Assembly (NCBI GenBank): GCA_015489765.1
Contig: WFZC01000278.1
Location: forward strand, 1-55,565
From: Desulfobulbaceae bacterium
Lineage (GTDB): Bacteria; Desulfobacterota; Desulfobulbia; Desulfobulbales; Desulfobulbaceae
Direction of reading: 5' to 3'
Length of the DNA: 55,565 nt
The position numbers and the translations under genes were made by a program. How positions within the stretch are numbered: position 1 is the stretch's first letter; each line of letters starts with the position of its first letter. The notes below the pieces were generated by a model. It was not told the origin of the DNA, ran no database searches, and saw only the letters and a list, made by a program, of their open reading frames with translations. Positions 1-55,565 of this stretch are shown one piece after another.

Positions 1-47
1 ATGATGTGCTGCCCTGGGGGCCGGGCATGAAGCTCCAGATCAAATGA
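1..47 (+). CDS. C-terminal end of an upstream gene (partial)
   Basis: The third frame is open from the window edge and reads DVLPWGPGMKLQIK before TGA at 45-47, followed at once by an in-frame-independent TAA. Only 14 residues are visible, so no function can be given. It ends 21 bases before the next start codon, so the two genes may be cotranscribed. Confidence 0.4.
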   Translation, partial: DVLPWGPGMKLQIK

Positions 48-68
48 TAAATCTCAAGGAGGATTACC

Positions 69-1820
69 ATGACAGGTCGTCAACTATGTATCATCTCGGT
101 TTGTATTTTCATCCTTGCCGGTTGCTCAACTTCCGGCGAACAATCAACAAAAAACAATCCAGGCGAAACCGGGTCGGTCAAGGTCCCTGTTCACATGGAA
201 AACAGATCCGTTGCCGACAAGACAGCGCTGCCGGCAGGAAAAATCCGGCAAGGCAAGGTGGCAAAAATGCAGGTAAAAAGCATGCCGGGTGCATATCACC
301 CCATATTGAGTCGAACAATGATTGTCCCGGAAGAAGGCATGTGGAGACCGCCGGCCTGGAACAGGGAATCCTACAATGCAATGACGGAAAACGGATTTAT
401 TGCCACCAGCAATGATCCCCTTTCCACCTTTTCCATTGATGTGGATACCGCATCGTACAGTAATATCAGACGATTTATCAACCAGGGCACCCTGCCGCCT
501 GCCGGGGCAGTCCGGATCGAGGAGATGGTCAATTATTTTCATTATTCCTATCCAGAACCAGTCGGCAAGGATCCGGTTTCCATCACCAGCGAGGTTGGAC
601 CATGCCCATGGAAAAAGGGCCATAAACTTGTTCGTATCGGTATAAAGGCCAAAAATATCGCAAAGGACAAGCTCCCGCCCTCCAACCTGGTCTTTCTGAT
701 AGATGTCTCTGGCTCCATGACCGCGGCCAACAAGCTGCCGCTGTTCAAAAAGGCCATGAAAATGCTTGTTCGACAGCTGGACAAGGATGACCGGGTCAGC
801 ATGGTCGTCTATGCGGGCATGGACAGGGTCGTCTTACCTCCCACTGCCGGCAATAACCAGAAAAAAATCATGGCCGCCATCGATGCCCTGGGCGCAGGCG
901 GTTCCACCCACGCATCCAGCGGTATAATCACCGCCTACAAGCTGGCCCAACAGGTCTATATGCCGGGGGGCAATAACCGAATCATCCTGGCCTCGGACGG
1001 AGACTTCAACGTCGGCATTACCAGCAGGGGTGAGTTGCAACGACTCATCGAAGAAAAAAGAAAATCCGGCATCTATCTCACCGTTCTCGGATTTGGCATG
1101 GGCAATTATCACGACGACACCATGGAAATTCTGGCGGACAAGGGAAACGGCAATTACGCTTATATCGACAACCTGCTGGAGGCCAAGAAGGTCATGGTCA
1201 AGGAGATGAGCGGTACCATGTTTACCCTGGCCAGGGACGTTAAGTTGCAGATAGAATTTAACCCGGCTAAGGTTGCCGCTTACCGGCTCGTTGGTTACGA
1301 AAACAGGGCCCTGGCCGATGAGGATTTCAATAACGACAGCAAAGATGCCGGAGAAATTGGGGTTGGCCACACGGTCACCGCCCTGTATGAAGTGATTCCA
1401 GCTGGAAGCAATGATGTGCCATCGGTTGATCCCCTGAAATACCAAAATATAACCAAAACAACACAGACAAAATATCAAAACGAAATCATGACCATCAAAC
1501 TGCGGTACAAACCTCTCGACAAGACCAAATCCGTTCTCATGAGCAAAATCGTCAAGGACAGGTCAACATCGCTTGCCCGAACAAGTGATGACTTCCGTTT
1601 CGCCGCTGCTGTCGCCGCCTTCGGCATGATTCTCGAACATTCACAATTTCTGGACAATTTCGATTATTCCCAGGTGCTCACCCTGGCAAAGAAGGCAAAA
1701 GGCACCGATGACGAGGGATACCGGGCGGAATTCATCCGGCTGGCCGAAACAGCTGATTTACTGAGCAAATCCACCAGGCCAACACAAGCGGGCAACACCG
1801 TGCAAGGCCTGCGCAGGTAA
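69..1820 (+). CDS. VWA-domain lipoprotein of the YfbK type
   Basis: The 583-residue product starts with a lipoprotein signal ending in the lipobox LAGC (Cys19), so it should be lipid-anchored in the envelope. Residues about 115-165 match the von Willebrand N-terminal domain (FSIDVDTASYSNIRRF), a VWA domain follows with the metal-ion-binding MIDAS motif DVSGS near residue 213, and the last ~180 residues match the DUF3520-type C-terminus ending RLAETADLL. This order and length are those of E. coli YfbK. The family is thought to bind protein ligands through a metal, but its role is unknown. AAGGAGG at 57-63 supports the ATG at 69. Family assignment is firm; function is not. Confidence 0.9.
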   Translation: MTGRQLCIISVCIFILAGCSTSGEQSTKNNPGETGSVKVPVHMENRSVADKTALPAGKIRQGKVAKMQVKSMPGAYHPILSRTMIVPEEGMWRPPAWNRESYNAMTENGFIATSNDPLSTFSIDVDTASYSNIRRFINQGTLPPAGAVRIEEMVNYFHYSYPEPVGKDPVSITSEVGPCPWKKGHKLVRIGIKAKNIAKDKLPPSNLVFLIDVSGSMTAANKLPLFKKAMKMLVRQLDKDDRVSMVVYAGMDRVVLPPTAGNNQKKIMAAIDALGAGGSTHASSGIITAYKLAQQVYMPGGNNRIILASDGDFNVGITSRGELQRLIEEKRKSGIYLTVLGFGMGNYHDDTMEILADKGNGNYAYIDNLLEAKKVMVKEMSGTMFTLARDVKLQIEFNPAKVAAYRLVGYENRALADEDFNNDSKDAGEIGVGHTVTALYEVIPAGSNDVPSVDPLKYQNITKTTQTKYQNEIMTIKLRYKPLDKTKSVLMSKIVKDRSTSLARTSDDFRFAAAVAAFGMILEHSQFLDNFDYSQVLTLAKKAKGTDDEGYRAEFIRLAETADLLSKSTRPTQAGNTVQGLRR

Positions 1821-1857
1821 ACGACCGCAAACGCAATACCGATATATTACATCTGAA

Positions 1858-1897
1858 CCGTAAAGATCCGGACGGAAGACTGCCCGGATCTTTACGG
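1858..1897. terminator. 14-bp perfect inverted repeat between convergent genes
   Basis: The arms CCGTAAAGATCCGG (1858-1871) and CCGGATCTTTACGG (1884-1897) pair perfectly around a 12-base loop. The hairpin lies 37 bases after the VWA gene stop and 10 bases beyond the stop of the possible minus-strand gene at 1907. There is only a short T run after it (TTTT near 1905), so it may be a weak or bidirectional terminator, or a cruciform site. Confidence 0.5.
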
Positions 1898-1906
1898 ACA
1901 ACCGTT

Positions 1907-2266
1907 TTATGAATAGCAAACCTCTTCCCTTCCCTGCCGAAAATCAGGCACTGAATTATCAAAACCCTTGCCAGGCTCTGCACTCCCGGCCCACAACCAG
2001 ATGGGAAGATTTTTCTGATCGGGCAGACAGCCGAAAAAACGGGCCGCCAGGATGGCAAAACAAAACTGCTCCCTGGTAAGCCGGGCAACAGGCGTTTTGC
2101 CGCTGATAAAACACTCCCGGCGGCCATCACTGCTGACAAAAAGCCGGTTTCCTTTCTTTTTCATAATACTATCACGTAAAAAACTGACGGAACAAAGTTT
2201 TAATTTTCCGTTTTTCCGCAGTGAAAACCCGAACATTGTCCGTCGTACTATCATCTTGTACTGCAT
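1907..2266 (-). CDS. possible small hypothetical protein
   Basis: A 119-residue reading frame fills most of the spacer between the VWA and WYL genes on the opposite strand. Its ATG at 2266 is preceded at good spacing by AGAGGAGG, and a perfect hairpin sits just past its stop. The product is basic and Cys-containing, with a hydrophobic stretch FCFAILAARFFGCL near residue 75. I recognise no family. It runs divergent from the WYL gene and convergent with the VWA gene. The ribosome site and hairpin argue for a real gene; lack of any recognisable motif argues against. Confidence 0.35.
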   Translation of the reverse strand: MQYKMIVRRTMFGFSLRKNGKLKLCSVSFLRDSIMKKKGNRLFVSSDGRRECFISGKTPVARLTREQFCFAILAARFFGCLPDQKNLPIWLWAGSAEPGKGFDNSVPDFRQGREEVCYS

Positions 2267-2338
2267 AACAACCTCCTCTGGCAAACATGAAAATCCCATA
2301 TTTTCAGCAGGGCAACCTGTCCCTTCTCATTATTTTCC

Positions 2339-2375
2339 TTGACTCTACCAGAGGTGACCTGTCATATAGTGACAG
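2339..2375 (+). promoter_or_regulatory. promoter with overlapping dyad ahead of the WYL gene
   Basis: TTGACT (2339-2344) could serve as a -35 box, with TATAGT (2365-2370, 20 bases away) or TCATAT (2362-2367, 17 bases away) as the -10. The dyad CTGTCA-TATAG-TGACAG (2359-2375) covers the -10 positions, about 95 bases before the WYL gene start. Such a site would suit repression by a dimeric regulator, possibly the WYL protein itself. The dyad is seen; the binding partner is inference. Confidence 0.45.
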
Positions 2376-2470
2376 TCCTGTCGTTTTTTTATTTTTTTTC
2401 CTTTTCTCATCCCAGAGCATGGTGAGACAACGCACCGAACTATCCCTACAAAACAAACCAGTGCCAGCAA

Positions 2471-3409
2471 ATGTCACTCCTTGAACGTATCTATTTTTTC
2501 CATGGCCGAATCCGCGCCGGTCGCTACCCAAACACCAGCCACCTGATCAGTGAATTTGAAATTTCACAGGCCACTGCCCATCGGGATATTGCCTACCTGC
2601 GCGAGCGGTTGCTGGCGCCGCTCCAGTTTGATACAAAAAAAAACGGTTTTTATTACACCAGGGATGATTTTCGCCTTCCCTTTGAAAACAGCCCGGCCAT
2701 GACCATGATTCTCGGTCTTCTCGGCAACATGGCCGAAGAAACAGGCCTAAGCGAACTTCCCGAACTTGCCGGAATCAAACAGCATCTGAGGGAAGCCCTT
2801 TTTCCGGGCCAGCGCAACATGGCTGATCTGATCTACTGTGAATGGGTGGAAAAGGAACTGATCAACAGTGGGATATTTGCCACTGTGCTGGACGCTCTCA
2901 GGGAACAACAGCAGCTGCAGTTGACCTATCGCGCCGGAACCGGCTGCATAAGCAGGCGCAAGGTCGAGCCCCTGAAACTGGTCAATTACCAGGGCCGCTG
3001 GTATCTGCTGGCCTGGTGCCTGACCAAAAACGACCGCCGCATGTTCCACCTGGCCCGCATGCAGGATGCCCGCCAGCTCCAGGTACCGGTAACCAAACAT
3101 CATCAGGCCGACATCGATGACTGGCTGCAGGCAAGTTTCGGCATCTTCAAGGGGCCGGCCACCTCCAGGGCCACCATCCGATTCACCGGCACCGCGGCCG
3201 AGATCGTCCGCCATCAGATATGGCACGAGCAACAGGAAATCGAAAAGGAAAAAAACGGGATCCGCCTTACCCTGCCCATTGCCGATGACCGGGAACTGAT
3301 CATGAAGGTGTTGCAATTCGGCGCCCGGGCGGAAATACTCCGTCCGAAAAAACTGCGGCAGCGACTTGCCGCAGAAATAGGCCAGATGGCTGAAAATTAC
3401 AGAGATTAG
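2471..3409 (+). CDS. WYL-domain transcriptional regulator
   Basis: The 312-residue protein has an N-terminal helix-turn-helix (about residues 1-60, with SQATAHRDIAYLRERL as recognition segment), a WYL domain around residues 140-205 containing WYLLAW, and a C-terminal WCX-type extension. This is the YafY/PafC architecture: DNA-binding regulators whose WYL domain senses a ligand, often nucleic acid or nucleotide. No strong ribosome site precedes ATG 2471, so the start is the weakest point. It is followed 60 bases later by the GlmU-like gene. Target genes are not shown by the sequence; autoregulation through the dyad at 2359-2375 is possible. Confidence 0.85.
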   Translation: MSLLERIYFFHGRIRAGRYPNTSHLISEFEISQATAHRDIAYLRERLLAPLQFDTKKNGFYYTRDDFRLPFENSPAMTMILGLLGNMAEETGLSELPELAGIKQHLREALFPGQRNMADLIYCEWVEKELINSGIFATVLDALREQQQLQLTYRAGTGCISRRKVEPLKLVNYQGRWYLLAWCLTKNDRRMFHLARMQDARQLQVPVTKHHQADIDDWLQASFGIFKGPATSRATIRFTGTAAEIVRHQIWHEQQEIEKEKNGIRLTLPIADDRELIMKVLQFGARAEILRPKKLRQRLAAEIGQMAENYRD

Positions 3410-3469
3410 CGCCTTACTTGGGTTGTGGGCAAAGCTCACCTTATAGAAACAGTCAGACAGGAAAATATT

Positions 3470-4480
3470 ATGCACAACCAGACCATCGCCGTTGTCCTTG
3501 CCGCCGGCAAAGGAACCCGCATGAAATCGGACCGCGCCAAGGTCCTGCACGAGGTCTTTTTCAAGCCCATGCTCCACCATGTCCTTGATGCGGTTATCGG
3601 GGCCGATATTGAACGGATTGCCGTTATTGCCGGTCATCAGAGGGAAAGGGTCCTTGCCGCCATTGATCAGTATGCCCATCTGCCCGTTATCCAGCAGGAA
3701 CAGCTCGGCACCGGCCATGCCGTACTCTGCACCAAAAAGGCCTGTGAAGAGAGCCGCCAGGTCATGATCCTCTGCGGTGACACCCCGCTTATCCGCTCCG
3801 AAACCCTGCGAGAAATGCTCGATGAACACCAGAAGAGCGGCGCAACCGTCACCCTCATGACCACCGTACTTGATGATCCCTTCGGATACGGCCGCGTTAT
3901 CTGTGATCAGGAAGGCAATATCAGCAGCATTGTCGAGCAGAAAGACGCCACCGACGAGCAGCGGCAGATACGGGAGATCAATACCGGCATCTATCTTGTT
4001 GAACGGTCATTTCTCTTTGCCGCCCTGCAGCAGGTGGGCACTGACAACAGCCAGGGAGAGGTATACTTGACCGATATTATAGAAATTGCCGGCAGGCAGG
4101 GACATGCGGTCCATAAATTTTTCCACCCCCATGCCATTGATGTCCTTGGCGTCAATTCCAGGATTGAACTGGCCCAGGCCCATGCGGAGCTGCAAATGCG
4201 TCATAACCGTACCGTCATGCTGAACGGGGTGACCATGTACTCGCCGGAAACCATTCTCCTAGACCCGGCAACCAATATCAACCGAGACACCATCATCTAT
4301 GCAGGTGTCCAGGTGACCGGCAACTCAACCATCGGCCGCAACACCCGGCTGGAAACAGGGGTGGTCCTGCAGAAATGCACACTGGGTGACCATGCCGTCA
4401 TCGGGGCGCACAGTGTTTTGCATAACTGTACGGTGGAGGCGGAAGAACACATCCCTCCCCTGACCTACAAGGTGGGCTGA
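3470..4480 (+). CDS. GlmU-like sugar-nucleotide uridylyltransferase with truncated hexapeptide domain
   Basis: The N-terminal ~230 residues match the GlmU uridylyltransferase fold: LAAGKGTRMKS nucleotide loop at about residues 11-21, CGDTPL near residue 102, and NTGIYLVE. The C-terminal left-handed beta-helix has only a few hexapeptide turns (residues about 250-336) and stops well short of the ~456 residues of full GlmU, so the acetyltransferase active-site region is absent. It probably makes UDP-GlcNAc or a related UDP-sugar from UTP, with acetylation done elsewhere. ATG 3470 was chosen over upstream alternatives because the conserved fold begins there and CAGGAA precedes it. The stop is 4 bases from thiF, so they are probably cotranscribed. 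Confidence 0.8.
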   Translation: MHNQTIAVVLAAGKGTRMKSDRAKVLHEVFFKPMLHHVLDAVIGADIERIAVIAGHQRERVLAAIDQYAHLPVIQQEQLGTGHAVLCTKKACEESRQVMILCGDTPLIRSETLREMLDEHQKSGATVTLMTTVLDDPFGYGRVICDQEGNISSIVEQKDATDEQRQIREINTGIYLVERSFLFAALQQVGTDNSQGEVYLTDIIEIAGRQGHAVHKFFHPHAIDVLGVNSRIELAQAHAELQMRHNRTVMLNGVTMYSPETILLDPATNINRDTIIYAGVQVTGNSTIGRNTRLETGVVLQKCTLGDHAVIGAHSVLHNCTVEAEEHIPPLTYKVG

Positions 4481-4484
4481 AGCC

Positions 4485-5291
4485 ATGCTGAAAGTCAATG
4501 AGCGTGATTACCCGTTTACAGAGGGAATGCGGTTGGGAGAGCTTGCCGACCGGCTGAAACCGGGCGCCGATATACTGGTACTCAACGGCGCGTCCGCCTC
4601 CAGGGACTCCTTGCTCCAGGACGGCGACATCTGCTCCTTGATAAAAATCGGTGAAATTCCCTCGGCCCTTGATATGCAACATACCCTTGAGGCCAGACAC
4701 GGCCGGGAAGTACAACGCCGGTTCAGAGAGGCCACTGTCGGCATCATGGGGATCGGCGGCCTGGGATCGGCGGTAGCGCTCAGTCTTGCCAAAATCGGTA
4801 TCGGCAGGCTGATTCTTGCCGACCATGACGTGGTGGTGCTCAGTAATATTCACCGCCAGCACTTTTTCATCGACCAGATCGGTATAAAAAAAACCGTTGC
4901 CCTGAAAAAAACACTGGTTCGGGTCAATCCATTTGTTAGTATTACGGCCCTGGATATCAAGCTCACCGAAAAAAATATTCCCAAACTGTTTGGGGATGTC
5001 GATGTGCTGGTGGAATGTTTCGATGATCCGGCAATGAAGGCACAGGCCCTGCGGACCGCCTTGCAGCACCTGCCGGAAACCGGCTATATCGGCGCCTCCG
5101 GGGTGGCCGGATATGGCGACGCCAACACCATAGCCTGCCGGAAAATAACGGACAGGGTATTTCTCGTTGGTGACGGCGCCTCGGATGCACGGGACAGCTC
5201 CGGTCTCTTTGCGCCAAGGGTCGGCGTTGCCGCCCACCACCAGGCCAACCAGGTCGTGCGTTTGATTCTTGGTCTGAACGAGGACGAGTAA
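4485..5291 (+). CDS. thiF: ThiS adenylyltransferase ThiF with N-terminal ThiS-like domain
   Basis: The C-terminal two-thirds is an E1-like Rossmann fold: the nucleotide loop GIGGLG sits at residues 89-94, the acidic segment ADHDVVVLSN at 112-121, and NIHRQHF follows. It should adenylate the C-terminal glycine of ThiS so that sulfur can be attached for thiazole synthesis. The first ~60 residues look like a beta-grasp ThiS-type domain but have no Gly-Gly end, so this part is probably structural or regulatory. The zinc CxxC pairs of E. coli ThiF are absent, which fits the shorter second ThiF family. thiS, thiG and thiH follow after a repeat element. Confidence 0.88.
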   Translation: MLKVNERDYPFTEGMRLGELADRLKPGADILVLNGASASRDSLLQDGDICSLIKIGEIPSALDMQHTLEARHGREVQRRFREATVGIMGIGGLGSAVALSLAKIGIGRLILADHDVVVLSNIHRQHFFIDQIGIKKTVALKKTLVRVNPFVSITALDIKLTEKNIPKLFGDVDVLVECFDDPAMKAQALRTALQHLPETGYIGASGVAGYGDANTIACRKITDRVFLVGDGASDARDSSGLFAPRVGVAAHHQANQVVRLILGLNEDE

Positions 5292-5677
5292 CACTTCCAC
5301 CGGCGCGCCCTGCCATTTTCAGCACTTTCTGTTTTGATGAACTCGTAAAAAGTCCGTACAATGCTTAAAGATGGCTAAGTAAAAACACAGATATACAGGT
5401 AAGCGGAGCGTAGCGGAGACTCCGAGGAGTAGTGTTCTGTGACGGGTCTTGACTATACATGTAGTATGTCGAGAATCGTCACAGGACACACGACGCAGTA
5501 GATCGAAGTTTTTACGACGCCATCTGTTTTCAGTATTTTCTGTTTTCAGTATTGGCAACCCTCCATGTTCCGATTATGATTGATTCCCCTTGCCAGGGAA
5601 AAAATTTTTATGGAAAAAACAGTTCATTTCTCTTTTATAATGAAGCGGTCAAGCCGTTCCAACCATACCGCCTGTCC
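5292..5677. other. spacer between thiF and thiS
   Basis: About half of this spacer is the repeat element at 5336-5524. Beyond its right end the sequence carries near-tandem copies of CTGTTTTCAGTATT (about 5524-5555). No TPP riboswitch pattern and no clear promoter for thiS were found here. Nothing else is supported. Confidence 0.5.
5336..5524 (+). mobile_element. MITE-like repeat, copy 1 (189 bp)
   Basis: Left end GATGAACTCGTAAAAAGTC and the reverse complement of the right end, GATGGCGTCGTAAAAAC, form imperfect terminal inverted repeats. The element is flanked by TGTTTT at 5330-5335 and 5525-5530, consistent with target duplication. It has no coding capacity. An internal stem pairs 5432-5444 with 5477-5489. 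It is about 95 percent identical by eye to the copy at 27414 and related to the shorter copy at 16066; all three have the same orientation. It separates thiF from thiS and could affect their joint transcription. Confidence 0.85.
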
Positions 5678-5887
5678 ATGAAAAAACTGCAGATAGTGTG
5701 CAACGGACAACCACAGGAAGTACCACCCGGCACAACCCTTGCCCGGTTGCTGGAAGATTTAACCCTGCCCACGGATTCCGTTGTTGCTGAAATCAATAAA
5801 CAAATAATCGATCGTGATCAGTATGCAACCCTCAAGCTTGCCCAAGGCGACCAGGTGGAACTGATTCGTTTTGTTGGAGGAGGGTGA
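5678..5887 (+). CDS. thiS: sulfur carrier protein ThiS
   Basis: The 69-residue protein is a ubiquitin-like beta-grasp fold that ends in Val-Gly-Gly-Gly. The terminal glycine is the thiocarboxylate carrier in thiamin thiazole synthesis. The start at 5678 ([11 protein letters not shown]) was chosen because the family begins there; upstream in-frame starts would add about 40 unrelated residues. No strong ribosome site precedes it. The stop is 4 bases before the thiG ATG, and the GGAGG used by thiG lies inside the end of thiS, so translation is probably coupled. Confidence 0.9.
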
Positions 5888-5891
5888 ACAA

Positions 5892-6677
5892 ATGCTGACC
5901 ATAGCCGAAACGGATTTCACCTCACGTCTCTTTGTCGGTACCGGAAAATTTTCCTCGGCCGCTGTCATGGAGCGCGCCATTACCGCCTCTGAATCAGAGA
6001 TGGTGACCGTGGCGCTCAGGCGCGTTGACCTGGAAAATCCGGATGATGACATCATGACCCACCTGGACCGGGAAAAGGTGCGGTTTCTTCCCAATACCTC
6101 GGGCGCCAGAAATGCCGAAGAAGCGATCCGCCTGGCCCGCCTGGCCCGGGCCGCTGCCGGCACCCGCTGGCTGAAACTGGAAGTGACCCCGGACCCCCGT
6201 ACCCTGCTCCCTGATCCGGTGGATACCCTGAAGGCCACCGAGCAGCTTGTCAAGGAGGACTTCATCGTTCTGCCCTATATGAACGCTGATCCCATCCTTG
6301 CCCTGCGGCTGCAAGACGCGGGAGCGGCCGCCGTCATGCCCCTGGGCGCTCCCATCGGCACCAACATGGGAATCCAGACCGCCCTGCAGATAGCCATCAT
6401 CATTGAACAGGCACGGGTACCGGTGGTGGTTGACGCCGGCATCGGTGCGCCTTCCCACGCGGCCCGGGCCATGGAGATGGGCGCCGATGCGGTGCTGGTC
6501 AATACGGCCATTGCCGTGGCCGGTGATCCCGTCCGCATGGCCACAGCCTTTAAGCAGGCCGTACAGGGCGGCCGCACCGCCTTTGAGGCCAGGCTGGGCA
6601 CACGATCATCCTCGGCCCGGGCATCCTCTCCGCAGAGGGGACAGATCGGTGAGCCCCTGGACTTCATCGAAGAATAA
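5892..6677 (+). CDS. thiG: thiazole synthase ThiG
   Basis: The 262-residue TIM-barrel protein forms the thiazole ring from 1-deoxyxylulose 5-phosphate, dehydroglycine and ThiS thiocarboxylate. The Schiff-base lysine lies in WLKLEV (Lys95), and the phosphate-binding loops [20 protein letters not shown] and [11 protein letters not shown] match the family. Length is typical. ATG 5892 is preceded by GGAGG at 5876-5880; a longer frame starting with TTG inside thiS was not preferred. It is followed 5 bases later by thiH, its partner. Confidence 0.95.
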
Positions 6678-6682
6678 GACCC

Positions 6683-7792
6683 ATGCAATCATCTTTTTCA
6701 ATAGGGGATTTTTCCGCGCTCTCAAGAAAGATCCGCGCAACCACCAGGGCAGAGGTTGAAACCGCACTCGGCGGCAAAACGTGTACACTCGACGACCTGG
6801 CTGCCCTGCTTTCGCCGGCGGCGGAAGAATTCCTGCCCATGATGGCTGCCCGGTCCCGCGAGTTGACGGCCCTGCGTTTCGGCAAGACCACCCAGATCTT
6901 TGCCCCCCTTTACCTGTCCAATTTTTGCATCAACCGCTGTGCCTATTGCGGATTCGCCGCCGATAACAGGATTCCGAGAAGAAAGTTGACCATTGACGAG
7001 GCCAGGCAGGAGGCGGATATCCTTAAAAAACGGGGATTCGACCATGTTCTCCTGGTCACCGGGGAAGCGCCGGCCAAGGCCGGGGTGGATTATCTCGAAG
7101 AGGTTGTCCTCTGCCTGAGAGATCAATTTGCCGCCCTTTCCATTGAAGTGCAGCCCATGGAAGAGCACGAGTACGCCCGGCTCTTCCGGGCCGGGGTTAC
7201 CGCGGTCGCCGTTTATCAGGAAACCTATGACCGCACCATTTATGACCAGGTACACTTGGCCGGGAAAAAAATGGATTACGATTATCGCCTTGCCACCCCG
7301 GCCCGGGCCGCTGCCGCCGGGATGCGGGAGATCGGGATTGGTTCCCTGCTCGGCCTGGCCGACTGGCGTGCCGAAGGACTGGCCCTGGGCACCCATCTCT
7401 CCTGGCTGAGAAAACAGTTCTGGCAGACAAACTTTACCGTCAGTTTTCCCCGGCTCAGGCCCGCTGCCGGAGCATTTGAACCGCTGGTTCAGGTCTCGGA
7501 AAAGAATCTGAGCCAGCTCATGTTTGCCCTGCGCATCTTTGATCCGGACGTGGGTCTGATCCTCTCCACCCGCGAGGAGGCCAGGTTCCGGGACGGCATG
7601 CTGGGCCTGGCGCCCACCCGGTATTCAGCCGGTTCCTGTACGGATCCGGGAGGCTATTCATCGGACAATCATGAAGGTGAACAGTTCTCGGTCGGCGATC
7701 ATCGAACCATAGATGAGGTCTGCCAGGTTATCGTCAACAAGGGCCTTGATCCGGTCTGTAAGGATTGGGACAGGGAATTTCAAATGCACTGA
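6683..7792 (+). CDS. thiH: 2-iminoacetate synthase ThiH
   Basis: This radical-SAM enzyme cleaves tyrosine to dehydroglycine for ThiG. The 4Fe-4S motif CxxxCxxC is at Cys82, Cys86 and Cys89 (NFCINRCAYCGF), and the C-terminal half carries family segments such as TNFTVSFPRLRPAAG. Its 369 residues are typical of ThiH. The use of ThiH rather than the glycine oxidase ThiO fits an anaerobe. It ends the thi group; an 84-base gap follows before the AICAR transformylase gene. Confidence 0.95.
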   Translation: MQSSFSIGDFSALSRKIRATTRAEVETALGGKTCTLDDLAALLSPAAEEFLPMMAARSRELTALRFGKTTQIFAPLYLSNFCINRCAYCGFAADNRIPRRKLTIDEARQEADILKKRGFDHVLLVTGEAPAKAGVDYLEEVVLCLRDQFAALSIEVQPMEEHEYARLFRAGVTAVAVYQETYDRTIYDQVHLAGKKMDYDYRLATPARAAAAGMREIGIGSLLGLADWRAEGLALGTHLSWLRKQFWQTNFTVSFPRLRPAAGAFEPLVQVSEKNLSQLMFALRIFDPDVGLILSTREEARFRDGMLGLAPTRYSAGSCTDPGGYSSDNHEGEQFSVGDHRTIDEVCQVIVNKGLDPVCKDWDREFQMH

Positions 7793-7876
7793 TCGACACC
7801 GTTACCGGCCGTGATGGCGTCGTAACAAGGCAAGGAAGAGAAATGGCCTGAACAACTCTACCAACGGAGCAGATTT

Positions 7877-9166
7877 ATGAGCGACATTAAAAAGATGTAC
7901 ACAACAATTCTCGGTGATTCTTTTCCCATGGAAATGACCATCTCCTTTGGTGATCAGACCCTGGTGTACCGTAAGCGAACCTGGGCCATTGCCACCGGAG
8001 ACGGCACCGTGGAGAAGCGCGGCCTGCGTTACGGTGAAAATCCCGATCAGGAGGCCGCCCTCTATGAGCTGGTCAACGGCAACCTGGTCCTGGGTGACTG
8101 CAAGTTTATCGATCCAGGCAACTCACTGGTTTCCGGTATCACGGTCGATGATATGCTGCAGGTGGGAAAACATCCCGGTAAAATCAATCTTACCGATGTT
8201 GATAACGGCCTCAATATCATAAAATACCTGGTCGACAAACCGGCCGCCGTCATCCTCAAGCACAACAATCCCTGCGGCGCCGCTGTCAGTGATACCCTGG
8301 CAGATGCCTACAACAGGGCCAACCGTACCGACCGGATTGCCGCCTTTGGCGGGGCCGTCGTCATGAGCAGGCCGGTGGACAGGGACACCGCCGAACTCAT
8401 GAGCAAAAACTATCTTGAAGTTGTCTGTGCCCCTGATTTTGAAGAGGGCACCCTGGAAATACTCTCCAAGGCGAAAAACCTGCGGGTCATCCGCATGGAC
8501 GGCATCAACCGGCTGGCCGATTTTGAAAAATTCCGTTTTGTCGACTTCAAATCACTCATTGACGGCGGTATTATTGTCCAGCAATCAGCCGTCAACTCCA
8601 TTCGCTCCCCGGCGGACCTGAAACCGGCAACAGCCACCTGGAAGGGAAAAGAATACTCCTGTGAACGGCAGCCGACCCAGCGGGAACTGGATGATATGAT
8701 CTTTGGCTGGGCGGTGGAACATGGTGTCACTTCCAACTCGGTGCTCTATGTCAAGGACGGCTGCACCACCGGTATCGGCACCGGCGAGCAGGACCGGGTG
8801 GGCGTGGCGGAAATCGCCATCCACAAGGCCTATATAAAATATGCCGATATCACCTGCTTTGATCAATTCGGTATTCCCTATGCCGACCTGGCCCTGGAAG
8901 TGGAACAGGGCAAGCGGGATGCGGCCGACAAGGAGGCCATTGACGCCAAGGTGAAAGAGGACAAGGCCGGACTACCGGGTTCGGTTATGATTTCCGATGC
9001 CTTTTTTCCGTTCAGAGACGCCGCCGACGTGGCCATCCGGGAAGGAATATCAGCCATCCTCCAGGCCGGCGGCTCCATGCGTGATTATGCCTCCATCGAG
9101 GCCTGCAACGAGGCGGATCCACAGGTTGCCATGATGTTTACCGGTCAGCGTTCGTTCAAACACTGA
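7877..9166 (+). CDS. purH: stand-alone AICAR transformylase (PurH C-terminal domain)
   Basis: The product corresponds to the formyltransferase part of PurH: RYGENPDQEAALY near residue 51, and the catalytic Lys128-His129 in LKHNNPCGA. It transfers a formyl group from 10-formyl-THF to AICAR in purine synthesis. The ~200-residue IMP cyclohydrolase domain that normally precedes it is absent, so ring closure must be carried out by a separate protein. ATG 7877 is preceded by GGAG. The final residues MMFTGQRSFKH match the family terminus. The gene symbol is used in the sense of the domain. Confidence 0.88.
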   Translation: MSDIKKMYTTILGDSFPMEMTISFGDQTLVYRKRTWAIATGDGTVEKRGLRYGENPDQEAALYELVNGNLVLGDCKFIDPGNSLVSGITVDDMLQVGKHPGKINLTDVDNGLNIIKYLVDKPAAVILKHNNPCGAAVSDTLADAYNRANRTDRIAAFGGAVVMSRPVDRDTAELMSKNYLEVVCAPDFEEGTLEILSKAKNLRVIRMDGINRLADFEKFRFVDFKSLIDGGIIVQQSAVNSIRSPADLKPATATWKGKEYSCERQPTQRELDDMIFGWAVEHGVTSNSVLYVKDGCTTGIGTGEQDRVGVAEIAIHKAYIKYADITCFDQFGIPYADLALEVEQGKRDAADKEAIDAKVKEDKAGLPGSVMISDAFFPFRDAADVAIREGISAILQAGGSMRDYASIEACNEADPQVAMMFTGQRSFKH

Positions 9167-9181
9167 TTTTCCCGTCACCCC

Positions 9182-9215
9182 CTTTCTCCCGGTCGGCGCT
9201 TCGGCCGGGAGAAAG
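9182..9215. terminator. hairpin between convergent genes
   Basis: CTTTCTCCCGG (9182-9192) pairs with CCGGGAGAAAG (9205-9215), with further pairing possible inside. It sits 15 bases past the AICAR transformylase stop and about 40 bases past the end of the minus-strand oxidoreductase gene. A short T-rich stretch (TTTTCTCTCC) follows on the plus strand. Confidence 0.65.
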
Positions 9216-9256
9216 ATCATTTTCTCTCCTTCTCTTTCCATTGAGCAGTATTCGTA

Positions 9257-10228
9257 TCATGTAAGGGTTTCGACATTTTTCCAGACACCCTCCCTGGCGG
9301 AACCAAGGCAGGCATCACAGACCGCAACCGCCCGCAGCCCATCAGAACCGGTTACCGGATTGGGTCTGAGCCCGGCCAGGTAATCACGCCAATCGGCCAG
9401 GAGCGGCACAATGGTCCCTATGGCCGGTCCCGGTTCCAGGTCTGTGCGACTGGTATGATGGATCTTTTCACAGGTTGTGTAAATCTGGTCTCCGGTCAGT
9501 TGCCCATGTTTGCAGACAAAATCAAATCTGCCGGAGCGGGCCTGACCGATCTTGGAACAGTCCACCACACCCTGGACACCCTGTTCCATTTCTATCAGGG
9601 CCAGCAGGCTGTCCTCCAGCACCCGGTTATGGCGGCTAGTTGTCACGGCCATGACACGAACAATCTCAAGACCGGTGATAAAACGCAAAGCATCAAAGAC
9701 ATGGACAGCGGTATGGTAACTGACTCCGGCCCCGGCCAGGGCAGGATCCTCATGCCAGGATAGGGTGGAAGGCTCGATGCGCTGGTTGACCGATACCGTA
9801 TACAGAGGGCCAAGCTCGGAAAGATGGCGGCGAAAACACCTGATGACCGGATTATAGCGCAGGGTCTGGCCCACGGTGAGCGTAAGCTCCTGGCGCTCAG
9901 CAAGGGCGACAATTGCCCGGGCATCGGCAAGGGTGGCGGCAAGGGGTTTTTCCAGAAGCAAGGGTTTGGCGGCCTCGGTGCAGGCGCGGGCTATATCCAG
10001 GTTCAGGGCCGGCGGCACAACAGAGATGACCGCCTCAACCCGGTCATCGGTGACAAGGTTACGCCAGTCCTCATAAAACCGGCAGTTCCACTCTCCAGCC
10101 TGCTCGCGGCCCGCGGGCGTTCGCCTGCTTATGGCCGCAAGCTCAAGCCCGGTAACGTCATTGATGATATGACGCGCATACCGGCTCCCGTGTTTGCCGG
10201 TACCGATGATCCCTATCCGCATATCCAT
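9257..10228 (-). CDS. Gfo/Idh/MocA-family NAD(P)-dependent oxidoreductase
   Basis: The 323-residue protein has an N-terminal Rossmann fold (MRIGIIGTGKHGSRYA), the family motif LLLEKPLA near residue 90 with the catalytic-type lysine, and a C-terminal alpha/beta domain with YHTAVHVFDAL. Members reduce or oxidise sugars, inositols or related polyols; the substrate here cannot be told. The start at 10228 (or 10222) was chosen because the Rossmann fold begins there, although the frame stays open far upstream. It is the last gene of the hemA group and starts 16 bases after the previous stop. Confidence 0.85.
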   Translation of the reverse strand: MDMRIGIIGTGKHGSRYARHIINDVTGLELAAISRRTPAGREQAGEWNCRFYEDWRNLVTDDRVEAVISVVPPALNLDIARACTEAAKPLLLEKPLAATLADARAIVALAERQELTLTVGQTLRYNPVIRCFRRHLSELGPLYTVSVNQRIEPSTLSWHEDPALAGAGVSYHTAVHVFDALRFITGLEIVRVMAVTTSRHNRVLEDSLLALIEMEQGVQGVVDCSKIGQARSGRFDFVCKHGQLTGDQIYTTCEKIHHTSRTDLEPGPAIGTIVPLLADWRDYLAGLRPNPVTGSDGLRAVAVCDACLGSAREGVWKNVETLT

Positions 10229-10244
10229 ACCCCTGCAACGAATT

Positions 10245-10760
10245 TTATTCCTGGTCTTCCCCTGCCGGGCAAAGCTGCTGCCAGCCCGGGGGCAAATCGT
10301 GCAGATCGCAGCCAAGTTGACGGGCAAACCCGGCCAGTTCCCCTGCAGAACAGTTGATGCAGGAGCTGCGTTTGCCCGTGCCCACGTCAGCGGCTTCCCG
10401 ATGGAGAAATGCAAGCAGGGCCTTGCGGACAACATCTCGAAAGTCGTCCTGCCGGCTCCCGATCCGGCCCAAAAATGCCTGCATGCGCTGCCAGTTATAG
10501 ATCGTCCGCCTGATCCCGCGGTACAGGGACAGGTCCCGGTTTCCCGGATCAAGATCTCGCAGAACTATCTCCCGGCACCGTTTCAGGGCCGCATCCTGCA
10601 GGCAGCGCAATTCAACTTCGGTGAGGGTCAGCCCCGGCCCTTCCGGATCTTCCTGCAGATAATGGATGGTGGCATTAAGGGCAATCTCGGGGATCTCTCC
10701 GGAATGGCGCACGATGAGCAGCTCATCCTCCAGAATCTGGGCCCGTGTCTGCCCGGTCAC
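10245..10760 (-). CDS. uncharacterised protein in the hemA operon
   Basis: The 171-residue product is mainly helical and charged with no signal peptide or membrane segment. A Cys pair CINC lies near residue 134, with further cysteines near residues 150 and 163. Its ATG overlaps the hemA stop by four bases, so translation is coupled to hemA. I do not recognise the family. Its placement suggests a link to tetrapyrrole synthesis or simply shared transcription. Confidence 0.7.
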   Translation of the reverse strand: MTGQTRAQILEDELLIVRHSGEIPEIALNATIHYLQEDPEGPGLTLTEVELRCLQDAALKRCREIVLRDLDPGNRDLSLYRGIRRTIYNWQRMQAFLGRIGSRQDDFRDVVRKALLAFLHREAADVGTGKRSSCINCSAGELAGFARQLGCDLHDLPPGWQQLCPAGEDQE

Positions 10761-12043
10761 GGTCCTTCCCCTCCATCCCGGTCAAGGTTGAACAGGGCCC
10801 GAACCATTTCCACCCTTTTCTGCTGATCAATGCAAGGATGGTCTGTCTTCAGATAGCGAATGGGATGATAAAGCATTTTTGAGCAGATCGAGGCCGCCAT
10901 TTTTTCCAGTGATTTTTTCTCCTTTTCCGTCAGGGAACCGAGACGTCCCAGGGTGCGGTCAAGCTCGTCCCGGCAAATCTGATCAGCCATTGCCCGTATG
11001 GCAACAATGGTCGGCGTCACCTCCATGTTCTCCAGCCAGCCGCAAAACTTGAGCGTCTCCTCTTCAACGATGCGGGTTGCCTTGACGGCCTCCCGATCCC
11101 GCTCTGACTTGTTCATCTCCACGACATTATTCAGATCATCAATATCATAGAGGTAGACATTGTCAATCTCGTTGATAGCCGGGTCAAGGTCGCGAGGCAC
11201 GGCGATATCGATAAAAAACAAGGGTTGATAACGCCGCTTCCGCATGACCGGCGCAACATCCTTTCGGGTCAGGATCAGGTCAGGGGCGCCGGTGGAGCTG
11301 ACAATGATATCAACATGCTGCAACTGTTCAACCAGTTCTTCAAGGCCAATGGCCCGGCCATGGTAACAACCGGCAAGCTTCACTGCCCGCTCAAAGGTCC
11401 GGTTGGCCACAATCACCTCGGCCACCCCCTGGCCGACAAAATGCTCGGCGGCCAGCTCTGCCATCTCCCCGGCCCCGACCAGCAGGACCCTTTTCCCTTT
11501 CAAATCGCCGAAAATCTTTTTCCCCAGCTCAACGGCTGCATAAGAAATGGAAACAGCGCTAGCCCCGATCCGGGTCTCGGTCCGCACCCTTTTGGCCACG
11601 GAAAACGATTTATGCAGCAGCTTGTTGAGCACCATGCCACTGGTCTTTTTTTCCGCGGCAAAACGGTAGGCCTCCTTGAGCTGGCCGAGAATCTGCGATT
11701 CGCCGACGATCATCGAATCAAGGCTTGAGGCAACGAGAAAGAGATGCCGGACCGCCTCCCTGTCCTGGTACTGATAAATGCAGCCGGCAACCTCTTCCCG
11801 GCTGACACTGCCGGCAAAGAGCGTGTCCAGGACCTGACGACGGGCCAGGTCCGGTTCCTTGCAGGTAAAGAGGACCTCGACCCGGTTGCAGGTTGAGAGG
11901 AGAAAACATTCATCCAGACAGTCAAGCCGACGCAAGGCGGCCAGCGGTTGCTCATATCCGCCGGCCAGGGCCAGTTTCTCCCGCACGGCAAGGGGTGTGG
12001 TCTTGTGATTGACCCCGAGCAGGACAATGGTATCACGCGCCAT
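10757..12043 (-). CDS. hemA: glutamyl-tRNA reductase
   Basis: HemA reduces Glu-tRNA(Glu) to glutamate-1-semialdehyde, the first step of C5 tetrapyrrole synthesis. The catalytic Cys52 lies in LLSTCNRVEVLF, followed by the NADPH-binding segment VLLVGAGEMAELAAEHF and the C-terminal dimerisation helices. Length is typical. AAGGAG lies 9-10 bases from the ATG at 12043, so MARDTIVLLG is preferred over the ATG two codons upstream. The gene overlaps the end of ccsB. Products feed both heme and the siroheme of dissimilatory sulfite reductase. Confidence 0.95.
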   Translation of the reverse strand: MARDTIVLLGVNHKTTPLAVREKLALAGGYEQPLAALRRLDCLDECFLLSTCNRVEVLFTCKEPDLARRQVLDTLFAGSVSREEVAGCIYQYQDREAVRHLFLVASSLDSMIVGESQILGQLKEAYRFAAEKKTSGMVLNKLLHKSFSVAKRVRTETRIGASAVSISYAAVELGKKIFGDLKGKRVLLVGAGEMAELAAEHFVGQGVAEVIVANRTFERAVKLAGCYHGRAIGLEELVEQLQHVDIIVSSTGAPDLILTRKDVAPVMRKRRYQPLFFIDIAVPRDLDPAINEIDNVYLYDIDDLNNVVEMNKSERDREAVKATRIVEEETLKFCGWLENMEVTPTIVAIRAMADQICRDELDRTLGRLGSLTEKEKKSLEKMAASICSKMLYHPIRYLKTDHPCIDQQKRVEMVRALFNLDRDGGEGP

Positions 12044-12845
12044 GACCATGCACTCCTTTAAACAAAAAGACCAGCGTCAACAGTACGGCCATAAAGGCGA
12101 CGATGGTGACAACGGCGGCCCGACGCCCCCGCCAGCCCATGGTAAAGCGCTGGTGCATGAGAGCGGCATAGAGAAACCAGGTGATCATGGCCCAGACGAT
12201 TTTCGGGTCCCAGTGCCAGTTTCTTCCCCCCCATATCCGCCGGGCCCATATATAGCCGGTGAACATACCAAGGGTCATCAGGGTAAAACCGATGCTCAGG
12301 CAGTGCTGATTGAGCTTGTCAAGGGATTCCAGCGAGGGAAGACGGGAATAAAAAAAACCAAACCGTTTCTGTTTGAGCTCCCTCTCCTGCAGCAGGTACA
12401 TCAGACCGCCGATACAGGCCAGGGCAAGAAAGGCATCGGCAATGATGGCAAGGGATGCGTGAACGGGAAAGAGCCAGGAATGCTGGGTCTGGCTTAGGGG
12501 CAGGATGGCATGGGGCGCCAGGGCGGAAACCAGCATCAGCAGGACAACCAGTATGGAAGAAAAGGTGCCGAAATTTTTCACCGTGTAACGCCAGCGAAAG
12601 GAAAGATAGCACCAGGCAATGGACCAGGCAAAAAAGGAAATTACCTCATGGACACTGGTAATCGGCGTGTGGCCCGCCTCAACCAGCCGGGCAATGATAT
12701 TGGCAGTGTGCAGCAGGGCTGCTCCAAAGAACAGCTTTCTTGCCAGAGCGCGCACATATTTCTTCTGGGTAAAGAAAAAAACCAGATAGACCGTCATGGC
12801 CAGGATATAGGCCACAAAACTCACTTGAAAAAGCAGGTAGCTCAT
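12033..12845 (-). CDS. ccsB: cytochrome c biogenesis protein CcsA/CcsB family (HemX-like)
   Basis: This 270-residue protein has about eight hydrophobic segments and the tryptophan-rich heme-handling WWD-like motif WGGRNWHWDPK near residue 205, followed by AMITW. Family members present heme to apocytochrome c in the system II pathway, or act as the HemX partner of HemA. The gene lies between siroheme synthase and hemA and overlaps hemA by 11 bases. The WWD-like motif favours a heme-handling role. Whether it serves cytochrome assembly or HemA stability is open. Confidence 0.85.
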   Translation of the reverse strand: MSYLLFQVSFVAYILAMTVYLVFFFTQKKYVRALARKLFFGAALLHTANIIARLVEAGHTPITSVHEVISFFAWSIAWCYLSFRWRYTVKNFGTFSSILVVLLMLVSALAPHAILPLSQTQHSWLFPVHASLAIIADAFLALACIGGLMYLLQERELKQKRFGFFYSRLPSLESLDKLNQHCLSIGFTLMTLGMFTGYIWARRIWGGRNWHWDPKIVWAMITWFLYAALMHQRFTMGWRGRRAAVVTIVAFMAVLLTLVFLFKGVHGHGA

Positions 12846-12974
12846 GCGATTTTCCGGGCAGAAATTGTGAAAAAATGTGGGGTGGGAACCTGTTCATCCA
12901 CTGTCTGCTCCCTGTTTCGCCTGCTTGCGGCTGCCGCTGTCCTTTATTTACTGGATTACCTCTTACCACCTCGT

Positions 12975-13652
12975 TCATGTTCCAGAGGTATCGGTGGAAG
13001 CCTGTTCCAGGTTGGGAATATCATCAACTTGCGGGCCCAAAATCATGCGCAGACGCTTTTGCACTTTACCCCATTGGTTACTGCGGATCCAATACACCAT
13101 ATCCCCTTGGAGAATTTTTTGAAACAGGGCTTTTCGCTCCTCACTGGTTGCTGCGGTCTTAATGACCAGCGGCCGCAGTCTCCCCATCAGGGAAAGAAGC
13201 TGACCATATTCATCTCCATATTGATCCGCAAGCCTCTGGCGCACCATGGCGGCAAGGGCCGGGCTCTTGCCCGCGGTTGAAACCGCCAGGGTCAGATCGC
13301 CCCGCCGCAGGACCGCGGGAACATGAAAGGTGCAACGTTCGGGCTGATCGGCCACATTAACGGGCAAGCCCAAGGTTTCGGCATCGGCTGCAACCTGTTC
13401 CTGCACCGCCGCGGAACCGGTGGCGGCAAAAACAAGAAAGGCGCCGTCCAGATCTCCGGCCCCATATTTTTTTTCAAGCCAGCAACATTCTCCCTGTTCG
13501 GCAAGACGACCAATGCCAGCCGTCACCTCGGGACTTACAATAACAACATCCGCACCTTCCCGCAGCAATCCCCGGACCTTACGCTCGGCCACCATGCCGC
13601 CACCCACCACCAGGCACCGTTTTGCGCGAATATCAAAAAAAACAGGGTACAT
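12975..13652 (-). CDS. precorrin-2 dehydrogenase / sirohydrochlorin ferrochelatase
   Basis: The 225-residue protein matches the N-terminal part of CysG or yeast Met8: NAD-binding CLVVGGGMVAERKVRGLL near residues 13-30, NVADQPERCTFHVPAV near residue 100 and LTLAVSTAGKSPALAAMVR. It oxidises precorrin-2 and may insert iron to make siroheme, the cofactor of dissimilatory sulfite reductase. It lacks the methyltransferase domain of CysG. It is the first gene of the hemA group, 129 bases ahead of ccsB. Confidence 0.92.
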   Translation of the reverse strand: MYPVFFDIRAKRCLVVGGGMVAERKVRGLLREGADVVIVSPEVTAGIGRLAEQGECCWLEKKYGAGDLDGAFLVFAATGSAAVQEQVAADAETLGLPVNVADQPERCTFHVPAVLRRGDLTLAVSTAGKSPALAAMVRQRLADQYGDEYGQLLSLMGRLRPLVIKTAATSEERKALFQKILQGDMVYWIRSNQWGKVQKRLRMILGPQVDDIPNLEQASTDTSGT

Positions 13653-13920
13653 CGCATTTACTTAATCCAGCTAGCACTGCAGACCGACTGGTAATGAAAT
13701 AATTACTCTGTTTCATAATTTTTTGTCCACAGAATGGACATGAAACTTCATGAAACAACTGGAGATTATTCTGGTACAGCATTGGGCTAGGAACAAAAAA
13801 TTGTAATAAGCTCCCAGAACGTCGATCCGTTGACGAAAAAGCGGGAAACTACCTGTTTTCGAAGAGACGGCTGTGGTTTCCAACAGCATACGTTTATCTA
13901 TCTTTTATTATTTCAGCGAG

Positions 13921-14277
13921 TTAAACCATCCCCACAAACAGGGTTACGATAACGAATAACAAAAGGAATATGACAAACATCCTGACTGATTTTCCGACAA
14001 CAGGCCTGTTTTTTCTTTTATCCTCAATAAAGTCACGCCGGAAACTAACGTAAATAATCATGCTGGCCAGGACAAATAATATGATAAATTGCCCTGTGTC
14101 CCCAATTCCCAATAAATCGAAGAATTGTCTCTCATAACTTTTAATTTCGTCTCTGTAAAAATACCTGGCAATTGGTGTCGCTACCAGCAAAATGATGGCG
14201 ATCACTATCATCAACTCAATTATTGTAAAACCTGATTCTTTTGTCCCTGTTTGGTTCTTTATATCAGGTAGATACAT
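13921..14277 (-). CDS. orphan type IV prepilin-like small membrane protein
   Basis: Residues 16-38 are a classic class III prepilin signal: Gly followed by FTIIELMIVIAIILLVATP, with the +5 glutamate. A prepilin peptidase should cut after the glycine. The usual globular head is missing. Two more hydrophobic segments follow (FIILFVLASMIIYVSF and MFVIFLLLFVIVTLFVG) separated by a charged loop. The gene stands alone with no other pilus gene nearby, and no strong ribosome site precedes ATG 14277. It may be a pilin-derived membrane protein of unknown role. Confidence 0.65.
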   Translation of the reverse strand: MYLPDIKNQTGTKESGFTIIELMIVIAIILLVATPIARYFYRDEIKSYERQFFDLLGIGDTGQFIILFVLASMIIYVSFRRDFIEDKRKNRPVVGKSVRMFVIFLLLFVIVTLFVGMV

Positions 14278-14397
14278 TTCTGAATCGATTTTGATGCATG
14301 CCTTCTGATATTATCCCAGATACGATAAGCCGAGCGCCACCCTGCGCAGGAATGCAGGACAAGGGATTTCGCCGGAGAGAGTTACCAACAACATTCA

Positions 14398-15084
14398 TCA
14401 ACGGGCAACCAGTCTGGTCAACAGCACTTCCTTGTCCTCTTCAAGACTTTTCAACTTCTTCTTCTGGGCCGAGATAACATACTTTTCTTCCGCCATTTTC
14501 AAAAACGGAGCCAGGCTCCTGCGACGGAGATCATGGGCCAGATAAACGGAGCCACCGGGTCGCAGGGCCTTGTCAACAAGGGAGAGCAGGGGCGCAAAAA
14601 ATTCATCCCGAAACAGAATTTCCGCACCAAGAATAACGTCATACTGCTCCATGGCGGGGGGAGACAGCCAGTCAAGGAGCATACAGTCAACTTTAAGGCC
14701 GCTGGCTGCTGCACTCACCCGTTCAAAATCAAGAATCAACTCTTCATAATCACTCAAGGTGACCGCACATCCCCGGGCCGCAGCCACCAGGCCGGGGGCG
14801 CCAAGACCGGCCCCCAGCTCCAGCACCCTGGTGCCGGGGGCGAAATTTCGGGAGCCGACAAACTCGGACAAGACAATGGCCGCCTCCCAGAGACGTATCC
14901 AGAAGGGAAAATCGGAAACATCTTTTAACGGGTCTTTGCCACCGAGAATCTGTTCAAGATCAGTGATTTTTAACAGATAGAGCCGAATATCACCTATTGT
15001 CAACGGCTCAAAGGCAACCTTGTACTGCCGGGCAATCGCCTCGTACAGTTTCTTCTGGGGAGCGGGCAGGTTCCGGGGATCCAT
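14398..15084 (-). CDS. class I SAM-dependent methyltransferase, Methyltransf_16-like
   Basis: The 228-residue protein has the SAM-binding motif I VLELGAGLGAPGL near residue 88 and a motif II/III region VILGAEILFRDEFF. The opening WIRLWEAAIVLSEF is typical of the METTL lysine-methyltransferase-like group, which often modifies protein side chains. The substrate is unknown. The gene stands alone between the pilin-like gene and a secreted peptide gene, and starts just past that peptide gene's terminator. Confidence 0.8.
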   Translation of the reverse strand: MDPRNLPAPQKKLYEAIARQYKVAFEPLTIGDIRLYLLKITDLEQILGGKDPLKDVSDFPFWIRLWEAAIVLSEFVGSRNFAPGTRVLELGAGLGAPGLVAAARGCAVTLSDYEELILDFERVSAAASGLKVDCMLLDWLSPPAMEQYDVILGAEILFRDEFFAPLLSLVDKALRPGGSVYLAHDLRRRSLAPFLKMAEEKYVISAQKKKLKSLEEDKEVLLTRLVAR

Positions 15085-15099
15085 AATAAAAAAATAAGG

Positions 15100-15146
15100 A
15101 TAAAAAAATCAAAAAAAAACGGGTTGATGACAAAGCATCAACCCGT
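15100..15146 (-). terminator. Rho-independent terminator of the small secreted-protein gene
   Basis: ACGGGTTGATG (15119-15129) pairs with CATCAACCCGT (15136-15146). Read on the minus strand the stem is followed by an uninterrupted T run (15118 to about 15109) and more Ts. It lies 32 bases past the stop of the gene at 15178. Confidence 0.9.
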
Positions 15147-15177
15147 CTGTAACATTTTCAACAACAAAAAATCTATA

Positions 15178-15378
15178 TCAGCAACCTTCGACGGCTTTTT
15201 TCTTGGCGGCCTTGACAGTCACCTTCTCGCCGGCTTTCAGTTTATTAGCTTTTTTACAGGTCATTGTGACCGTGTTACCGTCAACCTTGTCAACCGTGCA
15301 TTTTACCTTGCCAGCCAATGCGCTGCCAGCGCTGAAGGCAAAGGCGACAATCATAACAACAGTGAGCATCTTTTTCAT
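15178..15378 (-). CDS. small secreted lysine-rich protein with three cysteines
   Basis: The 66-residue product has a signal peptide (MKKMLTVVMIVAFAFSAG, likely cut after ALA at 22). The mature part is a short lysine-rich beta-type sequence with Cys27, Cys41 and a C-terminal Cys66. AAGGAG lies well placed before ATG 15378, a good promoter lies upstream and a strong terminator downstream, so it is a complete single-gene unit and probably well expressed. I do not know its function; a periplasmic binding or redox role is possible from the cysteines. Confidence 0.85.
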   Translation of the reverse strand: MKKMLTVVMIVAFAFSAGSALAGKVKCTVDKVDGNTVTMTCKKANKLKAGEKVTVKAAKKKAVEGC

Positions 15379-15457
15379 AACATTCTCCTTAAGTAAGAAT
15401 TGAATAATTGAACCTGCTCATTCTCAAATCATTTGTTCATGATTAAATTTTATACAA

Positions 15458-15485
15458 CATATAAGAATTACTAAGAGGTTGTCAA
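15458..15485 (-). promoter_or_regulatory. sigma-70-type promoter for the small secreted-protein gene
   Basis: On the minus strand TTGACA (15480-15485) and TATATG (15458-15463) are 16 bases apart, about 80 bases ahead of the ATG. The intervening leader is AT-rich. Confidence 0.6.
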
Positions 15486-15535
15486 TAAAAAAACTCCGGA
15501 TGGCTGTCAGGACCGCCTGCCAGACCGTAAAGTTG

Positions 15536-16033
15536 TTACAACACGGCCTCAAGATCCCGGACGAGCAGGGAATGGGGGACAAAACCAGGATATTTTTTTA
15601 CCACATGCCCTTTCCGGTTGACCAGAAAAGATGTGGGTATTCCGGCAATTCCCCCAAAGGAACGGGCTGTGGCGCGATCGGCCATCAAGACAGGATAGGT
15701 AATTTTCTCCTGCCGGACGAGTTTGGCAACTATTGATGGCCCGCCCTCGTCAACGGAAAGGCCGATAACGGTAAATCCCCTGGATTTATATTCATTATAC
15801 AATGCAATGAGATTGGGGATTTCCTGACGACAGGGCGGGCACCAGGTGGCAAAAAAGGTCACCAGGATGACCTGGCCCTTAAAATCGGCGCTATGAACAA
15901 CCTTGCCATCGGTCACTGACGGCAGGGAAAACTGCGGCATGGTGACAGCCGCCGACGCTGATGAAAAGCCGGAAAAAAACAATATCCCGATGGACGCCAG
16001 TATAATTGTGTATGACCGCAAGGTAAAATACAT
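15536..16033 (-). CDS. TlpA/ResA-family periplasmic thioredoxin
   Basis: The 165-residue product has a signal segment ending near SSASAA (residue 29) and a thioredoxin fold with the active site WCPPC (Cys65, Cys68). TlpA-type proteins reduce disulfides in apocytochromes c or other envelope proteins. The start at 16033 has AGGAG at proper spacing; a longer frame with 15 more residues runs from 16078 but would extend into the repeat element. The element at 16066-16228 sits directly upstream and may have altered this gene's promoter. Confidence 0.85.
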   Translation of the reverse strand: MYFTLRSYTIILASIGILFFSGFSSASAAVTMPQFSLPSVTDGKVVHSADFKGQVILVTFFATWCPPCRQEIPNLIALYNEYKSRGFTVIGLSVDEGGPSIVAKLVRQEKITYPVLMADRATARSFGGIAGIPTSFLVNRKGHVVKKYPGFVPHSLLVRDLEAVL

Positions 16034-16065
16034 AAAAGCTCCTGTACAATAAGAAAAACCGTATT

Positions 16066-16228
16066 GATGGACTCGCAAAAAATCCAGTCAGTGCTTAAAG
16101 ATGGTTAAGTAAAAACACAGAAATACAAAGAGCAGGGTTCTGCGGCTGATCTTGACTATCCATGCAGTATGCCTACAAATCGCCCCAGAACACACGACGC
16201 GGTAGATCGAAGTTTTTACGATGCCATC
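16066..16228 (+). mobile_element. MITE-like repeat, copy 3 (163 bp, shortened)
   Basis: The left end GATGGACTCGCAAAAAATCC and right end GTTTTTACGATGCCATC match the other copies. A block of about 26 bases containing the GCGGAG repeats is missing from the middle, and the copy is more diverged. The internal stem persists as GTTCTGCGGC against the region ending CGCCCCAGAAC. GTATT occurs at 16061-16065 and 16230-16234, one base out of register, as a possible decayed target duplication. Confidence 0.75.
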
Positions 16229-16399
16229 AGTATTGCTTTCCGGAAAATCGCAGTGATTATGATGGTGCAGTTAAACCGAGACGCATCGTTCTGTCAACAG
16301 GGAAGGGATCAGGGCCCTGAGGCAGGAACGAAAATACCCGCATATTTTGGATTGAATTTCAAAAATGAAACTCAAGGACAGAATACTGTACCCACACAA

Positions 16400-16753
16400 T
16401 CAGGCCTTGAGGTCAAGAACACTGTTGTCCATTTCATCTATCGCCTGCAGGGAACGAATATTTGCCAGCAAAGCATGCTGATTCATTGTCATTTCAGGGA
16501 GTTCTTCGGCAAGGTCGACGTTGGACTGCTCAACCATCTGTTCGCCCTGCCCGGTTTCCTCCATTGTCTGCGGGCCCGGCGTTTCGATTTTTTCAGCATG
16601 GGCATCAACGCCCTGCGGCTTTTCTTCACGGAGAAGGACCCGGCCCTTTTTGAAACCGGATGTATTCATATTGGCGACATTATTTGCATTATTCTGCAAG
16701 CACATCCCATATACCTGCAAACCGGAAAGTGCGGCATATCGTCCTGAAATCAT
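16400..16753 (-). CDS. orphan flagellar rod/hook family (FlgC-like) protein
   Basis: The N-terminus ALSGLQVYGMCLQNNANNVA then NMNTSGFKK matches the flagellar basal-body rod signature. The C-terminus EQSNVDLAEELPEM with the following LLANIRSLQAIDEM matches the rod/hook C-terminal coiled-coil domain. The ~40-residue middle is only a Glu-rich linker, so the product (117 residues) is shorter than FlgC and has no D1-type insertion. ATG 16753 was chosen because AGGGTGAAG precedes it. No other flagellar gene is nearby. Confidence 0.7.
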   Translation of the reverse strand: MISGRYAALSGLQVYGMCLQNNANNVANMNTSGFKKGRVLLREEKPQGVDAHAEKIETPGPQTMEETGQGEQMVEQSNVDLAEELPEMTMNQHALLANIRSLQAIDEMDNSVLDLKA

Positions 16754-17170
16754 CGTCTTCACCCTAAATTATAATGAATTATCCCTCACACACAATAACT
16801 ATGCAAAAAACGATCCCAGCTTGACAACCAGGCCAGCATATGAAAAATCTTATCGGGATTTCGATGGGACATTGACCGCTGAATCCCTGTAAACCACGTT
16901 GGTGCAAAAGGTAAACCAATAACGAAAGGTAAATGAACATGCCTGGAGCGCCAACAATCACCAGCAATGGACATTAACGAGCAGGTCCGGGCCGAATTTT
17001 CTTGAGCCAGAGTTTTGTTTTGAAAATTATTCAATTAGCTTGAGCCCCGGTCAACAATCAGGAAATAATTTGCCACTTTCCCCTCTTCTGTGTAGATAAA
17101 GTGGTTGGATCAGGTTATTCTTTCTCAAGATACTAAGAAATATTCCAACCCAAAGACAACGATCTCAATA
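16754..17170. other. 417-base spacer upstream of surA
   Basis: Apart from the promoter at 17070-17098 this stretch shows short overlapping frames without ribosome sites or recognisable motifs. I see no RNA gene or repeat in it. Confidence 0.5.
17070..17098 (+). promoter_or_regulatory. sigma-70-type promoter for surA
   Basis: TTGCCA (17070-17075) and TAGATA (17093-17098) are separated by 17 bases, about 72 bases before the surA start. Confidence 0.5.
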
Positions 17171-18175
17171 ATGAAACATTTATATATTTTTTTTCTATTC
17201 TCTGTTCTGGCCCTTGTTTTTATCGCCACTGCGGCTCCTTTGCGCGCCGAAGTCGTTGACAGCTGCGTGGCGGTCGTCAACGACGATGTCATCACCCTCT
17301 CCGAGGTCAATGAAGCCGGCAAACCCCTGTTTACCCGGATAGCTGAACAGACGCCTCCCGGCAGGCTGAGTGAGGCGCTGCAAAAGGCCAGGAAAACGAT
17401 CATTGAAAAACTCATCGACAAAAAACTCCTCCTGCAGGAGGCCGACAGATACAAAATCACGGTCTCCGATGAGGAAGTCGACAAGGCCCTGCAACGAATT
17501 CTCAATCGAAATCACACAACCATGCGCCAGTTCCGCAAGCAGCTTGGTGCCATGGGTCTTAACGAGAAACAGTACAAGGAAGACCTGAAAGACCAGATTC
17601 TCAGCGCCAAGCTGGTAAATATCGCGGTCCGCTCCAAGGTGATAATTCCTGAGGAAAAAATTATTGATTACTATGACATGCACTACACAGAGCAGGTCGG
17701 CGAGGGTGGTTATTATATCCTGCAGATAGGGTGCAGCTGGGATAGAACTAAAACAGGAGCGGCCTTGAAAAAGGCAAAAGAGGCGGCCCTTAAAAAGGCG
17801 CAGCGGATCCATAGTCTCGCTGTCGCGGGCAAGGATTTTAAAAAACTGGCGCAAGAGTATTCAGATTTGCCCTCGGCATCCGATGGTGGCGACATCGGCG
17901 TATTTCATGCAGAGGAGATGGCTGATTCCATGCGCAAGGCCGTAACCTCCCTCAAGCCCGGCCAGGTCAGCAAAATCGTGGAAACGCCGTCGGGCTACCA
18001 GATTTTCAAGCTGCTGTCCAGCCAGGAGGGCCAGATCATCACCAAGGTACCCTATGAATCGGTTAAGGATGAAATCCGCGAAATACTTTACCGAGAGGAG
18101 ATGCAGAAACTCTACAAAAACTGGATCAAAGAACTGCGGGCACAGTCCTACATCAGGATTTTACAGGACAACTAG
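17171..18175 (+). CDS. surA: periplasmic peptidyl-prolyl isomerase / chaperone SurA
   Basis: The 334-residue protein has a signal peptide (about residues 1-26, ending LRAE), a SurA N-terminal chaperone domain starting VVDSCVAVVNDDVITLSEV, and one parvulin (PPIC) domain near residues 185-280 with GGDIGVFHAEEM and KIVETPSGYQIFKL. SurA helps outer-membrane proteins fold. E. coli SurA has two parvulin domains; here there is one. ATG 17171 was chosen because the signal peptide begins there. rodZ-like and recO follow on the same strand. Confidence 0.88.
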   Translation: MKHLYIFFLFSVLALVFIATAAPLRAEVVDSCVAVVNDDVITLSEVNEAGKPLFTRIAEQTPPGRLSEALQKARKTIIEKLIDKKLLLQEADRYKITVSDEEVDKALQRILNRNHTTMRQFRKQLGAMGLNEKQYKEDLKDQILSAKLVNIAVRSKVIIPEEKIIDYYDMHYTEQVGEGGYYILQIGCSWDRTKTGAALKKAKEAALKKAQRIHSLAVAGKDFKKLAQEYSDLPSASDGGDIGVFHAEEMADSMRKAVTSLKPGQVSKIVETPSGYQIFKLLSSQEGQIITKVPYESVKDEIREILYREEMQKLYKNWIKELRAQSYIRILQDN

Positions 18176-18222
18176 CAGGCAATGTACGATAAACAACGGC
18201 GAAATTCTTTTGAGGTCCCGGC

Positions 18223-19140
18223 ATGAGTAAGAAGGATCCTTCTCCGGAACAAAACATGGAAGAGTCTCCAGGGCGTTACCTGCAAAAGCTGCGGCTGGAA
18301 AAAGAGTTAAGTGTCGAAGAGGTCTCTGAGGCGACCAAAATTTCCGTAAAAAATATCCGGGCCATCGAGCAGTCCTCCTTTGACCAGCTGCCCGCAGACA
18401 CCTTTGTCCGCGGCCTGGTGACCCTGTATGGTAATTATCTTGGCGTCAACGGCTCCAAGGTGGCGGCTGAACTTCTTGCCGAACGGAAAAAACATTCCAC
18501 CGGCTCCAGGCCGCAGAACCTGGCCATGAAAACAATCCCGCCCTCAACCCTGGCCCCGAAAACACTTGCCGAACCCTCCCATATTTCATCGGCAACCATT
18601 GCCCTGCTGCTTTTTGCCGCCATCGTCCTCTCCTTTACCGGCTTTTGCCTCTACACATCCTGGAACCCCTTTTCCTTTCTGTCAAAACAGACCAGCAACA
18701 TGCAGGTCTCCATCCAAAAAATGTTTGCGGGCGATGATGGACAACAGCAGCCGGTGGTGGCGAAAGAAAACAGATCGGTGGATACCGGGGCAGAGGGGCG
18801 GGAGGAGACAACCGCCACAGGAAGCGGGTCGTTGGGAACAACGGGGGAAAACGACCTGTCCGCAAGCCGGGACCAGGCATCCTATCCCTACCGGCTGACG
18901 GCCCATTTCATCAGGGATTGCACAGTAACGGTGTCGATTGACGGCGAAAAACCGGTCAAGAAAAGATATACCAGCGGCAGGGCTGCACACTGGCAGGCAA
19001 AAGAACAGCTCAAAATTACCTTTGATACGCCAAAATCCGCAACCCTGTCCCTCAATGACGCCCCGTTGTCCTTCCCGACATCGGAAAATGGCAGACCGCC
19101 ATCGCTCCTCCTGCCCGACGACATTTTTGATCATCAATGA
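18223..19140 (+). CDS. RodZ-like helix-turn-helix membrane protein
   Basis: The 305-residue protein has an N-terminal HTH of the RodZ type (residues about 17-85, RYLQKLRLEKELSVEEVSEA), one membrane segment (about 122-145), a low-complexity linker and a C-terminal periplasmic domain of the DUF4115 type. RodZ links the MreB cytoskeleton to the cell-wall machinery. Assignment rests on architecture; many such genes have not been tied to MreB. Its stop overlaps the recO start by four bases (ATGA). Confidence 0.8.
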   Translation: MSKKDPSPEQNMEESPGRYLQKLRLEKELSVEEVSEATKISVKNIRAIEQSSFDQLPADTFVRGLVTLYGNYLGVNGSKVAAELLAERKKHSTGSRPQNLAMKTIPPSTLAPKTLAEPSHISSATIALLLFAAIVLSFTGFCLYTSWNPFSFLSKQTSNMQVSIQKMFAGDDGQQQPVVAKENRSVDTGAEGREETTATGSGSLGTTGENDLSASRDQASYPYRLTAHFIRDCTVTVSIDGEKPVKKRYTSGRAAHWQAKEQLKITFDTPKSATLSLNDAPLSFPTSENGRPPSLLLPDDIFDHQ

Positions 19141-19943
19141 CCAACCGGCAATCCCCTGCCATTGTCCTTCAGGTGACCGCCCATGCCGAAGCCGATAAAA
19201 TTGTCACCCTCTACTGCCGGGATCTTGGCAAAATAACCACCATCGCCAAGGGGGCCAAACGCAGCAAAAAACGTTTTGTCAATAAACTGGAACCATTTAC
19301 CTCCCTTGTCGTCACCTGCCGGCCGCCCAAAAAAGGCTCCCTCTTCTTTCTGAGCGAGGCGGAACTGGTCAATGCCCATCTCTTTCTACGCCGGCATTAT
19401 CCAGGCTATGTGACTGCCACCTTTATCAGCGAACTTGTCCGCCGCTTCAGCGGTGATCAGGATGGCGATCCCGCTGTTTTCTCTCTCCTGTCCTGGGCGC
19501 TGGCAGGGCTGGCCGAACGGAAAAACCAGGGAGTGATTGCCGTTTTTTTTCTCCTGCGCCTGCTGGCAGCCTGCGGCTATCAGCCGCAGTTGACCGGCTG
19601 CGCCGTCTGTGGCGCGGCCATTGATCAACAACCGGCCTTTGCCCTCTATCCGGCCAACGGATCCCTCCTCTGCCTCCGCTGCCGCAGACAGAGCCGGGGA
19701 TCATCCCTGCACCTGACACGCCAGACCCTGAAATTTCTTGCCAGCGGTCAACAGCTCCCCCTCTCCAGGCTGACCCGGCTGCACATGTCAACGGCCAACG
19801 CATATCAGGCCCTGAGGGCGCTGTGCAGTTACAGCCGTCACATCCTCCAGCAGGACATTCATTCCTGGAAGCAGTTGCAACGGCTGATGCAGGAAACAGA
19901 ACATCCTTCCCAACCGGCGGCAACAATCAGGCGCCCCGAATAA
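19137..19943 (+). CDS. recO: DNA repair protein RecO
   Basis: RecO anneals single-stranded DNA and helps load RecA in the RecFOR pathway. The protein has an N-terminal OB fold and a helical C-terminal domain with a zinc site formed by Cys155, Cys158, Cys179 and Cys182 (GCAVCGA and LCLRCRR). Length (268) is typical. It is translationally coupled to the rodZ-like gene, and its last 17 bases overlap the end of the convergent SNF2 gene. Confidence 0.92.
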   Translation: MTNRQSPAIVLQVTAHAEADKIVTLYCRDLGKITTIAKGAKRSKKRFVNKLEPFTSLVVTCRPPKKGSLFFLSEAELVNAHLFLRRHYPGYVTATFISELVRRFSGDQDGDPAVFSLLSWALAGLAERKNQGVIAVFFLLRLLAACGYQPQLTGCAVCGAAIDQQPAFALYPANGSLLCLRCRRQSRGSSLHLTRQTLKFLASGQQLPLSRLTRLHMSTANAYQALRALCSYSRHILQQDIHSWKQLQRLMQETEHPSQPAATIRRPE

Positions 19944-22900
19944 GCTCAAGCAGTTCCTCGGCGCTGATCCTGGCCCCGACATCGGAGCCCTCGAGCAGGG
20001 AGTTGGCAAGATCCCGTTTTTCCTGATGCAGGCGGACGATCTTTTCCTCGATGGTATTGGATGTTATCAACCGATAGACCGTGACCGGTCGTTTCTGGCC
20101 GATACGATGGGCCCGGTCGGCCGCCTGATCCTCAACGGCCGGATTCCACCAGGGATCCATATGGATAACATAATCGGCCGCCGTCAGGTTCAAGCCCAGG
20201 CCGCCGGCCTTCAGGCTGATAAGAAAGAGGTCCCCGTCACCGGCCTGGAAGCTCTCCACCTGCCGCTGCCGCTCCCGGGCGGGAGTGGTGCCGTCTAAAT
20301 ACTTATAACTGATGCCCTTTTCATCAAGGAGCTCGCGGATAAGCGCCAGATGGCCGGTAAACTGGCTGAAGACCAGGGCCTTATGCCGACTGGCAATGAG
20401 TTCTTCCACAACCTCGGCAAAGACCCGCAGCTTGGTCGATGGTATTTTTATATCCTCGGAGATAAGGCGTGGATTACAACAGGCGCGGCGAAGACGCATG
20501 ATTTCCGCCAGGATGCGCAGGTGGCGTCCGGTTTTTTCCGCGTTCCCCTCGATATTTTCCATGGCCTGCTGTCGTAAGGCCTCGTAAAAGGCGATCTCTT
20601 CCGGACTCATCTCCACCCGCAGGGTAATTTCCGTACGGGGCGGCAACTCCTCGAGAACCTGGGATTTGATGCGGCGCAGCATAAAGGGCCGAATGAGTTT
20701 TTTCAGCTTGCGGCGGGCAACCTGATCATGGTGTTTTTCTATGGGAATACCGAACCTGGCATTGAATCGCTTATAGGTCCCCAAAAGACCGGGATTGATA
20801 AAGGAAAAAAGGTTCCACAACTCCCCGAGATGATTTTCTATCGGAGTGCCGGTGGTGATGAGTTTGAACCGTGCCCTGAGCCGCTTTGCCGCCTTGGACC
20901 GCTTGGTGGCCGCATTTTTAATGGCCTGGGCCTCATCCAGGGCTATGCATTGCCAATCCACCTGTTCAAGCAGCTCCACCTCCTGCTGCAGCAGGGTATA
21001 ACTGGTGACCAGCAGGTCATACTTGCCCAGCCCTCGTATCATCTCTTCCCGATCAGGCCCGCCAAGCATGTGCAGCTTCAGGGTCGGGGCAAAACGATTC
21101 ACCTCCTGTTCCCAGTTCATGCACACAGAGGTGGGGGCAACGACCAGGGTCGGGCCCTTGCCGGCAAAGTAGAGGATAACAGCCAGCGACTGCAGGGTTT
21201 TTCCCAGTCCCATATCATCGGCAAGACAGGCGCCGATACCGAGCCGGGCCAGCCGGACCATCCAGACAAACCCCTCAACCTGGTAATCACGCAATTCCGC
21301 CTGCAGGGTCGAGGGCACCTCGGGCACAAAATCCTGGGCCTCGTTAATTGCCTGCAGACGCTTGCGCCAACCATCGTCCACGGTCGTTTTTGCCTGGCGG
21401 GTCAACTCTTCCAGGGCCGGGGCCGCAAGGGGATGGACATAGATTTCATTTTCCGCCCGCTCCTCCTCGCCAAAGAGGATGAGTTCTTCGAGACGATTGC
21501 GAAACTCCTGGGTCAGGGCGAGAAACTGACCGTCCCCCATGGGGATGAACCGGCTGCGCGATTTTTTTACCTGCTCAAGCAGGGATTTCAGCTCAATGAC
21601 TTCATCCTGATCGACCTGCAGGTGGCCGCTTAAGGAAAACCAGTCCTGCTGGCTGGTACGGATATTGAGATTGAGCTGGTTGACGCCGGTCTGCCTGCGC
21701 ACAGCGATCTTTTCGCCCTCCGGCCACTCGAGTACGACCCGGTCACGGATCTCTTCAATCTCCAACAGGGCCTGCAGACACTCTTCAGGATCCAGCAGAT
21801 GCCATTCCCGCTCATTCTCCTGTTCAAGGTCAATGGCCAGATCCAGCATGGGGCAGCTCTCTTCGACCTCGCGCGCCTTTTCCTCTTCAAGCAGCAGGTT
21901 CCGCTTTGTCTGCAGACGCCGTCCCTTGACCTCAGCCATGATATTGGTCTCGCCGATACCCGGCTTCAGGTAGGGACCGGCATGGGAAAAGGGCTGGACA
22001 AACATCTCCAGGCGAAAGCCGCTGCCATAGGGAATGATATGAATATGCGGGGTCGCATCTGCAGTGACCACGGTAATATCCTGGCCCTCTCCGCCCACAT
22101 CGATGGAGGAGTGCACCGTCATGAACGAGGCAATATTGCCGATGGCATCCAGGACCTGACCGCTGGCCTCCACCGGGACCCGCAACCCCTCCCGGCCGGT
22201 TATCTCGGCGACTCGCCTATGTTCATCGGTGATGCGGACAATGCGAAACCTGGTCGGCGTCTCCTGCCAGACCACGACTTCTCCCTCGCCGATGTCCCGG
22301 ACAAAATGAATAAACAGGGTCTCCCCATGGGACTCAACCACCAGTTCGGGCTCTCCGGCAACGAGTTCCACCGGAGTTTGCGGTGAATGTTCAAGAAAGA
22401 CATGGGGATGACCGATAATCGCAGGCAGGGCCTTTTCCATGTTAAATCTGTAGCCGCTTATCTTGCCGCTTCCCTCGACAACCGGTTCAAGGGCGGCACA
22501 GATCTCCCTGTCCTGATCGGAAAGGTAGGGAAACGCATCCATCTCGGCCAGCCTGTTCAGGCCAATGGCCCGTCCCTTGCTCCACTGGCCGGAACCCTTT
22601 CTCTTCTGCTCCTTGGGCGTGAGGGCCAGCGAATTATCGGCAAAGCGGACGAACCAGGAAAGCCTGGTGGTCTGTTCCTGGCCCCTGGCCGCCCGGGTAA
22701 CCTTGATCAGCTCCTGCAGGCTCTGTTTCCATGATTCATCTGGTGAGACAATATGGACAATCGTCCTGCAGCCAAGCTCCGCCCGCATTTTCTCGGCCCA
22801 GGCCCTTTTCTCCTCCTGTTGGGGATCGATTGTGGCCAGCAGTTCCGACGCCTCCATTGCAAGCCAGAGAAAACCGTTCTCCCTGGACTGAATATAGAGC

Positions 22901-24060
22901 GCATGCAGGGCATTCTGCAGTTCCGAAGGAATCTCCACCCCAATCCAGTGCAGACAGAGGATGGAAACAAGCGTGGAAAGGCTGCGCTCCTCTGCCTTTA
23001 ACTGTTCGGAAAGGGCAAGCATATCGGGTAAATCATCCTCGACGGAGCGGGCATAGGCATCGAGGAAACGAAAGGGCAGCTCTTCGGGGCACCCATTGCA
23101 GGAGGCAAGGACAAGGGTGGTGGCCCCGATGACCGCACGCAGGTCGTCCTCCTGGCCCCGCGAGAGCAAGGCAAGCAGACAAAATATGCCGGTCAGACCG
23201 AAAAAAAAGGTCCCCTCCTTCCCAGCGTACTGATTAAGATGTGCAAGGTCTTTTTCAAAAAAGGCAAGTCCTGCCTCATCATCGCCGAGCAGGAAAGACA
23301 GGGTTCCGGAAAATCCCGAGCCAGGAAAAGAATCGCCATGCCTGTCTATCAGGTTCTGTAATGCGTCAAACCGGCCCTGGAGCAGGTAATATCCGGCCAG
23401 CATGCGATGAAATGGGACCTGCTCGATGGCGGATATTGTCAGAGCGGAGTCGTCTTCAAGATAATTGAGGACCTCGGGAAAGGGAACAAGGCGCTCCATG
23501 GAATACCGGAAAACCTGATCGAGGAGAAAAAACTGCATCGAGCCAGGCAAGCCGCCAAACCAGTGGGCATCAAAGGGATTGGTGACGATTTGCACAGCCG
23601 GTGGTTCCATCTCCAGATGGCTGCCACAGTGGTTGGCAAGAAATTGACCACTTTCGTCGATTTTATCAAAGTCACCAGTATATACGCCGATACGAAACTG
23701 GCGCATGGCCCGCCAGCATCGGGTTGTCCATTTCCCGTACATATAGGAAACAGGCGCCTCTTTTTCGATTAGGGCGGCAAAATCGGCAAACCAGCCCTCC
23801 TGCTCGCTCTGCCGGAGCAGGAATTCGGACAACTCGGGCGGACACTGATTATGCAGGTTCAGGAGGTCTGCCTGGCGCAGATGTTCAATGGACTCCTTTA
23901 TCTCCACACGACTGACCTGATAATGCCCGGCAAGGCCAATACATTTGGTTAAAAATGCCACCGAAACCGGTTCATAGATGATGGAAATACACTGAAGCAG
24001 GTAATGGTCAAACGGTTCCAGTTCACCAAGAACCTGTTTCAGCTCTGCGGATACATTCAT
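19927..24060 (-). CDS. large SNF2-family DNA translocase/helicase
   Basis: The C-terminal ~480 residues form a complete SNF2 ATPase: Walker A DDMGLGKT near residue 945, DEAQ near residue 1043, GTPIENHLGELWNL, and a helicase C domain with FSQFTGHL, SLKAGGLGLNLTAADYVI and DQAADRAHRIGQ. The ~900-residue N-terminus has a helical part and segments that recur in bacterial SNF2 proteins. Such ATPases move on duplex DNA to remodel protein-DNA complexes; the bacterial RapA/HepA relatives act on RNA polymerase. No methylase, nuclease or phospholipase partner lies beside it, so a defence role is not supported. Confidence 0.9.
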   Translation of the reverse strand: MNVSAELKQVLGELEPFDHYLLQCISIIYEPVSVAFLTKCIGLAGHYQVSRVEIKESIEHLRQADLLNLHNQCPPELSEFLLRQSEQEGWFADFAALIEKEAPVSYMYGKWTTRCWRAMRQFRIGVYTGDFDKIDESGQFLANHCGSHLEMEPPAVQIVTNPFDAHWFGGLPGSMQFFLLDQVFRYSMERLVPFPEVLNYLEDDSALTISAIEQVPFHRMLAGYYLLQGRFDALQNLIDRHGDSFPGSGFSGTLSFLLGDDEAGLAFFEKDLAHLNQYAGKEGTFFFGLTGIFCLLALLSRGQEDDLRAVIGATTLVLASCNGCPEELPFRFLDAYARSVEDDLPDMLALSEQLKAEERSLSTLVSILCLHWIGVEIPSELQNALHALYIQSRENGFLWLAMEASELLATIDPQQEEKRAWAEKMRAELGCRTIVHIVSPDESWKQSLQELIKVTRAARGQEQTTRLSWFVRFADNSLALTPKEQKRKGSGQWSKGRAIGLNRLAEMDAFPYLSDQDREICAALEPVVEGSGKISGYRFNMEKALPAIIGHPHVFLEHSPQTPVELVAGEPELVVESHGETLFIHFVRDIGEGEVVVWQETPTRFRIVRITDEHRRVAEITGREGLRVPVEASGQVLDAIGNIASFMTVHSSIDVGGEGQDITVVTADATPHIHIIPYGSGFRLEMFVQPFSHAGPYLKPGIGETNIMAEVKGRRLQTKRNLLLEEEKAREVEESCPMLDLAIDLEQENEREWHLLDPEECLQALLEIEEIRDRVVLEWPEGEKIAVRRQTGVNQLNLNIRTSQQDWFSLSGHLQVDQDEVIELKSLLEQVKKSRSRFIPMGDGQFLALTQEFRNRLEELILFGEEERAENEIYVHPLAAPALEELTRQAKTTVDDGWRKRLQAINEAQDFVPEVPSTLQAELRDYQVEGFVWMVRLARLGIGACLADDMGLGKTLQSLAVILYFAGKGPTLVVAPTSVCMNWEQEVNRFAPTLKLHMLGGPDREEMIRGLGKYDLLVTSYTLLQQEVELLEQVDWQCIALDEAQAIKNAATKRSKAAKRLRARFKLITTGTPIENHLGELWNLFSFINPGLLGTYKRFNARFGIPIEKHHDQVARRKLKKLIRPFMLRRIKSQVLEELPPRTEITLRVEMSPEEIAFYEALRQQAMENIEGNAEKTGRHLRILAEIMRLRRACCNPRLISEDIKIPSTKLRVFAEVVEELIASRHKALVFSQFTGHLALIRELLDEKGISYKYLDGTTPARERQRQVESFQAGDGDLFLISLKAGGLGLNLTAADYVIHMDPWWNPAVEDQAADRAHRIGQKRPVTVYRLITSNTIEEKIVRLHQEKRDLANSLLEGSDVGARISAEELLELIRGA

Positions 24061-24433
24061 AGAAATTTATCCGAAAATAGGATTATGCGTGTTGCTGCAT
24101 GGACGGATTGGGCGAATTTATTCGCCTGTTAACCCATTGCTTTACCAGGATAATCATGAAAATTTTGCACCTGAACCCGCTCCTACAGGCTTGGGTTGCG
24201 GGTACAACCCTCCTTAAACGTAACCTGCAGATTTTCATTATTAGTTATAAGCGGCCGATATGGTTCGGCCATAATGGTTTATCCCAAAAGCAACGACGGA
24301 CAAAAACAGGAATTATAGAACAAGTCAGTCTGTTCCGAGTCGGTAACCATTATATTCAGGGCAGCAAAAAGGCCCCCTGCACTGCAAGGGGCCTGCTCAT
24401 ATGAAAAACCGAGGACCGGGCCATGAGTATTAT
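24061..24433. other. 373-base spacer between SNF2 and PpiD-like genes
   Basis: A perfect dyad GGCGAA-TTTA-TTCGCC (24111-24126) lies about 50 bases ahead of the SNF2 start and could be an operator. The terminator of the PpiD-like gene is at 24366-24394. The open frame on the plus strand here (24099-24404) has no ribosome site and contains the terminator, so I do not call it a gene. Confidence 0.45.
24366..24394 (-). terminator. Rho-independent terminator of the PpiD-like gene
   Basis: AGGCCCC (24370-24376) pairs with GGGGCCT (24388-24394) with extra pairing inside. On the minus strand the stem is followed by TTTTT (24366-24370). It lies 40 bases past the stop at 24434. Confidence 0.85.
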
Positions 24434-26311
24434 CTATTCCTTGAGAATTGCATTATTGGTCCAGATCTCCGCTTTTTTCTGCAGGTCGGCAAGCCAATCC
24501 ATAAGCAGGCGAGACTGCAGGTCGGCAAGCAACTGTTTGCGGAGCTGTTCCCTTGTTTGCGCATCCACACCCTTGCTGTCCTGCCGGCGCGCCACAATCT
24601 GGTAAATATAATAATTATCGCCCACTTTGAGCGGATGCTCGGGAAACCTGACCTTCGGAGACAGGGAAAAGGCGTCGGCAACAATGGCGGCTGGCACCTT
24701 TGCCGCCCGGGGCATGCTTCGTTTGATAAAATCCGTCCGGCGAATATCCTTGCCTGCAAGTTTCCCCTCTTTTTTGGCTTGGGCAAGCAGTTTATCCGCC
24801 TCTTTTTGAGCAAAAGCAACTGCCTTTTCCTTCCGGTAATCACTGACAACCCGCTTGCGCACATCGGCCAGGGGTGGCACAACCGGGGGTTTCACATCGT
24901 CGACAAAGATAATCGCATATCCTTTTCCGACCTCAACCAGAGAGCTGAGCTCTCCCTTGCCCAGGGCAAAGGCTTCCTTGACAAAGGCGGGATCGGAGAC
25001 AACACCGCCGGGCAGGTTGGAACGGGAGAATAAATCCGTCCTGATAACCTGTACCCCCTTCTGCTTTCCATATTTCTCCAGACTGCCGGCCCGCATGATA
25101 CCCTCATAGGCGGCGGAGGCCTCTTTAAAGGCCAGGGCTTTGGCCTCTTCCCTTTTCACCTTTTTGGCCAGTTCGTCTCTGACCTCGGCAAACGAACGGG
25201 TCACCGCCGGACGAATCTCCTCCAGTTTAATGATATGAAAGCCAAAGGAGGAACGTACCAAGCCGCTGATTTCCCCGGGATGGAGTGAAAAAACCGCATC
25301 GTCAAAGGGCTTGACCATTCTGCCGCGAGGGAAAAAACCAAGATCACCGCCGTTTTGGGCGGTCGGCCCCTCTGAATACTTTTTGGCAAGGGCCGCGAAA
25401 TCCTTGCCTGCCCTGGCCAGGGCCAGAATCTTTTCGGCCTCCTTTTTCCTGGCGGCAACCGTCTTTTCGTCCGCCCGCGGATCTACCTTAATTAGAATAT
25501 GACGGGCATGGCGTTGTTCGGGAATACGATAACCATCCTTTTCCTTCTCATATCGGGCTTTCAGCTCATCATCACTGACCTGCACCTGCTTCATGGCCTT
25601 GTCGGCATCAAAGAACAGATACTGCACCCGTATTTTCGGCTCTGTGGTATAGGCCTGTTTATGTTTTTCATACCAGGCGGCAAGTTCTGCCTCCTTAATC
25701 TCCACCTTATTCTCAAAATCAGCGCTTTTGATCTCCCTGACAGCAAGCTTGATCTCTTCAGCGGCAAAAGCGATCCACGTGGCCAATTCACTTTCAGGCA
25801 ATACTGCAAACGAACCGACTGCCCGGACAACGCGTTTTGTCAGGACATCATTGAACAGGCTGCTTTCAAAGGAGGTTGGGGTCAACCGGTTACGGGCAAG
25901 AATTTTTTTATAGCGATCAAGGTCAAAATGTCCATCCTTCTGAAAGGCTGCCATTTTTTCAATCTGCTGCTGTATGGCTTCCTTACTGACCTTCAGTCCC
26001 ATGGCAGCTGCTCCCTGCCGCAGCAACTCCTCCTGGATCAGTTGGGCGACGACCCGGTCTTTCAGGTTAATTGTATCAAAAAATCCCGGGGGCACCTGGC
26101 CGTTAAACTGACGGCGATATTTCTCCACAGCCTGATCATAGGCCCGCTGATACGCCTGAATGGAAATCTCCTTGCCATTAACCACGGCAATGGAGTTGCG
26201 ATTTCCTCTCATGCTGCTGCCCACGCCCCAGAAGACAAAGACCACCGCAATCAAAAGAACCAAGCCCTGAATCAACGTTGACTGGGCCCTGTTTCGTAAA
26301 AATCTCAACAT
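24434..26311 (-). CDS. PpiD-like membrane-anchored periplasmic foldase
   Basis: The 625-residue protein starts with a short cytoplasmic tail and one membrane helix (about 13-32), then a SurA-type N-terminal domain beginning SIAVVNGKEISIQAYQRAYD, a parvulin domain about residues 265-365 (RHARHILIKVDP, GGDLGFFPRGRMV), and a long helical C-terminal region. This is the architecture of PpiD, which works at the Sec translocon exit. ATG 26311 was preferred over an upstream TTG because GGAG precedes it at 10 bases. Confidence 0.88.
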   Translation of the reverse strand: MLRFLRNRAQSTLIQGLVLLIAVVFVFWGVGSSMRGNRNSIAVVNGKEISIQAYQRAYDQAVEKYRRQFNGQVPPGFFDTINLKDRVVAQLIQEELLRQGAAAMGLKVSKEAIQQQIEKMAAFQKDGHFDLDRYKKILARNRLTPTSFESSLFNDVLTKRVVRAVGSFAVLPESELATWIAFAAEEIKLAVREIKSADFENKVEIKEAELAAWYEKHKQAYTTEPKIRVQYLFFDADKAMKQVQVSDDELKARYEKEKDGYRIPEQRHARHILIKVDPRADEKTVAARKKEAEKILALARAGKDFAALAKKYSEGPTAQNGGDLGFFPRGRMVKPFDDAVFSLHPGEISGLVRSSFGFHIIKLEEIRPAVTRSFAEVRDELAKKVKREEAKALAFKEASAAYEGIMRAGSLEKYGKQKGVQVIRTDLFSRSNLPGGVVSDPAFVKEAFALGKGELSSLVEVGKGYAIIFVDDVKPPVVPPLADVRKRVVSDYRKEKAVAFAQKEADKLLAQAKKEGKLAGKDIRRTDFIKRSMPRAAKVPAAIVADAFSLSPKVRFPEHPLKVGDNYYIYQIVARRQDSKGVDAQTREQLRKQLLADLQSRLLMDWLADLQKKAEIWTNNAILKE

Positions 26312-26995
26312 AATAGACAAACTCCATGGAGAAACAATAAAACGGCGCCAAACGCGGCGCGCACGGAAAATGCATTATGTTCAATTTTCAAGTAAGTTAC
26401 CAGTGAAAAATGCACTTTGGGTATCTCGCAGGGAACACTCCAACATATTGCGGGTGCCGCTTTTCGGGCCTGAGGGAGTGATAGTTTACCTGAACCGTGA
26501 CTGCTCCTTTTAAAAACATTTTGTAAAAACCAACTGATACGACTACAGTCCAGACAATTTCAATTCCCGGTGGTCAGGGGGCGGGAAAACCCGAAAAATC
26601 AGCATGGCCAGATCAGATTTTATCGTTGCAACCACAACAGGTTATAAAAACAGCATGCAACTGTACAAACTTGCCGGACAAAGTTCCCCATCCTGAACTC
26701 TTAACCGATGTTGTAGAATCCGGGCCTGGTATTACCCGCTCGGAGCCGGTAAAAATTTACCTGGTGGAGCTGTTGCTGGATAGGGAAATATCCTGCTGGC
26801 CAGGTCCTGCCAAAGCAAATGAATTTAGCTGGAGAGGATGTAATTAGGCGCACAATATGGGGAAATGCGGCCATTTGATCCTGGAAAAAAAAACCTTGGC
26901 ATACTTGACAAAAGGTATCAGTTAGAGTAAGAAATTCATGTTTTTTACTCAGAAAATTTTTTTACATCCATATAATCTGTCCAAGGAGGAACAAG
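26312..26995. other. 684-base spacer upstream of dsrC
   Basis: The right end holds the dsrC promoter and leader. The open frame at 26626-26847 lacks a ribosome site and recognisable motif. The long distance suggests promoter or regulatory sequence for dsrC and the divergent PpiD-like gene, but I can support only the promoter at 26905-26933. Confidence 0.45.
26905..26933 (+). promoter_or_regulatory. sigma-70-type promoter for dsrC
   Basis: TTGACA (26905-26910) is a consensus -35, and TAAGAA (26928-26933) lies 17 bases on. The leader of about 55 bases ends in AAGGAGGAACAAG before the ATG, a near-perfect ribosome site. Both fit the high expression known for dsrC. Confidence 0.65.
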
Positions 26996-27316
26996 ATGGC
27001 AACAATTGAGCACAATGGCAAGAGTTACGAGGTTGATGAAGACGGATTCCTACTCAACGGCGCTGAGGATTGGGATGAGAACTGGGTTGATTACGTAAAG
27101 GGCGTTGAAGGAATCAGCGAAATCACCGATGAGCATCAGAAGGTTATCGATGCCCTGCAGGAATACTACAAGAAAAACGGTATTGCTCCCATGGTGCGTA
27201 TTCTCTCCAAGACAACCGGTTTTCCCCTGAAACGCATTTATGAACTGTTTCCCTCAGGACCTGGTAAAGGTGCCTGTAAAATGGCTGGTCTGCCGAAACC
27301 AACCGGCTGTGTATAA
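26996..27316 (+). CDS. dsrC: DsrC, sulfur-carrier partner of dissimilatory sulfite reductase
   Basis: The 106-residue protein matches DsrC/TusE from start (EVDEDGFLLNGAEDWDENW) to end. Both redox cysteines of true DsrC are present in the flexible C-terminal arm: Cys94 (GPGKGACK) and the penultimate Cys105 (KPTGCV), 11 residues apart. DsrC takes the sulfur from DsrAB as a trisulfide that is later reduced by the membrane DsrMKJOP complex. TusE proteins have only the last cysteine, so DsrC is the better call. The gene stands alone with its own promoter and terminator, as is usual in sulfate reducers. Confidence 0.96.
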   Translation: MATIEHNGKSYEVDEDGFLLNGAEDWDENWVDYVKGVEGISEITDEHQKVIDALQEYYKKNGIAPMVRILSKTTGFPLKRIYELFPSGPGKGACKMAGLPKPTGCV

Positions 27317-27344
27317 AAAACCGCTACACCTCACTTTGTAAAAA

Positions 27345-27377
27345 AGGAAGGTTGCCCAGGCAACCTTCCTTTTTTTT
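27345..27377 (+). terminator. Rho-independent terminator of dsrC
   Basis: AGGAAGGTTG (27345-27354) pairs with CAACCTTCCT (27361-27370), extended by C-G pairs in the loop, followed by TTTTTTT. It starts 28 bases past the dsrC stop. Confidence 0.93.
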
Positions 27378-27413
27378 GTCTCGACTTCCCTTTTTCATTT
27401 ATTGCCATTCAAT

Positions 27414-27602
27414 GATGAACCCGTAAAAAGTCCAGACAATGCTTAAAAATGGCTAAGTAAAAACACAGATATACAGGTAAGCGGAGCGTAGCGGAGACTC
27501 CGAGGAGTGGTGTTCTGTGGCGGGTCTTAACTATACATGTAGTATGTTCAGAATCGCCACAGGACACACGACGCAGTAGATCGAAGTTTTTACGACGCCA
27601 TC
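27414..27602 (+). mobile_element. MITE-like repeat, copy 2 (189 bp)
   Basis: Same length and orientation as copy 1, with about ten differences. The ends are GATGAACCCGTAAAAAGTC and GTTTTTACGACGCCATC. It is flanked by the 7-bp direct repeat ATTCAAT (27407-27413 and 27603-27609), the clearest target duplication of the three. The internal stem carries G27520-C27557 where copy 1 has A5442-T5479. The right-hand duplication contains the stop codon of the convergent ATP-grasp gene. Confidence 0.87.
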
Positions 27603-27604
27603 AT

Positions 27605-28372
27605 TCAATCATTCTGGCCACCTGTCAGTTCCGCCACAAGCTGTTGATGCACCTTTTCCACCTGGAGCAGATAATCCTGCTGGGTCAAAACAGCCCCTTG
27701 CAATCCACCACGCAGATTGATCTCGGTCAACCAGACCTTTCCTGCCGGAGAAATCAGCAGATCAATATGGGCGTAGGGAAAATCCGCCCGGGCCATAATC
27801 CGGCGACAAATCTCCATCTGTCTCTCCGATAGCTTCCAGGGCCTGCTTATACCTCCGAAATGGAGATTATGCCGAAAATTATTGGGGTTATGCCGCTCAT
27901 AGGCCTCCACCTTATCTCCCAGTACAACCACCCGAACATCCCTGCAATCCGGGTAATAGGGCTGCACAACAAAAGGGAAGCGCAGGTTCCCCAGGACCGC
28001 CTGGGTATAGACCTCTTCAATGGAGGAAAAACGAAGAATGCCAATGCCGCCATTGGCCCGGTCAAGCTTGCAGATTACAGAAGTTGCCTCGGCAAATGTG
28101 CTGACAAGGTGCAGCATATCGTGCTGATCATAGGCAACAGCGGTCCCCGGCCCCATGAATTCAGCCAGCAATCTGGCCTGCAATGTCTTGGAACGGCTGC
28201 ATAATTGAGAAAGCGCGGACGGAATCAGATGGATACCCCGGCTGACCAGGTCAAGGAGCAGGGATTCTTCACCGGCGTGGAGACGAACGCGACCGACAAC
28301 GATATCGCCGGCCTTAAGGGAATGGTAGTCGGCAAACAGGGTCTGATTATCGGTGATGATACGACCGGCCAT
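27605..28372 (-). CDS. ATP-grasp family protein
   Basis: The 255-residue protein has the C-terminal two-thirds of an RimK-like ATP-grasp fold: CKLDRANGGIGILRF as a glycine loop, FVVQPYYPDCRDVRVVVLG, YERHNPNNFRHNLHFGG, and the Mg-binding segment HIDLLISPAGKVWLTEINLR. Such enzymes join a carboxylate to an amine through an acyl phosphate. The substrate is unknown. It lies 18 bases after the zinc-ribbon gene. Its stop codon lies in the duplicated bases beside the repeat element, so the element just missed the coding sequence. Confidence 0.75.
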   Translation of the reverse strand: MAGRIITDNQTLFADYHSLKAGDIVVGRVRLHAGEESLLLDLVSRGIHLIPSALSQLCSRSKTLQARLLAEFMGPGTAVAYDQHDMLHLVSTFAEATSVICKLDRANGGIGILRFSSIEEVYTQAVLGNLRFPFVVQPYYPDCRDVRVVVLGDKVEAYERHNPNNFRHNLHFGGISRPWKLSERQMEICRRIMARADFPYAHIDLLISPAGKVWLTEINLRGGLQGAVLTQQDYLLQVEKVHQQLVAELTGGQND

Positions 28373-28390
28373 ATAACCTAAAAAAACAAC

Positions 28391-28645
28391 CTAAAAAACC
28401 ATATCCAGAAAATGGCTGTGAAAGCCGGTCATATCGGCGTTACACTTGCCGCACAGCAGCACAACCTCACCGTGGATGTCGGTCTCATTTTCTTCGGGTG
28501 TAAAACTGCCGTCATCATTTTGCCGGTAACGGGTCGTCACGGTGACATTCTGCGCTAGTTCTAGAAAATCCTCACTGTTACCGCACACGGGACAGGTCAA
28601 ACGGCCGCTGGGCCTACCAGTTGGAATTTTAACTTTTTTCTTCAT
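28391..28645 (-). CDS. small zinc-ribbon protein
   Basis: The 84-residue product has two Cys pairs, CPVCGN (residues 18-23) and CGKC (about 65-68), which should form one zinc ribbon. Between them is an acidic beta-rich segment. I know no function for it. It precedes the ATP-grasp gene closely, which suggests a carrier or partner role, but this is inference. Confidence 0.7.
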   Translation of the reverse strand: MKKKVKIPTGRPSGRLTCPVCGNSEDFLELAQNVTVTTRYRQNDDGSFTPEENETDIHGEVVLLCGKCNADMTGFHSHFLDMVF

Positions 28646-28753
28646 CAGATCAAAAAAAGCAAACGCTCATCTTGCAAACAATAGTATCCGGTTTTGTTAT
28701 AATAACTGTCTCAGTCACTTGAAAAAAGTACACAATCCTTGCTATCAACCGAT

Positions 28754-29035
28754 TCAAGCATAGCGGATAACAAAGGAGGAAAAATGATTGTCCGGAGGTT
28801 CTTCCACGGCATCTACCGCTGTTACCTCTGACATGGGCGAGCCCTTGTGCAGCCAGGAAAGTAGACTGTCCACGTCTTCGGGCACCCCCTCGGCAACCAC
28901 CTCCACCGTGCCGTCAATCAGATTGCGCACCCAGCCGCAAACACCGAGCCGCTGGGCCTCTCTTCTGGTATAATCGCGAAAATAAACGCCCTGCACCCGA
29001 CCATGCACTATCGCATGTATGCATTTTTTATCCAT
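28754..29035 (-). CDS. acyP: acylphosphatase
   Basis: The 93-residue protein has the acylphosphatase signature VHGRVQGVYFRDYTRR, with the phosphate-binding Arg20, and WVRNLIDGTVEVVAEG, with catalytic Asn38. It hydrolyses acyl phosphates such as acetyl phosphate and carbamoyl phosphate in the cytosol. Length and motifs are typical. It follows ligA by 31 bases. Confidence 0.95.
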   Translation of the reverse strand: MDKKCIHAIVHGRVQGVYFRDYTRREAQRLGVCGWVRNLIDGTVEVVAEGVPEDVDSLLSWLHKGSPMSEVTAVDAVEEPPDNHFSSFVIRYA

Positions 29036-29066
29036 CTGCCACTCCGGTTTTTACAGGCGGGCAAGC

Positions 29067-31264
<2,198 letters not shown>

Positions 31265-31432
31265 TATTCCTTCCTCCTGGTGGTTCAATTGCTGATTTTC
31301 CGAAAATCCCGGCGCAAGGGCCTGTCCATATCGGTTGAATAATAATTGCTGAAATTTTATCTTATCAGAATTTCCATTTGAAGTCGAACAGGTTATAGTC
31401 AGTCTATCTGTGACCAATTCCGAGGAGAAAAA

Positions 31433-32470
31433 ATGCAACATATCATTGTTACCGGCGGCGCCGGTTATATCGGCAGCCATACCTGCCTGGAACTACTGAA
31501 TAACGGATACCGGGTCACCGTTATAGACAATCTCTCCAATGCAAGCAGGGAAGGATTGCGGCGGGTGGAAGAGCTGACCGGAAAGCCGGTGGAATTTTTC
31601 AAGGCCGATCTCCTTGATCCCGATGCCCTGGACCTGTTTTTCAGTATCCATAATGATGCGGACGGGGTCATCCATTTTGCCGGGCTCAAGGCCGTGGGTG
31701 AATCGGTGGCCAGGCCCCTGCTCTACTACCAGAACAATATCACCGGCACCCTCAACCTCTGCCAGGCAATGACGAAGTATGGCATCAAAAACATCGTCTT
31801 CAGTTCCTCGGCAACGGTCTACGGCGACCCGGCAAGTGTGCCCATCACCGAAGAGTTTCCCCTGCTTGCCTGCACCAACCCCTATGGCCGCACCAAGGCC
31901 ATGATCGAGGACATCCTGCGGGACATCCATGTTGCCGACAACACTTGGAATATCGCCTTGCTCCGTTATTTTAACCCGGTCGGCGCCCATAAATCCGGCC
32001 GCATCGGCGAGGACCCCAACGGGATTCCCAACAACCTGATGCCCTATATCTCCCAGGTGGCCGTGGGCAAGTTACCCGAGCTCTCCGTCTTCGGCAACGA
32101 CTATCCAACCCATGACGGCACAGGGGTCCGGGATTATATCCATGTGGTCGACCTGGCTGTCGGCCACCTCAAGGCATTGGAGAAACTGGCGCAAAAGCCG
32201 GGTGTTGTTACCTATAACCTGGGCACAGGCAAGGGATACTCGGTCCTGGATATGGTCAAGGCATTTGAAGGTGCCAGCGGCAGAAAAATTCCCTATAAAA
32301 TTGCACCCCGCCGGGCCGGAGATATTGCCCAGTGCTATGCCGACCCGTCTCTGGCTCGGCGTGAACTGGGCTGGCAGGCGGAGCGGGGTCTGAAAGAGAT
32401 GTGCGAGGACAGTTGGCGCTGGCAGTCGATGAACCCGCAGGGATATGCCACAGAAACTGATGTGGAGTAA
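31433..32470 (+). CDS. galE: UDP-glucose 4-epimerase
   Basis: GalE interconverts UDP-glucose and UDP-galactose for surface sugars. The NAD-binding loop GGAGYIGSH is at residues 8-16, Ser125 lies in FSSSATVYG, and Tyr151-Gly-Arg-Thr-Lys155 form the catalytic YxxxK. The product of 345 residues has the typical RYFNPVGAH segment. GAGGAG precedes ATG 31433. It is convergent with the RNase H gene. Confidence 0.95.
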
Positions 32471-32493
32471 ATTGGAGCCAGAGGACCTCTTTG

Positions 32494-33423
32494 TTACGTC
32501 CGGCCGCCGGATGCCGGCGGTAAACGCCACTCACGGGCAAGTACCTTGGCCTCCTGCAACAGACAGTATCCGTTTTTACGGCTGACGACCTGAATATCGA
32601 CGGAAAACCTATCCAGCAGCACGGCCAGCTGCTGCCAGAGTTCCCGATTCCCGACCTCTCTCCCCTGGCTGGTAATCCAGCCCCGCCGTTGCCAGCCCGC
32701 AAGCCAACTATGCACACCATCCCGGAGATAGGCTGAGGTGGTATAGACGGTGACCGGGATATTCTTTTTCAGGGCCGACAGGCCCGCAAGCAATGAGTGC
32801 AGATGAAATTGATTGGCGGAATCTCCCCGGCCCGCTCCCCCGATGACTTTCATGTACCTCTTGTACGAGAGGATAACGGCCCAGGAGCCTGTTCCATGAC
32901 TGGGCGCATAGGTGATGCCGCAGAAAATGGCGACTCTCTCTTTACCGGGCCGGGCGGTTTCAACTCTGTCTTCCTGTTTTTTAGACTGTCGACTCCGGGC
33001 CGCAACCGCCAGGGCATCGGCGCGTTCGTTCCAGGGATCCTGGGAGTGACCGCGCACCCATTGCCATCTGACCTGGTGCTTGCGGCTGACCCGATCAAGC
33101 TGTTCCCAGAGGTCACGGTTCTTGACCGGCTGCCGGGCTGCCGTCAGCCAGCCGCGCCTCCTCCAACCATCCATCCAGGAGCAGATACCGTTTTTCACAT
33201 AGGTGGAATCGGTCACCACAAGCACCCGGTGCGGCTCCTTGAGGCTCAACAGGCCGTTGATGACCGCTGCCAGTTCCATCCTGTTGTTGGTTGCCTTCTC
33301 TTCCCGGCCGCTCAGCTCCCGATATAACCGTCCACCTTTAAGCAGAACAGCGCCCCAGCCGCCAACTCCCGGATTCGGGTTGCAGGCGCCATCAGTGTAG
33401 ATGGTCACTTCAGGAAGGAGCAT
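32494..33423 (-). CDS. rnhA: RNase HI with a second, degenerate RNase H domain
   Basis: Residues 5-145 are a complete RNase HI: catalytic Asp11, Glu50, Asp72, His126 and Asp136 are all present, and the basic protrusion WMDGWRRRGWLTAARQPVKN lies at 83-102. It cuts RNA in RNA-DNA hybrids. Residues 163-300 repeat the fold, and WLAGWQRRGWITSQGREVGN (240-259) keeps the protrusion, but the acidic residues are replaced (Gly169, Leu208, Thr229 and Lys293 at the matching places). The second domain cannot cut and probably aids binding. ATG 33423 was preferred over TTG 33429. It lies 2 bases past the ligase-like gene. Confidence 0.88.
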   Translation of the reverse strand: MLLPEVTIYTDGACNPNPGVGGWGAVLLKGGRLYRELSGREEKATNNRMELAAVINGLLSLKEPHRVLVVTDSTYVKNGICSWMDGWRRRGWLTAARQPVKNRDLWEQLDRVSRKHQVRWQWVRGHSQDPWNERADALAVAARSRQSKKQEDRVETARPGKERVAIFCGITYAPSHGTGSWAVILSYKRYMKVIGGAGRGDSANQFHLHSLLAGLSALKKNIPVTVYTTSAYLRDGVHSWLAGWQRRGWITSQGREVGNRELWQQLAVLLDRFSVDIQVVSRKNGYCLLQEAKVLAREWRLPPASGGRT

Positions 33424-33425
33424 GA

Positions 33426-34313
33426 TCAATCATTCCTATTATAAATAATCTCTCCCGAATATTCGGTAATCATTGACCCGTCGGCCAACCGCATCACCAG
33501 ACCACCGCCGGTATCGATTTCCAGGGCCCTGGCCTGGTACAGCGGCCTTGTCTGCACATCATAGCCATAGGTCACCGACCTGCCAAGGGTATCGCTCAAC
33601 TGCCGCCAGCGCCGGAGAAGCATACTTTCTTCTCCGGCTGTACCGGCAAGGAACTGTTCTTCCGAATAATACAACAGGCCGATATTCCACTGCAACCTTG
33701 CCAGCAGCAGGGCGCAGAGCTGGTCCAGATCAACTTTTGCCCCGGTTTCGAGATAAAAAGAGGTGGCGACCGGCGCCAATTCCACCGGAAATTCCCGGAT
33801 ATTTGCGTTGATGCCGATGCCGATAAGATGAAATTGTTCTCCCTCAGCCCCTGCCACTGTTTCGCTAAGAATGCCGCAAATCTTTTTTCCCCCAATCCGG
33901 ACATCGTTCACCCATTGCAAACGGGCGGCCGAAATGAATTCCCGCACGGTTTCACAACAGGCTATACCAGCGGCAAAGGGCAGCAGACGGCTGAAATCCG
34001 GCAACAGGGTGTCGGCCCAGAGCAGGGCAAGATAGAGTCCTCCGGCCGGGGCATGCCAGTACCGGTCAAAACGGCCGCTGGAACCGGTCAGCCGGTCGGC
34101 CCGAACCACCTGGCCGGTTGCCGGAGACGGCGTTGTAGTATCCCGGACCTCGCGGCGGAGCAGATCCATACAGCGGGGCAACCGGGGATAATGGCGACAA
34201 GATGAGCCGACAGGGGCACCGTAGCGCAGAATCCGCCGGGTAACTTCAGGGCTGAAATTAGCGTCTTGCGCCTTTTCCGCGGCAAGACGGCAAAGGGCGG
34301 CATGGGAAAGCAC
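33426..34313 (-). CDS. biotin-protein-ligase-like enzyme with altered active site
   Basis: The 295-residue protein aligns with the BirA catalytic domain and C-terminal SH3-like domain: GGLYLALLWA, QWVNDVRIGGKKICGILSE and FHLIGIGINAN. Two key sites differ. The biotinyl-AMP loop GRGRxGR is replaced by GSSGRFDRYW (77-86), and the lysine of KWPND is replaced by Gln133. BirA uses both for adenylate formation and biotin transfer. It starts with GTG 6 bases after a gene for a biotinyl-like domain protein, so the two are likely a pair. It may be a weakened or re-specialised ligase. Confidence 0.75.
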   Translation of the reverse strand: MLSHAALCRLAAEKAQDANFSPEVTRRILRYGAPVGSSCRHYPRLPRCMDLLRREVRDTTTPSPATGQVVRADRLTGSSGRFDRYWHAPAGGLYLALLWADTLLPDFSRLLPFAAGIACCETVREFISAARLQWVNDVRIGGKKICGILSETVAGAEGEQFHLIGIGINANIREFPVELAPVATSFYLETGAKVDLDQLCALLLARLQWNIGLLYYSEEQFLAGTAGEESMLLRRWRQLSDTLGRSVTYGYDVQTRPLYQARALEIDTGGGLVMRLADGSMITEYSGEIIYNRND

Positions 34314-34319
34314 GGCCCC

Positions 34320-34970
34320 CTATTCCCACTCCGCCTTGACCCGGGTAATTATTTTCTGAATAACGGCCAGCTTTTCTTCGGGACAGACACCGATCAGGGG
34401 TACTCCCTGGTCAACACTGTCGCCCGGTGAAAAGTACAGGGAATGGAGGATTCCGGCCTCGCCGTCATAATAAACCGGCGTGTCCCGTTTCATCAGTGAC
34501 ATGGTGATGATCTCGTCACCCGGTTGGATAACAATCGAGCGGGCCCCTTTCTGGTCAATCCGGGACTGGATATCCATGGAAAAGTAATACCTGGCCCGTT
34601 CAGGTGCGGGAAAGAGATAGAGGACCTCCTGAAGAATGGCCTCGATAATCTCCTTTTTCTTGAGCGGATGACGGATGGTGAGCAGTTTTGTCCCGGCTTC
34701 GACAAATTTGCCCTCAACCTCTTTATTCAGCGAGGCAATGGTGCCGTTGGTTTTGGAGGTGATCACCTTGGGGTTTCGCTCCCGGGTAATCTCGTAGAGC
34801 GGTGATCCGGGTTTGTGGTGCCACTCGCCACTGACGCCCTGTACTTCCGCCCCGTCTTCGACTAGAAAACGCACCTCCCCGGCATGGACAGCGAACATAT
34901 CCACATAGTCATAGGGATCGGAACGATACTTGCTGAGAATTTCGTCAAAATGAATAGAATCGGATGTCAT
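34320..34970 (-). CDS. biotinyl/lipoyl-type carrier-domain protein
   Basis: The C-terminal part (residues about 142-196) resembles a biotinyl domain: SIVIQPGDEIITMSLMKRDT, where Met160-Lys161-Arg162 stands for the biotin motif Met-Lys-Met, followed by AGILHSLYFSPGDSV and GVPLIGV. An earlier part (about 66-101) also looks like a half barrel-sandwich (GTIASLNKEVEGKFVEAGTK). There is no carboxylase or transferase domain and no signal peptide. It is the first gene before the biotin-ligase-like gene. Modification of Lys161 is inference. Confidence 0.65.
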   Translation of the reverse strand: MTSDSIHFDEILSKYRSDPYDYVDMFAVHAGEVRFLVEDGAEVQGVSGEWHHKPGSPLYEITRERNPKVITSKTNGTIASLNKEVEGKFVEAGTKLLTIRHPLKKKEIIEAILQEVLYLFPAPERARYYFSMDIQSRIDQKGARSIVIQPGDEIITMSLMKRDTPVYYDGEAGILHSLYFSPGDSVDQGVPLIGVCPEEKLAVIQKIITRVKAEWE

Positions 34971-35190
34971 AAAAGATTACATAAATTATTAAAAAAGATA
35001 TATTTCAAATCCAGAGCCCTGAACATACACAATGGGCGGCTCCATAGTCACCTTCTGCGGCCAATCCCTAAAATTCAGCCAGGGGACAGAGGGAACAAAT
35101 ATCCTTCTTTCAACATGACCGGGTATTGATTATAGTTGATGGATACTCATTTCCCACCAGCCTGATCAAGAATGTATACTGAGAGTTGCA

Positions 35191-35979
35191 ATGGATAGCA
35201 AGGGTATTTTCCGCCCTGCCGCTACCCTGGATACTGGAGAAAACGATGCCAGCATGAACCGGGACACCATCTTTCAACAGCATGACATAAAAGAGGATTT
35301 TTCCTTTAACGAGCAAGTGGCCGAGGTCTTTGACGACATGGTGCACCGGTCTGTACCCCTGTACGAAACCGTTATCGATGCCATTGCCCGCATCCTTGAC
35401 CGTCATCAGCCCGGTCGGCAACTCACGGTCTATGACCTTGGCTGCTCAACCGGGACCACCCTGCTGGAACTTTCCCGAAGACTCCAGCACCGGCGGCTTC
35501 GGCTGATCGGCATCGACAATGCCGAATCAATGCTGGCAAAGGCCAGGAAAAAAGCGGCCATGTTCTGCAAAACCGATTGCCTGAGTTTTCGAAAAGACGA
35601 TATTACAGGCTGCTCCCTCACAGATGCCGATGCCATCCTCTGCAACTATACCATGCAGTTTATCAGGCCACCGGTCCGCAACGCGCTGGCCAGGCGTTTT
35701 TACCAGGCCCTGCCATCGGGCGGCCTGCTCATCGTCTGTGAAAAAGTACTCGCCGCCGGCGCCTTTCATCGACAGTTTATCGATATCTACCATGATTTCA
35801 AGCGGGAACAGGGGTATTCCGAACTGGAAATAGCCGCCAAAAGGGAGGCACTGGAAAACGTGCTCGTTCCTTTTACCGTTGATGAAAATATTTCCCTTCT
35901 TCGGGAGGCAGGTTTTGCCGAGGTGGAAATTTTCTGTAAATGGTTCAACTTTGCCTCCTTTGTGGCCCTGAAAAGTTAA
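35191..35979 (+). CDS. cmoA: carboxy-SAM synthase CmoA
   Basis: CmoA makes carboxy-S-adenosylmethionine from SAM and prephenate. The protein has VYDLGCSTGTTLLELSRR as SAM-binding motif I and CNYTMQFIRP, a CmoA hallmark, with DDMVHRSVPLYE at the start of the conserved part. Family members begin near NRDTIF, so ATG 35254 is an alternative start; ATG 35191 is used because GAG lies 7 bases ahead, whereas the inner ATG lacks a well-spaced site. cmoB follows 2 bases after the stop. Confidence 0.93.
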   Translation: MDSKGIFRPAATLDTGENDASMNRDTIFQQHDIKEDFSFNEQVAEVFDDMVHRSVPLYETVIDAIARILDRHQPGRQLTVYDLGCSTGTTLLELSRRLQHRRLRLIGIDNAESMLAKARKKAAMFCKTDCLSFRKDDITGCSLTDADAILCNYTMQFIRPPVRNALARRFYQALPSGGLLIVCEKVLAAGAFHRQFIDIYHDFKREQGYSELEIAAKREALENVLVPFTVDENISLLREAGFAEVEIFCKWFNFASFVALKS

Positions 35980-35981
35980 CA

Positions 35982-36938
35982 ATGGATTACCAACCCTTTT
36001 TTCCCGCAGCCGATATCAAGACCCTGCATGATGTCCTCAGGCAGAAGGAAAAATGGGTCAACCAGGCAAAGAAAGGCTTTTTACGCTATCGAGAACCTTA
36101 TCAGTCTGTCAGCCATCTGCGGGCCAAACACTGTGATTTTTCCCGGGACACGGTGACCATCGGCACAGCGGAAGACATCAGCGCTGAAGAGAGACAACGC
36201 GTAGAACAGGTTTTGCGGGGATTCATGCCCTGGCGCAAGGGACCCTTTTCCATCTTTGATATTGTTGTTGACGCCGAATGGCGCAGTTATCGGAAATGGA
36301 ATCGCATCCTGCCTGAACTTCCTGACCTGAAAGGAAAAATTGTCGGCGATATCGGTTGTAACAATGGCTATTACATGTTCAGGATGGTCCCCTTCCACCC
36401 CCGGTTTGTGCTTGGTTTTGAACCCTATGTGCAGCATTATTACACCTTCCGCACCTTAAACGGTTTCGCCCGTCAAACCAACCTGCGCATCGAGCTGCTC
36501 GGCATCGAACACCTGCCCCTCTTTCCAGACTGTTTTGACATCCTCTTCTGCCTGGGAATTATTTACCACCGCCGTTCGCCGCTCGACGCCCTGGAGGTTC
36601 TGTTCCGGGCCCTGAAACCCGGTGGCACCCTGATCATCGAGTCCCAGGCCATTGCCGGTGACGAGCCGGTGGCCCTCTTTCCTGAAAAAACCTACGCCAA
36701 GGTGCCGGGCACCTGGTTTGTGCCCACTGCCCCCTGTCTTGCAAACTGGCTGACCAGGTCCGGTTTTTCCAACGTCAAACAGTTCTGCCTCCATCCCATG
36801 AGCAGCAGGGAACAACGGAAAACAAACTGGATGTCCTTTGAATCCTACGACGATTTCATCCATCCCGATGATCCCTCCCGGACAATCGAAGGCTATCCGG
36901 CGCCGTGGCGGGTGTTTTTTTCAGCCAAAAAACTGTAA
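35982..36938 (+). CDS. cmoB: tRNA U34 carboxymethyltransferase CmoB
   Basis: CmoB uses carboxy-SAM from CmoA to turn 5-hydroxyuridine at tRNA position 34 into 5-oxyacetyluridine. Motif I is IVGDIGCNNGYYMFRM near residue 120, followed by FDILFCLGIIYHRRSPLDAL and LKPGGTLIIESQ. Length (318) is typical. ATG 35982 begins MDYQPFF; a longer frame overlapping cmoA was rejected. It is translated together with cmoA. Confidence 0.95.
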   Translation: MDYQPFFPAADIKTLHDVLRQKEKWVNQAKKGFLRYREPYQSVSHLRAKHCDFSRDTVTIGTAEDISAEERQRVEQVLRGFMPWRKGPFSIFDIVVDAEWRSYRKWNRILPELPDLKGKIVGDIGCNNGYYMFRMVPFHPRFVLGFEPYVQHYYTFRTLNGFARQTNLRIELLGIEHLPLFPDCFDILFCLGIIYHRRSPLDALEVLFRALKPGGTLIIESQAIAGDEPVALFPEKTYAKVPGTWFVPTAPCLANWLTRSGFSNVKQFCLHPMSSREQRKTNWMSFESYDDFIHPDDPSRTIEGYPAPWRVFFSAKKL

Positions 36939-37143
36939 TAGCCACAATGATGTCATGCCCTGATCCTTTTCAAACCTGTATTTGCTCTTTTCTCCCAAAA
37001 GAGAGATAATAGTCTTGAAAAATGGGAAGCTAACCGCTATTGAAGAGAAACGAAGAGATGGATGGCTCCATCAACCACCGGGTGACATGGAAACGACTAC
37101 GCAAACCGCAACCCGATCTGCATTGAAAAAAGGTGAATAGACG

Positions 37144-37686
37144 ATGAATGCAAACGAATGTACTCTGTTTCATGGCGGCCTGAAGGGCGCGGAAACCGTA
37201 TTTGGTGAAAATGCCGAGAAATTCGGGGTCAACGAGGTTATTTTTACCTTTGAGGGACACCGGCTTAACCGGGACAAAGACCCTGTCATGCTCTCAGAAG
37301 AGGAACTTAAACGGGGCGACATCAGCATGGAAATTGCCTCCCGGATGATGAACCGCACCTATTATGAGACTGAAAAAATCCGAAGGGTCCTCCAGTCCAT
37401 TTTTCATATGGTGAACAAGGGTCACCAGGTCTTTGTCATCGGTGTCATTCTCCCGGACAACTCGGTCAAAGGTGGAACCGGTTGGGCCGTTGAACTGGCC
37501 AAGCTCTTTAATCGTCCGTTGCATGTCTTTGATCAGAACCAGAATAAATGGTTCACCTGGAAAGATGGAGCATGGGTGGAAGATTCGCCCAGGATCACCT
37601 ATGACACCTTTGTCGGCTCAGGGACCAGGTATCTCAGTGATGAGGGCAGAAACGCCATAGAACAACTCTTTGCCGAGTCCTTTTAA
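37144..37686 (+). CDS. SLOG-like nucleotide-binding fold protein, unassigned
   Basis: The 180-residue protein looks like a small Rossmann fold: an N-terminal GGLKGAE loop, a middle strand VFVIGVILP, and a glycine loop GGTGWAVELAKLFNRPLHVF followed by NKWFTWKDGAWVE. The last part resembles SLOG-superfamily proteins such as YpsA, where a GGxGT loop binds a nucleotide-derived ligand and a neighbouring strand ends in a Trp-containing segment. I cannot name the ligand. AAGGTG precedes ATG 37144. It stands alone between cmoB and the M23 gene. Confidence 0.65.
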   Translation: MNANECTLFHGGLKGAETVFGENAEKFGVNEVIFTFEGHRLNRDKDPVMLSEEELKRGDISMEIASRMMNRTYYETEKIRRVLQSIFHMVNKGHQVFVIGVILPDNSVKGGTGWAVELAKLFNRPLHVFDQNQNKWFTWKDGAWVEDSPRITYDTFVGSGTRYLSDEGRNAIEQLFAESF

Positions 37687-37705
37687 CCTCCCTGTCCCGT
37701 TTTCT

Positions 37706-37754
37706 TTTTCCGCGCCAGTGCCTTACCAAAGACACGGGGCGCTGACGCGGAAAA
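37706..37754. repeat. 17-bp imperfect inverted repeat
   Basis: TTTTCCGCGCCAGTGCC (37706-37722) pairs with GGCGCTGACGCGGAAAA (37738-37754) with one mismatch and one G-T pair. It begins 20 bases after the SLOG-like gene stop. No T run follows it on the plus strand, so it may be a transcript-end structure rather than a classic terminator. Confidence 0.5.
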
Positions 37755-37856
37755 CCATCCCTTGCATCTCTGCGCTATTCCGTGTATAACCTCTCCCCAA
37801 CAGCAGGGCCTTTCCTGCGGATTTTACCAGCACCCAGGTAAACGGAACCAATCTTT

Positions 37857-38795
37857 ATGGACAAAGATAAATTACATATTATCATTACAGGGGAATCCGG
37901 TCGGGGCCATACTTTTCTTATCCGAAAACGTCTCCTGAAACAATTCACCGCCTGGTCAGTCATCGGTGTGATCCTGCTCTGCATGGGCACCATTACCGGA
38001 TATTACCACTGGCGGCACAACAGCGCTCTTGAACAAAAGATTGCCAAGCTGGAACAGACCAACACTGATACAGGTCTGGACATTGCCCTGAAACTGGCCC
38101 AGACAAAAGCCGAACTGACCCGGATACGATTGCAACACCTGCGGATAATCGATCGATACGAGAGCCGGATTGACCAGTTGCAACGGGAAAAGGCAAAATT
38201 GTATGCAGCCGGCATCAGTCGCCTTGACAAGCGTAACAAGGCTCTCAAAACCCTCATGGGCCAGATCGGTATCAAAGTAAAGGTCGATGAAGATCCAGGC
38301 CACAGCGGCGGTCTCTATATCGACCCGGACGTCAAGGCCGGCGATGAACTCCTTGATACATCGGATCCTTACCTTGCCCTGTTGCAAAAGCTTCCCCTTG
38401 GCCGTCCACTTTCATCAAGAATCACCTCCCGCTACGGCAGCCGCAGGGACCCAATTAACCACAAAAAGGCCTTTCATGCCGGTATTGATTTCAAGGGACG
38501 AATTGGGGATAAGGTGCATGCCACCGGAAGCGGGGTTGTCACCCGGTCATCCTATGTCAGAGGTTTTGGCAACTGCATAGTTCTTGCCCACGGCAATGGT
38601 TACGACACCCTGTATGCACACCTGAGCAAACGACTGGTCAAGGTCGGCGCCCATGTCAGCCGGGGCCAGGTCATAGGCCTGGTCGGCAACACCGGACGCA
38701 GTACCGGTTCACACCTCCATTACGAGGTGCATTATCATAAAAAGACCATTGATCCCATGAAGTTTCTGAAAATCGCCAAACTTCTTTCCAAATAA
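37857..38795 (+). CDS. membrane-anchored M23 peptidase
   Basis: The 312-residue protein has one membrane segment (about 31-51), a coiled coil (about 55-120) and a C-terminal M23 lysostaphin-type domain: HAGIDFKGRIGDKVHATGSG with zinc ligands His and Asp, and SHLHYEVHY with the HxH ligands. All zinc ligands are intact, so it should cut peptidoglycan peptide bridges in the periplasm. It is 16 bases ahead of a bactofilin gene, a pairing known in several phyla where the peptidase and bactofilin shape the cell wall together. Confidence 0.92.
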   Translation: MDKDKLHIIITGESGRGHTFLIRKRLLKQFTAWSVIGVILLCMGTITGYYHWRHNSALEQKIAKLEQTNTDTGLDIALKLAQTKAELTRIRLQHLRIIDRYESRIDQLQREKAKLYAAGISRLDKRNKALKTLMGQIGIKVKVDEDPGHSGGLYIDPDVKAGDELLDTSDPYLALLQKLPLGRPLSSRITSRYGSRRDPINHKKAFHAGIDFKGRIGDKVHATGSGVVTRSSYVRGFGNCIVLAHGNGYDTLYAHLSKRLVKVGAHVSRGQVIGLVGNTGRSTGSHLHYEVHYHKKTIDPMKFLKIAKLLSK

Positions 38796-38811
38796 ATAAT
38801 CTCCTGGACCC

Positions 38812-39276
38812 ATGGCAATCTTTTCCAAGAAGGACACCCTCAAGGATGAAGCCGAAATTGTTTCAAAGGAGGCAATATCCTGTATCATCTCCAAAGAAAT
38901 GCATATTACCGGGGAAATCAGCTTTAAGGGCAAGGCCCGCCTTGACGGGACAGTGGATGGTGACATCACAGGGGAATACCTTGTTCTCAGTGAAACCGGC
39001 CGGGTCAACGGCAATATGCAATTGGGCGCTCTGATCTGCCATGGACATGTTCAGGGTGATATTGAGGCCCGTCTGGTCACAGCCCACAGCACCGCCTCGA
39101 TCAAGGGGAAACTGACCTCGGCCAACCTGACGGTGGAACCCGGCGCTTCCTTAGAAGGAGAGATCCACAGCGCCGCCGGCCCGGACAAGACAACCGCAGC
39201 CCAGGGAAAACCTTCCGCAGCCACCGTTGCAAACCGGCAGGCAGGGAAAAACGAGGAGACATCCAAACAGAAATAG
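38812..39276 (+). CDS. bactofilin
   Basis: The 154-residue protein has the bactofilin beta-helix core (about residues 28-120, with GKARLDGTVDGDITGEYLVL type repeats) between short polar tails. Bactofilins form membrane-associated filaments without nucleotide and place cell-wall enzymes. The C-terminal tail is Ala, Gly and Lys rich. The gene lies directly after the M23 peptidase gene and ends 25 bases before the convergent mnmE. Confidence 0.92.
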   Translation: MAIFSKKDTLKDEAEIVSKEAISCIISKEMHITGEISFKGKARLDGTVDGDITGEYLVLSETGRVNGNMQLGALICHGHVQGDIEARLVTAHSTASIKGKLTSANLTVEPGASLEGEIHSAAGPDKTTAAQGKPSAATVANRQAGKNEETSKQK

Positions 39277-39301
39277 AGGAAAAAAGACAGGCGCTCCTTT
39301 C

Positions 39302-40696
39302 TCATTTTCCGATACAGAATTCGGAAAAAATCTTTTCCAGTACATCTTCCGGGGTGGTCACCCCGGTAATATCCATCAAACCATCCAGGGCGGACTGCAG
39401 CTCAACGGCCAGCAGGTCGGCGGGGATTTGCGCAACAAATGCCTGCTCAAGCCGCCTACAGGTTGCCAGCATGGCCGATAGAATAGCCTTGTGCCGAACA
39501 TTGGGGGCACAGGCGATACGCTCATCAAGGTCCCGTCCGCTGTCAACGACCCGGGCATAAATGGCCTCCTGTAACTCTTCAAGCCCCATACCGGTTTTTG
39601 CCGACAACCGAACAGATACCGATGCCGGTAATTTCTTTTCCAGGTCCGCAATCTGTTCTTTGCTCACCAGGTCTATCTTATTATAGAGAACAAGGTGGTT
39701 GCGGTTGCAAACCAGACGGTACAGCTCCCGGTCCTGATCGGTTATGCCTGCGCTGGCATCGACCATAAACAGCGCCAAATTCGCCTCATCCAGTTTCCTG
39801 CGCGCCCGTTCAATGCCAAGGGCCTCAACCATGTCCTTGTGGGCATGAATACCGGCGGTATCTACCAGGTGGACGGGAACGCCATGGATGGCGATCATCT
39901 CTTCGATGGTGTCCCGGGTTGTACCGGGAACACTTGTCACCAATGCCCGTTCCTCCCGGAGCAGGCCGTTGAGTAGACTTGACTTGCCGACATTGGGCCG
40001 CCCGACAATAACAACATGCACTCCTTCGCGTATCACCTTGCCCCGGCCGGCAAGACGCAGCAGCTCCGCCAGGGGCGCAATGACGCTCTCCTGCAGTTGA
40101 TGGCGCAACATCTCCCGGTCGAGGATATCGACATCCTCATCGGGAAAGTCAATGGCCACCTCCACATTCGCCAGCATCCGAACAAGAACGTCCCGCACCG
40201 GGGTCAATGCACGCTCCAGATTACCCTGCAGCTGACTGACCGCCAGCCTGACGCCACTCTCGGTTTTGGCCTGCAGAAGATCGATAACCGCTTCGGCCCT
40301 GGTCAAGTCGATACGGCCTGCCAGAAAGGCCCGTTTGGTGAATTCACCCGGCTCGGCGGGACGGGCGCCGGCAGCAAAGACTTTGGATAAAATAGATTGC
40401 AAAACCAGCCAGGAACCATGGCTGTGCAACTCAACCACATCCTCACGGGTATAGGTTGCCGGAGCGCGCATGTAGACGGCAAGAATTTCATCGAGAACAT
40501 TTTGCTCGTCATCAACTGCAGAGCCATAATAGAGGCGATGGCTTCTGATATTTTTCAGTTTGATGCGATGGGGCCGAAAGATACGCCGCAGGATGGCAAG
40601 GGCGTCAGGCCCGGAGATACGGATTATTCCTATGCCACCGGTGCCGGCGGGAGTGGCGACGGCGGCAATGGTATCAGTTTTCGTTGGAACGGCCAC
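39302..40696 (-). CDS. mnmE: tRNA modification GTPase MnmE
   Basis: MnmE works with MnmG to place a carboxymethylaminomethyl group on wobble uridine 34. The protein has an N-terminal folate-binding domain (DTIAAVATPAGTGGIGIIRI), a helical domain, a G domain (GRPNVGKSSLLNGLL, DTAG, NKID) and the conserved terminus FCIGK with its cysteine. GTG 40696 was chosen with AGAGG upstream, giving 464 residues; an ATG at 40777 lies deep in jag and would add 27 unrelated residues. The start overlaps the end of jag by 23 bases. Confidence 0.93.
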   Translation of the reverse strand: MAVPTKTDTIAAVATPAGTGGIGIIRISGPDALAILRRIFRPHRIKLKNIRSHRLYYGSAVDDEQNVLDEILAVYMRAPATYTREDVVELHSHGSWLVLQSILSKVFAAGARPAEPGEFTKRAFLAGRIDLTRAEAVIDLLQAKTESGVRLAVSQLQGNLERALTPVRDVLVRMLANVEVAIDFPDEDVDILDREMLRHQLQESVIAPLAELLRLAGRGKVIREGVHVVIVGRPNVGKSSLLNGLLREERALVTSVPGTTRDTIEEMIAIHGVPVHLVDTAGIHAHKDMVEALGIERARRKLDEANLALFMVDASAGITDQDRELYRLVCNRNHLVLYNKIDLVSKEQIADLEKKLPASVSVRLSAKTGMGLEELQEAIYARVVDSGRDLDERIACAPNVRHKAILSAMLATCRRLEQAFVAQIPADLLAVELQSALDGLMDITGVTTPEDVLEKIFSEFCIGK

Positions 40697-41609
40697 TTTG
40701 GCGGCCTCTACGCTTGCGGGCGGAAGATTTGTTCCCCTTGCCCGGCTTGTAGATAAGAATTTTCTTGAACAAACCATCCCCCACCGAACGGCTGCGAATG
40801 GCCTTGTCCTCCTGCAGGATCATATGCACCTCCCGGCGTTCCGCCGGGTTCAATGCAGGAATTGCCTGGGTTTTTCCGGTTTCCTTCACCTCTTCGGCAA
40901 GCTGCAGGGCACGGGTTTTCAACTCTTCGGCCCGGCGCTGCCTGAAATTACCGGCATCAAGGGAGAGCATCATCCGCTCCGGCAGCCGGGAACTCATCAT
41001 CTTGCGCAGTAAATACTGCATACTGTCAAGGGTACGTCCTTCAGCGCCGACCAGCTCATCTTCATATTGGCCGCTGATATGACAACGAAGGGCCGTATCT
41101 TCAACTTTCAAGCTTACGTCCGAAGGATATCCCATCAATTCAACCAGACGGCATATGTCTGTTTTCACCTGATAAAGAACTTCTTCTGTGGGCGGCGCAA
41201 CCGGTGTCGATCTTTTTTTGTTCCCGGCCCGCGCACCTATAGGCTTTTCCGGACCATTCGATTTTTCGGATTTCCCGGCCACCTTCTCATCGGCCGTTTC
41301 TTCCGAACCGGTCACAGATGAAGCTGTGTGCAGTTTTTCCTCCTTCTCGGCCTGTTTTTTGTCCCTGTCTTTCTTGTCAGCGGACGCCGCCTTTGAAGCC
41401 GGTTTCTTCTTTTTTTCTCCCCCTTTGGAATCGGCCTGCTTTTTCCGCACCCGTATATGCGCCTTTTTTCTGCACAGACCAAATATTCCGGCGGAACCTG
41501 TTTCCAGGACCTCTATGTTCAGTTCTTCCTGGGAAACACCGAACTCCCTGCAGGCCTCTTCAATAATTGTCGTAACTTCCTGACCGTAAAAATCCTTTCC
41601 CTGAGCCAT
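40674..41609 (-). CDS. jag: Jag/KhpB-type RNA-binding protein
   Basis: The protein has a Jag N-terminal domain (GSAGIFGLCRKKAHIRV), a Lys/Glu-rich linker (about 55-135), a KH domain with VGAEGRTLDSMQYLLR and an R3H domain with NPAERREVHMILQED. Jag binds RNA, and in Gram-positive bacteria it affects cell shape and division. It lies between yidC and mnmE, its normal place. AGGAATAG precedes ATG 41609. The linker is longer than in many relatives. Confidence 0.9.
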   Translation of the reverse strand: MAQGKDFYGQEVTTIIEEACREFGVSQEELNIEVLETGSAGIFGLCRKKAHIRVRKKQADSKGGEKKKKPASKAASADKKDRDKKQAEKEEKLHTASSVTGSEETADEKVAGKSEKSNGPEKPIGARAGNKKRSTPVAPPTEEVLYQVKTDICRLVELMGYPSDVSLKVEDTALRCHISGQYEDELVGAEGRTLDSMQYLLRKMMSSRLPERMMLSLDAGNFRQRRAEELKTRALQLAEEVKETGKTQAIPALNPAERREVHMILQEDKAIRSRSVGDGLFKKILIYKPGKGNKSSARKRRGRQSGRSNEN

Positions 41610-41639
41610 ATACTCTATTCCTGTTGCTTGTCAAAGGGG

Positions 41640-43310
41640 TTATGCCGATGCCTTCAACTGTCGATTGATAAGATATTGCTGGAGAATGGAGAGCAGATTG
41701 TTGACGAACCAGTAAAGTACCAGCCCGGATGCAAAATTGATAAACATAAAGGTAAAGACAACGGGCAAGAACTGCATGATCCTTGCCTGGGTCGGATCAG
41801 CGGTTGTCGGCGTCATTTTCTGCTGCAGATACATGGACAGCCCCATTAACAGGGTCAGCACCGGAATGCCGTGAACATAGGGAATGTCAACCCCGATCAT
41901 CAACCTGTCCGGGGCAGAAAGATCATTGATCCACAACATAAACGGCGCATGCCGAAGTTCAATGGCAGCCATCAATACCCGATAGAGGGCAAAGAAAAAG
42001 GGAATCTGGATAACCATCGGCAGGCAGCCGCCAACAGGATTGACCTTGTACGTCTTGTACAGGGCCATCATCTCCTGGTTCATCCGGGTGGGATCATCCT
42101 TGTACTTTTCCTTCAGCTTGGCGACCTTGGGCTGCAGCTTCTGCATGTTTTTCATGGAACGCATGCCCTTGGAGGTAATCGGCCAGAAGACGACTTTAAT
42201 AAGGATGGTGATAATTATAATGGCCACCCCATAATTGCCCACATAGCCATACAGATAGTTCAACAGCCATAGGGTCGGCTTTGCCAGCACATCAAACCAG
42301 CCGAAATTGATCGCCTTGGCCAGGTTATGGTCTTCTTTTTTGAGAATGGAAAGCTTTTTCGGCCCAAAATACATCTTGTAGGGATAAACTGCCCTCCCCT
42401 TTGGCGCCAGCGTGGCCTCACCTTCGGAGATTACGGTTCGAATGCGGCTCGCCGTGCCGCCAATGGTCACCATATGATTGCCTGCACGAAGGGGAATCAG
42501 AGAGTCGATAAAATAGTTGTCCTCATAGCCAACCCAGCTGACAGCTCCCTGAAAAACCTTTGGTCCATCCGCCAGTTTTTTGGGTTTAATTTGTTTCAGT
42601 TTATTATCGACATACAGGGCCGGTCCACGGAAGAGATAACGGCTGCTTGTGGAGCCATGGGCAAAGGGCGTATTATTCATACTCATGGCAGGGGTAATCC
42701 GGACCGAACCGGTACCCGGGTTGTCAATCGTGTACTTCTGATCAACCATATAACTGTTGCCATGGAAGCTCAGGGTCCTGGTTATCACCAGGCCGCTGGT
42801 CAGCTTTGCCTTCATGGTCAGTTGTTTTGTGTCATCCCCTGTCAGGACGAGTTTGTCCTGATCGGCATGAAAGGCGGGCAATGTGCTACCGGCGCCGTTA
42901 TCAAGCGAAAAGATCACCGGCAGTTCACCAATGGACATATCAGGGACAAGGTCCATGTTCACCGATGATTTATCAAGTTTGGTGCGATACTTTTTCAGGA
43001 TAAAATGTTTGAAACCGCCACCCTGTTCCGTAAGAACGGCTGTATAGAGCGGCGTTTCTATGGTGATGTCCCGGGCATCGGGATCTTCGGCAATAACAGG
43101 TACTGCGGGTTGGACAACAGCGGGTTTGGCTGTTGCGGCTGCCGGCTTCTTCTCCGCCTGCGGCTTGGCTTTCTGTTCAGCCGTCTTCTCCTTTGCTGCC
43201 TGTTGAGCGGTATGCTGCTGCCTGACGGCTGGCTTGACAAAGAGATATTGATAACCAAACAGAATGATAAACGACAAAACTATTGCCAGGAAGGCTCGTT
43301 GAAGATCCAT
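41640..43310 (-). CDS. yidC: membrane protein insertase YidC
   Basis: The 556-residue protein has the Gram-negative YidC layout: a first membrane helix (about 6-25), a Pro/Ala/Lys-rich linker, a large periplasmic beta domain (about 80-330), then a conserved membrane core with GWFDVLAKPTLWLLNYLYGY and MRSMKNMQKLQPKVAKLKEK, ending in a hydrophobic Phe-rich helix. It inserts membrane proteins alone or with Sec. AAGGAAAG precedes ATG 43310. It lies downstream of yidD, separated by 213 bases. Confidence 0.96.
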   Translation of the reverse strand: MDLQRAFLAIVLSFIILFGYQYLFVKPAVRQQHTAQQAAKEKTAEQKAKPQAEKKPAAATAKPAVVQPAVPVIAEDPDARDITIETPLYTAVLTEQGGGFKHFILKKYRTKLDKSSVNMDLVPDMSIGELPVIFSLDNGAGSTLPAFHADQDKLVLTGDDTKQLTMKAKLTSGLVITRTLSFHGNSYMVDQKYTIDNPGTGSVRITPAMSMNNTPFAHGSTSSRYLFRGPALYVDNKLKQIKPKKLADGPKVFQGAVSWVGYEDNYFIDSLIPLRAGNHMVTIGGTASRIRTVISEGEATLAPKGRAVYPYKMYFGPKKLSILKKEDHNLAKAINFGWFDVLAKPTLWLLNYLYGYVGNYGVAIIIITILIKVVFWPITSKGMRSMKNMQKLQPKVAKLKEKYKDDPTRMNQEMMALYKTYKVNPVGGCLPMVIQIPFFFALYRVLMAAIELRHAPFMLWINDLSAPDRLMIGVDIPYVHGIPVLTLLMGLSMYLQQKMTPTTADPTQARIMQFLPVVFTFMFINFASGLVLYWFVNNLLSILQQYLINRQLKASA

Positions 43311-43523
43311 GAAGTATTCTTTCCTTAAATAATAAACTCGTAAAAATCTAATTATCCCTTACGATGATCCAACAGCACAGAGAAACGGGAAGCGCAGACG
43401 CCAAGGGATACAACTCCGGACAGGCAACGCAACAAATACAGGTTTTTACCCAACCAACTTGAATAAAAAAGCTTATCAGATGATATGCATGCGGCTATTT
43501 CCAACAGGCACAACCTGGGGGTT

Positions 43524-43796
43524 TCAGCGCACGGGATCATAGCCGCCAGCTGAAAAAGGATGGCAGCGGAGAATCCGCCACAGGGCCATACCACCTCCCC
43601 GCAGAACGCCGTATCGACTGATAGCCTCCACGGCATACTGGGAACAGGTTGGTGTATACCGGCAGGTTGGCGGAAAAAGAGGGGAAATGCAGAGCTGATA
43701 GCAACGCACACCTAAGAGACACAGGCGCGTGAAAAATCCAAAAGATTTTGGAGCGGATTTCGCATTTTGGATATTGTTCCGACAGGAATGACACAT
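43524..43796 (-). CDS. yidD: membrane protein insertion efficiency factor YidD
   Basis: The 90-residue protein has the YidD signature [19 protein letters not shown] and [16 protein letters not shown]. YidD is an amphipathic membrane-associated protein that aids YidC. A Cys-rich N-terminal extension (MCHSCRNN) is unusual in the family but is in frame with the best start. It lies 3 bases after rnpA. The downstream 213 bases to yidC hold a shadow frame and no clear gene. Confidence 0.93.
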
Positions 43797-43799
43797 AAT

Positions 43800-44156
43800 C
43801 TATGCTGACTGGCCGTCACCATGAAAAAGTTGGTCTACCGCTGACCGGACTTCAGCGGGTGAGCGTAGAGAAAACCCTGGTCGTACCGTCACAACAATAT
43901 CGCTCCTGGCCGGAAATGACTCCCGATGCAGACGAAATGCCTCCCGGATAATGCGCTTGATCCTGTTTCGATCAACAGCCCTGCCGGTTTTTTTTTGCAC
44001 ACTGATTCCCAATCTGTTCCAGTCTGCGATACCATGACTATAAATCAGGGAAAAGCCCTTTCCATGCAGGCGTCGGCCATGGCGATAGACCCTATCAAAT
44101 TCCCGGTTCTTTCTCAACAGACAGGCCTTGGGCAGCCTGTAGCGACCGGCAACCAT
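43800..44156 (-). CDS. rnpA: ribonuclease P protein component
   Basis: RnpA is the protein subunit of RNase P, which trims the 5-prime leader of tRNA precursors. The RNR motif VDRNRIKRIIREAFRLH near residue 67 is intact. Length (118) is typical. The ATG at 44156 shares one base with the rpmH stop (TGATG), so the genes are translated together. A TTG one codon upstream is less likely. Confidence 0.95.
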   Translation of the reverse strand: MVAGRYRLPKACLLRKNREFDRVYRHGRRLHGKGFSLIYSHGIADWNRLGISVQKKTGRAVDRNRIKRIIREAFRLHRESFPARSDIVVTVRPGFSLRSPAEVRSAVDQLFHGDGQSA

Positions 44157-44293
44157 CAAGCGGACAGTTGTTTTCGACCTCGCGCCCGACGGCGTTTAAT
44201 AATGGCCCGGCCGGCACGGGTACTCATGCGCGCACGAAAGCCGTGGGTTCGTTTTCTCTTGATGTTGGAGGGCTGAAATGTTCGTTTACTCAT
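44156..44293 (-). CDS. rpmH: 50S ribosomal protein L34
   Basis: The 45-residue protein reads [18 protein letters not shown] and continues with the [20 protein letters not shown] core, a canonical very basic L34. It belongs to the large ribosomal subunit. The gene is upstream of rnpA in the conserved rpmH-rnpA-yidD-yidC order. In many bacteria dnaA and oriC lie on the other side of rpmH; here a methyltransferase gene does. Confidence 0.97.
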
Positions 44294-44462
44294 ATTCTAA
44301 TCCTTGTATTCCGTTCGATCTAAGATTATCCTTCTCTCTATTCCTGATACACTAGGAAACCGTTTTGGTTCTCAAAGCCTTGTTCCGAACACGACGTATG
44401 CAAAATGACTGCAGGCCGCAGGCAGAGCGAAAGAAAACACCATGGACATAATAATCATCTAT

Positions 44463-44480
44463 ATAGTAAAAATTTACTAT
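44463..44480. promoter_or_regulatory. 18-bp dyad in an AT-rich spacer
   Basis: ATAGTAAA-AA-TTTACTAT is a perfect 8-bp dyad about 85 bases ahead of the methyltransferase gene and 170 bases upstream of rpmH. It looks like a site for a dimeric regulator. No partner can be named. Confidence 0.4.
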
Positions 44481-44564
44481 TTTAATCTCCGTAACCGACT
44501 CTGTCAAATTATTTAACTGCAGATCGGTGTATTATCCATATTCCTCTGCGATCAACATAGTATT

Positions 44565-45422
44565 ATGGACACCGTGGACTGTGCAAAGCTTGACTGGAAC
44601 CTTCTCTGGAAACAGGCAAAACGAAAAAAAACCTGGAAATCCAAAAAGGCATCCGACTGGAACAACAAGGCGGACTCCTTTGCCAAACGGACGGCCACCT
44701 CCCTGTATATCGGCCGCTTCCTTGACCTGCTGAACCCCAGGCCTGATTGGTCGGTCCTTGATGTCGGTTGCGGGCCGGGGACCTTGGCCCTGCCCCTTGC
44801 TACACGTGTCCGCAGGGTCACCGGCCTTGATTTTTCCGAAAGGATGCTTGAAATTGCGAAAAAAAAAGCAGTGGAGCAAAATATACAAAATATTACCCTG
44901 CACCACTGCGCCTGGGAAGATGACTGGCAGGCACATAGTATCGGGAGGCATGACGTGGCCATTGCCTCGCGCTCACTTGCGGTCACCGACCTGAAGGCCG
45001 CCCTTGTCAAGCTCACTGCCCATGCCCGCTGCCTGGTTGCCGTCACCGACCGGGTTGGAGCCGGGCCCTTTGACCCGGACGCCTTTGCCGCCATTGGCCG
45101 CCCCCTGTCCACGGGACCAGATTATATCTACACCGTCAACCTGCTCTACCAGATGGGATATCTGCCGAAAATCGATTATATCGAACTTGAACAGGAGGTT
45201 TGTTATCCCGATGAACGGGAAGCCCTCGAGGGGTATTTATGGATGTTTCGCGACCCGGTCGTCACGGAAGAAAGAAAAAAGTTGAAAAATTATCTGCGCT
45301 CCATTACCACCCTCAACAGGGACGGCAGCGTCACCATCCATCGCCGCCGTCCGCCGATTTGGGCATTTATCAGCTGGAACCCGTTTCCGGGCCAGATTGA
45401 TACCGAAAAAAACACTCCCTGA
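44565..45422 (+). CDS. class I SAM-dependent methyltransferase
   Basis: The 285-residue protein has motif I VLDVGCGPGTLALPLA near residue 65, then VTGLDFSERMLEIAKKKA. The first 40 residues are rich in Trp and Lys. The substrate is unknown: small molecules and tRNA are both possible. It precedes mnmG by 39 bases on the same strand. ATG 44565 lacks a strong ribosome site, and no clear alternative exists before motif I. Confidence 0.8.
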   Translation: MDTVDCAKLDWNLLWKQAKRKKTWKSKKASDWNNKADSFAKRTATSLYIGRFLDLLNPRPDWSVLDVGCGPGTLALPLATRVRRVTGLDFSERMLEIAKKKAVEQNIQNITLHHCAWEDDWQAHSIGRHDVAIASRSLAVTDLKAALVKLTAHARCLVAVTDRVGAGPFDPDAFAAIGRPLSTGPDYIYTVNLLYQMGYLPKIDYIELEQEVCYPDEREALEGYLWMFRDPVVTEERKKLKNYLRSITTLNRDGSVTIHRRRPPIWAFISWNPFPGQIDTEKNTP

Positions 45423-45461
45423 CAGTCAATACATGGTATTGGCCTAACCCACAAAATCTTC

Positions 45462-47345
45462 ATGGATACTTTTGACATTGCCGTCATCGGCGCCGGTCAT
45501 GCCGGCTGCGAAGCCGCCCTTGCCGCTGCCCGCATGGGCTGCCGGACCCTGGTCTGTATTATAAATGTTGATACCATCGGCGCCATGTCCTGCAACCCTG
45601 CCATCGGAGGGCTGGCAAAGGGTCACCTGGTAAAGGAAATAGACGCCCTGGGTGGGGAGATGGCGAAAAACATCGATGCCACCGGCATTCAGTTTCGACG
45701 GCTTAACACCAGCAAGGGTCCGGCTGTCCGCTCTTCCCGGGCCCAGGCTGACCGGCTGCTCTACCGTCTGCGGATGAAAAAGGTCCTTGAGAACCAGGAA
45801 AATCTTGAAATCCGCCAGACCGTGGTCGATGAAATCCTCACGGAAAATGGTTCTGTCATCGGCATTCGCACCTCCCTGGACGAGGTAATCCATGTTCAGG
45901 CCGTTGTCGTTGCCACCGGCACCTTTCTCAATGGACTTATCCATGTGGGCCTGAAACATTTTCCGGCCGGACGCATGGGTGATGCGCCTTCCACCAGCCT
46001 GGCCCGCTGGTTTACCCGCCAGGGCTTTAGCGTCGGCCGCATGAAGACCGGCACCGTACCAAGGCTGGATGGTACAACCATTAACTACTCTCAGCTAACA
46101 GCCCAATATTCCGATGATCCACCAAACCTATTTTCATTTAGTTCCACAGGTTCCCCACCCCTTGAACAGCGTCCCTGTCATATTACCTATACCAATGAGG
46201 CCACCCATGACATCATACGAGACGGCATAGACCAGTCACCCATGTATGCCGGAATTATCGAAGGCATTGGCGCCAGGTACTGCCCGTCCATTGAAGACAA
46301 GGTCATGCGTTTTCCTGAAAAGAAGCGGCACCAGATCTTTCTGGAACCGGAGGGCCTGGACACCGTTGAGGTGTATCCCAACGGCATCCCCACCAGCCTG
46401 CCGCTGCAGGTGCAGATGGATATGGTCCACTCCATAGTCGGCCTGGAAAAGGCGCGCATCATCCGCCCCGGATATGCCATCGAATATGACTATATCGATC
46501 CCCGCAGCCTGCGTCCGTCCCTGGAAACAAAAAAGATACACGGCCTTTTTCTTGCCGGCCAGATAAACGGCACCTCCGGCTATGAAGAGGCGGCCGGACA
46601 GGGATTGATGGCCGGGATCAATGCGGTCAAGAAGGTACGAGGGGAAGAGCCGCTGATCCTGGACCGTTCCCAGGCCTACATCGGTGTTCTCATCGATGAT
46701 CTGGTGACCCTGGGAACCAGAGAACCCTACCGGCTGTTCACCTCACGGGCGGAATATCGGCTGCTTTTGCGGGAAGACAACGCCGATCTGCGGTTGCGTG
46801 AAATCGGCAATGAAATCGGACTGGTTGACACCCTGACCATGCAGGACTTTATCCACAAGAAGAAAAGTATCAAGGAGGCGGTCCGTCTGCTCAACCGGGA
46901 ACGTATTCTTCCCGGTCAGGAGGTAAACTCCGCCCTGGCTTCCTTTGGATCAAGCCCCATTGATCAGGCCATGACCCTGGCCGACCTGCTTCGGCGACCG
47001 GAAATCACCCTGAAAAAACTGGCAACTGTTGTGCGCAGTTGCGGGCAACCGCTGCAAATCGACCCAGGCAGGATAGAATTTGCTGATGAAGTGGAACTTG
47101 AGGTCAAATATGCGGGCTATATCAAACGGCAACAGGAACAGGTCGAGCGTTTCAAAAAACTTGAGTCGGTTGAACTGCCACCGGATATGCCCTACGGGGA
47201 GCTTGCCGGTCTTTCCGCGGAGGTTGTCGAAAAACTCTGTGCAGTGCAACCACATTCTCTTGGCCAGGCCCTGCGCATATCCGGCGTTACCCCGGCAGCC
47301 ATCTCCGTGCTCCAGGTCCATTTGAAAAAAACCGGCAGGTTATAA
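45462..47345 (+). CDS. mnmG: tRNA U34 carboxymethylaminomethyl synthesis enzyme MnmG
   Basis: MnmG (GidA) is the FAD-dependent partner of MnmE. The FAD loop [19 protein letters not shown] lies at residues 7-25, with [20 protein letters not shown], the family segment [19 protein letters not shown], and the helical C-terminal domain ending [14 protein letters not shown]. Length 627 is typical. mnmE is encoded 5 kb away on the other strand. lgt follows 25 bases later. Confidence 0.97.
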
Positions 47346-47370
47346 CCCCCGCACATGACAGAGAAACCCA

Positions 47371-48192
47371 ATGATCAGCTACCCGCATATCGATCCGGTA
47401 ATATTTCGGCTTGGCCCGCTCCAGGTCAGGTGGTACGGCCTGATGTATGTCCTCGGCTTTATGGCTGCCTACCTGCTGGCCCGCTACCAGGCGAGAAAAT
47501 TTCACTGGCAGAAGATGGAAGAACATCTCGACAACCTGAACCTTGCCATCATCCTCGGTGTCATCCTGGGCGGACGCCTGGGCTATGTTCTTTTTTATAA
47601 TTTCAGCTACTACCTGCGCCATCCCCTGGAGATTTTCGCCACCTGGCAGGGCGGCATGTCCTTTCACGGGGGATGTATCGGGGTTCTGCTGGCCGGATTG
47701 TATTATTGCCGCCGCCACCGGCTTGATTACTGGAAGACAGCTGACCTCTACGTGGTTACCGTGCCGATCGGTCTGGGGCTTGGGCGAGTCGGCAACTTTA
47801 TCAATGGCGAACTCTACGGCCGCATAACCGATGTCCCCTGGGCCATGGTCTTTCCGGCCGGAGGACCGGTTGGCCGCCATCCATCGCAACTCTACGAGGC
47901 CTTTCTGGAAGGGATCGTCCTCTTTGCCATTCTCTGGGCTGTCAAAGGAAAACCTTGGAAGGAAAAAAATTCCTGGCCCCATGGTTCCATGCTTGCGCTT
48001 TTTCTCTGCCTGTATGGAATTTTCCGTTTTCTGGTCGAATTTGTCCGCGAGCCCGACCCACAGTTGGGAATAGTTCTTCTCGGCATGACCATGGGTCAGC
48101 TTTTGAGCCTGACCATGGTATTCTCCGGGGTGCTACTTTTCTTTTTTCTCAAAAGAACAAAAATACCTCCTCTATCTCCTGCGCAGAGATAA
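47371..48192 (+). CDS. lgt: prolipoprotein diacylglyceryl transferase
   Basis: Lgt moves diacylglycerol from phosphatidylglycerol to the lipobox cysteine of prolipoproteins. The 273-residue membrane protein has about seven hydrophobic segments, the N-terminal RWYGLMYVLGF, and the signature GRVGNFINGELYGR followed by HPSQLYEAFLEG. It would process the VWA lipoprotein at 69 among others. It is convergent with the HU gene, with hairpins between them. Confidence 0.96.
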   Translation: MISYPHIDPVIFRLGPLQVRWYGLMYVLGFMAAYLLARYQARKFHWQKMEEHLDNLNLAIILGVILGGRLGYVLFYNFSYYLRHPLEIFATWQGGMSFHGGCIGVLLAGLYYCRRHRLDYWKTADLYVVTVPIGLGLGRVGNFINGELYGRITDVPWAMVFPAGGPVGRHPSQLYEAFLEGIVLFAILWAVKGKPWKEKNSWPHGSMLALFLCLYGIFRFLVEFVREPDPQLGIVLLGMTMGQLLSLTMVFSGVLLFFFLKRTKIPPLSPAQR

Positions 48193-48199
48193 AGGAGGT
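48165..48199. repeat. 14-bp hairpin at the end of lgt
   Basis: ACCTCCTCTATCTC (48165-48178) pairs with GAGATAAAGGAGGT (48186-48199) with one mismatch across a 7-base loop. It spans the lgt stop codon. It has no T run on the plus strand but could end or protect the lgt transcript. The pure hup terminator lies 10 bases away. Confidence 0.5.
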
Positions 48200-48208
48200 C
48201 CCGGCGAT

Positions 48209-48232
48209 AAAAAAGTCCGTTGAACAACGGAC
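48209..48232 (-). terminator. Rho-independent terminator of the HU gene
   Basis: GTCCGTTG (48215-48222) pairs with CAACGGAC (48225-48232), and on the minus strand the stem is followed by six Ts (48214-48209). It lies 26 bases past the HU stop. Confidence 0.88.
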
Positions 48233-48257
48233 AGGGTATGTCGCTCCTACAACCTTT

Positions 48258-48530
48258 TTACTGTACCTTTTCCAGCAACTTTTTCCCTGGACGAAACTTG
48301 ACTACCTTGCGGGATGGTATCTGGACGACCTCCCCTGTTTTCGGATTTCGACCAAGACGGGGCGCCCTCTTGACAACACTGAAACTTCCCAGCCCCACCA
48401 GAGTCACCCGCTCTCCCTCTTCCATTGCCTCGGCCATGGAAGAGAGCAAACCATTCAAACCTTTTTCCGCTGCCACCTTGCTGATCTGTGCTGCGCTGGC
48501 AATGGATTCAACCAGATCGTTCTTGTTCAT
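48258..48530 (-). CDS. HU-family DNA-binding protein
   Basis: The 90-residue protein is a full-length HU/IHF: MNKNDLVESIASAA, the core LVGLGSFSVVKRAPRLGRNP and the arm ending KVVKFRPGKKLLEKV. It bends and compacts DNA as a dimer. AAGGAG precedes ATG 48530. It stands alone with its own terminator. Its sequence is closer to HU than to IHF subunits by length and arm. Confidence 0.95.
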   Translation of the reverse strand: MNKNDLVESIASAAQISKVAAEKGLNGLLSSMAEAMEEGERVTLVGLGSFSVVKRAPRLGRNPKTGEVVQIPSRKVVKFRPGKKLLEKVQ

Positions 48531-48623
48531 CCCTCACAACTCCTTCAGATAAAAAAAATACAGATTCGCAACCAACAAAATTTTACGGACGCAATGTAAC
48601 AGGAACGCAGATAAAAACAATTG

Positions 48624-48797
48624 ATGTTATTACTCATTTTTTTATAGGTATATTTACCTAATACCGTTGGCGCAGAAGAAGAAGTCATCAACCGATTATC
48701 ACTTCGGACATTCAATTATACTGATAAGACAAAGCAAAAGGAGGACAAGGGCGGCAAAAAAATAAGTGAATTCAGCCAAAATCAACCAACACGATAA
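48624..48797 (+). pseudogene. small signal-peptide reading frame with an in-frame TAG
   Basis: The frame reads MLLLIFL, then TAG at 48645-48647, then VYLPNTVGAEEEVINRLSLR and a hydrophilic tail of about 30 residues to TAA at 48795. Ignoring the TAG, the first ~18 residues look like a short secretion signal ending VGA. It may be a decayed small secreted-protein gene or chance. There is no strong ribosome site before the ATG. Confidence 0.25.
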
Positions 48798-48964
48798 AAC
48801 ATGTACGTCCATAGAGACATCTAGTTGATATTACAATATTATTTTCTTGACATGCCGTAGGGGTGGCAGAAAACACCATTAACGGACAGGGAGATACTGA
48901 CGAAAACCGGAAAAATAGACAGAGACAACCGGGCCGATTTTTACCATAAGCTTACCACAAGCAA

Positions 48965-49001
48965 TAAAAAAAGGGCTTACGACAAAAAGCCGTAAGCCCT
49001 T
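48965..49001 (-). terminator. Rho-independent terminator of the initiator tRNA
   Basis: AAGGGCTTACG (48971-48981) pairs with CGTAAGCCCTT (48991-49001), and on the minus strand the stem is followed by a T run (48970-48966, with two more Ts inside the stem base). It starts 9 bases past the CCA end. Confidence 0.92.
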
Positions 49002-49010
49002 GCATGAACT

Positions 49011-49087
<77 letters not shown>

Positions 49088-49098
49088 TTGCGATCAGC

Positions 49099-49127
49099 AA
49101 TATAAAGCAAGGGTCCTCCTTTGTCAA
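49099..49127 (-). promoter_or_regulatory. consensus promoter of the initiator tRNA
   Basis: On the minus strand TTGACA (49122-49127) and TATATT (49099-49104) are exactly 17 bases apart, with the tRNA starting 11 bases after the -10 box. GC-rich sequence follows the -10, as in stringently controlled promoters. Confidence 0.85.
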
Positions 49128-49161
49128 TGGCGGTTGGTGCTTTTCTTTTCTTTTTTCAAAG

Positions 49162-49620
49162 TCAAAGTTTTTCCCGGTCACCATCGAAAATTGCAGCCAT
49201 CCGCTCCCGAATATCCGCAGGCAGCGAGCTCAATTTACCCTGACGATTAACGCAGGCATGCTTGGTAAACCCTTTGACCAGAAGTTGTTCCCTGTCATCA
49301 TCTGTCCGGGTTATACGGTAATGAAAACGGCAGGAAACCTTGTTTAATTCAGTTAGACAAACACTGATGGTCAACAGGTCGTCGTAGCGGGCAGGCGCCT
49401 TGTAGCGCAGGTATGTCTCGGTGACCGGCAGGATAAAGCCCTGTTTCTCTATTTCCCGATAGGGCATAGCCCAGGCCCGCATCATCTCGGTGCGTCCGAT
49501 CTCAAAAAAACGCAGGTATTGGGCATTATAGACCACGCTGCCGGCATCGGTGTCCCCGTAAATCACCCGATAGCATACTTTGAATACGGGGCCGTCCATG
49601 GGAAGACGCAGGTTGCTCAT
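49162..49620 (-). CDS. YbgC/FadM-type acyl-CoA thioesterase
   Basis: The 152-residue hot-dog-fold protein has the 4HBT signature YGDTDAGSVVYNAQYLRFFE (residues 21-40) with the catalytic acidic residues. It should cleave short or medium acyl-CoA or related thioesters in the cytosol. Its ATG overlaps the stop of the upstream phosphoglycerate-mutase-like gene by a few bases, so it is translationally coupled to a threonine-pathway gene for no obvious reason. Confidence 0.9.
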   Translation of the reverse strand: MSNLRLPMDGPVFKVCYRVIYGDTDAGSVVYNAQYLRFFEIGRTEMMRAWAMPYREIEKQGFILPVTETYLRYKAPARYDDLLTISVCLTELNKVSCRFHYRITRTDDDREQLLVKGFTKHACVNRQGKLSSLPADIRERMAAIFDGDREKL

Positions 49621-50840
49621 GCCTTGGCGCCTCGAATAAAATAGTGAAAGAACCGGGCCCCGCTTACCGGGGAAAGTCCATTTTCGGCCGCACTGTTACC
49701 GGCATTGATTTCACTGTATCCTTGTCCGCTCGGCCGGGCGACACCTTGGGAGTCATACAGCAGGACCGGGACCGGCCAGTCGACATGGGTGCGGATGGAA
49801 AGCGGCGTATAGTGGTCCATGCAGATGACCATCCGAAAATCCTCCCCTGCTTTTTCCAGTGCATGCAGAATCGGGCCGGCTATTTTTGCATCCAGGTCCT
49901 CGATCGCCTGCACCTTGTCGGCAAGACTTCCCTGGTGCCCTGCCTCGTCCGGCCCCTCAAGGTGAATGATCGCCAGGTTCCCGTCGGCAAGGGCGGCCAG
50001 GGCTGCGTCGACCTTGCCATCGTAATTGGTATCGATATAGCCGGTCGCACCCTCTATTTCGGGCACATCAAGTCCGGCATAGACCCCGATGCCCTTGAGC
50101 AGGTCAACGGCTGAGATCAGGGCGCCGCTGAGGCCGAAACGCTCGGACAATGGCCGCATATCCGGACTTTTGCCCTCGCCCCAGAGCCAGAGTGAATTGG
50201 CGGGATTTTTTTCCTGCCCAATCCGCTTTTGGTTGACGGGATGATCGGCCAGCAGGGCGGCCGATTTTTCCATCAATGTCTTGAAATAGTCAACCTGCAG
50301 GTATCGGGCGTAAAATTCGGTCACATCCTGGTCAAGGTGGTCATGGGGTGGAACCGTGGTCAAGGCGGGTGGTTCTCCTTTTGCGATCAGCAGGTGCCGG
50401 TAACTGATACCCGGATACAGACGCAGACGTTTTGTTCCGCATTGCTCCGCAACCGCGGTTATCAAAGAGGTGCTCTCCGGGGTTGTGATATGGCCGGCGC
50501 TGTAATCGCGCATGATCACCCGATCGTTTTTACGTTCCAGGGTGACCAGGTTACAGCGAAAGGCCAGCTCATCGGCCCCGAGGTCCACACCCATGGAAGC
50601 GGCTTCCAGGGGCGCCCGGCCGGTATAATATTTCTCCGGCTCATAGCCGAGCAGGGACAGGTTGGCCACATCGCTTCCCGGTGGATAGCCTGCCGGCACC
50701 GTGCGCACCAGTAGCTGTTCACCGGCCCGGGCCAGCCTGTCCATAACCGGTGTGGCAGCGGCCTCAAGCGGTGTTCTGCCTCCAAGCCCGGCTATAGGTT
50801 CATCCCCCATGCCGTCACCAATGATCAGGATATATTTCAT
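49617..50840 (-). CDS. phosphoglycerate-mutase-like protein, probable homoserine kinase
   Basis: The 407-residue protein belongs to the cofactor-independent phosphoglycerate mutase group of the alkaline phosphatase superfamily (MKYILIIGDGMGDEPI, PAGYPPGSDVANLSLLGY, HLEGPDEAGHQGS, MDHYTPLSIRTH). One branch of it is the homoserine kinase of bacteria lacking ThrB, and the adjacent homoserine dehydrogenase gene supports that role. ATG 50840 was chosen because the family begins there and AGGGGGAA precedes it. Confidence 0.85.
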   Translation of the reverse strand: MKYILIIGDGMGDEPIAGLGGRTPLEAAATPVMDRLARAGEQLLVRTVPAGYPPGSDVANLSLLGYEPEKYYTGRAPLEAASMGVDLGADELAFRCNLVTLERKNDRVIMRDYSAGHITTPESTSLITAVAEQCGTKRLRLYPGISYRHLLIAKGEPPALTTVPPHDHLDQDVTEFYARYLQVDYFKTLMEKSAALLADHPVNQKRIGQEKNPANSLWLWGEGKSPDMRPLSERFGLSGALISAVDLLKGIGVYAGLDVPEIEGATGYIDTNYDGKVDAALAALADGNLAIIHLEGPDEAGHQGSLADKVQAIEDLDAKIAGPILHALEKAGEDFRMVICMDHYTPLSIRTHVDWPVPVLLYDSQGVARPSGQGYSEINAGNSAAENGLSPVSGARFFHYFIRGAKA

Positions 50841-50891
50841 CCCTGTTCCCCCTGCCGGTATTAAAGGAAGGCTGCATTTCCGCAAAAAACA

Positions 50892-52196
50892 TCATTCATC
50901 TTCAAGCATCCGTATCTTTACCGTCGGCGCTGTGACCACGGCAAGATCATCTATCTCTTGCAGGGCAGCGCTGACTGCCGACTCTTGCGCGGTATGGGTG
51001 CGCATGACAATGGCTACCGGGCCGCTCTCCTGCCGACCCTTCTGGATAACGGATTCAATGCTGATCGCATTCTTGCTGAGAATACCGGCAATGGCGGCTA
51101 GAACACCCGGCTCGTCCCGGGCCGATATTCTGAAATAATAGGGGCAGGAGAGCTCATCCATGGAGGTTATCCTCCGCTCACCGATATGTTCCGGCAGATA
51201 GGACAATGACGGCACCCGGCCGACGGAGCCGGCATGAATATCACGGGCGATATCCATCACATCGGCGGCAACAGCGGAGCCGGTGGGCATCTTGCCGGCG
51301 CCCAGCCCATAGAGAAGAACATTGCCGACCATGTCGCCGGTGAAATGAATGGCATTAAAGGCGCCGTCGATCTTGGCCAGCAGATGGGTCTCCGGCACCA
51401 TGGTCGGATGCACCCTGGCCTCCACATGCTCGCCATGGTTACGGCTTATGGCCAACAGCTTGATCCGGCAGCCGAACTCGCGGGCAAACTCGATATCCAT
51501 CGGCTCGATCCGGGTAATTCCCTCGGTGGCGATATCGTTGTGGGTGATATTCATGCCATAGGCCATGGTCATGAGAATGGCCAGCTTATGGGCGGTATCA
51601 ATTCCCTCGATATCATAGGTGGGATCGGCCTCGGCAAATCCCTGTTCCTGCGCATCCTTGAGAACCGCATCAAAGGCAACGCCCTCATCGGTCATGCGGG
51701 TGAGGATATAGTTGGCCGTTCCATTCATTATCCCCATGATCGAGAGAATTTTATTGGCCACCAGTCCCTCTTTCAAGGACTTGATCACCGGGATACCGCC
51801 GCCGACACTGGCCTCGAAACCGACCTCGACCCCTTTTGCCGCTGCAGCGGCAAAGATATCCTTGCCCTCCTGGGAAAGTAAGGCCTTGTTTGCCGTCACC
51901 ACATGCTTACCGGCAGCAATGGCATCCATGACAAAGGTTTTGGCCGGCTGAATACCGCCGATCAGCTCGACGATGATATCTATTTCCGGATCCTTGATCA
52001 GTTCGGCCGCATCCCGGCATAAACGGACCTCGGAAAACTGCGGTGGCAACTGCTCTATATTAATGTCGGCAACCGATGCCAAACGCACACAGAGCCCGCT
52101 GCGTTTTTCAAGCCTCTCCCGCTGGGCAAGCATGACCTCGGCCAGGCCGCTGCCAACGGTTCCAAACCCTATGAGTCCTACCTTGATCTCTTTCAT
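50892..52196 (-). CDS. hom: homoserine dehydrogenase
   Basis: It reduces aspartate semialdehyde to homoserine for threonine and methionine. The protein has the NAD(P) loop VGLIGFGTVGSGLAEVM at residues 6-22, the catalytic region GGIPVIKSLKEGL, GIMNGTANYILTRM, and a C-terminal ACT domain (YYFRISARDEPGVLAAIAGI) that would let threonine inhibit it. Length 434 is typical. The homoserine kinase-like gene follows 51 bases later. Confidence 0.96.
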   Translation of the reverse strand: MKEIKVGLIGFGTVGSGLAEVMLAQRERLEKRSGLCVRLASVADINIEQLPPQFSEVRLCRDAAELIKDPEIDIIVELIGGIQPAKTFVMDAIAAGKHVVTANKALLSQEGKDIFAAAAAKGVEVGFEASVGGGIPVIKSLKEGLVANKILSIMGIMNGTANYILTRMTDEGVAFDAVLKDAQEQGFAEADPTYDIEGIDTAHKLAILMTMAYGMNITHNDIATEGITRIEPMDIEFAREFGCRIKLLAISRNHGEHVEARVHPTMVPETHLLAKIDGAFNAIHFTGDMVGNVLLYGLGAGKMPTGSAVAADVMDIARDIHAGSVGRVPSLSYLPEHIGERRITSMDELSCPYYFRISARDEPGVLAAIAGILSKNAISIESVIQKGRQESGPVAIVMRTHTAQESAVSAALQEIDDLAVVTAPTVKIRMLEDE

Positions 52197-52353
52197 CAGT
52201 TCTGTTTATCGGTTTATTTCTTTGAATTTATCTTTGCCGCAAACCTGTTGTCTGCCGCCAGTTTGTACCCTCTTTCGGCACCATTGTCAAAATTAATAGC
52301 GACATATTTTGATAGCCAAACCGGGGAAGGTACGCTATAGTAGGCCGTTGAAT

Positions 52354-52425
52354 GAGAGGCCATTCATTTTTTTAGCCTCTCTGCATGACCAACATAACCT
52401 GCTGGTTACGCCTCCGCCAACGGAG
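52354..52425 (+). promoter_or_regulatory. structured leader of adk
   Basis: Three hairpins stand in a row: GAGAGGC (52354-52360) with GCCTCTC (52375-52381); TAACC (52395-52399) with GGTTA (52404-52408); CTCCG (52412-52416) with CGGAG (52421-52425). TATAGT at about 52336-52341 could be the -10 box just upstream. No known riboswitch class is recognised. It could be a control element for adk or just RNA stabilising structure. Confidence 0.35.
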
Positions 52426-52466
52426 AGAGTACCCCTTTAAATTTTTAATGTATGGGAGATGAACTT

Positions 52467-53141
52467 ATGAACATTTTGGCTTTCGGACCTAACGGCAGTG
52501 GTAAGGGCACCCAGGGTGCCATTGTAGCAAAAAAATATGGCCTGGACCACATCGAGTCCGGCGCTATTTTCCGCGAGCACATCAAAGGTGGAACCGAACT
52601 CGGTAAAAAGGCGAAAGAGTATATCGAACGCGGCGATCTGGTTCCCGATGATATTACCATTCCCATGGTCCTTGAAACCCTTGGAAAATCAAAAGGAAAC
52701 GGCTGGATCCTCGATGGTTTTCCCCGTTCCCTGGCCCAGGCTGAGGCCCTGGACAAGGCGTTGAAAGAGTCGGGCATGCCCCTTGACTATGTTCTTGAAA
52801 TCGTTCTCGACCGCAACATTGCCAAGGAACGGATCATGGGCCGCAGGCTCTGCGCCAACGACCCGAACCACCCCAACCACATCGCCTTTGAGGCCATCAA
52901 GCCGGTGGAAAAAGACGGCAAACTGGTCTGCCGGGTCTGCGGAGGAGAGCTGTCCACCCGCGCCGATGATCAGGATGAGGACGCCATCAACAAACGTCAT
53001 GATATTTACTATGACGACAAAACCGGCACCATGGCCGCCGTCAACTATTTCAAGAACAAGAGCGACGCCAAGGTTATCTCCGTGGACGGCTCCAAGGGCA
53101 TCCAGGAAATCTCCGAGGAGATCCTCAGCCAGATCAAGTAA
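52467..53141 (+). CDS. adk: adenylate kinase with Cys/His metal site
   Basis: Adk balances ATP, ADP and AMP, and in sulfate reducers it recycles the AMP released by APS reduction. The P-loop GPNGSGKGTQ is at residues 7-16, and LDGFPRSLAQAEALD follows. The LID has LCANDPNHPNH and CRVCGG, a Cys/His metal site like those of Desulfovibrio adenylate kinases. Length 224. ATG 52467 was chosen because GGGAG precedes it and the P-loop starts near it; an in-frame start 5 codons upstream is less likely. Confidence 0.95.
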   Translation: MNILAFGPNGSGKGTQGAIVAKKYGLDHIESGAIFREHIKGGTELGKKAKEYIERGDLVPDDITIPMVLETLGKSKGNGWILDGFPRSLAQAEALDKALKESGMPLDYVLEIVLDRNIAKERIMGRRLCANDPNHPNHIAFEAIKPVEKDGKLVCRVCGGELSTRADDQDEDAINKRHDIYYDDKTGTMAAVNYFKNKSDAKVISVDGSKGIQEISEEILSQIK

Positions 53142-53171
53142 TTTTACATTTTCACGCACCATGGCAACCAG

Positions 53172-53207
53172 GGCGTTTTCATACATCGGTATGAAAACGC
53201 CTTTTTT
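53172..53207 (+). terminator. Rho-independent terminator of adk
   Basis: GGCGTTTTCATAC (53172-53184) pairs perfectly with GTATGAAAACGCC (53189-53201) around ATCG, followed by TTTTTT. It separates adk from gmhA. Confidence 0.95.
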
Positions 53208-53245
53208 ATTTGACAGCCCATGTTTTTTCTTCCATTCTATAGAGT

Positions 53246-53839
53246 ATGAAAACACTTATCTCCATGAATCTGGTACAGTCCATCATGGCAAAGGAGGCCT
53301 TTGCCAAGGAATCCGCCGATGCCCTTGTCACCGCTGCCGACTGGATCAGGGAAACCTTTGAGGACGAGGGCAAACTGCTTATCTTCGGCAATGGCGGTTC
53401 CGCCGCCGATGCCCAGCACATGGCGGCTGAATTCGTCAACCGTTTCCTCATCAACCGGCGTCCCCTGCCCGCCCTGGCTCTCACCACCGACACCTCGGTC
53501 CTGACCTCCATCGGCAATGATTTTTCCTACGATCAGATCTTTGCCAAGCAGGTCCAGGCCCTGGCCAAGCCGGAAGATCTTGCCTTTGGGATCTCCACCT
53601 CCGGCACCTCGGCAAACGTTGTAAAGGGTATGCGGACGGCCAGGGAACGTGGCCTGCGTACCATTGCCCTGACCGGTGGCACAGAACACCCAGGCGGCGA
53701 CCTTGCCGCAACCTGTGACCTTATACTCAATGTTCCCTCGGATTCCACGCCCCATGTCCAGGAGGCCCATCTCTGGATTGAGCACCTGCTCTGTGAAATG
53801 GTGGAGACAGCCATGTTCGGCAGTCAGCAAACCATTTGA
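53246..53839 (+). CDS. gmhA: sedoheptulose-7-phosphate isomerase GmhA
   Basis: GmhA makes D-glycero-D-manno-heptose 7-phosphate, the first step to LPS core heptose. The SIS-domain motifs are present: LLIFGNGGSAADAQHMAAEF, FGISTSGTSANVVKGM and IALTGG. Length 197 is typical. It shows that the organism makes a heptose-containing LPS. The next gene starts 24 bases on and may share its transcript. Confidence 0.95.
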   Translation: MKTLISMNLVQSIMAKEAFAKESADALVTAADWIRETFEDEGKLLIFGNGGSAADAQHMAAEFVNRFLINRRPLPALALTTDTSVLTSIGNDFSYDQIFAKQVQALAKPEDLAFGISTSGTSANVVKGMRTARERGLRTIALTGGTEHPGGDLAATCDLILNVPSDSTPHVQEAHLWIEHLLCEMVETAMFGSQQTI

Positions 53840-53863
53840 CCGTCCTTTTCCAAGGCTATCATC

Positions 53864-54841
53864 ATGTCCGCACACCAGCTCCAGCCGCTTGATTTTTCCG
53901 GTCTTCACACCTATTCGCTTCACGACCGACATTCCAAGGTCAGCGTCAATGACTTTGCCGATGTTCTCAGGCCCGGCATGCGGATTAGAGAACTTGTCGC
54001 CGCCCTGCCGGCCCAGCTGGCCGGAGCTGACTTTCCCGAATTAACAAAAAGGGTTGCAACCGCGATACGAAAACAACATCCGGTGATGCTCGGCATGGGC
54101 GCCCATGTCATCAAGGTGGGACTCAACCCCATCCTCATCGACCTGATGAAACGGGGCATCCTCTCCTCCATTGCCTTAAACGGCGCCGGTATTATTCACG
54201 ATACCGAAATCGCCATGGTCGGCCGCACATCGGAAGAGGTCGCCGATGTGCTTGGACAGGGCGCATTCGGAGCGGCCAGAGAAACCGGTGAATTCCTGAA
54301 CAAGGCAATAAATGAGGGCGCAAAAAAGGGTATCGGCATGGGAGAAGCGGTGGGCCGGGCCCTGGTTGACCACGGATTCCCCCACAATGACCAGAGCCTG
54401 CTGGCCCAGGCGTATACACTTGGCGTTCCGGTGACCGTGCATGTTGCCGTCGGCACCGACATCATTCATATTCATCCGGATGCCGACGGCAAGGCCATCG
54501 GCAAAACCAGCCATCATGATTTTCGCCTGTTCTGCCGCCTGGTCAGCGGGCTGGACGGCGGTGTTTACCTCAATGTCGGCTCTGCCGTGCTCCTGCCCGA
54601 GGTCTTTCTCAAGGCCTTGACCGTGGTCAGGAACCTTGGCTTTACCGTCAAAGAAATCACCACCGCTGACTTTGATTTTATCCGCCACTACCGGCCGGCC
54701 ACCAACGTTGTCCATCGTCCCACCCTGGAAGGCGGTCGCGGATTCAACTTCACCGGCCATCACGAGCTGATGATTCCCCTTTTTGCCGCTGCTTTGCTGG
54801 ACGAGCTGGCAAAACATGATGACACCGGGCAGGTAATTTAG
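53864..54841 (+). CDS. uncharacterised deoxyhypusine-synthase-like protein
   Basis: The 325-residue soluble protein has VMLGMGAHVIKVGLNPILID, a segment IALNGAGIIHDTEIAMVG that recalls the TTAGGIEED region of deoxyhypusine synthase, and VPVTVHVAVGTDIIHIHPDA. The NAD-type fold seems likely. The lysine that receives the aminobutyl group in deoxyhypusine synthase is not evident, and bacteria lack its eIF5A substrate, so that reaction is doubtful. It probably shares a transcript with gmhA. I do not know its function. Confidence 0.7.
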   Translation: MSAHQLQPLDFSGLHTYSLHDRHSKVSVNDFADVLRPGMRIRELVAALPAQLAGADFPELTKRVATAIRKQHPVMLGMGAHVIKVGLNPILIDLMKRGILSSIALNGAGIIHDTEIAMVGRTSEEVADVLGQGAFGAARETGEFLNKAINEGAKKGIGMGEAVGRALVDHGFPHNDQSLLAQAYTLGVPVTVHVAVGTDIIHIHPDADGKAIGKTSHHDFRLFCRLVSGLDGGVYLNVGSAVLLPEVFLKALTVVRNLGFTVKEITTADFDFIRHYRPATNVVHRPTLEGGRGFNFTGHHELMIPLFAAALLDELAKHDDTGQVI

Positions 54842-54960
54842 ATGCATTACCGGGAATGACCGAGCTCACCTGACGCCATTTCGCTGAACACCATAATACG
54901 ACAGGGGTGAAATGTTTTGTCGGTATTTATTCCCGTGAAAAGCGATATCACCCAGCTATT

Positions 54961-55182
54961 TTACAGCGATTTGTAGCCAATCCATAAAATCACAAAAGAA
55001 AACAGTGTAAACAAAATGACAAGGGAACAAAACAGCAATGGTTTTTCGTCCCTATGGCAAATCTGGACACTATCTGAATAGTGAATTGTTCCATGTCTGA
55101 TTCCATGGATCACATGCCACAGCAGATGTCCTGCAATGCCGAGGAAAATCAGCGGAACAACTATTTTCCTTAATACTTCCAT
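54961..55182 (-). CDS. small two-helix membrane protein
   Basis: The 73-residue product has two clear membrane segments (about 8-26, VVPLIFLGIAGHLLWHVI, and 48-70, LLFCSLVILFTLFSFVILW) joined by a His- and charge-rich loop. No ribosome site is evident before ATG 55182. It is not a recognised family. The well-defined helices make a real gene more likely than not. Confidence 0.5.
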   Translation of the reverse strand: MEVLRKIVVPLIFLGIAGHLLWHVIHGIRHGTIHYSDSVQICHRDEKPLLFCSLVILFTLFSFVILWIGYKSL

Positions 55183-55308
55183 CGAAACATATTCTCATGC
55201 AGGCCAACTGCTGCAGGCGGCGCAGTTAAAACTTGAAACCCATTTATATCCAGATGCAAGAACAATAAAACAATACCACACAATCAAATAAAATAGGGTC
55301 ATTTCTTC

Positions 55309-55565
55309 GTGAAAATATTTTTCCGCCAACAACCCATAATCTTCAGGATCTCGATAAAGATATTGGCGCTTTGCCTTTTTCTGTCCCCCCTGTTTTCCCC
55401 AAAATATTCAATCGCGTTTCCTAATATATTAAATTCATTATACAAAAAACAAGCTGACACTTTTGTCAACCAGGCATTACCTGAAATTATTAACACATGG
55501 AGTGTTGCCCGATTAACAAAATATGCGCATCCATATCTCTTTCAACAAACTCCACGTGATGATAT
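55309..55565 (+). CDS. N-terminus of a secreted protein running off the window
   Basis: From GTG 55309 the frame stays open to the last base (85 codons). It begins with a basic stretch and a hydrophobic segment (ILALCLFLSPLFSP, about 19-32) like a signal peptide. The mature part includes FVNQALPEIINTWSVARLTK and AHPYLF, which recalls small periplasmic proteins with a DUF4019-like helical fold. AGGG lies about 11 bases ahead of the GTG. The opposite-strand frame here is its shadow. Confidence 0.55.
   Translation, partial: MKIFFRQQPIIFRISIKILALCLFLSPLFSPKYSIAFPNILNSLYKKQADTFVNQALPEIINTWSVARLTKYAHPYLFQQTPRDD

Follow-up and report, generated by a model that had tools for sequence, protein, structure and literature searches.

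A biotinyl-type carrier and an adjacent biotin-protein ligase paralog in Desulfobulbaceae as probable parts of a divergent acetyl-CoA carboxylase of Desulfobacterota

Introduction

What is the function of a biotinyl-type carrier that is encoded next to a BirA-like protein of its own, where both partners depart from the usual residues of biotinylation and no carboxylase gene accompanies them? The question is raised by a gene pair in a 55,565-nucleotide stretch of DNA from a Desulfobulbaceae bacterium (the window). The original prediction for this pair regarded the Met-Lys-Arg motif of the carrier and the loss of the GRGRxGR loop and the KWPND lysine in the BirA-like protein as one joint departure, and proposed a co-evolved pair with another ligand or a regulatory function. 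From comparative sequence data we propose instead, with a probability of roughly two in three, that the carrier is the BCCP of a divergent acetyl-CoA carboxylase and that the BirA-like protein is its dedicated biotin-protein ligase (BPL) paralog.

Results

The two genes were found on the minus strand at the coordinates predicted for them. The carrier gene (34320..34970) encodes a BCCP-like protein of 216 amino acids with two barrel-sandwich domains, and the reading frame of the BPL paralog (33426..34313; 295 amino acids, GTG start) begins six bases 3' of the carrier frame. The divergent neighbors of the pair are cmoA and cmoB (35191-36938, plus strand; TIGR00740 and TIGR00452 above cut-off), and this layout is repeated through much of the window's family; there is no carboxylase gene among the immediate neighbors of the pair in the window.

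Residues 148-193 of the carrier match PF00364 with 29.3 bits against a cut-off of 22.1, and the C-terminal biotinyl-type domain (approximately residues 126-196; 34383..34595, minus strand) aligns in Foldseek with the Pyrococcus horikoshii BCCP with a TMt of 0.81-0.86 over 71-74 residues. In the structural model the predicted modification site, Met160-Lys161-Arg162 (34485..34493, minus strand), has its hairpin turn at residues 160-161, so that the carrier, like BCCPs, has a biotinyl domain whose Met-Lys pair sits at a hairpin turn. The site reads Ser-Leu-Met-Lys-Arg and in this departs from the canonical Ala-Met-Lys-Met of BCCPs, the motifs of which are known to vary, as in Sulfolobus tokodaii and Aquifex aeolicus with AMKS and ALKV (PMC3048393). 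All 117 distinct carrier sequences contain Met-Lys-Arg, with Met and Lys invariant and with Leu, Arg or Phe as the preceding residue, which rules out a chance or local change. As these 117 include carriers from families with only ordinary biotin ligases, Met-Lys-Arg is a signature of the carrier family and no proof of a co-evolved pair.

The carrier model comprises two barrel-sandwich-like regions, the relative orientation of which is uncertain (pTM 0.63). We considered a second modification site, at a lysine of the N-terminal barrel-sandwich domain, and rejected it, since the equivalent position is Arg65; this position is Arg in 68/75 carriers of the order, with minorities of Asn and Lys. An origin of the two domains by internal duplication was likewise set aside, the profile match between them being weak (P 0.0056).

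The ligase paralog matches PF03099 (41.4 bits, cut-off 21) and TIGR00121 (88.5 bits, cut-off 83.1), its model has a pLDDT of 93.7 with the P. horikoshii BPL as top PDB match, and no DNA-binding domain was seen in the protein. We compared 105 paralogs with 28 ordinary BPLs, residue by residue, in the numbering of E. coli BirA; for this numbering, and for that of the biotin carboxylase by E. coli AccC, the known landmark residues of both references came out at their proper positions. The residues Gly117, Arg118, Arg121, Trp123, Trp173, Asp176, Lys183, Gly186, Leu188, Gly204, Gly206 and Asn208 are invariant in the 105 paralogs, and Asn175 is nearly so. The paralog thus has the fold and the catalytic residues (Lys183, Arg118, Asn175, Asp176) of a BPL; Lys183, which is critical for adenylation in BirA (PMC2384007), corresponds to Lys144 of the window protein (33882..33884, minus strand) and is Lys in 105/105.

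The departures in the ligase noted by the original prediction, GSSGRFDRYW and Gln133, are present in the sequence, as is Met-Lys-Arg at Lys161 of the carrier, but they carry less weight than was given to them. In the loop equivalent to GRGR (Ser78-Ser79-Gly80-Arg81; 34071..34082, minus strand) both Gly115 and Arg116 are replaced by Ser; these positions vary within the family, most paralogs having Lys, Ser or Arg for Arg116, while Gly117, Arg118 (Gly80 and Arg81 in the window), Arg121 and Trp123 are all retained. Gln133 (33915..33917, minus strand) does replace the KWPND lysine, but this position is Lys in 77, Arg in 25 and Gln in only three of the 105 paralogs, all three from the window's genus, which rules it out as the key change of the family; KWPND makes no ligand contact in three studied BPLs (PMC2384007), and the Lys144 position is invariant.

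An altered ligand pocket had nevertheless been rightly suspected, and the systematic changes are found at positions that the original prediction missed, Ser89, Gln112 and Pro174. The Ser89 position is Ser in 28/28 ordinary BPLs and Arg in 102/105 paralogs (Arg47 in the window; 34173..34175, minus strand); as the alignment would predict, Arg47 falls at the biotin-side turn of the model, where a strand (38-45) is followed by a helix that starts at residue 48. Gln112, Gln in 28/28 ordinary BPLs, is replaced by Leu (92), Met (9), Val (3) or Ile (1), and is Leu75 in the window (34089..34091, minus strand). Pro174 is replaced by Val (88), Ile (14) or Leu (3), with Val135 in the window, and Asn91 by Met in 98/105, at a position where ordinary BPLs also vary. 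In BirA structures Gln112 has a role in holding biotin. Ser89 and Thr90 of E. coli BirA are the hydrogen-bonding partners that await biotin (PMC2384007). With the head-group residues Ser89 (Arg in 102/105) and Gln112 (Leu or Met in 101/105) lost, biotin may not be the ligand of the paralog. A phylogenetic tree separates the paralogs from the ordinary BPLs as a single clade, with moderate support (0.76) and a branch length of 0.70. On sequence grounds we class the paralog as a BPL-family protein and not as a proven biotin ligase. Apparent ligase fusions in long open frames of two genomes (G220, G062) were discarded, as their N-terminal extensions look like low-complexity run-on of the frame and not like a domain.

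Besides the paralog, the genome of the window encodes a single PF03099 protein (at G000:C375), in which the GRG loop and KWPND are both ordinary; this is the second, ordinary BirA for which the original prediction had called. It also encodes two Met-Lys-Met carriers, one in a biotin carboxylase fusion and one in a carboxyltransferase-like protein, and gives no match at cut-off to the standard AccB model, TIGR00531.

Conservation of the pair as a unit in relatives was borne out across Desulfobulbales and beyond. Clustering of neighboring reading frames identified two genes directly upstream of the carrier in many loci, a biotin carboxylase (BC) and a carboxyltransferase (CT) of about 750 amino acids, the N-terminal part of which matches AccA (TIGR00513, 2.3e-46) and the C-terminal part AccD (TIGR00515, 4.8e-47), both below the equivalog cut-offs. 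Leaving aside the window's family and one other (f12), the gene order BC, CT, carrier, ligase is found in most families of the order, and the same operon occurs in further families of the phylum; the carrier loci retrieved from outside the order all adjoin the CT. The absence of a nearby carboxylase is thus a local feature of the window that is not shared by most of the order's other families, and the carrier is encoded together with BC and carboxyltransferase, as a BCCP would be, in its relatives but not in the window. In several families the paralog gene sits apart from the carboxylase operon. The carrier of the window is 56-69% identical to its operon-linked homologs.

The BC retains 12 of 13 checked active-site positions (Lys116, Lys159, His209, Lys238, Glu276, Glu288, Asn290, Arg292, Gln294, Val295, Glu296 and Arg338) in 47/47 sequences, none of them from the window. 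At the thirteenth position, where E. coli AccC has His297, all 47 sequences have Asn, beside an otherwise invariant catalytic Gln-Val-Glu.

In the window's family the pair has moved next to cmoA and cmoB, with the CT elsewhere in the genome, and congeners encode both BC and CT away from the pair. Neither gene was found in the draft assembly of this genome. In a congener whose carrier is 100% identical, the BC lies near a contig end (C336:5619-7013); in its upstream part, 5,475 bases of that contig match contig C257 of this genome (96%), and the match runs to the very end of C257 (base 12,746), about 140 bases short of the congener's BC. Since C257 ends so shortly before the BC, the missing BC and CT fit an assembly gap, and it is apparently in this gap of the draft that the carboxylase genes lie.

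The carrier was detected in 76/96 relatives and the CT in 72/96, while the AccB model reaches its cut-off in 1/96, a single genome (G027) that may reflect contamination. The CT is absent from two genera of the family (g2 and g8), the same two that lack the carrier. Near-complete Desulfobulbaceae genomes of these genera (for example G008, G014 and G058) have no CT, carrier or paralog, and do encode a fused biotin-carboxylase protein. Carrier loci are labeled Desulfobulbaceae, Desulfocapsaceae, Desulfobulbus, Desulfofustis and cable bacteria (Electrothrix, Electronema), with the looser labels Desulfobacteraceae, Deltaproteobacteria and Proteobacteria for others. A search of 395 genomes of the phylum at E<=0.001 gave 76 carrier matches; six weak ones, from family f44, look like other carriers, which leaves the carrier in 70/395 genomes, spread over many families. 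The paralog (E<=1e-40) is present in 52/395, and all 52 have the carrier, in raw counts that include shared descent, so that the paralog seems to be dependent on the presence of the carrier. The 18 genomes with a carrier and no paralog belong to two families, f54 (16) and f43 (2). Those of their BPL-family proteins that were examined are ordinary ones, 7/18 genomes having just one such protein, and Met-Lys-Arg is kept in all nine of their carriers that were examined. The motif is therefore independent of the paralog, which in principle is not needed by such a carrier, and a single joint departure of carrier and ligase is not supported.

Discussion

Most probably the carrier serves as the BCCP in an acetyl-CoA carboxylase of a Desulfobacterota type. 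The rarity of the standard AccB (1/96), the shared absence of CT and carrier and the retained BC active-site residues make malonyl-CoA synthesis the likeliest role of the enzyme, and acetyl-CoA is its probable substrate from the similarity of the CT to AccA and AccD. A role outside carboxylation is not supported by the operon of the relatives, where the carrier accompanies a BC with its checked active-site residues intact and a fused AccA-AccD CT.

We propose a divergent heteromeric acetyl-CoA carboxylase, present in part of Desulfobacterota, in which the carrier would work together with the BC and the fused AccA-AccD CT; its Lys161, at a Ser-X-Met-Lys-Arg turn, would be the swinging arm of biotin-dependent carboxylation. 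The paralog would bind ATP and an acid through a conventional adenylation site (Lys144, Arg81, Arg84, Trp86, Asn136, Asp137), form the acyl-adenylate and pass the acyl group to Lys161; the Met-Lys-Met carriers of other carboxylases would be served by the genome's ordinary BirA. Sequence comparison directly shows that the carrier belongs to the carboxylase operon in relatives, that paralog and carrier co-occur, that the residues of carboxylation and adenylation are intact and that the pocket is altered; that the acid is biotin, the target Lys161 and the paralog catalytic, we infer.

The main weakness of taking the paralog for a dedicated ligase is its loss of the head-group contacts, which a non-catalytic partner or a ligase for another acid explains better. 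The ordinary BirA might biotinylate the carrier, with the paralog acting as a chaperone, assembly factor or regulator; the coexistence of Met-Lys-Arg carriers with ordinary BPLs alone in f54 and f43 is consistent with this, as is the replacement of Ser89 and Gln112 in nearly all paralogs. However, Lys183, Arg118, Arg121, Trp123 and Asp176 are invariant in all 105, a constraint that would be needless for pure binding, and we consider a partner of this kind unlikely.

It is rather improbable that the paralog attaches to the carrier an acid other than ordinary biotin, such as a biotin derivative, lipoate or octanoate, or a dicarboxylate. The change of the head-group side to Arg and Leu or Met in almost all paralogs of the phylum, with the ATP side intact, would be expected of such an enzyme, but the partner of the carrier is a BC with its checked active-site residues intact, and paralog-free relatives run the same carrier with ordinary BPLs. 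Slightly less probable again is the specific form in which a BPL-fold ligase of new acid specificity would place a prosthetic group that is not ordinary biotin on an acetyl-CoA carboxylase carrier; were this true, the carboxylase of much of Desulfobacterota would carry a non-standard cofactor or a second one. Finally, that the pair does something unconnected with carboxylation in this genome is suggested by its position beside cmoA/cmoB, and not beside carboxylase genes, in the window and its family, and is very improbable given that congeners retain BC and CT elsewhere, that genera without the carrier are also without the CT, and that the carrier is so similar to its operon-linked homologs.

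The proposed BCCP resembles AccB of heteromeric acetyl-CoA carboxylase and the P. horikoshii BCCP in its biotinyl-type domain and Met-Lys hairpin turn, and AccB in adjoining, in relatives, the genes for biotin carboxylase and carboxyltransferase; unlike these proteins, it has Arg after the lysine, Leu, Arg or Phe before Met-Lys, and an extra N-terminal barrel-sandwich domain. The paralog has the fold and adenylation residues of the BirA/BPL proteins of E. coli, P. horikoshii and Mycobacterium tuberculosis, and differs from them in the changes from Ser89 to Arg, Gln112 to Leu/Met and Pro174 to Val/Ile and in being a second, separate ligase in its genome. The BCCP site of S. tokodaii is not biotinylated by E. 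coli BirA, according to work cited in PMC3048393; in contrast to the BCCP/BPL pairs of S. tokodaii and A. aeolicus, Met-Lys-Arg occurs phylum-wide and a carrier-linked second ligase is found in most lineages. Two BPLs in one genome are described for Lactococcus lactis (PMC4861984), and two BPL-family genes, DVU2557 and DVU1835, for Desulfovibrio vulgaris (PMC10102598); the excerpts of these papers on which we draw describe neither a BPL paralog with such head-group changes nor a BPL tied to a single carboxylase carrier. Our search, which covered the open-access literature, found no account of this carrier family, carboxylase or ligase clade.

If the dedicated-ligase proposal is right, sulfate reducers, cable bacteria and other anaerobes would make malonyl-CoA by means of a carboxylase with its own carrier ligase, and an orthogonal biotinylation system would operate within one cell. 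As the head-group changes occur naturally in a ligase that is intact elsewhere, they make the dependence of BPLs on Ser89 and Gln112 for biotin directly testable, and an orthogonal pair of BPL and BCCP would be of use for labeling.

The surroundings of these genes have recurrent features of their own. An lnt-like gene, a corC-like gene and prfB recur as neighbors of the carboxylase operon (loci L129, L105, L132 and similar), and in two families (f69 and f96; L241, L243) the paralog alone lies beside lnt- and prfB-like genes, with the carrier elsewhere. In the window, a reading frame at 32494-33429 on the minus strand contains two RNase H-like stretches (PF00075, both), and its first half is a full ribonuclease HI match (PRK00203).
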